Source: Negativicutes bacterium (lineage in GTDB: Bacteria; Bacillota_C; Negativicutes; Sporomusales_B; JARLHX01). Taken from it: 36,767 nt of DNA. The notes under the pieces were generated by a model, which saw only the letters and a list, made by a program, of their open reading frames with translations, was not told the origin of the DNA and searched no databases. The translations under genes and the position numbers were made by a program. The stretch spans positions 1-36,767 of the forward strand of contig JARLHY010000131.1 in NCBI GenBank assembly GCA_031292015.1. The letters run 5' to 3'. Each line of letters starts with the position of its first letter. The first letter of the stretch is position 1. This document shows positions 1-36,767 of this stretch, piece by piece.

Positions 1-1
1 C

Positions 2-517
2 GCCCTCGGGTTCGAGATACTGCGCAAACAGGGGAGTGTCCCGCTGGTTGCGGCCCATGTCGCCTTTCAGCATCATGAAAATTACGACGGCAGCGGCTAT
101 CCCCGGAATATGAGCAAGGACGAGATACATCGCTACGCCCGCATCGTTGCGGTCGCCGATATTTACGACGCCCTGACATCCGAACGGGCTTACCGGCCTG
201 CCATGCTGCCCCACGAGGCCTATGAGGTGATCTTGGGCTCCCGGGGCAGCAAACTTGACCCCCAGCTCGTCGACATCTTTCTGGAGAATGTCGCCCTTTT
301 CCCGGTCGGTACGATTGTTTTGCTGGATACCGACGAGATCGGAGTCGTGATCGAGGTCCGCCCTAAGCTCCAGGCCCGGCCTGTCCTCAAACTCATCCGC
401 AACGCCAACGGCCAGAAATTGTCCGAAGGCCGAACCGTCGACCTGACCCAGGAGCTCACCCGGTTTATTGTCAAGGTTTACAAACCTGAGGAGATTACGT
501 CAATCAAAATGGAGTAG
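2..517 (+). CDS. HD-GYP domain protein, C-terminal part (cut by window edge)
   Basis: Only the C-terminal part is present: the frame is open from base 2 with no start, and the upstream part lies outside the window. The visible start reads into HHENYDGSGYP, the GYP-containing signature of HD-GYP phosphodiesterases, followed by the ARIVAVADIYDALTSERAYRP helix that closes the metal site in this family. Known members hydrolyse cyclic di-GMP. After the HD-GYP domain comes a tail of about 80 residues rich in beta strands, common in Bacillota HD-GYP proteins. Whether it has a sensor domain cannot be seen. It ends just before a strong terminator and appears unrelated to the nitrogenase genes. Confidence 0.88.
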   Translation, partial: ALGFEILRKQGSVPLVAAHVAFQHHENYDGSGYPRNMSKDEIHRYARIVAVADIYDALTSERAYRPAMLPHEAYEVILGSRGSKLDPQLVDIFLENVALFPVGTIVLLDTDEIGVVIEVRPKLQARPVLKLIRNANGQKLSEGRTVDLTQELTRFIVKVYKPEEITSIKME

Positions 518-521
518 CAGA

Positions 522-571
522 TGACTAAACCCCGCTTTCTCGCCGGATGGGCCGAAAGCGGGGTTTAGTCA
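522..571. terminator. Perfect 18-bp hairpin terminator
   Basis: Arms at 522-539 and 554-571 are perfect reverse complements with a 14-nt loop. It lies right after the HD-GYP stop codon and faces the convergent integrase-like gene, so it could stop transcription from both sides. The T-run is weak. Confidence 0.75.
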
Positions 572-609
572 TTGTACTTGACGTATGATAAAGCTGGGAG
601 GTTATGTCC

Positions 610-1524
610 TTAATATTCTAAAATGCTTCGCCGCGCAAGTAAGCGGTTGGAGGAATTATATCGCGTTAACCATTGCTTAAAGGAGGCCTGCAAACTTTGG
701 AAGCGATCGGCAGTGGTTAGTGGTATAGTATCAAAACTGCTTTCCCCAATGTTTCTCTCGAACTTTTCAATGACGCCAAATTTGCGCCGGGTGGGCATCC
801 ACTGCAGACCGAGGCGGGAAAAGGTGGAGGTATTCTCCATGTCGTCAAATTCTTTGATATCGCCCGTACTTTGCGTTGAATGCATGACTGTCTGTAAATC
901 GTGGTTATTTGCCTGGTAGGCCGGGAAGATATTTTCATTCAGGAATCTTAATCCGGCGGCAAGGGTTCTCTCTTGATCCAACTGCGCAAAGACATAACGG
1001 GTGTATAGGTCGACAAACAGGTGGATATATACCCGGCCAAAGTCGCCGGTTCCGAGTTCAAACAGGCGTCCGCGTCCGAGCAGTAGCTTATATACAAGCA
1101 ATTCGCCCGGTTGCGAGGGGAGAAGGTCGCGGTCGCGGAACTCGGGTTTGGTTCTTTCGATATAACTGATCTGGCGATTGTTCAGCTTTAAACCACCGCT
1201 GGAAGACAGGCGAAAGAGGGTATTACAGATGGCCTCCCGGTCGTCAAGGCCACATTCTTTTTTTAGGCGATGGATATCCTCCAGGGTTATTTGGAGTCCG
1301 CGTTTTTGGAAGTGATTTAACAGGAAGAAGTTGTTCCAGTAAGGATTATGAAGACAAATAGCCGCCAACTGGCGATGTAAAGGCGTTATCACCGCCGGTG
1401 AAAGCGCTGCTGAGATTTCTTTCTGCTCGGCCGGTGACAGAGGTGTATTTTCCAGTAAGATGAGGCGCAGCCCGCTCAAAGGCTGACCGGCATCGGCCAG
1501 GGCTGTGGAGTTTGGGAGAACCAT
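610..1524 (-). CDS. rve/DDE-type integrase-like (transposase) protein
   Basis: A 304-aa protein read from ATG at 1524, chosen because AGGAGG lies 9 nt upstream; a longer TTG start at 1545 would overlap that ribosome site. The middle contains GDFGRVYIHLFVDLYTRYVFAQL, resembling the first-Asp strand region of rve (retroviral-type) integrase folds, and the C-terminal part ends in RYNSSNRLLARRSILEY, similar to the tail of IS3/IS481-type transposases. The second-Asp and third-Glu regions (HSTQSTGDIKEF, VIEKFERNIGE) are poorly conserved, so it may be degenerate or domesticated. I see no clear terminal inverted repeats or target duplication. Its role in the locus is unknown. Confidence 0.6.
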   Translation of the reverse strand: MVLPNSTALADAGQPLSGLRLILLENTPLSPAEQKEISAALSPAVITPLHRQLAAICLHNPYWNNFFLLNHFQKRGLQITLEDIHRLKKECGLDDREAICNTLFRLSSSGGLKLNNRQISYIERTKPEFRDRDLLPSQPGELLVYKLLLGRGRLFELGTGDFGRVYIHLFVDLYTRYVFAQLDQERTLAAGLRFLNENIFPAYQANNHDLQTVMHSTQSTGDIKEFDDMENTSTFSRLGLQWMPTRRKFGVIEKFERNIGESSFDTIPLTTADRFQSLQASFKQWLTRYNSSNRLLARRSILEY

Positions 1525-1550
1525 ACGATATCGCCTCCTTGGCAAAATTA

Positions 1551-1579
1551 GTGCCGACGCGGATTAATCCGGTCGGCAC
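1551..1579. promoter_or_regulatory. Nested palindrome upstream of the integrase-like gene
   Basis: GTGCCGAC (1551-1558) and GTCGGCAC (1572-1579) flank a second perfect palindrome CGGATTAATCCG (1560-1571). It lies 27 bp upstream of the integrase-like start codon, so an operator, a terminator facing the other way or a remnant of an element end are all possible. Confidence 0.45.
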
Positions 1580-1821
1580 ATCAGTGTGTAATCCCAGAAG
1601 CTTATGTTGCTGTTATTATATAACTGAATTCTAATGTGGACAAGGTTTTTTTGCTAAACTAATCAAACTAAATCAACAGAAATAAATGAAAGGCGAATTG
1701 ATTCTGGCCAGGCTGGGCTGCGACCAGGAGAGTACGCCGGGGCTATAAAGCTTTCGTGTAAAAGGTGGCGACATCCGACAGGCTTAAACAAGTTGGAATT
1801 TTACAACATTTAACAAGGCTA

Positions 1822-1850
1822 TTGCGCAGCATTTAGAGTTGTGCTATACT
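1822..1850 (+). promoter_or_regulatory. Sigma-A-type promoter for the anf leader
   Basis: TTGCGC (1822-1827), 17-bp spacer, TATACT (1845-1850) preceded by TG for an extended -10. A transcript from here would run through the hairpin at 1932-1969 and the two repeated blocks before reaching nifI1 at 2636, giving a leader of about 780 nt. Confidence 0.5.
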
Positions 1851-1931
1851 CATCCCAAAATACAACTAAATAGAACAACAAAACCTAACGAATATCTAGC
1901 GGAAAATGGAAATTTATTGCAGATACAAAGG

Positions 1932-1978
1932 GGTATCGATGAACCCGGCCAGTGCGGTTCATTGATACCTCTTTTATC
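1932..1978 (+). terminator. Hairpin with T-rich tail in the anf leader (terminator or attenuator)
   Basis: Arms 1932-1945 and 1956-1969 pair over 14 bp with one G-T wobble; the loop is 10 nt and CTCTTTTATC follows. It lies about 75 nt after the likely transcription start, with no supported ORF before it, so it looks more like an attenuator or leader structure than the end of a gene. Confidence 0.5.
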
Positions 1979-1998
1979 ATTTAGACATTCTAAGGCTT

Positions 1999-2077
1999 AT
2001 GGATACCACGAATATCCATGTGTCTTGATTGAAATCTATATTCCAGTGGCACCGGGTTTTATTTGGTTTACCCATTT
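1999..2077 (+). repeat. Leader repeat block A
   Basis: First of two near-identical blocks. A 21-bp inverted repeat (1999-2019, arms ATGGATA/TATCCAT, centre CCACGAA) is followed by 23 unconserved bases and then a conserved stretch (2043-2077) beginning CCAGTGGCACC and ending TTTACCCATTT. The CCAC of the hairpin loop can pair with GTGG of the downstream stretch. The same sequence and the same 23-nt spacing recur at 2181-2258. Function unknown: operator pair or tandem RNA structure. Confidence 0.7.
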
Positions 2078-2156
2078 TTCATTTATCCTTGAAAGTTGGG
2101 TGCCTTTGATACCCGGGTGCGGAAGGGAGGTGATTATGTTCCCGAAAGAATGCGAT

Positions 2157-2206
2157 GAAAAAAAAGCCCAAAAAAGCTTGATGGATACCACGAATATCCA
2201 TCAAGC
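2157..2206 (-). terminator. Perfect 12-bp hairpin with A/T tract (minus-strand terminator-like)
   Basis: GCTTGATGGATA (2176-2187) pairs perfectly with TATCCATCAAGC (2195-2206). On the minus strand the stem is followed by T6, GGGC and T8. This is the hairpin of repeat block B with a longer stem. It could block antisense transcription into the leader, or be part of the block's own structure. Confidence 0.45.
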
Positions 2207-2258
2207 CGGGGCAATCTCCTATTCCCAGTGGCACCAGGTTTATTTGATTTACCCATTT
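2181..2258 (+). repeat. Leader repeat block B
   Basis: Second copy of the block at 1999-2077, 182 bp downstream. The 21-bp inverted repeat (2181-2201) is identical, the 23-nt spacer is different, and the CCAGTGGCACC-to-TTTACCCATTT stretch (2225-2258) differs by two substitutions and one deletion. Conservation of the two ends and of the spacing, but not of the spacer, argues for selection on both conserved parts together. Confidence 0.7.
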
Positions 2259-2363
2259 AAAATTATAGCAATACGACTGGGGCATTTCAAGGGGAAGTGC
2301 AAATTCTCAGTGATTTAAAATTTTTCGTGTAATTTAGATCAGAAAAGGAACGTGAATTACTTT

Positions 2364-2594
2364 ATGAAAAAGGGGGCAGGCAGCAAAGCAGGTTATCGCA
2401 CTGTCACAGACTGCGCCAGAAAAGAATCCAGTCTATCGAAGAGATACGCGCAAATTGAGGGCGGCAAGTCTGAGATGATTTCTCTGGCAGCGGAGCAAGA
2501 TGCACAGGAAACGGAAATGTTGATTGACAGCATTCTGAGTGGTGCGAAAATGCCGGATCTGCAGAGTTTCAGGCTGAGAATTTCCAATTCGTAA
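2364..2594 (+). CDS. Small hypothetical ORF before nifI1
   Basis: A 76-codon ORF from ATG 2364 (or GTG 2352), ending 41 bp before nifI1. The predicted product is charged, with a Glu-rich helix-like middle (about residues 28-60, around EMISLAAEQDAQETEMLIDSILSG). I recognise no family. The ribosome site (AAAAGGAAC) is too close to the GTG and rather far from the ATG, so translation is uncertain. It may be a real small protein of the anf operon, a decayed gene or part of the leader RNA. Confidence 0.3.
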   Translation: MKKGAGSKAGYRTVTDCARKESSLSKRYAQIEGGKSEMISLAAEQDAQETEMLIDSILSGAKMPDLQSFRLRISNS

Positions 2595-2635
2595 ACTAAG
2601 GGCAGGCAATATCGAAGTTGAAGGAGCGGATCGTT

Positions 2636-2962
2636 ATGATATTGATCAGAGCCATTGTCAGACCGGAAAAAAAGGATGAAGTTCTTTCAGAACTGTCGGC
2701 TGCCGGGTTTCATGCCGCTACTGTGGTTGATGTTGTAGGTCGCGGCAAGCAAATGGGGATAAAGATTGGGAATGTTTTGTATGATGAAATCCCTAAATCC
2801 CTGATTCTAATGGCGGTTCCAGCGAAAGATAAAGCCGAAATTCTGGCAATTATCCTCAAGCACGCCAAAAGCGGCAGCAAGGGAGCCTTTGGTGACGGTA
2901 AGATCTTTATCAGCGCAATTGAAGAAGTATATACTGCCTCCAGCGGCGCTAAAGGATTATAA
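2636..2962 (+). CDS. nifI1: PII-family nitrogenase regulator NifI1
   Basis: A 108-aa GlnB/PII-family protein. Start ATG 2636 follows AAGGAG by 9 nt and gives the typical MxLIRAIVRPEK N-terminus. The C-terminal GDGKIFISAIEEVY is the hallmark PII strand and the T-loop region VGRGKQMGI is of the NifI1 type. In methanogens and anaerobic bacteria NifI1 and NifI2 form a complex that binds 2-oxoglutarate and ATP and inactivates nitrogenase when ammonium appears. It is the first clear gene of the anf operon, 16 bp before nifI2. In many known clusters nifI genes follow nifH; here they precede it. Confidence 0.93.
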   Translation: MILIRAIVRPEKKDEVLSELSAAGFHAATVVDVVGRGKQMGIKIGNVLYDEIPKSLILMAVPAKDKAEILAIILKHAKSGSKGAFGDGKIFISAIEEVYTASSGAKGL

Positions 2963-2978
2963 GAGGGGAGGGACGGCT

Positions 2979-3386
2979 ATGAAGGAGATTATTGCCGTGG
3001 TCAGGATGAACAAAGTCAGTGCTACCAAACGGGCGCTGGTGGAAATTGGGGTAGCTGGTTTTACCGCCATCAAAGTGATGGGACGCGGCAGGCTGGTTGA
3101 GGATCTGTCGGTTATTGCACCGAGGCGGGAAACCTTGCTGGCCTTGAGTCAAAAGAACGATGCCACCACCGAAAAGATGGTTACCCAATTTCTGGATGGC
3201 ACCAGCTTCTTTCCCCGCCGTCTGTTCACTATTTTAGCCCACGATGAAGAGGTGCCGAAAATTGTTGAAACAATTATCAAAGCAAACCGGACAGAGAACA
3301 AAGTCGGTGACGGCAAAATATTCGTCCTGCCGATTTCAGATGTTATTCGTGTCAGAACCGGTGAAACCGGTGACGAAGCAATTTAG
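2979..3386 (+). CDS. nifI2: PII-family nitrogenase regulator NifI2
   Basis: A 135-aa PII-like protein, longer than NifI1, as is usual for NifI2. Start ATG 2979 follows GGGAGGG. It begins MKEIIAVVRMNKVSATKRALVEIG, has the MGRGR T-loop motif, and ends with VGDGKIFVLPISDVIRVRTGE, the PII C-terminal strand and NifI2 signature. The longer middle segment (RRETLLALSQ through RRLFTILAHDEEV) is the region thought to sense effectors in NifI2. It acts with NifI1 on the nitrogenase encoded downstream. A gap of 95 bp before anfH leaves room for an internal promoter or processing site. Confidence 0.93.
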   Translation: MKEIIAVVRMNKVSATKRALVEIGVAGFTAIKVMGRGRLVEDLSVIAPRRETLLALSQKNDATTEKMVTQFLDGTSFFPRRLFTILAHDEEVPKIVETIIKANRTENKVGDGKIFVLPISDVIRVRTGETGDEAI

Positions 3387-3415
3387 GCAAAGGCGAGCCC
3401 TGTATCAAGAAGTGA

Positions 3416-4309
<894 letters not shown>

Positions 4310-4340
4310 GGCTGATCAAAACGCCTGCCCAGGTGATTGA

Positions 4341-5933
<1,593 letters not shown>

Positions 5934-5950
5934 CGGAGGTATGAACAGTT

Positions 5951-6301
5951 ATGGAAGACAGTATGAAAGACAGAATTGAGCAACTGGTGGATTATATTAT
6001 GAAATGGTCTTTGTGGCAATTTCACTCCCGCGCCTGGGACAGAGAGAAACAAAACGAGGGGATCCTTACAAAAACCATGCAGTTATTGTGTGAGGAACCT
6101 GTCGACCTCGCAACTCCGGCGGACAGATGTTATTGGGTGGATGCCGTGATCCTGGCTAAAGAATTCAAAGCTAAGTATCCGTGGCTTTGCGCGATGGCTA
6201 AAGCGGATATTAAGCTGCTTATGCAGGGCCTCAAAGAACGTATCGACTACTTGACCATCACAGGGTCGCTGAATAAAGAACTTACTGACCCTCGTTATTA
6301 A
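5951..6301 (+). CDS. anfG: Iron-only nitrogenase delta subunit AnfG
   Basis: A 116-aa delta subunit, found only in V- and Fe-only nitrogenases. Typical features are the N-terminal helix [27 protein letters not shown] and the later [37 protein letters not shown] 5951 follows GGAGGT by 10 nt, 17 bp after the anfD stop. The subunit binds AnfD and is needed for N2 reduction and cofactor insertion in studied systems. It is slightly shorter than the Azotobacter protein (about 130 aa). Its presence is the clearest single sign that this is not a Mo nitrogenase. Confidence 0.96.
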
Positions 6302-6316
6302 ACAGGAAAAGATTAG

Positions 6317-7759
<1,443 letters not shown>

Positions 7760-7804
7760 CCGGATAGTGGTTTAAACAAAAATATCGAGAACTCAACAGG
7801 GATT

Positions 7805-7855
7805 TTATCATGATTCTGCCAGTTCCTGATTGGGGTTCTGGCAGAATCATGATAA
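7805..7855 (+). terminator. Perfect 18-bp intercistronic hairpin after anfK
   Basis: Arms 7805-7822 and 7838-7855 are perfectly complementary with a 15-nt loop. There is no T-run, and the next gene's ribosome site begins right after it, so it is more likely a 3'-end stabiliser or processing site that raises structural-gene mRNA over the distal genes than a full terminator. Confidence 0.65.
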
Positions 7856-7868
7856 GAAGAGGGTCGCT

Positions 7869-8321
7869 ATGAATGAAATGGATATCGACAAGTTCGAAGC
7901 CTTTGAAGAGAATTACCGCAGTGCCAAGATGTATCATTTTCGGGCGAAGCAGTTCCTGGATGAAGGCCAGCACTTCAGCGTGGTATTTAATGTTGCCTCA
8001 GTCGCGCTGGAGAACTACCTTATTGCCTTGTGCTGGTTATACAAAGTTGAGCCGGGAAACCACAATTATACCTGCCTTATGGATTCGCTGGAGGAGGGTG
8101 TTCAGATTTCCCCGGCGTTAAACAGGGAAATACGATCAATGGATTCGATATTTGGCATCTGTTCTTTGGACAATTATTACCACGGTATGCCGGAACAGAC
8201 CGATATGAACCTGGTGCTTGCAATCTGCAACGCGGTACAGAAACTATTCGATCCGGCCAAGATTTCAGCTATCAGGTCCGATATTGAAAAGTATAAAGAC
8301 GCGTTTGCCTCAAAGGACTGA
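7869..8321 (+). CDS. Small HEPN-like protein in the anf operon
   Basis: A 150-aa protein from ATG 7869 (AAGAGGG 6 nt upstream; an ORF start at 7830 would begin inside the hairpin). The arrangement AKMYHFRAKQFLDEGQHFSVVFNVASVALENYLIALCWLY with a later GNHNYTCLMDSL resembles HEPN all-alpha domains, where a first helix pair carries small residues and AxE, and a HNL-like turn follows. I do not see a clear RX4-6H RNase motif. Small conserved proteins (AnfO, AnfR) accompany anfHDGK elsewhere; this could be a functional counterpart, but I cannot equate it with either. Its position between anfK and nifB suggests a role in assembly or regulation of Fe-nitrogenase. Confidence 0.6.
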   Translation: MNEMDIDKFEAFEENYRSAKMYHFRAKQFLDEGQHFSVVFNVASVALENYLIALCWLYKVEPGNHNYTCLMDSLEEGVQISPALNREIRSMDSIFGICSLDNYYHGMPEQTDMNLVLAICNAVQKLFDPAKISAIRSDIEKYKDAFASKD

Positions 8322-8411
8322 AACCAAAATGGTTGAGTCAACAAAACAGTAAGATGAATCTCAGGTCATACTCAGGTCAGAACTCTAACCCTAAAGGGAG
8401 TTGAGTAAACG

Positions 8412-9710
8412 ATGGAAAATAAGAATTCCAACACTGGGGCACCGCTTATTCCGAATGACTTGGCGAAGATAACGGCCAGACACCCTTGTTATTCTTTTGA
8501 CGCCCAGCATCAATTTGCCAGGATGCATCTGCCTGTGGCCCCTGTTTGCAATATCAGCTGCAATTATTGCAATCGGAAGTATGATTGCGTGAATGAAAGC
8601 CGTCCCGGTGTGACAAGCGAAGTGCTGAGTCCCGGGGCGAGTCTGGAAAAGTTCATCAGAGTCAAGAAAGCAATACCCCATTTGAGTGTTGTGGGTTTTG
8701 CCGGACCTGGTGATGCGCTGGCAAATTGGGAAGCTGTTGAAAGTAGTATCAAGCTCATCAGGGACGAATCGCCTGAGACGATATTTTGCTTATCGACCAA
8801 CGGATTGATGCTGCCGCATTATGCTCCGGACATTATCGAGTTGGGGATCAGGCACGTAACAGTCACCGTAAACTGCCTGGAACCTGCCATCGGCGCAAAA
8901 CTCTATCATCATATGCACTATCAGGGCAAGTATTATGTGGGGGAACATGCTGCAGAAATATTGCTTTTCAACCAGCTGGCCGGGATTAAAATGCTGGCCG
9001 ATCATGGAATACTGGTGAAAGTCAATATCGTTTTGATCAAGGAAATCAATGGCGACCACATACCGGAAGTGGTAAAAAAGGTAAAGACCCTTGGGGCTGC
9101 GATGTCGAATATTATGCCCCTCATTCCGGCTCCGGGAAGCGTTTTCCGGAATTTCCCCCAGACCAGCATGAAAGAAGTAAATTCCATGCGAAACCTTTGC
9201 GAAACGCAGCTTCCGCAAATGCGGCACTGTCAGCAATGCCGGGCCGACGCCATCGGCCTTTTGGCGGAAGATCAATCCGATCAATTTCGCGGGGCCAAGC
9301 CGGCGGCTGCAAAAAAACAGTATGATCCAGCCTGTCTTTACAAAGTGGCTGTGACCTCGAAACATAAGAAGCTTGTTGATTTGCACTATGGTCATGCCGA
9401 AGAATTTCATATTTATGAAATCGATGGCCTGCATACCCGCTTTGTCGAAACCAGAGCCACCCAGAGATATTGCCTGGGCGTGATGGCCTGTGATGAGACG
9501 GAGGAAATCCAAAATACAGTGCTTCAAGGCATAGAAGATTGTGACGCTGTACTTACCATGCGGATCGGCCCTGATGCTCAAAAGCGCTTGCGGGATCACG
9601 GTATCGCTACAGTCGAGTCCTGCGGCAGTGTCGAAGAAGGCTTAATTCATACCTATCATCAATTGCGCCACCTTGCGGATCACGCGGGAACTGCCTGCAG
9701 CGGCATCTGA
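8412..9710 (+). CDS. nifB: FeMo/FeFe-cofactor biosynthesis protein NifB with NifX-like tail
   Basis: A 432-aa radical SAM protein. The CxxxCxxC cluster motif is C46-C50-C53 (VCNISCNYCNRKYDC), and the GFAGPGDAL and LSTNGLMLP segments are typical NifB SAM-domain strands. From about residue 309 a second domain, starting YKVAVTSKHKKLVDLHYGHAEEFHIYEI, is the NifX/NafY-like dinitrogenase-cofactor fold often fused to NifB. NifB makes the 8Fe-9S-C precursor (NifB-co) that in Fe-only systems can go to FeFe-cofactor without NifEN, consistent with no nifEN here. The start has AAAGGGAG 11 nt upstream. Confidence 0.96.
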   Translation: MENKNSNTGAPLIPNDLAKITARHPCYSFDAQHQFARMHLPVAPVCNISCNYCNRKYDCVNESRPGVTSEVLSPGASLEKFIRVKKAIPHLSVVGFAGPGDALANWEAVESSIKLIRDESPETIFCLSTNGLMLPHYAPDIIELGIRHVTVTVNCLEPAIGAKLYHHMHYQGKYYVGEHAAEILLFNQLAGIKMLADHGILVKVNIVLIKEINGDHIPEVVKKVKTLGAAMSNIMPLIPAPGSVFRNFPQTSMKEVNSMRNLCETQLPQMRHCQQCRADAIGLLAEDQSDQFRGAKPAAAKKQYDPACLYKVAVTSKHKKLVDLHYGHAEEFHIYEIDGLHTRFVETRATQRYCLGVMACDETEEIQNTVLQGIEDCDAVLTMRIGPDAQKRLRDHGIATVESCGSVEEGLIHTYHQLRHLADHAGTACSGI

Positions 9711-9816
9711 CGCGCAGATAGGGGCAAAAGATTACGATGAAAAACAGGGATGATGTTTTGAACAGTTGAATTATATAGATGACGTGAAACAACAGCAATG
9801 ATATAGAGGTGGTGTG

Positions 9817-10872
9817 ATGGCGGAGGCTGTTACGTTCGTTGACCAGACCTTGGAGGAAGCACTGAAAAATCGACGCGTGGGTATTTCTGGTTTTCTTGAT
9901 ATAAAAGAAAAAATCTTGACCATGTCGCAAATTATATTTGATTTGACCTTGCCGTCGCTGGAGGCTGTCTCCTGCCATGGCCCGGCGACTGCAGAGAACA
10001 TACGCGCCTGTATTCAGCCCTGTGCCGATCAGGTTGCTCGGGCTCATGAACTGGGATGCTATCATGTCAAAGTAAGCCTGGGGCATAAAGCTGTAAGAAA
10101 AATCCCGGTTTCGGTGGCTGAAGCGCTCAAACAAGCACAAACAAGGGAAAAAACTGTCGCGCTTCATATCACCAGAACCTGCCAATACTCGAAGAGCGAT
10201 GTGTTGGACCTTTGCCGGCTTGTGCAGGAGTATGGCATAAACAGTTTTGTTTTTGATGATCGGCAGGGAGAACTGGATTCGCTCGATACGTATCGGAGGC
10301 TGCTTGATTTGCAGCAGAAAATACCCTGCAGCCTGGAATATTACGGCAACAATGATAAAGGGCTGGCTACAGGAAATGCTCTTGCTGCAATAAAAAGCGG
10401 CGTTCGTCGCATTGCTGTCTCTGTTGGCGGCATTGACGGATACCCTGCAACCGAAGAAGTGTTGATGAGCGCACGGTATTTATTGAAGCTTCCGCTTCAC
10501 ATACCAGATAATCTGGCGGTTTGCTGCGAAGAAATACTCGGCTCTATCGGTCAGCGTGTAAAGCCGACGAAGCCAATTATCGGATCGCATATTTTCGCGC
10601 ACGAATCAGGCATTCATGTGGATGGCGTGCATAAAAAGAGTGATTTATATGAGCCCTTCGCGCCGGAGACGGTAGGATTATCACGGAAAATTATCATAGG
10701 CAAACACTCGGGTAAAGCAGCGATTGAACTGAAACTAAAAGAAATGAATCTTTCCCTGCCGCCTGAATTTATTCTTAAGGTGCTGGAAAAAGTTCGCGGC
10801 TTGGCGATCAGGCAAAAGGCGCCGGTTTCTAATCATCAATTACAAGCACTGGTATGCGAGGTAACTTCTTGA
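9817..10872 (+). CDS. nifV-omega: Homocitrate synthase omega subunit
   Basis: A 351-aa protein like the omega subunit of the split homocitrate synthase first known from Clostridium pasteurianum. It lacks the N-terminal DTTLRDGEQ active-site motif but keeps a TIM-barrel-like part (LEYYGNNDKGLATGNALAAIKSGVRRIAVSVGGIDGYP) and the C-terminal linker/subdomain signature FAHESGIHVDGVHKKSDLYEPFAPETVGLSRKIIIGKHSGK of the homocitrate/isopropylmalate synthase family. ATG 9817 follows GAGGTGG closely (4 nt); GTG 9814 is also possible. It works with the alpha subunit, which overlaps it, to make homocitrate, the organic ligand of the nitrogenase cofactor. Confidence 0.9.
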   Translation: MAEAVTFVDQTLEEALKNRRVGISGFLDIKEKILTMSQIIFDLTLPSLEAVSCHGPATAENIRACIQPCADQVARAHELGCYHVKVSLGHKAVRKIPVSVAEALKQAQTREKTVALHITRTCQYSKSDVLDLCRLVQEYGINSFVFDDRQGELDSLDTYRRLLDLQQKIPCSLEYYGNNDKGLATGNALAAIKSGVRRIAVSVGGIDGYPATEEVLMSARYLLKLPLHIPDNLAVCCEEILGSIGQRVKPTKPIIGSHIFAHESGIHVDGVHKKSDLYEPFAPETVGLSRKIIIGKHSGKAAIELKLKEMNLSLPPEFILKVLEKVRGLAIRQKAPVSNHQLQALVCEVTS

Positions 10873-11711
10873 AGATAAAAATTGTGGATACAACATTGCG
10901 TGATGGTGAACAGGCGGCCGGATTGGTATTCTCTCAGGCGGAAAAGCTGGCGATTGCCAAGGCGCTGGACCGGATTGGCGTGTTTGCCATTGAAGCAGGA
11001 ACTCCGGCAATGGGGACTCAGGAGCAAATTGCCTTAAAAGCAATTGTAAACGCAGGTTTGTCGGCAAGAGTGATTGCCTGGAACCGGGCCGTAAAACAAG
11101 ATATTCTTGCATCGGTCAACTGCGGCTTTTCCTTTATTCATATATCGGTGCCTATATCGGATTTGCATCTTCGATATAAATTAAAAACCACCAAGGAAGC
11201 CGTTTTGCGGCAGCTCGCCGATTCTGCGGCTTATGCCCGCAGTTTTGGTTGCCGAATATCGGTGGGAACGGAAGACACTTCGCGGGCGGATGAGGAATTT
11301 TTTCTGCAGGTGGCCGATACTGCTGCCCGCAGCGGGGCGGAATATATTCGTTACTCCGATACGGTGGGCTGCCTGGAGCCGATAAAGACCTATGAAATTA
11401 TGCGGCATCTTGTGAGAAGATGTGCCCTCCCGCTGGAGATTCATGTGCATAATGATTTCGGTCTGGCTACTGCCAATACAGTGGCTGCCGTTCAGGCCGG
11501 TGTGCGGATGGCAAGCGTCACTGTGGGCGGGATTGGCGAGAGAGCCGGAAATGCGGCGTTGGAGCAAGTTGTTCATGCGTTGACCCAGCTCTATGGGTAT
11601 GAAACCGGTGTAAACAGGGAGTTGTTGTCTGAGCTGACCGAACTGGTGGCGCAGGCATGCCGGTGTAGTGAGGATATTTCAGGCGAGGCTGATGCGAGAA
11701 GAATAAAATAA
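10869..11711 (+). CDS. nifV-alpha: Homocitrate synthase alpha subunit
   Basis: A 280-aa catalytic subunit with IVDTTLRDGEQAAGLVFS at the N-terminus (Asp and Arg of the metal site), HVHNDFGLATANTVAAVQAGV (metal-binding His pair) and VGGIGERAGNAALEQV near the end, all features of the HMGL-like acyltransferase barrel. It stops where one-piece NifV would continue into the regulatory subdomain, which the omega gene supplies. I prefer TTG 10869: it overlaps the omega stop as TTGA and has GAGGT 6 nt upstream, whereas ATG 10854 has no ribosome site. Such overlap predicts coupled, equimolar synthesis. Confidence 0.9.
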   Translation: MKIKIVDTTLRDGEQAAGLVFSQAEKLAIAKALDRIGVFAIEAGTPAMGTQEQIALKAIVNAGLSARVIAWNRAVKQDILASVNCGFSFIHISVPISDLHLRYKLKTTKEAVLRQLADSAAYARSFGCRISVGTEDTSRADEEFFLQVADTAARSGAEYIRYSDTVGCLEPIKTYEIMRHLVRRCALPLEIHVHNDFGLATANTVAAVQAGVRMASVTVGGIGERAGNAALEQVVHALTQLYGYETGVNRELLSELTELVAQACRCSEDISGEADARRIK

Positions 11712-11844
11712 GCAACACAATGAAGTGTCAACGAAGCGAGGGATCGCGTAATGGTTGACTTTTTCTGCTCATATACGATTTTTTCACAAGTGAACACTGG
11801 CACTTTGGATCAATTAAAATGAACATCGAAAGGACAGTAACGAG

Positions 11845-12561
11845 ATGAGACTTCATTATCTGCAACACGTCCCGTTTGAAAATCCCGGCAGTATACTTGC
11901 GTGGGCAAGGCAGAACGATTGCGCTGTCACAAGCACGCAAGTTTACAAAAACGAAATTCTCCCTCCGCAGCAGGACTTCGACTGGCTTGTGGTCATGGGC
12001 GGGCCGATGAGCATCTACGAAGAAGAACATTATCCGTGGCTCGCCGCTGAAAAGGTGTTCATCCGGGAAAGTATTGCCTCAGGCAAAGTGGTCATCGGCC
12101 TGTGCCTGGGCGCTCAGTTGATTGCCGATGTGATAGGCGGCAAGGTGACCCAAAATCCATGCCGGGAAATTGGCTGGTTTCCTGTCCGGTTAAGCGAGGA
12201 AGCCAGAAAGTCTTCGCTGTTTTCATTTTTTCCGCAACAGCCGGTGGTGTTCCAGTGGCACGGGGACACGTTCAGCGTTCTGCCGGAAGACGCCAGGTGC
12301 ATAGCGGCAAGCGATGCCTGTAATCACCAGGCCTTTATTTATAAAAACCGGGTGTTTGGCTTTCAGTATCATCTGGAAAACACGCTGGAGATCATTGAAG
12401 GCCTCATCGAACATTGCGGGGATGAGTTGGTTCCCGACGTTTATGTCCAGACCGCGGCGGAGCTGCTTGCGCATCCTGAATATATCGAGCAGGACAATAA
12501 ATGGATGGACCTGTTTTTGACCCGGCTGGAGAAACAGGATAAGGAAGGAGACCTGGGATGA
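11845..12561 (+). CDS. Class I glutamine amidotransferase (GMP-synthase-like)
   Basis: A 238-aa stand-alone GATase1 domain. The nucleophile is C87 in IGLCLGAQL; the His/Glu pair is H176 and E178 in GFQYHLE, where Leu replaces the usual Pro of FHPE. MGGPMSIYEE (around residues 51-60) is the oxyanion strand. Such proteins hydrolyse glutamine-like amides (for example gamma-glutamyl compounds), but the substrate is not evident. It overlaps the next gene by ATGA, so the two form an operon. It follows the nitrogenase genes after 133 bp, long enough for a separate promoter, so a link to nitrogen fixation is uncertain. Confidence 0.85.
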   Translation: MRLHYLQHVPFENPGSILAWARQNDCAVTSTQVYKNEILPPQQDFDWLVVMGGPMSIYEEEHYPWLAAEKVFIRESIASGKVVIGLCLGAQLIADVIGGKVTQNPCREIGWFPVRLSEEARKSSLFSFFPQQPVVFQWHGDTFSVLPEDARCIAASDACNHQAFIYKNRVFGFQYHLENTLEIIEGLIEHCGDELVPDVYVQTAAELLAHPEYIEQDNKWMDLFLTRLEKQDKEGDLG

Positions 12562-13079
12562 ATCAGGTTCGTTATACGAAAAGGGCTTGTAAGGACCGGG
12601 AAAAAATAGAAGCGTTTCTGTTGCTGAAAAGAACCGGTGTGATCGGTCTGGTGGACAACGGTCTGCCGTATGCCGTTCCGGTGAACTATGTATGGCATGA
12701 CGGCTCTGTTTATTTTCATGGCATGGGTTCAGGCAAAAAGGAAGATATTCTGGCTGAACATCCTCCCGTTTGTTTCACGGTATACGAAGAATACGGGACG
12801 GTTACCGACCCGGTTCCCTGCCACGCCGATACGGCCTATATGAGTGTGATGATTTTTGGAAGAGTGGAAAAGGTAAAGGATTTTAAAGTCGCCGCCGCGG
12901 TACTCCAGAAACTGCTCGACAAGTATGCGCCGGAGTATTACAACAGCTCGCTGACTGACATTTTGATCGAGAAATACCGCTCTTCCATCGACGGGAACGC
13001 GGTCTTTGTGTATCGTATCTCGCCGCAGGTAATAACGGCAAAGGAAAACGCGGTGGAAGCCGGCAAATTATTAATTTAA
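12558..13079 (+). CDS. Pyridoxamine 5'-phosphate oxidase-family (NimA-like) flavoprotein
   Basis: A 173-aa split-barrel flavin-binding protein. The N-terminal LLKRTGVIGLVDNGLPYAVPVNYVWHDGSVYFHGMGSGKKEDIL is the standard motif of the NimA/PNPOx-like family seen in many anaerobes. It continues with HPPVCFTVYEEYG and a C-terminal domain including VYRISPQVITAKE. Family members bind FMN or haem and reduce small molecules or confer nitroimidazole tolerance; the actual role here is unknown. It starts inside the stop of the amidotransferase gene (ATGA, with GGAG upstream) and is followed by a strong terminator. Confidence 0.85.
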   Translation: MNQVRYTKRACKDREKIEAFLLLKRTGVIGLVDNGLPYAVPVNYVWHDGSVYFHGMGSGKKEDILAEHPPVCFTVYEEYGTVTDPVPCHADTAYMSVMIFGRVEKVKDFKVAAAVLQKLLDKYAPEYYNSSLTDILIEKYRSSIDGNAVFVYRISPQVITAKENAVEAGKLLI

Positions 13080-13109
13080 ATCAGTATATGGGCTTCGGCT
13101 GCCAACAGA

Positions 13110-13146
13110 AAAGGGCAACCCGACCGATTGGTAGGGGTTGCCCTTT
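13110..13146. terminator. Bidirectional terminator between convergent genes
   Basis: AAAGGGCAACCC (13110-13121) and GGGTTGCCCTTT (13135-13146) pair perfectly over 12 bp. A and T tracts flank both sides, so it can serve the oxidase gene on the plus strand and the regulator on the minus strand. Confidence 0.85.
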
Positions 13147-13201
13147 AAAATACCGTTCGCAGCTTGTGCCGATAATTTAAGTAAAGAAGCAGCGGCGAGA
13201 A

Positions 13202-14140
13202 TCAGACTTCAGCGATGATTTCTCCCATTTTGGAGACATCGTATCCGCCTATCCCGGCGATTTCTTTGCGGAAATCAGCTGACCGCAAAATGGACAAAAG
13301 AACCTGAAAATCAGGCTTGTCCGCGTCGTGACGCAGCATGATGAGATCAAGGCGTTCCTTTTGCAGCGGAATAAATTCCACTTTTTGCACCTGCATGGCG
13401 GCTTTTTCAATACCGATGCCGACATCGGCCTCGCCTCGGGCCACGCAGCTGGCTACAGCCAGATGGCTCATTTCTTCTTTGGCATAACCGGTTATGGAAG
13501 AAAAATCTATATCAAGTTTTCGCAGCATCTCATCCAGCAGAACTCTGGCTCCGGCGCCCCGCTCGCGATTGACGAACCGGATATCCGGCCGGGTCAGATC
13601 AGGCCAACCGGTGATGTTTTTGGGATTGCCGGGTGTCACATAAAAGCCTTCGTTGCGATACACCAAATTGACGAGCAGCGCCCGGTGGCCAGGGAGGTAC
13701 CTGCGCACATAAGGCACGTTGTATTCGCCGCTGTCGCCGTCCCAAAGGTGGGCGGTGGCAATATTGACAGACCGGTTGTATAGAGCGATCAAACCGCCGA
13801 TGCTGCCGACATAGCGTCTCAAGACCCGGCCGCCGCGCAGCCTTGGTTCAAGATGGCTGGACAGTATGTCCAGCACCATGTCCTGGCCGCAAATGATAAG
13901 TTCGGACGAATCACCGGGACGGCGTTCGCCAGCTGCCGCGGGCAGAGCAGGCAGCTGCACGGATTCGCCCCGCTTTGTCGACAATATATATCTTTCCAAA
14001 TCTACAGCTTCTATCCGCATGCTGCGGCCGATCCGGTGAGCAGGCAAATCGCCCCGTTTGATCAGCTCATAGACGGTAAACCGGGAAATCTTAAGTGCTT
14101 TGGCTACTTCTTCGGGAGTGTGCAAAGTGCTGTCAGCCAT
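13202..14140 (-). CDS. HTH regulator with molybdate-binding-type PBP domain
   Basis: A 312-aa one-component regulator. Residues 3-53 (STLHTPEEVAKALKISRFTVYELIKRGDLPAHRIGRSMRIEAVDLERYI) form an excisionase-type winged HTH. From about residue 83 to the end is a periplasmic-binding-protein-like domain without signal peptide (SVNIATAHLWDGDSGEYNVPYVRRYLPG, FVNRERGAGARVLLDEML, DVGIGIEKAA). This HTH plus PBP combination belongs to the family annotated as molybdate-binding regulators, so it probably senses molybdate, tungstate or a related oxyanion in the cytoplasm. It is divergent from the 89-codon ORF and Cas12f-like gene and could control them, and perhaps the nearby Mo-independent nitrogenase; that link is inference. 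Confidence 0.88.
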   Translation of the reverse strand: MADSTLHTPEEVAKALKISRFTVYELIKRGDLPAHRIGRSMRIEAVDLERYILSTKRGESVQLPALPAAAGERRPGDSSELIICGQDMVLDILSSHLEPRLRGGRVLRRYVGSIGGLIALYNRSVNIATAHLWDGDSGEYNVPYVRRYLPGHRALLVNLVYRNEGFYVTPGNPKNITGWPDLTRPDIRFVNRERGAGARVLLDEMLRKLDIDFSSITGYAKEEMSHLAVASCVARGEADVGIGIEKAAMQVQKVEFIPLQKERLDLIMLRHDADKPDFQVLLSILRSADFRKEIAGIGGYDVSKMGEIIAEV

Positions 14141-14178
14141 GACATCCCCCTTCTCGTAAGTCAGTATTTCTTTACTAG

Positions 14179-14199
14179 TTTACCGTATTTCCGGTTAAT
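14179..14199. promoter_or_regulatory. Possible operator upstream of the molybdate-type regulator
   Basis: An imperfect inverted repeat, TTTACCG and CCGGTTAA, about 40-60 bp upstream of the regulator start. The 9-mer CCGGTTAAT recurs in the promoter of the broken molbindin gene (about 16762), inside the palindrome TAACCGGTTA. Autoregulation by the HTH protein would fit, but this rests on short matches. Confidence 0.3.
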
Positions 14200-14304
14200 C
14201 CACAATAGATGTCGTTATGGCGTGCTGACCAAAGGAAATTGGCAATTTTACGAAGTATGCTTTAAACAAAAACAGTCTAAATCAACGAAAACTAATAATA
14301 TATG

Positions 14305-14334
14305 TTGACTTATGTTTTTTTATAATAGTATTAT
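14305..14334 (+). promoter_or_regulatory. Promoter for the 89-codon ORF and cas12f-like gene
   Basis: TTGACT (14305-14310), 18-bp spacer, TATTAT (14329-14334). It lies about 75 bp upstream of the GTG of the small ORF and in the divergent intergenic region shared with the HTH regulator. No terminator is seen before the Cas12f-like gene, so one transcript may cover both genes and the guide RNA locus. Confidence 0.6.
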
Positions 14335-14406
14335 CAAAAGAGGAATCATGAATGCGAAAAACAGAAAATAGCTGTCGGTATTTTATCTAGGGCTGAGGAT
14401 TGTGCT

Positions 14407-14676
14407 GTGAAATGTGAGATTTTTTTGATGCAGGGTGAACCTGCGTTCAGTTTCAGGCTGCGTGATCTGCAAACAGAAGAGGATAAACAGGCGGTTTGCC
14501 GGATGATCGGCCAAATGCATTCTGCACATGGGGAAAACTTTATGCCTGACCATGAATGGCTTGCTGAAATTCTGGCGAGCTGTTCATTCAACCGGATTGG
14601 CTTCACTGTCCGGAAGGAAAAAGGCAAGATTAAAATGTTCGCCTTTATTGCCAATCGACCGCCTGGCACGAATTAG
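14407..14676 (+). CDS. Small hypothetical protein upstream of the Cas12f-like gene
   Basis: An 89-aa protein from GTG 14407, with TGAGGA about 8 nt upstream. I recognise no family. It has two hydrophobic strands (residues 1-8 and 66-83, FTVRKEKGKIKMFAFIAN) around a helical middle (LQTEEDKQAVCRMIGQMHSAHGENFMPDHEWLAEIL), giving a compact alpha/beta prediction with two Cys. It begins after a good promoter and lies 99 bp before the Cas12f-like start on the same strand, so it is probably co-transcribed. It could be an accessory factor of that protein, or a small nitrogenase-cluster protein left behind. No known Cas accessory motif is visible. Confidence 0.55.
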   Translation: MKCEIFLMQGEPAFSFRLRDLQTEEDKQAVCRMIGQMHSAHGENFMPDHEWLAEILASCSFNRIGFTVRKEKGKIKMFAFIANRPPGTN

Positions 14677-14705
14677 CTCCTGTCTGATTTGGTGCCGCAA
14701 GACCC

Positions 14706-14731
14706 GTTAAGGACGAGCTGTTAAGGGACGA
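14706..14731 (+). repeat. Short direct repeat in the cas12f leader
   Basis: GTTAAGGACGA (14706-14716) is repeated as GTTAAGGGACGA (14720-14731), 14 bp apart, 45-70 bp upstream of the Cas12f-like start. This spacing of just over one helical turn is what a dimeric protein site would show, but no binder is known. Confidence 0.35.
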
Positions 14732-14775
14732 ATGTTGACTGATAAGCAGTGAATGATGCAGCGAGGTGATGGAAG

Positions 14776-16197
14776 GTGCCGATCAAGGCACTGCGGATGC
14801 AGATAATAAAACCTTATAATGAACCGGATGATCCTGCTCCGGTGACTTGGGACACCCTTGGCCAGACCTTGCGCGATTTACGTTATGCCGCAAGCAAGAT
14901 GGCCAACTACGTCATTCAGCAAAACTATATGTGGGAGTTCTTCCGGCAGAAATATAAGGCTGAAAACGGTATTTATCCGCTTCAGGCTGAACATAGGGAC
15001 AGGCAATACTGTTATCCGGCATTGACCAAGATGTTCCCTGCTGCGGCTACTCAGTTGATCAACCAAATCGAACAACACGCCAAGAAGGTCTGGGGAGCCC
15101 GGAAAGCAGAAATCTTGAAGCTGCACCAGTCTGTTCCGTCATTCAAGTTGAACTTTCCGATCCTTGTACACAGGAAGTGTTATTCTATCCGTTGCCCGGA
15201 AGAACCAGCGTCAAACAAATTCATAATTCAGGCGAATCTTACATCCAAGGCCAGCGGGCGTACAAATTACTCCTTCCTGGTAGATGCCGGCGAAAGGTCA
15301 AAGCGAACTATCGTCGAGCGACTTATATCCGGGCAGTATCGTCAGGGTGCGCTGCAGATAGTTGCCGGACGGACCGGAAAATGGTTCTGCCTCATCCCTT
15401 ATGAATTCCATGTTGAAGTTGATGATAAACTTGACCCTAACCGGATCATGGGGGTTTGCTTTGGTGTGAGCAAGGCGGTGTATTGGGCATTTAGCGATTC
15501 ATGGAAGCGTGGTTGGATAGATGGTGGCGAGGTTGATGAATTCCGACGCAGGGTTCAGGCGAGATACAAAAGCATCAGGCAGCAGAACCAATGCCCTGGT
15601 GAAGGCCGTATTGGTCATGGCAGGAACAGGCGTCTTTTGCCCATCCTGGGTTTCCGGGAGAAGGAAGCAAACTTTCGGACCACCACGAATCATCGCTATG
15701 CGAAAAGGATCGTTGAAGAAGCTGTCAGAAATAAGTGTGGCGTCATCCAAATGGAAGATATTGCTGGCATCAATGAACAAGGCGTGTTCTTGAAAAACTG
15801 GACGTACTTCGACCTCCAGACTAAGATAAAGGATAAAGCGGCTGAAGCGGGAATCAAAATCCGGATCATTGACCAGCAATATATCTCGCGCCGTTGTAGC
15901 CAATGCGGATCCATAGACTCCTCCAAACTGCAGGATCAGGCGACTTTCGTCTGCAAAAGCTGCAACTTTGGCGAGTTGTATCGTTGTTTATCCTGTGGTA
16001 AGAGTCAACAAAAATCAGGACTCTGCGCTAACTGCAACGGCTCGACCAGGCATGTCCCGATAGTGTCCGATTACAATACTGCCAGGAATATAGCTGCTCC
16101 GGCGAGCGCAACTACCGTCGCTGAATCCTTGTTGGCAGAAAGCATTGTTTCCAAGACTAACAATGACAAGCCTAAGCGAACACCGAAAACTCAGTAG
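14776..16197 (+). CDS. cas12f: Nuclease-dead Cas12f (type V-F)-like protein
   Basis: A 473-aa protein with long collinear similarity (from memory) to compact Cas12f1 nucleases of about 420-500 aa. Examples are RIMG(V)xxGVxxAVYxAF at 223-239, GGEVDEFRRRVQARYKSIRQQ at 250-270, EKEANFRTTTNHRYAKRIVEEA at 295-316, and VIQMEDIAGI at 323-332. RuvC-II E327 and RuvC-III D432 (SDYNTARNIA) are intact. The RuvC-I Asp of the G-I-D-L-G motif is Cys228 (GVCFG; codon TGC at 15457-15459), so DNA cleavage should be lost. The C-terminal target-nucleic-acid zinc region has four CxxC pairs (374/377, 393/396, 404/407, 417/420) rather than two. Start GTG 14776 follows GAGGTG by 7 nt. TnpB is less likely given the Cas12f-type N-terminal REC region and guide-RNA layout. 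Predicted role: RNA-guided DNA binding without cutting. Confidence 0.85.
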   Translation: MPIKALRMQIIKPYNEPDDPAPVTWDTLGQTLRDLRYAASKMANYVIQQNYMWEFFRQKYKAENGIYPLQAEHRDRQYCYPALTKMFPAAATQLINQIEQHAKKVWGARKAEILKLHQSVPSFKLNFPILVHRKCYSIRCPEEPASNKFIIQANLTSKASGRTNYSFLVDAGERSKRTIVERLISGQYRQGALQIVAGRTGKWFCLIPYEFHVEVDDKLDPNRIMGVCFGVSKAVYWAFSDSWKRGWIDGGEVDEFRRRVQARYKSIRQQNQCPGEGRIGHGRNRRLLPILGFREKEANFRTTTNHRYAKRIVEEAVRNKCGVIQMEDIAGINEQGVFLKNWTYFDLQTKIKDKAAEAGIKIRIIDQQYISRRCSQCGSIDSSKLQDQATFVCKSCNFGELYRCLSCGKSQQKSGLCANCNGSTRHVPIVSDYNTARNIAAPASATTVAESLLAESIVSKTNNDKPKRTPKTQ

Positions 16198-16204
16198 GTT
16201 CGCA

Positions 16205-16445
16205 TTAATAACTTGGTAGGGCGACTTGGCGTCCTTAAAGCGAGAAGGTGTCCGGGTTCATGGACGGGCATACACTCGCTAACTTCCTGCTAAAGGAAGA
16301 CCTTCGTCGATATGACGGGCAATTTGTGGATACGTTTGCGGAAGCGATGCTCCGGCTTGGTAGCGGCATATGGTTTTGCTGCCGCCAGCCCCTCGCAACC
16401 TGCAAGTATGCGCAAATTGAAGCTCCAGGGTTATCTGGTTGACAG
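16205..16445 (+). ncRNA. Guide-RNA locus (tracrRNA plus repeat in one piece) of the Cas12f-like protein
   Basis: No protein is supported here, but hairpins follow one another: 16219-16223/16230-16234; 16239-16244/16275-16280 (AGCGAG/CTCGCT, enclosing GTGT/ACAC and more); 16283-16287/16295-16299; 16303-16308/16314-16319. This matches, from memory, the order of stems in Cas12f tracrRNA, including AGCGAGAAG resembling the CCGAGAAG segment. An anti-repeat (16320-16339) then pairs with 16402-16419 over about 17 bp, with a hairpin (16354-16390) closing the gap, as in an engineered single-guide RNA. The guide would begin near 16420-16426. Ends are not defined by sequence alone. A further stem, 16176-16181/16198-16203, spans the stop codon of the protein gene. 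Confidence 0.75.
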
Positions 16446-16488
16446 CGTGGATATCATGTTGCCGGCACATACACGCTACTTGAAGCTC
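16402..16488 (+). CRISPR. Two-copy degenerate repeat (vestigial mini-array)
   Basis: The segment that pairs with the anti-repeat (16402-16425) is repeated at 16465-16488: 18 of 24 positions match, with the last nine (TTGAAGCTC) identical. The interval between is 39 bp (16426-16464), a CRISPR-like period of 63 bp. Candidate guides are CAGGGTTATCTGGTTGACAG (16426-16445) and, after the second copy, TGTCTCAACAGAATGAAATT (16489-16508). The second copy pairs poorly with the anti-repeat, so it is probably decayed. No spacer has a convincing target in this window. Confidence 0.45.
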
Positions 16489-16743
16489 TGTCTCAACAGA
16501 ATGAAATTACGGTAATCGATGGATTTTCGGATAGCCAAAGAATACACAATAATCATTACGTCGGTCGCCTTGACCAAAGCGGAAACGTACGACCCAGGCC
16601 GCAATCGAAGTTCGCGCACTGCATCCATGGTTACGATAGCGGTGATTTCGCCTGACTCATATTCGATTACGACCTTGGCCATAATCTCCGCACTCTATTC
16701 TTTTTACCATCCCCGGGATCTTGTTTCTCCCGCTTATTTTCAT
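16476..16743 (-). pseudogene. Molbindin (Mop, TOBE-fold molybdate-binding) gene with a frameshift
   Basis: Reading from ATG 16743 (AGGAGGT 6-7 nt upstream) gives MKISGRNKIPGMVKRIECGD, then one extra base shifts the frame near 16683. From there MAKVVIEYESGEITAIVTMDAVRELRLRPGSYVSALVKATDVMI continues in the next frame. Together these are a normal molbindin, a roughly 70-aa protein that oligomerises to store molybdate. After ATDVMI the frame runs on for about 23 residues beyond the usual end, into the guide-RNA repeat region. It is convergent with the Cas12f-like gene. A sequencing error could cause the shift, but the odd C-terminus suggests real decay. Mo storage would relate to the Mo-independent nitrogenase and Mo-type regulator nearby. 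Confidence 0.75.
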
Positions 16744-16758
16744 GCTGATAACCTCCTG

Positions 16759-16785
16759 CATAACCGGTTAATACATTGTATGTAA
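16759..16785. promoter_or_regulatory. Palindromes in the molbindin promoter
   Basis: On the plus strand, TAACCGGTTA (about 16760-16769) is a perfect palindrome, and TACATTGTATGTA next to it is another inverted repeat (TACAT/ATGTA). They lie 15-45 bp upstream of the molbindin start, where an operator is expected, and share CCGGTTAAT with the promoter of the molybdate-type regulator. Confidence 0.35.
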
Positions 16786-16873
16786 ACAGATTTGCCTATG
16801 CCCCTGCTTGGGTGGAGGGACTCAGGCCATAGTACGTAAGGGAGCCGGTATAAATATTTTCGGAGCAACAATA

Positions 16874-16907
16874 AAAAAACCTCGGCGGCATGGCTGCCAA
16901 GGTTTTT
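16874..16907. terminator. Bidirectional hairpin terminator
   Basis: A-run, imperfect 8-9 bp GC stem (CCTcGGC / GCCaAGG) and T-run (GGTTTTTTG). It separates the molbindin/Cas12f block from the following hypothetical gene and makes an upstream start for that gene unlikely. Confidence 0.75.
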
Positions 16908-17033
16908 TGTCAGAAGATTTTTCATAAAACAGGAATTTCTGCCATTTTGCCGAAAACAAACACTAAGCTGGCATTGACGGATGATTGGGAATCGGGCCGG
17001 GGGAGAACCTTTTGGAAAAGAGGTGCGGAAAAA

Positions 17034-17309
17034 GTGATTGCCCAGAAGTTTGCCCTGATCATTGTCGACCCTCACGGGAAGGAATTGGGCACAGAAGATG
17101 TTCGCAGCTGGTTGGATGAAGCGACAGGCAAGGTCGCGCCGGACCGGGAAGTAGTTATTGACACTTTCGGCGATTACAGCTATGGGCGGATCTTTAAGGG
17201 AACCGTCGCATTACGGGACGCGAAAGAGATCAGTGCAGCCGAGCTGCGCCGATGTCTCGAAATCGAAGCAGACCTGAAGTTCCAGTTTCACGACATCCAA
17301 AAGCTATAA
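17034..17309 (+). CDS. Hypothetical protein, 91 aa
   Basis: The frame is open further upstream, but through a terminator; GTG 17034 has GAGGTG 8 nt before it and is the best start. The product (MIAQKFALIIVDPHGKELGTEDVRSWLDEATGKVAPDREVV..., ending FQFHDIQKL) has alternating hydrophobic strands and an acidic helix (EISAAELRRCLEIEADLKF). I do not recognise the family. It is followed directly by a strong terminator, so it is a single-gene unit. No link to its neighbours can be shown. Confidence 0.6.
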   Translation: MIAQKFALIIVDPHGKELGTEDVRSWLDEATGKVAPDREVVIDTFGDYSYGRIFKGTVALRDAKEISAAELRRCLEIEADLKFQFHDIQKL

Positions 17310-17311
17310 CC

Positions 17312-17346
17312 TTAAATCCCCCGGTCGTAGCCGGGGGATTTTTCTG
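17312..17346 (+). terminator. Rho-independent terminator
   Basis: AATCCCCCGG pairs with CCGGGGGATT around a TCGTAG loop and a T-run follows, right after the 91-aa gene. Confidence 0.85.
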
Positions 17347-17377
17347 TAATGGTCCGTCAGGCCGCGGATCTCTATGT

Positions 17378-17572
17378 TTATTTCTTGCGGGACTTGAAAG
17401 CAAGCACCATGTACCACGCCAGCAGGAAGGCAGCGATGACCGCCAGCCAGAGCCCGGTGGCCGAAGACAGGTGAGTGCCGAAGGTCTGGTCGATAACGTC
17501 GATGGTGCTGCCGATGATAACTACTGCCACCATGGCGATGATGAGATTGACCGCAAGGGGAAATTTACGCAT
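17378..17572 (-). CDS. Small membrane protein, two transmembrane helices
   Basis: A 64-aa protein: MRKFPLAVNLIIAMVAVVIIGSTIDVI is a first membrane segment (about residues 7-27) and TGLWLAVIAAFLLAWYMVLAF a second (about 39-59), with a basic tail SRKK. No family recognised. It lies downstream of, and on the same strand as, the amidohydrolase gene, with about 100 bp between. The product is short but hydropathy and codon use look genuine. Confidence 0.6.
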   Translation of the reverse strand: MRKFPLAVNLIIAMVAVVIIGSTIDVIDQTFGTHLSSATGLWLAVIAAFLLAWYMVLAFKSRKK

Positions 17573-17671
17573 GAAAAAGTCCTTTCCGCATCTTCGGATG
17601 CCGCCAGTCAGGCGAGAATCAACACTCGGCGGTGAAACCTTATTCTAACCAGCTAATTAAACGCGGTGTTA

Positions 17672-19270
17672 TCAATGCTCCTGATAGACGATCTTACCGC
17701 CGCAGACGGTGTGCGATACCCGGGTCCGGGCGATCTCCGCGGCCGGTATGCTGAAGATATCCTCGGACAGAATCACCAGGTCAGCCAGATAGCCGGGAGC
17801 GAGGATGCCTTTCGCGGTTTCGGCGAATTCGGCGTAAGCGCTGGTTGCGGTATAAGCTCTCACCGCTTCGGCGACGCTGATCTTTTGTTCAGGATGCCAG
17901 CCGCCGGGATGTTCGCCGCCAAGAGTCTGACGGGTCACAGCCGCCTGGATGCCAAGCAGGGGAGCCAGCGGGGCTACCGGCCAGTCGGTGCCGAAGGTGA
18001 GCGCTGTTCCGGCGTCCAGCAGGGAGCGGAAAGGGTAGGCCATTTTGGCCCGGGCCGGACCGAGCCGGCGATCGGCCCAGCGGCCGTCGTCGGCGGCGTG
18101 GTAAGGCTGGGCGGAAGCGATAACGCCCATCGCCGCCATGCGGCGAATATCCTCCAGGGTTAGATGCTGGGCGTGCTCAATCCGGAAACGCCGGTCCCGG
18201 TCGCCGTTTGCCGCTGCTGCCTTGGCGAACATATCCAGGAGAAGGCGGTTGGCGGCGTCGCCGATGGCGTGAATCGAAGCCTGGAGCCCCGCCGCGTCGG
18301 CGGCGGCGATCATTTCAGCCAGCTCCTCAGGCGGCTGCAGAAAAAGGCCTCGCATCTCCGGAGCGTCGCAGTATGGCTCAAGAAAAAGGGCGGTAGTTGA
18401 GCCCAGCGAACCGTCGACGAAGCCTTTGACTCCGCCGAGGCGCAGCCAGGCATCGCCGCGAAATCCGTTCGCCAGCAACTCCTGCTGGCGCTGCCACTGA
18501 GCGATGGGGGTCCGGGCGTATATCCGCGCCGTCAGTTGACTACGGCGATGACAGGCCTGAAAGGTCTGCCAGTCTTCCCAGGCGGTAACGTCCTGAACCG
18601 AAGTGACGCCGAGGGAAGCGGCGTGAGCGAGGGCATTGGCCAGCGCGGCGGCATTGTCTTCGTCGCTGGGCTTCGGTTGGACGCGCAAAACAAGATCCGT
18701 GGCCGTATCCTTCAGGATGCCGGTAGGTTCGCCGTCGGGGCCCCGGACGATCTGTCCGCCGGCCGGGTCGGGCGTGCTGCCGTCGATGCCCGCCAGGGCA
18801 AGCGCCTGGCTGTTGGCCAGTCCCATATGCAGATCGAGCCTGGTGACGAAAACAGGTGTGTGTGATGTGAACGGATCGATGAGATCCTTGGTGGGCAGCC
18901 GCTTTTCCGGCCACTGCTCATGGTCCCAGTTGCCGCCGGTAAGCCAGCGGCCGTTCGCTAAAGACGCGGCCCTTTCGGCGATAAGGCCGGTAAATTCTTC
19001 GGCGGTGTTGGCTGGCCGGAGATCGACAGCCAGCAGCTGTCTGGCTCCCAGCATGAAGTGGGTATGATTGTCGATAAAACCAGGCAGCGTAAGTGCTCCG
19101 CCCGCGTCCAGGATCAGGGTGCCTTTGCCTGTGAGGGCGGTGATTTCGTTGTTGGTACCTACAGCGACGATTTGTTCGCCGCAGACGGCGATGGCTTCGG
19201 CCCGGACCGGTGAACCTGTAAAAACACTGGCGTTGACCACAGCCAGACTGATTTTTTGCATGATTGACAT
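17672..19270 (-). CDS. YtcJ-type amidohydrolase
   Basis: A 532-aa metal-dependent hydrolase of the amidohydrolase superfamily (COG1574/YtcJ type). Metal-ligand motif PGFIDNHTHFMLG lies near residue 65. VDLRPANTAEEFTGLIAERA, HAIGDAANRLLLDMFAKA (metal His), RIEHAQHLTLEDIRRMAAMGVIASAQPYHAADD and TFGTDWPVAPLAPLLGIQAAVTR (metal Asp) follow in the usual order. Substrates of this family are mostly unknown amides or imidazole-type compounds. Start: ATG 19270 or 19261; GGAGGT at 19273-19278 is 2 nt from the first and 11 nt from the second. Stand-alone gene, with no signal peptide. Confidence 0.9.
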   Translation of the reverse strand: MSIMQKISLAVVNASVFTGSPVRAEAIAVCGEQIVAVGTNNEITALTGKGTLILDAGGALTLPGFIDNHTHFMLGARQLLAVDLRPANTAEEFTGLIAERAASLANGRWLTGGNWDHEQWPEKRLPTKDLIDPFTSHTPVFVTRLDLHMGLANSQALALAGIDGSTPDPAGGQIVRGPDGEPTGILKDTATDLVLRVQPKPSDEDNAAALANALAHAASLGVTSVQDVTAWEDWQTFQACHRRSQLTARIYARTPIAQWQRQQELLANGFRGDAWLRLGGVKGFVDGSLGSTTALFLEPYCDAPEMRGLFLQPPEELAEMIAAADAAGLQASIHAIGDAANRLLLDMFAKAAAANGDRDRRFRIEHAQHLTLEDIRRMAAMGVIASAQPYHAADDGRWADRRLGPARAKMAYPFRSLLDAGTALTFGTDWPVAPLAPLLGIQAAVTRQTLGGEHPGGWHPEQKISVAEAVRAYTATSAYAEFAETAKGILAPGYLADLVILSEDIFSIPAAEIARTRVSHTVCGGKIVYQEH

Positions 19271-19375
19271 TACCTCCGCTGGAAACTCTAAAATAAAGAT
19301 ACCACGCTTGTACGGCCGCGGCAACAACAGCGGTGAAAATACACGAAAAATACATTTTCGGCGTGCCGGGAAGTA

Positions 19376-19404
19376 TTGACAAATATGAAATGCGGTTTTA
19401 TAAT
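19376..19404 (+). promoter_or_regulatory. Consensus sigma-A promoter
   Basis: TTGACA (19376-19381), 17-bp spacer, TATAAT (19399-19404): a perfect match to the consensus. Transcription should start near 19411 and runs into a hairpin at 19437-19459 within about 50 nt. Confidence 0.8.
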
Positions 19405-19436
19405 AAATTCATAATAAAATAAAAAATAGTCAATGA

Positions 19437-19464
19437 TGACTTCCCAAATCAGGGAAGTCATTTT
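19437..19464 (+). terminator. Hairpin with short T-run after the consensus promoter
   Basis: TGACTTCCC pairs with GGGAAGTCA and TTTTGC follows. Coming only about 30 nt after the expected transcription start, it would give a very short RNA or act as an attenuator for the small ORF at 19523. A second hairpin, CGCCGA/TCGGCG, lies at about 19490-19505. Confidence 0.5.
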
Positions 19465-19522
19465 GCTATTTCCGGGTATCATGAATAAACGCCGACAAAT
19501 CGGCGTCAGGGAGGGAACCGCG

Positions 19523-19639
19523 ATGCTGAGACATTGGAAAGAAGAAGAACTCGTGAAGATGCCCCTGCACCTGCAAATCGTATGTTTACTCGAATTATGG
19601 GGTAAAAGCGACGACAGCGTGACGCTGAGTCTCGACTGA
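19523..19639 (+). CDS. Very small hypothetical protein (38 aa)
   Basis: ATG 19523 follows AGGGAGGG and gives MLRHWKEEELVKMPLHLQIVCLLELWGKSDDSVTLSLD. The ribosome site, the perfect promoter upstream and a plausible amphipathic helix support it, but at 38 aa the coding signal is weak. An in-frame start further upstream (19433) would pass through the hairpin. No family recognised. Confidence 0.4.
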   Translation: MLRHWKEEELVKMPLHLQIVCLLELWGKSDDSVTLSLD

Positions 19640-19910
19640 ATCATCCTTGGCGTCTGGTCCGGATAGCATTCGGTGATGTTGCCGGTCAAGGGAAGTTGTA
19701 GGCTTTATTGATCCGATTGCTGCGGAGGCAACCTAGACCTCCTGGGTCGCCGCTCCGGCGGCCGGTCTTCCGGCTGCGGAGAAGGGCGAATGAGGGAGTT
19801 CGAAGGGCTGCCTTTCATTATTCATACAACAGATTGACCGGAATGGAATTGTGTCAAAAAAAGTACAATTTATTGCTTTACCAGGCAGGAATTTTACAAC
19901 AGGCATGGAA

Positions 19911-19994
19911 TATAATAGTCCATAATTTCATTGTTGGCAGTGACGCCATGGGTGATGCAGGTGCTCAACCTGCATGAACTTTGGTGTCTTTTTT
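19911..19994 (+). promoter_or_regulatory. glnA leader with -10 box and attenuator-like terminator
   Basis: TATAAT at 19911-19916 lacks a good -35, suggesting an activator or alternative control. The transcript would start near 19923. It folds into GACGCCA/TGGTGTC (19942-19948 with 19982-19988) enclosing ATGCAGGT/ACCTGCAT (19955-19962 with 19968-19975), directly followed by six T. This is a complete intrinsic terminator 28 bp before the glnA start, so glnA is probably controlled by termination/antitermination. The preceding 19640-19910 holds no gene that I can support. Confidence 0.6.
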
Positions 19995-20022
19995 ATTCAA
20001 AAAATGATAAGGAGGAGAAAAC

Positions 20023-21453
20023 ATGGGTATGACTCCCAAGGATGTAGTCGCTCTGGCCAAAGCCAAAGGCGCCAAGCTTGTTGACTACAAATTTATCGAC
20101 ATGCCGGGTATCTGGCAGCACAAGACCGTGCCCATAGGCGAATTCGACGAGACCGTTTTTGCAGAGGGAACCGGTTTTGACGGCTCCAGCATCCGGGGTT
20201 TCCAGGGAATTGAAGAAAGCGACATGCTGCTTATTCCCGATCCCAACACCGCGATTATCGATCCATTTATGGCTGTCCCAACCCTCAGCATGATCTGCAA
20301 CGTCGTCTCCCCCGATAAAACTCCTTATACCAGAGATGCCCGCTATGTAGCCCAGAAGGCCGAAGCTTTCCTCAAAACCAGTGCTTTCGCCGACACTAGC
20401 TACTGGGGGCCTGAAGCCGAATTTTTTATGTTCGACGACGTCCGTTACGACCTGACCCAAAACGGCTGTTTCTACAAAGTCGATTCTGAGGAGGCCATCT
20501 GGAACACCGGCCGTGACGAAGCCCCTAACCTGGGCTATAAGATTCGTAACAAAGAAGGCTACCTGCCGGTTCCGCCGATGGATGCCACTCACGATATTCG
20601 CAGCGAGATGTCCATGGTTCTGGAAGAACTCGGCATCGCCGTCGAAGCTCACCATCATGAAGTCGCCACCGGCGGCCAGGCCGAAATCGACATGCGCTTT
20701 GACACCTTGACCTGTATGGCTGACAAACTGATGCTTTTCAAATATGTGGTTAAAAACGTCGCCCGCCGCAACAACAAAGTCGCCACCTTCATGCCCAAGC
20801 CCCTGTTCGGCGACAACGGGTCCGGCATGCATGTCCATCAGAGCCTCTGGAAGGACGGTAAGCCGACCTTCTTCGACGAAAAGGGCTATGCCCTGCTAAG
20901 CCAGAACGCCCTATACTACATAGGCGGTCTTCTGAAGCACGCCTCCGCCTTGCTGGCCATCACCAGCCCGACGGTCAACTCTTACAAGCGCCTGGTACCC
21001 GGCTACGAAGCTCCGGTCAACATCGCCTTCAGCGCCCGTAACCGCAGCGCCGCCATCCGCATCCCGATGTATTCCACCAACCCCAAGACCAAGCGGATTG
21101 AGTTCCGTCCGCCTGATCCGGGCTGCAACCCTTACCTGGCCTTCGCCGCCATGCTGATGGCCGGTCTCGACGGTATCAAGAACAAGATTGACCCGGTCAA
21201 AGAAGGCTTTGGCCCGCTCCAGGTCAATATCTACGAGATGTCGCCGGAAGAGAAGGCCAAGGTCAAGAGCGTGCCCGGCTCGTTGGAAGGAGCCCTGGAA
21301 GCCCTGCGAGCCGACCACCAGTTTCTCCTGGAAGGCGGCGTCTTCACCCAAGACCTGCTGGATACCTGGATTGATTACAAATACGCCAACGAGATCGACG
21401 CTGTGCGGCTCCGCCCGCATCCGATGGAGTTCAAACTCTACTTCGATATCTAG
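20023..21453 (+). CDS. glnA: Glutamine synthetase type I
   Basis: A 476-aa GSI enzyme that joins ammonia to glutamate using ATP. Signature segments are [19 protein letters not shown] (N-terminal latch), EAEFFMFD (metal Glu), [36 protein letters not shown] (metal and substrate loop), [25 protein letters not shown] and [29 protein letters not shown]. Near the C-terminus NIYEMSPEE resembles the Tyr loop that is adenylylated in GSI-beta, so covalent control is possible. Start ATG 20023 has AAGGAGG 7 nt upstream. It is the main ammonia-assimilation enzyme near the nitrogenase genes. Confidence 0.95.
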
Positions 21454-21465
21454 GGACCAAACGAC

Positions 21466-21497
21466 ACCCGAGCGCTCCCGCAGGGGCGCTCTTTCGT
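21466..21497 (+). terminator. Terminator after glnA
   Basis: GAGCGCTCC pairs with GGGGCGCTC around CGCA and is followed by TTTCGTTTT, right after the glnA stop. Confidence 0.85.
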
Positions 21498-21622
21498 TTT
21501 GAAAAGGGGGGAGGCAGGGCGGCAAGGAATATTTATCCTTCGTCGCGAACAGGATAATTATGACCCGTGTGTAATAAGATTAAGACGTGTATGTAAATTA
21601 TTTTATGAGAGGTGGATTACCC

Positions 21623-23530
21623 ATGGCTAAAGACCTGCTGTATTATGTGCCCGCAGGCCAGACGAAAGAGCAACTGGTTCATTTATTGAAAAACCGCCCC
21701 GAGATTAAATTTGTATCCCTTGTCGGCATTGATCTGGCCGGCAACGATACCGACGAAAAAATCCCCATCAACCTGTTCCTGAAAGATGTCGAGAAATTCT
21801 TTCTCGGCGGGGCTGTGGAAACCGATGGCTCGTCGGTTGTTCTCACCGGCCTTGCTACCTTGAACAACGCTAAGGTGGACATGCTCGTCGACGCCAGTGT
21901 CAACTGGTTTGTTGACTACAATTACGACTACATCGACGAAGGCACCGGCAAGCCGGTAGGAAGTCTGCGTATTCCCGCGTTTCTCGTCCATAACGGACTG
22001 CGGGTTGACTCCCGCTCCATTCTTGCCACCAGCCTGGATTATGTGAAAGCCGAGCTTGTCTCGCTCCTCAAGAAGCATCCGAAGGTATCCGGTCTGGAGC
22101 ATCTGGACTCCGCCGAAATCGCCGACGTCGTTTTCACTGTCGGCACCGAGCTGGAATTCTGGGTGAAAACCCCGGATGAAAAAGCCGAAGTGGAAGAACT
22201 GTCTTCCACCCAGGTAATGCAGGAGAACTACTGGGCCCGGACCCGCGGTCAGGCCCGCACCGCGTTGGAGCAGGCGATTCAGACCCTGACCAACTACGGT
22301 CTTGAACCCGAAATGGGCCACAAGGAAGTCGGCGGTCTCAAGGCCCGCATCGGCGAATCCGGCAACCTGGCCCATGTTGTGGAGCAGATGGAAATCGACT
22401 GGCGGTTCACCAACGCTCTGCAAGCCGCCGACAACGAACTGCAGGCCCGCATCCTGATCAAGGAAGTCTTCCGGGCCAACGGCCTTGAAGTTACCTTCCA
22501 GGCCAAACCGATCATCGGCGTGGCCGGCAGCGGCGAGCACACCCATGTGGGTATGGCCGTCAAACTCAAGTCCGGCAAACTGGTCAACCTCTTCGCCCCC
22601 GGCGATATGAAAGCCGATTTCCTGAGCGCGATCGGTTATGGCGCCATCATGGGCCTGCTGAAAAACTACGAAGCCATCAATCCTTTCGTGTCAGCCACCA
22701 ACGATTCCCTCAACCGCCTCAAGCCCGGCTTTGAAGCTCCGGTCTGCATCGTGACCTGCCTCGGCCACAGCCCGGCCGTACCGTCCCGCAACCGGACAAT
22801 CCTGGCCGGATTGGTGCGCGACACCAGTAATCCTCTGGCCACCCGGTTCGAAGTTCGCGCCCCGAACCCCTTCACCAATACTTACATCGCCCTGACCGCG
22901 TTCTATCTGTCGATGCTGGACGGCATCAAAGCAGCAGTCAGCGGTGGTAAAACCACCAAAGAACTGGAAGCCGAACTGTCCAAGGCCCCCGAAACCAAGG
23001 GCTTTTACCTGGAAGCCGGCCGCGCCTATCGCAGCGAGCATGACGTGTTCGAAGACTACACCGCCGAAGAACGGGATCGCCTGTTCAGCAAACCGCCAGC
23101 CACCGTCTGGGAGAACATGCAGAATCTCGGCAAATATCCCAACAAGGTTGCCGTTCTCACCTCCGGCAACACCTTCCGCAAGGAACTGATCGACGCCTTT
23201 GTGGCCGGCGCTCTCTTGCGCTGGCGGACCGAAATCGTCGACAGGATCATCCCGGAAAACGCCGCTATCATCAGGAACGCCTACTGCCTGCATGACAGTG
23301 AAGACGGTCTGGCCAACGACCTGGATGCGGTGGCATGGGATAAAATTAACGATCTGCGGCAATACCTGGCCAAAGACAGCGTGGCGCAAAAGAGTCTGTT
23401 CAGCCGTATCCGCGAAAAACTGGAAGCCGGCGACTATGACGCCGTTTCGGTCCTGCAGGTGGAGATGGCCGACAAAATGGCCGAACTCAAGGAACTTTAT
23501 CACCAGTACGAAAAAAATATCATCGACTAA
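21623..23530 (+). CDS. Second, large glutamine synthetase-family protein
   Basis: A 635-aa glutamine synthetase-fold protein. Catalytic-type segments include VGTELEFWVKTPDE (metal Glu), QMEIDWRF, IIGVAGSGEHTHVGMAV (metal/ATP loop) and LKPGFEAPVCIVTCLGHSPAVPSRNRTILAG (the NRSxxxRIP-like region replaced by PSRNRTIL). It has a long extra C-terminal helical region (about 500-635). Such large clostridial-type enzymes are annotated as glutamine synthetase but are intermediate in length between GSI (about 450) and GSIII (about 700), so activity is not certain. ATG 21623 follows GAGGTG by 9 nt; an upstream ATG at 21587 lacks a site. A terminator follows. Confidence 0.85.
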   Translation: MAKDLLYYVPAGQTKEQLVHLLKNRPEIKFVSLVGIDLAGNDTDEKIPINLFLKDVEKFFLGGAVETDGSSVVLTGLATLNNAKVDMLVDASVNWFVDYNYDYIDEGTGKPVGSLRIPAFLVHNGLRVDSRSILATSLDYVKAELVSLLKKHPKVSGLEHLDSAEIADVVFTVGTELEFWVKTPDEKAEVEELSSTQVMQENYWARTRGQARTALEQAIQTLTNYGLEPEMGHKEVGGLKARIGESGNLAHVVEQMEIDWRFTNALQAADNELQARILIKEVFRANGLEVTFQAKPIIGVAGSGEHTHVGMAVKLKSGKLVNLFAPGDMKADFLSAIGYGAIMGLLKNYEAINPFVSATNDSLNRLKPGFEAPVCIVTCLGHSPAVPSRNRTILAGLVRDTSNPLATRFEVRAPNPFTNTYIALTAFYLSMLDGIKAAVSGGKTTKELEAELSKAPETKGFYLEAGRAYRSEHDVFEDYTAEERDRLFSKPPATVWENMQNLGKYPNKVAVLTSGNTFRKELIDAFVAGALLRWRTEIVDRIIPENAAIIRNAYCLHDSEDGLANDLDAVAWDKINDLRQYLAKDSVAQKSLFSRIREKLEAGDYDAVSVLQVEMADKMAELKELYHQYEKNIID

Positions 23531-23540
23531 TATAGTCGGT

Positions 23541-23573
23541 AAATCCCCGTCGCAAGGCGGGGATTTTCCTTTT
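23541..23573 (+). terminator. Terminator after the large glutamine synthetase gene
   Basis: AAATCCCCG pairs with CGGGGATTT with an 8-nt loop; TTCCTTTT follows. Confidence 0.85.
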
Positions 23574-23697
23574 CCGGCAGAAATTAATCCGTCACTATGC
23601 TGCTATTTCTTAATTTATAATGAAATAGGGCTTGAAAAGTATTTTCTATTAAACTACAATGGTGGATGAATAATGTTTTTTGAGGTGAATTAGAATT

Positions 23698-24132
23698 ATG
23701 GATACCATTGATTTAAAGATTGTCGACATCTTGCAGGCTGACGGGCGTGTTACCATGAAAGAACTTGGTCAGCGCGTCGGACTTACCAGCCCGGCCACCA
23801 TCGAGCGGGTCAAGAAACTGGAAGAGAGCGGTATCATCGGCGGCTATAAAGCCATCGTTAATATCGACCGGGCAGGGTTGCCGGTCCGGGTTTTCATTTT
23901 GCTTACAACGGCTGACGTTTCGGCCGGAGCCGTCGCTGCATTTGCCGAGAATCACAGTTCCATTCTCCAGTGTCACCGCGTCGCCGGCGGCGTGTCCCAT
24001 CTGCTGGAAGGGGCGATGGCCGACCTGGAGGGACTGGAACGACTTCTGGACGAGCTTGCTCCCCTGGGACAGGCCGAACCATTTTTGGTACTGTCTTCGC
24101 CGGTGGAACACAAGGCCGTGGTTTTGCCGTAA
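23698..24132 (+). CDS. Lrp/AsnC-family transcriptional regulator
   Basis: A 144-aa Lrp/AsnC protein. N-terminal HTH: DTIDLKIVDILQADGRVTMKELGQRVGLTSPATIERVKKLEESGIIGGYKAIVNIDRAGLP (about residues 2-62), the standard family pattern. The C-terminal half is the RAM/AsnC effector domain, with HRVAGGVSHLLEGAMADLEGLERLL in place of the usual gxyDyll motif. Lrp proteins form octamers and bind amino acids. Position next to two glutamine synthetase genes suggests control of amino-acid or nitrogen metabolism. ATG 23698 has GAGGTG 11 nt upstream, a little long. Confidence 0.92.
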   Translation: MDTIDLKIVDILQADGRVTMKELGQRVGLTSPATIERVKKLEESGIIGGYKAIVNIDRAGLPVRVFILLTTADVSAGAVAAFAENHSSILQCHRVAGGVSHLLEGAMADLEGLERLLDELAPLGQAEPFLVLSSPVEHKAVVLP

Positions 24133-24195
24133 GCTGCCCGGGGGGTCTTTAGAAACAGACAAGAAAGTTATGACGCAGATTTGGAGGAATTGACG

Positions 24196-24744
24196 ATGCT
24201 CTTTGACTTTGAAGGAAACCGGCCCCAGGTGGCCGAAAAGGCCCATATTGCCGACGGGGCCAAAATCATCGGCAAGGTGACCATGAAAGAGTTCAGCAGC
24301 GTCTGGTACAACGCGGTGCTCCGCGGCGACGTCAACCGGATCGAGATCGGCCGCTACAGCAACGTCCAGGATAACAGCGTCGTCCATGTGACCGATGACT
24401 ACGCCGCAATCATTGGCGATTTTGTGACAGTAGCTCATGGCGCTGTTCTGCACGGCTGTACTGTCGAGGATCATTGTCTGATCGGCATGGGAGCGGTGGT
24501 TCTGAGCGGTGCGGTCATCGGTCAGGGCAGTATTGTCGCCGCCGGTGCGCTGGTCCGGGAAAAACAGGTCGTTCCGCCCCATTCTCTGGTGGTGGGCGTG
24601 CCGGCCAAAGTGGTGAAAGAAATACCGGAGGAACGGGACGCCATTCACGCCCAGGCCGTCAAATACAAGACGCTGTGGACCAAACGCTACGGGCTTTGCC
24701 CCGACGCCGGCGGTGAAGAGTACCACGGCGAAAAAATCGTCTGA
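24196..24744 (+). CDS. Gamma-carbonic-anhydrase-like hexapeptide-repeat protein
   Basis: A 182-aa left-handed beta-helix protein. The repeats are FSSVWYNAVLRGDVNRIEIGRYSNVQDNSVVHVTDD, VTVAHGAVLHGCTVEDHCLIGMGAVVLSGAVIG and IVAAGALVREKQVVPPHSLVVGVPAKVVKEI, the standard order of the gamma-CA/YrdA family. The zinc-binding His in VVHVTDD, TVAHGAVLHG are kept. Such proteins bind Zn or Fe and may hydrate CO2; many lack measurable activity. ATG 24196 follows GGAGG by 9 nt, so the earlier in-frame TTG is not the start. It is 63 bp from the Lrp gene and probably co-transcribed. Confidence 0.9.
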   Translation: MLFDFEGNRPQVAEKAHIADGAKIIGKVTMKEFSSVWYNAVLRGDVNRIEIGRYSNVQDNSVVHVTDDYAAIIGDFVTVAHGAVLHGCTVEDHCLIGMGAVVLSGAVIGQGSIVAAGALVREKQVVPPHSLVVGVPAKVVKEIPEERDAIHAQAVKYKTLWTKRYGLCPDAGGEEYHGEKIV

Positions 24745-24753
24745 TAGAGGTTG

Positions 24754-24874
24754 ATGAAAAAGGCCAATCTGCGTCGTACCCGCAGGGGGCAAGGTCACAG
24801 CTCTAAGCGCTGAAGCGCCAAGAGCCGTGCACTTGCTCCTGGAGAGCGCCTAGCATCTTGACCTTTTTGAACAT
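24754..24874. repeat. Intergenic palindromic repeat (REP/MITE-like)
   Basis: About 120 bp with similar inverted ends: 5' GATGAAAAAGGCCAATCTGC and, reading the other strand from the 3' end, GATGTTCAAAAAGGTCAAGA. Inside are several short hairpins (AGCGCTGAAGCGC and others). The organisation is that of a mobile or bulk intergenic repeat that folds on both strands. No ORF. I cannot check its copy number here. Confidence 0.4.
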
Positions 24875-24892
24875 CATAGGAATTATCGAAAG

Positions 24893-24923
24893 AAAACCAC
24901 CTCTCAGGTGGTTTTTGTTTTAA
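24893..24923. terminator. Terminator
   Basis: AAAACCACCT pairs with AGGTGGTTTT around CTC, followed by TGTTTT. It lies after the intergenic repeat, ends transcription from the carbonic-anhydrase-like gene and may serve the convergent gene as well. Confidence 0.85.
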
Positions 24924-25016
24924 AACCAGAACAGCCGGGCACTTTTGCGCTCCCGCGGTATTGGCAGTCAATGAAGGTCCGGAACGGCTTACCCAACCGT
25001 CGCCCTTTTTACCATC

Positions 25017-25607
25017 CTAGAACTGGGTCACTTCGCCGCCGGGAATGGCACGGTATTTCTGGCTGTTGACATCGAAGGTTTCGCCAGGCTCGATCTCGCC
25101 CCGGTGGGTGTAGCCCCTGAGTTCCCAGTAACCGGTCACATACTTTTCCACAAAGGAGATCCGGGTCAGCCATTTGCAGCTCTTGTAGCCCCAGAGGTTA
25201 GGGATCACTGTCCGCAAGGGGCCGCCATACTCGTCCTCCAGCGGTTCGCCGCCCACTCCCCATACCAGCATTGAATGCGAGGCCGCAAGGTCGGACAGCA
25301 ATACGCAGGTCGTATATTCACTGCCGCTGTAAAATAAGGCATAGCGGGCTGATTCGGCCGGACCGACCCGCCGGACGAAGTCGTGCCATAACAGCCCGTT
25401 CCAGTCGGCCCGCACCGACCAGCCGCTGACCGAAGTCAGGCGCATGTTCACCGTTTCGGCGGGGAATTCCCCTTTCAACTGCTCCAGGCTGAAGCTTCGC
25501 GAACCGGCTGCAAGGCCGTCGACAGCCAGAGTGAGGGTCTTGGGCTCGAGGTGAAGCACTCCTTCGGCGGCAAATACGGGGGTGTTCAGCACTTTCAGCA
25601 TACTCAT
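25017..25607 (-). CDS. Small sulfite-oxidase-fold molybdopterin protein, Mo-ligand Cys missing
   Basis: A 196-aa protein with the oxidoreductase molybdopterin-binding fold (PF00174 type). Features include PETVNMRLTSVSGWSVRADWNGLLWHDFV, EDEYGGPLRTVIPNLWGYKSCKWLTRISFVEKYVTGYWELRGY, which are the typical GGP and YKSxKW / GYWE motifs. The Cys that ligates Mo in this family sits in a CVxGWS motif; here it reads SVSGWS, so the ligand is Ser or is absent. No signal peptide or Tat motif, so it is cytoplasmic. It may bind pterin without normal activity or have a different function. Confidence 0.8.
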   Translation of the reverse strand: MSMLKVLNTPVFAAEGVLHLEPKTLTLAVDGLAAGSRSFSLEQLKGEFPAETVNMRLTSVSGWSVRADWNGLLWHDFVRRVGPAESARYALFYSGSEYTTCVLLSDLAASHSMLVWGVGGEPLEDEYGGPLRTVIPNLWGYKSCKWLTRISFVEKYVTGYWELRGYTHRGEIEPGETFDVNSQKYRAIPGGEVTQF

Positions 25608-25700
25608 TTCGCCACTCCCTGTCCCAGTTTTATCTTCTATATTATTTCTATACGCTAGTGTGCGCAGGAAATCCTCGTGCTACAACAAGCCGGCCGATGC

Positions 25701-25730
25701 TTTACGGACAGCCGGGCCGTTTGGTATAAT
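25701..25730 (+). promoter_or_regulatory. Promoter for the GNAT gene
   Basis: TTTACG (25701-25706), 18-bp spacer, TATAAT (25725-25730), about 65 bp before the start. Confidence 0.6.
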
Positions 25731-25794
25731 TTAGAAAAACGACGTTGGCCGAATCGGCAATACCCCGATTGTGGGGCTGAAGGAAGGGATTTAG

Positions 25795-26292
25795 TTGAGG
25801 CAATACCGTTTCGACGAGATGAAGGAAGAGTATCTTGACGAAGTTTTGGCGATCTATTCGTACTATGTGCTGCATACCACAGCCACCTTTCATGACCGGG
25901 TCCTGACCGCAGGCGAGATGCGGGAAATTGTCTTCTTCGACAGCCCACGCTACAAGACATTCGTAATCTTCGACGACGGCAGCCTCTGCGGCTATGTATT
26001 CATTGCCAGGCACAAAAACCGGGAAGCTTACGACAGTACCGCCGAAGTTTCGGTCTATCTCCGGCCGGGGCTCGGCGGCCGGGGTATCGGCAGCCTGGCC
26101 ATCAAACATATCGAAGAATACGCCCGCAGCCAGAGACTCCATGCCCTTATTGCCACCATCTGCGGCCAGAACGGGGAAAGTATCCGTCTCTTCGCCAAAA
26201 ACGGCTATCGCCAGTGCGCCCACTACCTCGAAGTCGGCCGGAAGTTCGGCCAGCTCCTCGACGTGGTTGCCTACCAGAAGATTTTGGACTAG
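25795..26292 (+). CDS. GNAT-family N-acetyltransferase (phosphinothricin acetyltransferase-like)
   Basis: A 165-aa GNAT protein. EVSVYLRPGLGGRGIGSLAIKHIEEYAR (about residues 84-111) is the acetyl-CoA-binding motif A with the R/Q-x-x-G-x-G/A signature, followed by HALIATICGQNGESIRLFAKNGYRQCAHYLEVGRKFGQLLDVVAYQKIL, close to phosphinothricin acetyltransferases and related amino-group acetylases. TTG 25795 follows AAGGAAGGG; an ATG eight codons later is an alternative. The substrate is not predictable. A terminator-like hairpin at 26325-26360 follows. Confidence 0.88.
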   Translation: MRQYRFDEMKEEYLDEVLAIYSYYVLHTTATFHDRVLTAGEMREIVFFDSPRYKTFVIFDDGSLCGYVFIARHKNREAYDSTAEVSVYLRPGLGGRGIGSLAIKHIEEYARSQRLHALIATICGQNGESIRLFAKNGYRQCAHYLEVGRKFGQLLDVVAYQKILD

Positions 26293-26324
26293 AGGCGAGT
26301 TTGCATTGTAATATGAGTTAAATC

Positions 26325-26362
26325 GAAACCTCGTTGAATACTAATTTCAGCGGGGTTTTCAG
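26325..26362 (+). terminator. Terminator after the GNAT gene
   Basis: AAACCTCGTTGAA pairs imperfectly with TTCAGCGGGGTTTT, with a short T-run. Confidence 0.65.
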
Positions 26363-26457
26363 CAATTCCAGGAAAAGTGTCATACCCTATTGCGAATCAT
26401 CCGCCAAAAGGAGGAGTTTTCCGCCGACGGAAGAAATCAGGAAGAAAGGGGGATACT

Positions 26458-28191
26458 ATGAACCTGATCCGACACGCCAAAATACTCGCGCCGTTTTTCC
26501 GGAGACGCTGGCCGCTGTACGTGGCCGGCATCGTCGTTTTGATCATTGTCGACTTGCTGCAGCTCATCATACCCCGCCTGATCGGCACCGCCATCGATAA
26601 GCTTACAGCAAGCGACTACAGTCTGGGCGGCATTCTCCTTGCCATTACCGCCGTGGCTGTCATTACCGCCCTGTTGCGCTACCTCTACCGTGAATTTATT
26701 ATGGGCACCACCCGCCATCTGGAATTTTTTCTGCGGGAAAAATTATTCAGTCACGCCCTGAGACTGCCGCTGTCTTATTTTGACAACAATGGCCCCGGCC
26801 GGGTCATGGCCCTGACCATCAACGACATCACCGCCGTGCGGGTTGCTGTAGGCCTGGGCATCATGCTGTCGGTAGACGCCGTCATCATGGGGCTGGCATC
26901 CTTCTTGATCATGGCCAGGGTCATTGACTGGCAACTGACCTGGCAGGCGGTCTGCCCCTTGCCGTTTATTCTGCTGGCAGCCACCCGGATGGGGAAGTCG
27001 GTCCATGCGAGCTTCAAAAATGTCCAGAACAAATTCAGCCAGCTGACTGAGTTCACCCAGGAAACCTTCGGCGGCATGCGGGTGATCAAGGGCTTCGCCG
27101 CCGAGAATGTGGCTGTCGGCCGCTTCACCGTCGTAAGCCGGGAAAACGTGGCTGCCAACATTCGTATGGCCAGGCTGCAGGCGGCCTATGTACCGCTTAC
27201 CCATACTTCGCCGATGCTGTGCTACGCCATCGCTCTTTACAGCGGCGGCAGCCTGATTATCGCCGGTCGTCTCACCGTGGGCGACCTTGCTGCCTTTCTC
27301 GGCTATCTGGGACTGATCATCTGGCCGGTACTGGGGCTGGGGTACCTGATCAACATCGTCCAGCGCGGCTCGGCGTCGCTGGCCCGCCTCGACGCCCTGC
27401 TGGCTGAAAGCCCTTACGAGGATGAACTGCCGGCCGCCGCGGACCGCCTGGGCGCGGTGGCGATCGCCGTGCGGGACCTGACCTTCAGCTATCCCGCCGC
27501 AGCCGTGCCGGCGCTGAAAAACCTCAATCTCGCCATTCCTGCCGGGGCCGTGGTCGGAATTGTCGGCCGCACCGGAGCCGGCAAGTCGACCCTTCTGAAA
27601 CTGCTGCTGCGCCTTTACGACCCGCCTCTGGATACCGTTTATGTCGGGGACCGGGAAATTCATGCCATCGACTACCTGACCCTGCGGCAGAGCATTGGCT
27701 ATGTACCTCAGGACGGGCTGCTTTTTTCCAGGCCCATCAGTGAAAACATTGCCTTCGACCGGGACCGTTCCCGCGAGGAAATCGTCGAAGCCGCGTCCCT
27801 GGCGGCGGTGCGGGAAGATATCGACAGCAAACCCTTCGGCTTCAGCACCGTGCTGGGAGAAAAAGGCCGCCGCCTGTCCGGCGGACAGCAGCAGCGGGTG
27901 GCCGTCGCCCGGGCGCTGGTCAAACAGCCGGGCATTTTACTGCTTGATGATGTCTTTGCTCCGCTGGACTATCAGACCCAGACCGAACTGCTGGCCAACA
28001 TCAAGACTTTCAGCGGCGGCCGCACCACCCTCATCGTATCGCAGCGGGTGGCGGCGGTGAAGGACGCCGATTTCATTGTAGTCCTTGAGGGCGGCACTAT
28101 CGCCGAGCAAGGTACCCACGTCGCCCTGGTGGCGGCAAACGGACTGTATCACAAGCTGTACGAACAGCAGCTGCTCGCAGGTGAAGTCTGA
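26458..28191 (+). CDS. ABC exporter half-transporter, degenerate-site subunit
   Basis: A 577-aa type IV (ABCB-like) exporter half with about six membrane helices in residues 1-310, then the NBD. Walker A GRTGAGKST, Q-loop (GYVPQDGLLF), canonical signature LSGGQQQRVAVARAL, and Walker B LLLDDVFAPLD, where Asp replaces the catalytic Glu. ATG 26458 follows GGGGGATACT. It overlaps the next gene by TGATGA-type coupling and pairs with it as a heterodimer, like BmrC/BmrD or TM287/288. The Asp places this subunit at the degenerate ATP site. Substrate unknown; drugs or lipids are typical. Confidence 0.93.
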   Translation: MNLIRHAKILAPFFRRRWPLYVAGIVVLIIVDLLQLIIPRLIGTAIDKLTASDYSLGGILLAITAVAVITALLRYLYREFIMGTTRHLEFFLREKLFSHALRLPLSYFDNNGPGRVMALTINDITAVRVAVGLGIMLSVDAVIMGLASFLIMARVIDWQLTWQAVCPLPFILLAATRMGKSVHASFKNVQNKFSQLTEFTQETFGGMRVIKGFAAENVAVGRFTVVSRENVAANIRMARLQAAYVPLTHTSPMLCYAIALYSGGSLIIAGRLTVGDLAAFLGYLGLIIWPVLGLGYLINIVQRGSASLARLDALLAESPYEDELPAAADRLGAVAIAVRDLTFSYPAAAVPALKNLNLAIPAGAVVGIVGRTGAGKSTLLKLLLRLYDPPLDTVYVGDREIHAIDYLTLRQSIGYVPQDGLLFSRPISENIAFDRDRSREEIVEAASLAAVREDIDSKPFGFSTVLGEKGRRLSGGQQQRVAVARALVKQPGILLLDDVFAPLDYQTQTELLANIKTFSGGRTTLIVSQRVAAVKDADFIVVLEGGTIAEQGTHVALVAANGLYHKLYEQQLLAGEV

Positions 28192-29963
28192 TGAGCATGT
28201 ACTATCGCGGCAAAGACTATGATAACGTCGACACCATGCGGCCGTTGGACCGAAAAGTACTAACCGTGCTGTGGTCGTTTGCCAGGCCGTTCCGCCCGCT
28301 GCTCTTCACGGCCCTGGCGGTGATGCTGCTGGGCACGGCGGCCGACCTGGTGCGGCCCTACCTGCTCAAAGTGGCCATCGACGACCAGATCGCAGCGAGG
28401 AATATCGACGGCCTGCTGCGTACCGCCTGGCTATACGGCGCCACCATTTTGCTGAGCGGCGTCTTTGATTATATCCAGACTCTGCTGCTTCAGTACATCG
28501 GTCAGAAGATCATTTTCGATGTGCGGCAGAAGGTCTTCCGTTACTTGCTCTATCAGCGTTACGCCGAACTGGAGAATCAGCCGGTGGGCCGGATGGTGAC
28601 ACGGGTGACCAACGATACCGACGCCATTGAGGATCTTTACACCGACGTCATCGTCGCCTTCGCCAGTGATTTTCTGGTCCTTGTGGGCATTATCGTCGTT
28701 ATGCTGCTCATTGACTGGCGGATGGCCCTGGCTTCCTTCACCGTCATTCCGCTGATGGCGGTGCTGGCCGTGAATTATCAGCGTCACGCCCGCAAGGCCT
28801 ACCGGATGGTGCGGGAGAAGACTGCAGCCATCAACAGTTTCCTTCAGGAATCAATGAACGGCATCAGTGTCATCAAGGCCTTCGCCCGTTTCCGACGGTC
28901 CGGGGACGACTACCGCGCCGTCAACCGGGAATACCTGGCCGCAGGCCTGCAGGAAATGAGGCTGTTCGCGCTGTACCGGCCGCTGGTCGACCTGGTCTAT
29001 ACCCTGGCGGTGGTGGTGGTGGTGCTGTGGTTTGGTGGCTGGCAGAGCCGCTACGGTGGTGTGGAGATCGGCGTCATTGTCGCCTTTCTCCGCTATGTGG
29101 AAAAATTCTTCTGGCCCATCAAGGACCTGGCCGAGAAGTACAGCCTGCTGCAGTCGGCGCTGGCGGCAGCCGAACGGGTCTACGACATGATTGAGGGCCA
29201 GCCGGCGGAAGAACCGCCCGGAACGTCCGCCGACCGCGACTTTCGCGGCGACATCTGCTTTGAGGACGTCTGGTTCGCCTATGAAGAGCCCCACTGGGTA
29301 CTGCGGGGCGTAACTCTCCAGGCCCGGGCCGGTGAGCTTGTGGGTATCGCCGGCCTCAGCGGGTCAGGCAAAACCACCCTTGTCAGCCTGCTGCTGCGGT
29401 TTTACGAACCGCAGCAGGGCCGGATCCTCCTCGACGGCACCGACATTCGCGATATCCCGCTCAATATCCTGCGCCGCAAGGTCGGGGTTGTGTTCCAGGA
29501 AGTGCATATGTTCAACGGCACCGTAGCTGACAACATCAGCCTGTTCGACCCGTCCATAAGCCGGGAAGAGATCATGGCCGCCGCCAGGACCGCCAATATC
29601 GACGCTTTTATCGACAGCCTGCCCCAAGGCTATGACACCCCCATCGGTTACCAGGGGGCGTTGGTTTCGGTAGGCCAGCGACAACTGTTGTCCCTGGCCC
29701 GGGCCCTGGCCTGCCGCTCGGATGTGCTGGTGCTGGATGAAGCCACCTCCAGCATTGACGGCGAGACCGAACTGCTGATCCAAAATGCGCTGGTGAAGAT
29801 AGCCGCAGAAAGGACCATGCTGGTGGTGGCCCACCGGCTTTCCACCATCGCCGCCGCCGACCGGATCATCGTTCTCCACCAGGGGAGGCTGACCGAACAG
29901 GGGACCCATGGCGAACTTCTCGATGCTCGGGGTCTGTACTGGCGGCTTTACAACAGCCAGTGA
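28191..29963 (+). CDS. ABC exporter half-transporter, consensus-site subunit
   Basis: A 590-aa partner of the preceding ABC half. Membrane domain in about residues 30-340, then NBD with Walker A GLSGSGKTT, Q-loop (GVVFQEVHMF), a changed signature VSVGQRQLLSLARAL instead of LSGGQ, and an intact Walker B plus Glu in VLVLDEATSSID and H-loop in VVAHRLSTI. In heterodimeric exporters one site uses the degenerate signature with the Asp-type Walker B, and the other is fully active; the two genes show exactly this complementary pattern. Start ATG 28191 overlaps the upstream stop, indicating translational coupling. Confidence 0.93.
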   Translation: MSMYYRGKDYDNVDTMRPLDRKVLTVLWSFARPFRPLLFTALAVMLLGTAADLVRPYLLKVAIDDQIAARNIDGLLRTAWLYGATILLSGVFDYIQTLLLQYIGQKIIFDVRQKVFRYLLYQRYAELENQPVGRMVTRVTNDTDAIEDLYTDVIVAFASDFLVLVGIIVVMLLIDWRMALASFTVIPLMAVLAVNYQRHARKAYRMVREKTAAINSFLQESMNGISVIKAFARFRRSGDDYRAVNREYLAAGLQEMRLFALYRPLVDLVYTLAVVVVVLWFGGWQSRYGGVEIGVIVAFLRYVEKFFWPIKDLAEKYSLLQSALAAAERVYDMIEGQPAEEPPGTSADRDFRGDICFEDVWFAYEEPHWVLRGVTLQARAGELVGIAGLSGSGKTTLVSLLLRFYEPQQGRILLDGTDIRDIPLNILRRKVGVVFQEVHMFNGTVADNISLFDPSISREEIMAAARTANIDAFIDSLPQGYDTPIGYQGALVSVGQRQLLSLARALACRSDVLVLDEATSSIDGETELLIQNALVKIAAERTMLVVAHRLSTIAAADRIIVLHQGRLTEQGTHGELLDARGLYWRLYNSQ

Positions 29964-30069
29964 AGATTAGCAAATTTGGCCGCCGGGACCGGTACGGCCG
30001 GCAGGAGAACAGGCCTCCGGCAGGGAAATAATAGGAAAGAATATGATCACATTATCAGGAGGTAGCGCC

Positions 30070-30564
30070 ATGAGCAACTTGTACAACGATCTTGAAGGAC
30101 TACGGATAGCCGTCGAAATCGAAACCCGGGGTCGCGAGTTTTACCGCCAGGCTTACGAACACTCTGCCGTAAAAGAAGAGAAGGATTTGTTCCTGTGGCT
30201 GATGAACGAGGAAATCCATCATCAGACCGCCTTTACCAATATATTCAACAAAATCAATGAAACCAAGGAAGCCCATTCTGCCGAGTACCTGTTCGACCCT
30301 GAGGTATCGCGCTATCTCACCGTGCTGGCTGAGCACCACGTCTTTCCGGCCGGCGACAAAACCAAAGCGGTTATCGCCGAGCTGAAGTCCATCCAGGCCA
30401 TTTTGGCTCTGGCCATGCAAGCCGAAAAAGATTCGGTGCTGTTCTACGACGAACTGGCCAACAACGCCCGTTTTCCTGATGCCAAGAAAATCTTCGGTCA
30501 GCTCAAAGCCGAAGAACAGTCCCATGTAGTGAGGATCCGCGAAATGATCGACGCCTGGGCCTGA
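30070..30564 (+). CDS. Rubrerythrin-like ferritin-fold diiron protein
   Basis: A 164-aa four-helix-bundle protein. Iron-ligand pairs are seen as EIETRGREFY and NEEIHHQTAF in the first half and MQAEKDSVLFYDELA and KAEEQSHVVRIREM in the second, the ExnExxH pattern of erythrin-family proteins. There is no rubredoxin CxxC tail, so it is a short form without its own electron-transfer domain. In anaerobes such proteins reduce peroxide or store iron. ATG 30070 follows AGGAGGT by about 6 nt. A glutaredoxin-like gene follows 35 bp later and may be its redox partner. Confidence 0.88.
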   Translation: MSNLYNDLEGLRIAVEIETRGREFYRQAYEHSAVKEEKDLFLWLMNEEIHHQTAFTNIFNKINETKEAHSAEYLFDPEVSRYLTVLAEHHVFPAGDKTKAVIAELKSIQAILALAMQAEKDSVLFYDELANNARFPDAKKIFGQLKAEEQSHVVRIREMIDAWA

Positions 30565-30599
30565 TTTAAAGGAGCCGAGAAAAAAAGGAGGAGTGGAGC

Positions 30600-30866
30600 A
30601 TGGAAGTCAATCTTATCCTCTACAACCTGGAAACTTGCCCCGAATGCCGTTCGATCCGGGAAAAAATGGGTGAACTTGAATTGACCTATGTCTGCGCCAA
30701 CGTCAATCCGGTACGGGAAAAGCGCCACAAGGTATTCGCGGCCAGCGGCCAATACTCTGTCCCGGTGCTGGTGGACGGAACTACCATGCTGACCTCCACT
30801 GACAACATTCTTGAATACCTGCTGGAAAAGTATAGCGACCATGCCGTGAAACCGGTAAAATACTAA
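30600..30866 (+). CDS. Glutaredoxin-like protein
   Basis: An 88-aa thioredoxin-fold protein. The active-site motif is CPEC near residue 13 (LYNLETCPECRSIREKMGELELTYVC); the cis-Pro loop is YSVPVLVDGTTMLTSTDNILEYLLEKY. The sequence CPEC differs from CPYC glutaredoxins and resembles glutaredoxin-related NrdH/GST-N-type proteins in anaerobes. ATG 30600 follows GGAGGAG. It probably transfers electrons or controls thiol state with the rubrerythrin-like protein. Confidence 0.85.
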   Translation: MEVNLILYNLETCPECRSIREKMGELELTYVCANVNPVREKRHKVFAASGQYSVPVLVDGTTMLTSTDNILEYLLEKYSDHAVKPVKY

Positions 30867-30916
30867 GACGCCAGCGGCCGCTCCCGCATATTATGTAATG
30901 TGGGAGGGATGCTTAA

Positions 30917-31084
30917 GTGGCACAAAACGATCGCCGGTCATGTCCGGTACACGACCATATCAAGTTGATTTGCCCCTATTGTTCCGGTCTTCTGGAGGTG
31001 CCCATGTGTCAGGCCGTCAACGGGGAAAAAATAGTCTGTCCCCATTGCCGCCGCGAATTTGAGTTTCAGCGGGAACCTGATTGA
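30917..31084 (+). CDS. Small zinc-ribbon protein (55 aa)
   Basis: A short gene from GTG 30917, with GGGAGGG 8 nt upstream: MAQNDRRSCPVHDHIKLICPYCSGLLEV, then IVCPHCRREFEFQREPD. Two CPxC knuckles (CPYC and CPHC) make a classic zinc ribbon, with an extra Cys pair nearby. Stand-alone zinc ribbons are often adaptor or RNA/DNA-binding proteins; the function here is unknown. It is on the same strand as, and in line with, the glutaredoxin and membrane-peptide genes. Confidence 0.7.
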   Translation: MAQNDRRSCPVHDHIKLICPYCSGLLEVPMCQAVNGEKIVCPHCRREFEFQREPD

Positions 31085-31144
31085 AAAACCCCGTGAATTC
31101 TGTACAATGAAATTAGCAGAAAAATAGACAGGGGAGGGTTCGGA

Positions 31145-31276
31145 ATGGCCAAAGGAATCAGCAAGCGTGATTATCACCGGCAGGACATGGATAAACTTAA
31201 CCGCACTGCGCTGTTCATCGGTGGGGCGGTGGCTGCGGCTATCGTGCTGATGATGGTGGTCTCCTTCCTAACCTAA
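31145..31276 (+). CDS. Small single-pass membrane protein (43 aa)
   Basis: ATG 31145 follows GGGAGG by about 8 nt and gives MAKGISKRDYHRQDMDKLNRTALFIGGAVAAAIVLMMVVSFLT: a basic, polar N-terminus and one C-terminal membrane helix (residues 22-42). Probably a cytoplasmic-facing anchor or a regulator of a membrane complex; no family recognised. It precedes a hairpin (GCGCCGCTGTGGCGC with T-run at about 31288-31308) that may terminate the transcript. Confidence 0.65.
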   Translation: MAKGISKRDYHRQDMDKLNRTALFIGGAVAAAIVLMMVVSFLT

Positions 31277-31286
31277 TTTTCTCCTT

Positions 31287-31310
31287 AGCGCCGCTGTGGC
31301 GCTTCTTTTT
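31287..31310 (+). terminator. Short terminator
   Basis: AGCGCC pairs with GGCGCT over a GCTGT loop, followed by TCTTTTTC. Confidence 0.65.
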
Positions 31311-31373
31311 CAACTTCACCGCCGGACGGGCCGGCGGCCGACAATTGCTCACATCATGAGAAAGGATGAGACA

Positions 31374-31916
31374 ATGGCCGGGATTAAAACAACCGAAGAC
31401 AGGTCATTTCTGACCGAGAAACTGCCGATGTTCATCGCCATCACCACGGTGGTCCTGGCGGTATGCACAACCTTGGCATCCTTCAAGGCGGCCGGCTACG
31501 GCAACCGGATGGTACTGGCCCAGAATCAGGCCTCTGATCAATGGGCCTACTACCAGGCCAAAAGCATCAAAGAAACGACGTATCAAGTACAGCGGGATGC
31601 GCTGAGCGTTGCCATGCAGCAAGCGTCCCAACCGGAGGCCTACGCCGCCAAGATCGCTGATTACGACAAGGAGCTGACCCGCTACCGGCAGGAGAAAAAT
31701 GAGATACAGAATGAAGCCAAACGACTGGAAAATGAACGCGACGTGGCCCAGGGATTCAACTCCCGCTTCGGCCAGGCGATGATATTCCTCCAGATTGGTA
31801 TTCTGTTGGCTTCGCTGGCCTCGATCAATAAGGTCAGATATTATTGGTATATGAGCCTTGTCAGCGGCGGCGCCGGGATAGTTCTGTTTTTCCACACGCT
31901 GTACCAGGCTTTATAA
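31374..31916 (+). CDS. DUF4337-family membrane protein
   Basis: A 180-aa protein of the DUF4337 type. One N-terminal membrane helix (MFIAITTVVLAVCTTLASF), a soluble region with the conserved QASDQWAYYQAKSIK motif and a coiled-coil-like stretch (IADYDKELTRYRQEKNEIQNEAKRLENERD), then two C-terminal helices (FGQAMIFLQIGILLASLASI and YWYMSLVSGGAGIVLFFHTLY). Function unknown. ATG 31374 has AAAGGA 9 nt before it; ATG 31356 is also possible. Confidence 0.85.
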   Translation: MAGIKTTEDRSFLTEKLPMFIAITTVVLAVCTTLASFKAAGYGNRMVLAQNQASDQWAYYQAKSIKETTYQVQRDALSVAMQQASQPEAYAAKIADYDKELTRYRQEKNEIQNEAKRLENERDVAQGFNSRFGQAMIFLQIGILLASLASINKVRYYWYMSLVSGGAGIVLFFHTLYQAL

Positions 31917-31947
31917 AACAGGCGGCGACTAGGCGGGAGGTATCGGA

Positions 31948-33171
31948 ATGGAAAAAGAATGGGTGGCGGCCACCCTCGAACGGTTGGCCGGGATCGGCAA
32001 GACGGAGCGGGGCATAACCAGGCTGGCCTTTGACGCCGCGGAACGTCAGGCCAGGCAGTACATCGGGGAGGAAATGCGCCAGGCTGGCCTGACCGTACGG
32101 ATCGATGCCTTCGGTAACGTCATCGGCCGCCTGGAGGGGACCGTCCCTGGCGCGCCGGCGGTGGTTACCGGTTCGCATCTTGATACCGTGCCGGAAGGCG
32201 GCAGCTATGACGGCGCAGTGGGCGTTGTCGGCGCCCTGGCGGCGATCCGGCACCTCAAAGCCGCCGGACCGTTGTCCCACCCCCTGGAAATAATTGTTTT
32301 CGCGGCCGAGGAATCCAGCCGCTTCGGATTTGGAACCATGGGCAGCAAGGCTATGACCGGGACTGCCAACATCTCCGCCTGGAACAAAGCCCAGGATCAG
32401 GCCGGGGTATCGTTCGCCGCGGCTCTGGCTGCCGAGGGGCTTGACCTGAACAGGGTGAGGGAAGCCGCCCGCCGTCGTGAAGAAATCAAAGCCTTCGTCG
32501 AGCTGCATATTGAGCAGGGGCCGGTACTGGAGCGGGCCGGGGCGAGGATCGGCGTGGTCGAGGCCATTGCTGCTCCCACCCGTCTGAGGATGATCGTGGA
32601 AGGCACTCCGGCCCACTCGGGCACAACTCCGATGGAAGATCGCCAGGATGCGCTGGTAAGCGCGGCGATGATCATCCTGGCAGTGCAGGAAATCGCCCTG
32701 GAAGAGAGCTACCGAGGGACCGTCGGGACGGTGGGCATCGTCAAAGTTCATCCCAATGTCATGAATGTCGTTCCCGGGCGGGTGGAACTGGGGGTGGACA
32801 TCCGCGGGGTGGATCACGAGAGCATCATTGACACCATCCAGGAAATCAAAGACGCCGTGAGCACCATCGCCGACGGGCAGGAAACCCCGGTGTCCATCGT
32901 TGTCCTGACCTCGGAAAAACCAGTGCCGCTTCATTCTGAGATCGTCGACACCATCGAAGATGCCTGCCGGACGCTCAGCTTGTCGTGCCGACGGATGAAC
33001 AGCGGCGCGGGGCACGACGCCATGAACATGGCCTACATCGCCCCGACCGGAATGATTTTTATCCCCTGCCGGGCCGGTATCAGCCATAACCCGGACGAAT
33101 ACGCCGCTCCGGATGACATCATGAACGGTATCGCAGTTCTCACCGAGACGCTGCAGCAGCTAGCGAGGTAG
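31948..33171 (+). CDS. M20-family amidohydrolase (hydantoinase/carbamoylase type)
   Basis: A 407-aa zinc-dependent amidase of the allantoate amidohydrolase / N-carbamoyl-amino-acid hydrolase group. Metal motifs are TGSHLDTVPEGGSYDGAVG (His and Asp), FAAEESSRFGFGTMGS (Glu pair) and the terminal GAGHDAMNMAYIAPTGMIFIPCRAGISHNPDEYA (His). VELHIEQGPVLER and the dimerisation domain VEGTPAHSGTTPMEDRQDALVSAAM complete the family pattern. These enzymes release ammonia from ureido or carbamoyl compounds. GGAGGT lies 8-9 nt before ATG 31948. The next gene starts 5 bp after its stop. Confidence 0.92.
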   Translation: MEKEWVAATLERLAGIGKTERGITRLAFDAAERQARQYIGEEMRQAGLTVRIDAFGNVIGRLEGTVPGAPAVVTGSHLDTVPEGGSYDGAVGVVGALAAIRHLKAAGPLSHPLEIIVFAAEESSRFGFGTMGSKAMTGTANISAWNKAQDQAGVSFAAALAAEGLDLNRVREAARRREEIKAFVELHIEQGPVLERAGARIGVVEAIAAPTRLRMIVEGTPAHSGTTPMEDRQDALVSAAMIILAVQEIALEESYRGTVGTVGIVKVHPNVMNVVPGRVELGVDIRGVDHESIIDTIQEIKDAVSTIADGQETPVSIVVLTSEKPVPLHSEIVDTIEDACRTLSLSCRRMNSGAGHDAMNMAYIAPTGMIFIPCRAGISHNPDEYAAPDDIMNGIAVLTETLQQLAR

Positions 33172-33175
33172 AAAT

Positions 33176-33880
33176 ATGCGCATCAATGTCTGTTTTACAC
33201 CGCAGGATTACCTGCGGCAAACTTTTGTCGGCGGTCATTCGGCGGTGGTCATCGATGTCCTGCGGGCGACTACATCCATTACCGCCGCTCTGGCCAACGG
33301 CTGTCGGCAGTTTATTCCGGTGGCGACAGTAGAAGAAGCCCAGACCCAGAAAAAGGACTTCCCTGACGCCCTATTGGGTGGGGAGCGCCAGGCCAGGCTC
33401 ATTCCCGGGTTCGATCTGGGGAATTCGCCTTTTGAATACAGCCGGGGGGTAGTGGAGGGGAAAACCATTATTATGACCACCACCAACGGCACCCTGGCCT
33501 TGAAGACGGCGGAAGAGGCCGCCAGCGTCTACACAGGCAGTTTTGTCAACGCCGCCGCCCTCTGCGACAGACTCAGCGCCGAAGGTCGGGATATTACCCT
33601 GCTCTGCGCCGGCACCCTCGGCCGCTTTTCCCTTGAAGACGCTCTTTGCGCCGGACTGATCACCGAGCGCTTAAGCGAAAAGGCCAAGCTGGGAGATGCC
33701 GCCATGGCGGTTCAGGCAATGTACCGGGATTTTTGCGGCGACCTCGCCGCCCGGGTGGCCCGGTCGTCTCACGCCGTATACCTTCTGGAAAATGGTTTTG
33801 CCGCCGATGTAGGCTACTGTCTGCAGACCGACGTGTTCGATATAGTGCCGGAGTTTCGCGACAATGTGATCACTGCATAA
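33176..33880 (+). CDS. comB: 2-phosphosulfolactate phosphatase family protein (ComB-like)
   Basis: A 234-aa ComB-type protein. Recognisable segments are VVIDVLRATTSITAALANGC (metal/active-site strand), LLGGERQARLIPGFDLGNSPFEYS, IIMTTTNGTLAL and LLCAGTLGRFSLEDALCAGLI. In methanogens ComB removes phosphate from 2-phosphosulfolactate for coenzyme M; in Bacillota without coenzyme M the role is unclear. ATG 33176 lies 5 bp after the M20 gene stop, so they are translationally close. A terminator follows at 33925-33965. Confidence 0.88.
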   Translation: MRINVCFTPQDYLRQTFVGGHSAVVIDVLRATTSITAALANGCRQFIPVATVEEAQTQKKDFPDALLGGERQARLIPGFDLGNSPFEYSRGVVEGKTIIMTTTNGTLALKTAEEAASVYTGSFVNAAALCDRLSAEGRDITLLCAGTLGRFSLEDALCAGLITERLSEKAKLGDAAMAVQAMYRDFCGDLAARVARSSHAVYLLENGFAADVGYCLQTDVFDIVPEFRDNVITA

Positions 33881-33924
33881 GATAGAAATTCGCAACAGGC
33901 TGAAACTTTTTGCGAATACTCAAA

Positions 33925-33966
33925 AAAGCCCCCGACGTCTCTGGGAAGAGCGCCAAGGGGCTTTTT
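33925..33966. terminator. Bidirectional terminator
   Basis: AAAAAAGCCCC and GGGGCTTTTT flank a GC-rich loop between the convergent comB-like and zinc-finger genes. Confidence 0.8.
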
Positions 33967-33973
33967 CGCCGTT

Positions 33974-34324
33974 TCAGATCGGATAACAGGGATACTGGTA
34001 ATAAGGATACGGGTAGCCGAAATAGGAGTAAAAGCACGGATAAAGATAGTGGCCCGGATAGTACTCCGGATAGGCTGCCCCGGCTAAATAGCCGAGACCC
34101 TGGCCAAGCCCGGCCCCTGTCAGCCGCGGCGGTTCGTGGGCGTGTTGGCCGCAGGCCGGACAGTGAGGACGGTCGAAATGGTACTCATGACCGCAGTGGG
34201 GGCAAACAATCACATGAACTAAACAGCATTTTTCATAAATCTTATACCGGGTGTCAACGCTGCCCACGCACTTTTTCCTGCATTCCGGCTTGTGGCATCC
34301 ACCGGCAAGGCCGTCATGTTCCAT
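33974..34324 (-). CDS. Small Cys-rich protein with Tyr/Pro-rich tail
   Basis: A 116-aa protein from ATG 34324 (GGAGGT 6 nt upstream; a first ATG at 34330 abuts the site). The N-terminal half contains many Cys (CHKPECRKKCVGS..., YKIYEKCCLVHVIVCPHCGHEYHFDRPHCPACGQH), that is zinc-ribbon CPHC/CPAC pairs, and the C-terminus is low-complexity with repeated YP (SYFGYPYPYYQYPCYPI). Resembles spore-coat- or inner-membrane-anchor-like small proteins, but the family is not recognised. The glycine-rich LGYLAGAAYPEYYPGHYLYP segment may be disordered. Confidence 0.65.
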   Translation of the reverse strand: MEHDGLAGGCHKPECRKKCVGSVDTRYKIYEKCCLVHVIVCPHCGHEYHFDRPHCPACGQHAHEPPRLTGAGLGQGLGYLAGAAYPEYYPGHYLYPCFYSYFGYPYPYYQYPCYPI

Positions 34325-34446
34325 AATCATACCTCCAGAAATTGTTGGGGGGTGACTTGATATATTATATGAACCAGCGGATAACAGTGTTTTTATGTAT
34401 AATCGTAATATTGTAATTTTACTGGAAAATTCTCCTGCGATCCGGA

Positions 34447-34486
34447 GCAGAAACAACCGGCAGGTTAGCCTGCCGGTTGTTTCTGC
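34447..34486. terminator. Perfect 18-bp hairpin
   Basis: Arms 34447-34464 and 34469-34486 pair perfectly around TTAG. It lies after the small gene at 34495-34689 on the minus strand; A/T tracts sit inside the stem. Confidence 0.75.
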
Positions 34487-34494
34487 ATGACCCT

Positions 34495-34689
34495 TTATTC
34501 TCCAGTCTCCACTGTGTCATAGACATTCTGGGTTGGGGTAACGCCCGGCTGGTCGACCAGGCGGCTGTTACCCTTATCGGATCCAATACGCTGATCCAGG
34601 CGGGCGCTGGCCGACACGAGATTTTTTTCCGGGACGGATCGCAGCGATTCGGGAAAACGAACATAGGAGCGGCCGCTGCGGTAAGTCAT
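34495..34689 (-). CDS. Small hypothetical protein (64 aa)
   Basis: ATG 34689 has GAGGTG 6 nt before it and gives MTYRSGRSYVRFPESLRSVPEKNLVSASARLDQRIGSDKGNSRLVDQPGVTPTQNVYDTVETGE. It is polar and Ser/Arg-rich with no membrane segment; the family is not recognised. A strong hairpin downstream and a good ribosome site support it as a real gene. Confidence 0.5.
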   Translation of the reverse strand: MTYRSGRSYVRFPESLRSVPEKNLVSASARLDQRIGSDKGNSRLVDQPGVTPTQNVYDTVETGE

Positions 34690-34766
34690 ATCGATCACCT
34701 CGTGTTATAGTATGTCCAGTTTATCGCCTGGCTGAGCAGCAGGCGGGCACAGGTAAATCTTTCGTC

Positions 34767-34795
34767 TTTTCTTTATGTAAACTTGATGGTATAAT
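34767..34795 (+). promoter_or_regulatory. Promoter for the 3D-domain gene
   Basis: TTTTCT (34767-34772), 17-bp spacer, TATAAT (34790-34795), about 35 bp before the start codon. Confidence 0.6.
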
Positions 34796-34829
34796 GGGGA
34801 ATGTGTCTTTTTGGAAAGGGGATATAGAT

Positions 34830-35573
34830 ATGAAAAAATTTACTGTCTTAACGGTATTCGCACTGACAATGGGATTTCTCTCGCCGACGCTGCCGGCGGC
34901 TCACGCCACCAGCGTTGCCGACCAAATTCTGAATCAGGCGATCAGCAAGTATCCCAGCGTGGCTAAGGCTCAGGATCTGATCAGGATCAAAGAGGATCTG
35001 ACCCAGGGTAACAGAGACGACCTGCTGGGGCTGCTGGCCCAGGCGGCGGTGAAGCAAGTCGGCCGGGAGGATCTCGCCGGAGCCGCGGCTACCGCCGTTG
35101 CCGGCGGGAACCTGAATGAAGCGATGAAAGCCGCCGTCAACCAGGCTGTGCAGCGGAAGGTCGGTGACAAACTGGGACAATACCAGGAGGCCCTGACTCT
35201 GATCAACTCCCTGTTGCAGCATTCCAGCCTGAACCCGGCTTCCGCCCAGGACAACAACAGCCTGGCCGGGGCGCCGAAGAACTATCGCGCAGTCATGAAC
35301 ATGACAGCCACTGCCTATGGGCCAGGTACCAAAGACAACGGGCACTGGGGCAATCTGACTTACCTCGGCGGCCAGGTTCGCAAAGGTGTGGTGGCCGTTG
35401 ATCCCAAGGTCATTCCCCTCGGCACCAAGCTGTGGGTGGAAGGCTACGGACCGGCGGTGGCGGAGGACGAAGGAAGCGCCATTGTCGGCAACCGCGTCGA
35501 CCTCGCCTTCAATAACCGTCAAGAAGCGCTCGACTACGGCATCAAACCGGTAAAGGTCTATCTTATGAACTAG
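34830..35573 (+). CDS. Secreted 3D (Asp-Asp-Asp) domain protein
   Basis: A 247-aa protein from ATG 34830 (GGAAAGGGG upstream). The first 26 residues are a Sec signal peptide (MKKFTVLTVFALTMGFLSPTLPAAHA). The middle is an Ala/Asp-rich helical region. The C-terminal 90 residues (NMTATAYGPGTKDNGHWGNLTYLGGQVRKGVVAVDPKVIPLGTKLWVEGYGPAVAEDEGSAIVGNRVDLAF) are the 3D domain found in cell-wall lytic and spore-cortex enzymes such as the MltA family; its conserved Asp residues (VAVDP, EDEG, NRVDL) are present. Probably acts on peptidoglycan in the envelope. Confidence 0.88.
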   Translation: MKKFTVLTVFALTMGFLSPTLPAAHATSVADQILNQAISKYPSVAKAQDLIRIKEDLTQGNRDDLLGLLAQAAVKQVGREDLAGAAATAVAGGNLNEAMKAAVNQAVQRKVGDKLGQYQEALTLINSLLQHSSLNPASAQDNNSLAGAPKNYRAVMNMTATAYGPGTKDNGHWGNLTYLGGQVRKGVVAVDPKVIPLGTKLWVEGYGPAVAEDEGSAIVGNRVDLAFNNRQEALDYGIKPVKVYLMN

Positions 35574-35646
35574 TATTCCCGGACTGACCGCGGAACGGCC
35601 CGGCCGTTCCGTTACATAGCTTCCCGTCAGCATTGTCTTTCGCCAC

Positions 35647-35668
35647 TGCCCGCAGGGCTTTTTTTGTT
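35647..35668 (+). terminator. Short terminator after the 3D-domain gene
   Basis: TGCCCGCAGGGC with a seven-T run. A GC hairpin without a T-run (GGAACGGCC/GGCCGTTCC) lies just before it at about 35591-35611. Confidence 0.6.
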
Positions 35669-35805
35669 GCCCGGACACCAGAACATCCATTTGTCCGCCC
35701 GGTCTTACTGTTGCCAAAAGGCTCGGTGCAAGCCGGGTCGTCTAATAGGAAAATATACGCAGCCGGCGAATATAGAACACAAGAAGAAAAAAAGGAGGCA
35801 GGTCG

Positions 35806-36767
35806 GTGAAAAAAATAGCCCTGCTTTGTATCATGCTTTTTGTCAGTCTTTTTACCGCGGCACTGGCCGCGCCGGAGAATGAACCCGCACCGCTGCAGTA
35901 TGAAAAAGGCATTGTCCGGACGGTGGCGCCGCTGGAGCAGTCCGGACCGAAACAATATTTACTGCCGAAGGGGGAACTGGTGACCCTGGAAATCACCAGC
36001 GGTTCCGAGACTGGCAAAGTTGTGGAAAGTGTCAATTATGTCGACGAACATTCCCCGTATTCGATCAAGGTTGCTCCCGGTGATAAGGTCATTGTGGCGA
36101 TCTCGCGCGACATGGGGCGCACAACCTATAATGTCAGCGATTTCGACCGCTTAAATTACGTATATGTCCTGCTGGGCATTTTTGTGATCTGCCTGGTGGT
36201 GTTTGCCGGAGTTGTCGGCGTGCGATCGGTGCTGGTCATCGGCTTTTCTGTTGTCCTGATTTTTAAGGTCTATATCGGTCAGGTGCTGTCAGGCCAGTTT
36301 AGCATTACCCTGCTTACCCTGTTGATCTGCTCGCTGATCGCCGTGGTGACCCAGGTGAGCATCAGCGGCTGGAACAGGAAATCGTTGGCGGCCGTGCTTG
36401 GCACGGTGGGTGGGGTTATTATCGCCGGGTTGCTGTCCGTGGCAGCGATCCAGCTGATGCATCTGACTGGGCTCGACAGCGAGGAGGCAATGCTGCTCAA
36501 GGCGGCCAAGCTCGCCAGGGTCGACTTCCAGGGAGTACTGTTCTCCGGTATGGTTTTCGGCGCCCTCGGTGCGGTAATGGATGTCACCATCAGCATCGCC
36601 TCGGCCCTGTACGAAGTGAAAGCCGCCCGGCCGGAACTCGGTCTCAGGGAGCTATTCGTCACCGGAATGAATGTGGGCCGGGATATTATGGGCACTATGT
36701 CCAACACCCTGATTCTGGCTTACACCGGTGGCGCCCTGCCGCTGATGCTGCTGATCGCCTCCCAGCC
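35806..36767 (+). CDS. YibE/F-family membrane protein (cut by window edge)
   Basis: The frame is open from GTG 35806 (AAAGGAGG 8 nt upstream) to the end of the window, so the product has at least 320 residues. It starts with a signal-like segment (KKIALLCIMLFVSLFTAALA), a soluble beta domain (QYLLPKGELVTLEITSGSETGKVVESVNYVDE...), then several membrane helices (YVYVLLGIFVICLVVFAGVVGV, VLVIGFSVVLIFKVYI, ITLLTLLICSLIAVVTQ, LGTVGGVIIAGLLSVAAIQL). The segment GALGAVMDVTISIASALYEVKAARPELGLRELFVTGMNVGRDIMGTMSNTLILAYTGGALPLMLL is highly characteristic of YibE/F proteins. Function unknown. Confidence 0.88.
   Translation, partial: MKKIALLCIMLFVSLFTAALAAPENEPAPLQYEKGIVRTVAPLEQSGPKQYLLPKGELVTLEITSGSETGKVVESVNYVDEHSPYSIKVAPGDKVIVAISRDMGRTTYNVSDFDRLNYVYVLLGIFVICLVVFAGVVGVRSVLVIGFSVVLIFKVYIGQVLSGQFSITLLTLLICSLIAVVTQVSISGWNRKSLAAVLGTVGGVIIAGLLSVAAIQLMHLTGLDSEEAMLLKAAKLARVDFQGVLFSGMVFGALGAVMDVTISIASALYEVKAARPELGLRELFVTGMNVGRDIMGTMSNTLILAYTGGALPLMLLIASQ

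Follow-up and report, generated by a model that had tools for sequence, protein, structure and literature searches.

A Cas12f1-like protein with cysteine in place of the RuvC-I aspartate, encoded beside a predicted matching scaffold and a one-spacer array

Can a CRISPR effector lose the residue with which it cuts and still keep its guide? The locus described here raises this question. The window, a stretch of 36,767 nucleotides of DNA from a Negativicutes bacterium, carries a gene for a Cas12f1-like protein in which the RuvC-I Asp is replaced by Cys, and downstream of the gene come a predicted tracrRNA-like scaffold and, between two repeats, a single spacer (Table 1). Dead TnpB proteins that act as regulators (TldR) are already known, as reported in the available part of PMC13418256, and a literature search, outside which lay most subscription papers and many preprints, found no paper on a comparable dead Cas12f1. 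What is new is that a dead Cas12f1 sits next to a scaffold and a one-spacer array that are kept and matched, that Asp228 has been lost repeatedly among relatives and that a second substitution, T370I, marks this loss.

The reading frame of the cas12f1-like gene is intact, with a GTG start, 473 codons and a single stop, in agreement with the original prediction of an otherwise undamaged gene. The protein is a full-length homologue of Cas12f1, with sequence and fold homology along its whole length as had been claimed, and in alignments residue 228 (TGC, 15457-15459) falls on the Asp in the GVDLG motif of SpCas12f1 (9i8y, E 1.1e-89) and in the GIDLG motif of AsCas12f (8j12). The acidic residues Glu327 (GAA, 15754-15756) and Asp432 (GAT, 16069-16071) are kept, and the codons of the two further residues that depart from the family pattern, Ile370 and Thr435, lie at 15883-15885 and 16078-16080. 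Another Asp might in principle fill the RuvC-I position, but no adjacent one able to do so was seen in the GVCFG motif of the window protein. The RuvC triad is therefore Cys-Glu-Asp and not the Asp-Glu-Asp of Cas12f1, and we accordingly class the protein as a Cas12f1 homologue rather than as a Cas12f nuclease. In Un1Cas12f1, three acidic residues make up the active site and losing an Arg in the Nuc domain stops cleavage (PMC8053092, in the part available).

Table 1. Positions of the features described, in the window unless another locus is named
Feature	Position	Strand	Basis or remark
cas12f1-like gene	14776..16197	+	473 aa; RuvC-I Asp replaced by Cys228; Ile370 and Thr435 also off the family pattern
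Predicted tracrRNA-like scaffold	16216..16341	+	Identity to L130, near-identity to L003, folds
30-nt scaffold core	16218-16247	+	Identical to L130 core
Anti-repeat within scaffold	16320-16341	+	Computed pairing with repeat 1
Repeat 1, CRISPR-type	16392..16423	+	25/32 identical to L130 consensus repeat; pairs with anti-repeat
Single spacer (guide), 34 nt	16424..16457	+	Between the two repeats; ends inferred from repeats
Repeat 2, degenerate	16458..16486	+	Left end uncertain
Distant dead Cas12f	L150 (G002, Succiniclasticum ruminis) 6906-8159 and 16359-17630		
Distant dead Cas12f	L151 6623-7912		
Distant dead Cas12f	L152 6296-7576		
Distant dead Cas12f	L153 363-1616		
Distant dead Cas12f	Viral contig L105 3965-5245		
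Leader RNA	L152 6110-6298; L105 3850-4000; L012 4290-4450; L114 upstream of gene		

Replacement of Asp by Cys takes two base changes. An orthologue sharing the substitution was sought and found in P0002, a second metagenomic allele (a cluster of two member sequences, from five contigs) that has Cys228 as well and, past the start, differs from the window protein at four residues, which makes a sequencing error at this position unlikely. After P0002, the next closest protein among the matches listed is 72% identical and carries Asp228; a scan of genome contigs with the single window protein gave no match. We aligned 209 of 212 homologues, leaving out three under 340 aa. Among these listed matches, 203 carry D at column 228, three carry C, and Y, A and V occur once each, in a sample skewed to dead proteins by its three search seeds (the window protein, P0025 and P0032), all of which lack Asp228. 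The Cys occurs in the window protein, P0002 and P0122, the Y in P0025, the A in P0032 and the V in P0189. Column 327 is E in all 209 listed homologues and column 432 is D in 207 of them; P0128 has Asp228 but Gly in place of D432. The alignment thus upholds the earlier placement of Cys228 at the RuvC-I Asp with E327 and D432 retained.

At column 370, four residues ahead of the first zinc-ribbon Cys, 204 of the same 209 listed homologues have Thr and the other five have Ile. Among them, T370I is found in five of the six proteins without Asp228 and in none of the 203 with it (Fisher 1.9e-9, with relatedness ignored). On a 69-protein tree, four changes are needed to account for the six that lack Asp228, one each for the window pair, for P0025 with P0122, for P0032 and for P0189; Asp228 has been lost at least four times. 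T370I accompanies three of these four losses, P0189 retaining Thr, and A435T is present in the window pair and in P0025. We read both substitutions as remodelling of a RuvC site that would no longer hold metal, and T370I offers a sequence test for dead Cas12f homologues and points to a position in that site worth studying. The dead relatives P0025 and P0122 are 56% identical to each other and both have full-length ORFs, which indicates that a dead Cas12f can last.

The two parts of the window protein have changed unevenly. It has altered 20 of the 163 columns that are invariant in 13 close relatives with Asp228, and each of these relatives, left out in turn, shows 1 to 11 changes at invariant columns. 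Changes at conserved columns number 2/72 up to residue 227 versus 18/91 after it (p 0.0012), and the 13 active relatives pooled show 29/957 before residue 228 and 30/1213 after. With a wider set of 30 active proteins the counts are 0/20 versus 10/60 (p 0.059) and significance is lost. One of the 20 changes, at position 397, is private to the window allele, and position 92 differs between the two alleles. With the tree fixed, the branch leading to the Cys228 pair measures 0.211 in the N-terminal part (8-227) and 0.358 in the RuvC part (228-398), a ratio of 1.70; the median ratio of the 38 active end branches with an N-terminal length over 0.08 is 0.65 and their maximum 1.36. Among dead relatives the ratio is 1.99 in P0025, 1.14 in P0122, 1.12 in the stem of these two and 0.92 in P0032, which is also dead and shows no RuvC acceleration. 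The branch ratios and the lopsided changes suggest that in the window lineage the nuclease half has been relaxed, with the RNA- and PAM-reading half evolving at an ordinary rate. The claim that conserved motifs persist around the REC, RuvC and zinc regions therefore needs dividing: the N-terminal part is conserved, but the RuvC and zinc part is accelerated and other conserved residues in it are altered.

Downstream of the gene, a predicted tracrRNA-like scaffold with a matching repeat is present. The scaffold block starts 20 bases past the stop codon, and neither it nor the one-spacer array appeared in the original prediction. The core recurs in L130, a 61-62% identical relative that has a GIDLG motif and an array and looks active, again downstream of cas12f; with a 2-base difference it also lies upstream of cas12f in L003. 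On the plus strand of the window, the next best 32-mer to the L130 consensus repeat after repeat 1 matches at 18/32. The duplex of the anti-repeat with repeat 1 is computed at −23.0 kcal/mol, a value that none of 2000 base-shuffled repeats reached. Paired with the four L130 repeats, the window anti-repeat gives −13.4 to −19.2 kcal/mol, and the L130 anti-repeat gives −16.3 (degenerate first repeat) to −27.5 kcal/mol with its own repeats and −18.0 kcal/mol with the window repeat. Computed pairing between scaffold and repeat is stronger within the window locus than across loci, and one pair of the duplex is A-U in L130 and G-C in the window. Part of this matching could predate the loss of activity. 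Repeat 2 pairs with the anti-repeat at −8.6 kcal/mol, which 79.8% of shuffles equal and which is no better than chance, leaving one working repeat and one spacer.

The scaffold alone folds modestly better than shuffles (z −1.87, 9/200 as good; −3.19 in L130 and −3.88 in L003), and scaffold and array together give z −2.76 and a fold that resembles that of L130. An Rfam search gave no match at the gathering threshold, and scans for promoters and terminators found no more than in shuffles. A longer array was considered and rejected, as the best 20 of 47 repeat families contain no regular array-like family of three or more copies. A second spacer was rejected as well, the sequence after repeat 2 reading on the other strand as a TOBE-domain ORF. 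Judged from sequence, the guide looks to have been kept and nuclease activity to have been lost.

We propose that the window protein binds DNA under the direction of a single fixed guide RNA and would block or tune transcription without cutting, a reading in which we place about even confidence. A guide RNA would be made from scaffold, repeat 1 and spacer and bound by the Cas12f1-like protein; the complex would open DNA at one site, the RuvC site with Cys228 would not cut, and the complex would stay bound at its target, obstructing or regulating transcription. Arguing for this are the near-invariance of Asp228 among the matches listed and the identity of the triad as the active site of Cas12f, the better match of repeat 1 to its own anti-repeat than to that of L130, the fast change of the RuvC part beside an N-terminal part at ordinary rate, the reduction of the array to one spacer and one working repeat, as a fixed guide would need, and the persistence of the dead pair P0025 and P0122. 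The suggestion that guide and DNA binding were retained without cutting gains strength from the scaffold with its matching repeat and from the uneven rates; binding without cutting is itself what we infer. Against it stand the lost significance in the wider set, P0032 with its unaccelerated RuvC part, the modest z of the scaffold, the absence of a close orthologue in which a kept partner gene could show (the next protein is 72% identical and has Asp) and the outcome of the target searches, in which no target was found in phages, plasmids, viral contigs, 380 genomes or the window.

The decayed second repeat also fits a dying array, and the locus might be in slow decay, its nuclease lost, its array shrunk to one spacer and its stop codons not yet gathered. 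The single spacer, the conserved residues changed in the RuvC and zinc region and the sighting of this dead version only as two near-identical alleles are all compatible with such a course. Decay should nevertheless affect both halves of the protein, contrary to the uneven counts given above, and the ORF is intact and the scaffold and repeat 1 still matched, so that we regard decay as somewhat unlikely. Immunity by binding, in which one spacer silences a mobile element through nuclease-free interference as in Cas12m, seems to us more doubtful still. Cas12m (type V-M) has a non-canonical RuvC triad and acts by binding, and Cas12m2 protects via strong DNA binding (PMC10442227, available part); its triad is His-Asp-Asp and its length 596 aa, compared with Cys-Glu-Asp and 473 aa in the window protein. 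The window locus retains a CRISPR-type repeat and scaffold as such a system would, but only a single spacer, and this gave nothing convincing among phages (two records, best E 4), plasmids (five records, best E 1) or viral contigs (no 20-mer and five 17-mer stretches); among the 380 genomes, three had a match at up to two mismatches versus one control match. A weak match in the window at 1280 (14/15), within an ORF with a weak IS481-like hit below the cut-off, might point to a mobile target, but is equalled by 27 of 1500 random 15-mers. We rejected it and a match at 18152 as targets, both reading T-L-E-D-I codons on the other strand. Finally, Cys228 together with Glu327, Asp432 and the adjacent Arg might still hold metal and support slow nicking or cutting. 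Glu327, Asp432 and Arg373 are indeed kept, but this seems highly improbable given Asp in 203 of the 209 listed homologues, the alteration of more residues near the site (T370I, A435T) and the loss of dsDNA cleavage that accompanies the changed triad of Cas12m2 (same source, available part).

If the window protein is an RNA-guided binder of this kind, a CRISPR effector would have changed from cutter to gene switch with its original scaffold and repeat kept, and the locus would be an intermediate between defence and regulation. A natural DNA-binding protein this small, with a single native guide, would also be a start for compact DNA-binding tools. More tentatively, it is possible, though in our estimate short of an even chance, that CRISPR-Cas12f1 loci with a tracrRNA repeatedly became fixed-guide gene regulators by the same path, with loss of Asp228 and gain of T370I, an array reduced to a single guide, a nuclease half drifting freely and an RNA-reading half still under selection; the window would hold one such regulator, its guide still matched to its scaffold.

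Among known systems, the protein resembles type V-F Cas12f1 (SpCas12f1 9i8y, AsCas12f1 7wju/8j12) in its full-length homology and zinc-ribbon C-terminus and differs in having Cys for the RuvC-I Asp. A Cas12f1 locus in Syntrophomonas palmitatica (L005) has, downstream of its gene, a scaffold and repeat built on the same plan, but 36 repeats were counted there, versus one spacer in the window; of 398 genomes from its phylum, three had a match. Type V-F loci have a multi-spacer array, whereas the window has one spacer with one good and one degenerate repeat. A natural dead Cas12f reportedly acts with a sigma factor, and no sigma factor was present among the flanking ORFs scanned (13202-14140, 14407-14676, 16476-16682 and 16890-17309). 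The dead Cas12f structures 9n9c and 9n9m, which we take to be of a natural protein, share the Cas12f fold and, according to their PDB titles, an inactive nuclease, but are about 20% identical in structure alignment, are 365 aa long and lack the C-terminal part. In TldR, RuvC was inactivated several times independently, and guide and DNA binding seem to have been retained (PMC13418256, available part); the RuvC site of the window protein is likewise predicted to be inactive. TldR proteins derive from transposon TnpB, whereas the nearest relatives of the window protein in the 69-protein tree are CRISPR-type and Cas12f1-like, with tracrRNA-like scaffolds; L130 and L003 of its group carry scaffold and array. 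TldR also has a conserved non-transposon partner gene, and none was seen at the window locus, for which no close orthologue with readable DNA was found; the anf loci of relatives (L137-L141) are without cas12f.

The region upstream of the cas12f1-like gene holds an anf cluster and, on the minus strand, a divergent gene (13202-14140) whose product has HTH_17 and PBP_like domains. The original prediction had remarked on a dead Cas12f beside Fe-only nitrogenase genes, and a tie between them is unsupported: the anf genes are kept in relatives, and tblastn found no cas12f downstream of anf in five of them (L137-L141, 9 kb or more each; L142 and L143, too short downstream of anf, were left out of the count). 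Around the cas12f relatives L130 (12 kb) and L131 (11 kb), tblastn likewise found no anf gene. Proteins of the class searched reach 86% identity to AnfD over its length, and a match at 1e-100 was present in 24 of 380 genomes, so the host probably belongs to this class; we take it to be the Negativicutes, from Phascolarctobacterium, the source of L003. The product of 13202-14140, which lies between the anf cluster and cas12f, is perhaps a molybdate-type sensor, and this gene was not found near anf in the neighbourhoods fetched for relatives. The TOBE-domain ORF (16476-16682, minus strand, 4.3e-08) overlaps the far end of repeat 2; by eye, its first part is apparently in another frame (16657-16761) and it may be frameshifted. 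Both flanks of the cas12f1-like gene may be molybdenum-related. An 89-aa ORF just upstream of cas12f (14407-14676, plus strand) has no Pfam or NCBIfam match. The ORF at 610-1545 (minus strand), with its weak IS481 hit below the cut-off, has a relative of 54% identity next to anf in L143, so it may be native to the neighbourhood rather than a recent insertion.

A distant clade of full-length Cas12f proteins in rumen-type bacteria, 27-31% identical to the window protein, lacks the RuvC-I Asp at all six of its places, with Ala at five and Val in L105, and its Glu327 is mostly Asp; L026 was also scored as non-D at the RuvC-I position, although this seems to reflect an alignment edge. At five of the six places there is a resolvase-type gene nearby (one by Pfam, four by blastp), which in L151 consists of two overlapping ORFs, and the contig of L153 is short. 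Just downstream at four places (three by Pfam, L151 by blastp) is a gene for a large trimeric autotransporter adhesin. This arrangement resembles the TldR-flagellin pairing, and by that analogy the distant dead Cas12f likely serves RNA-guided control of the surface adhesin. In four of six aligned stretches (the other two, L113 and L115, cover the wrong gene end), a conserved leader RNA with a core like that of the Cas12f scaffold (GGGGAGAAGG ... CTCACTAAAAGCTCAGGCAGAACCGTAAGTCCTGAC) runs up to the start codon of these distant dead Cas12f genes.
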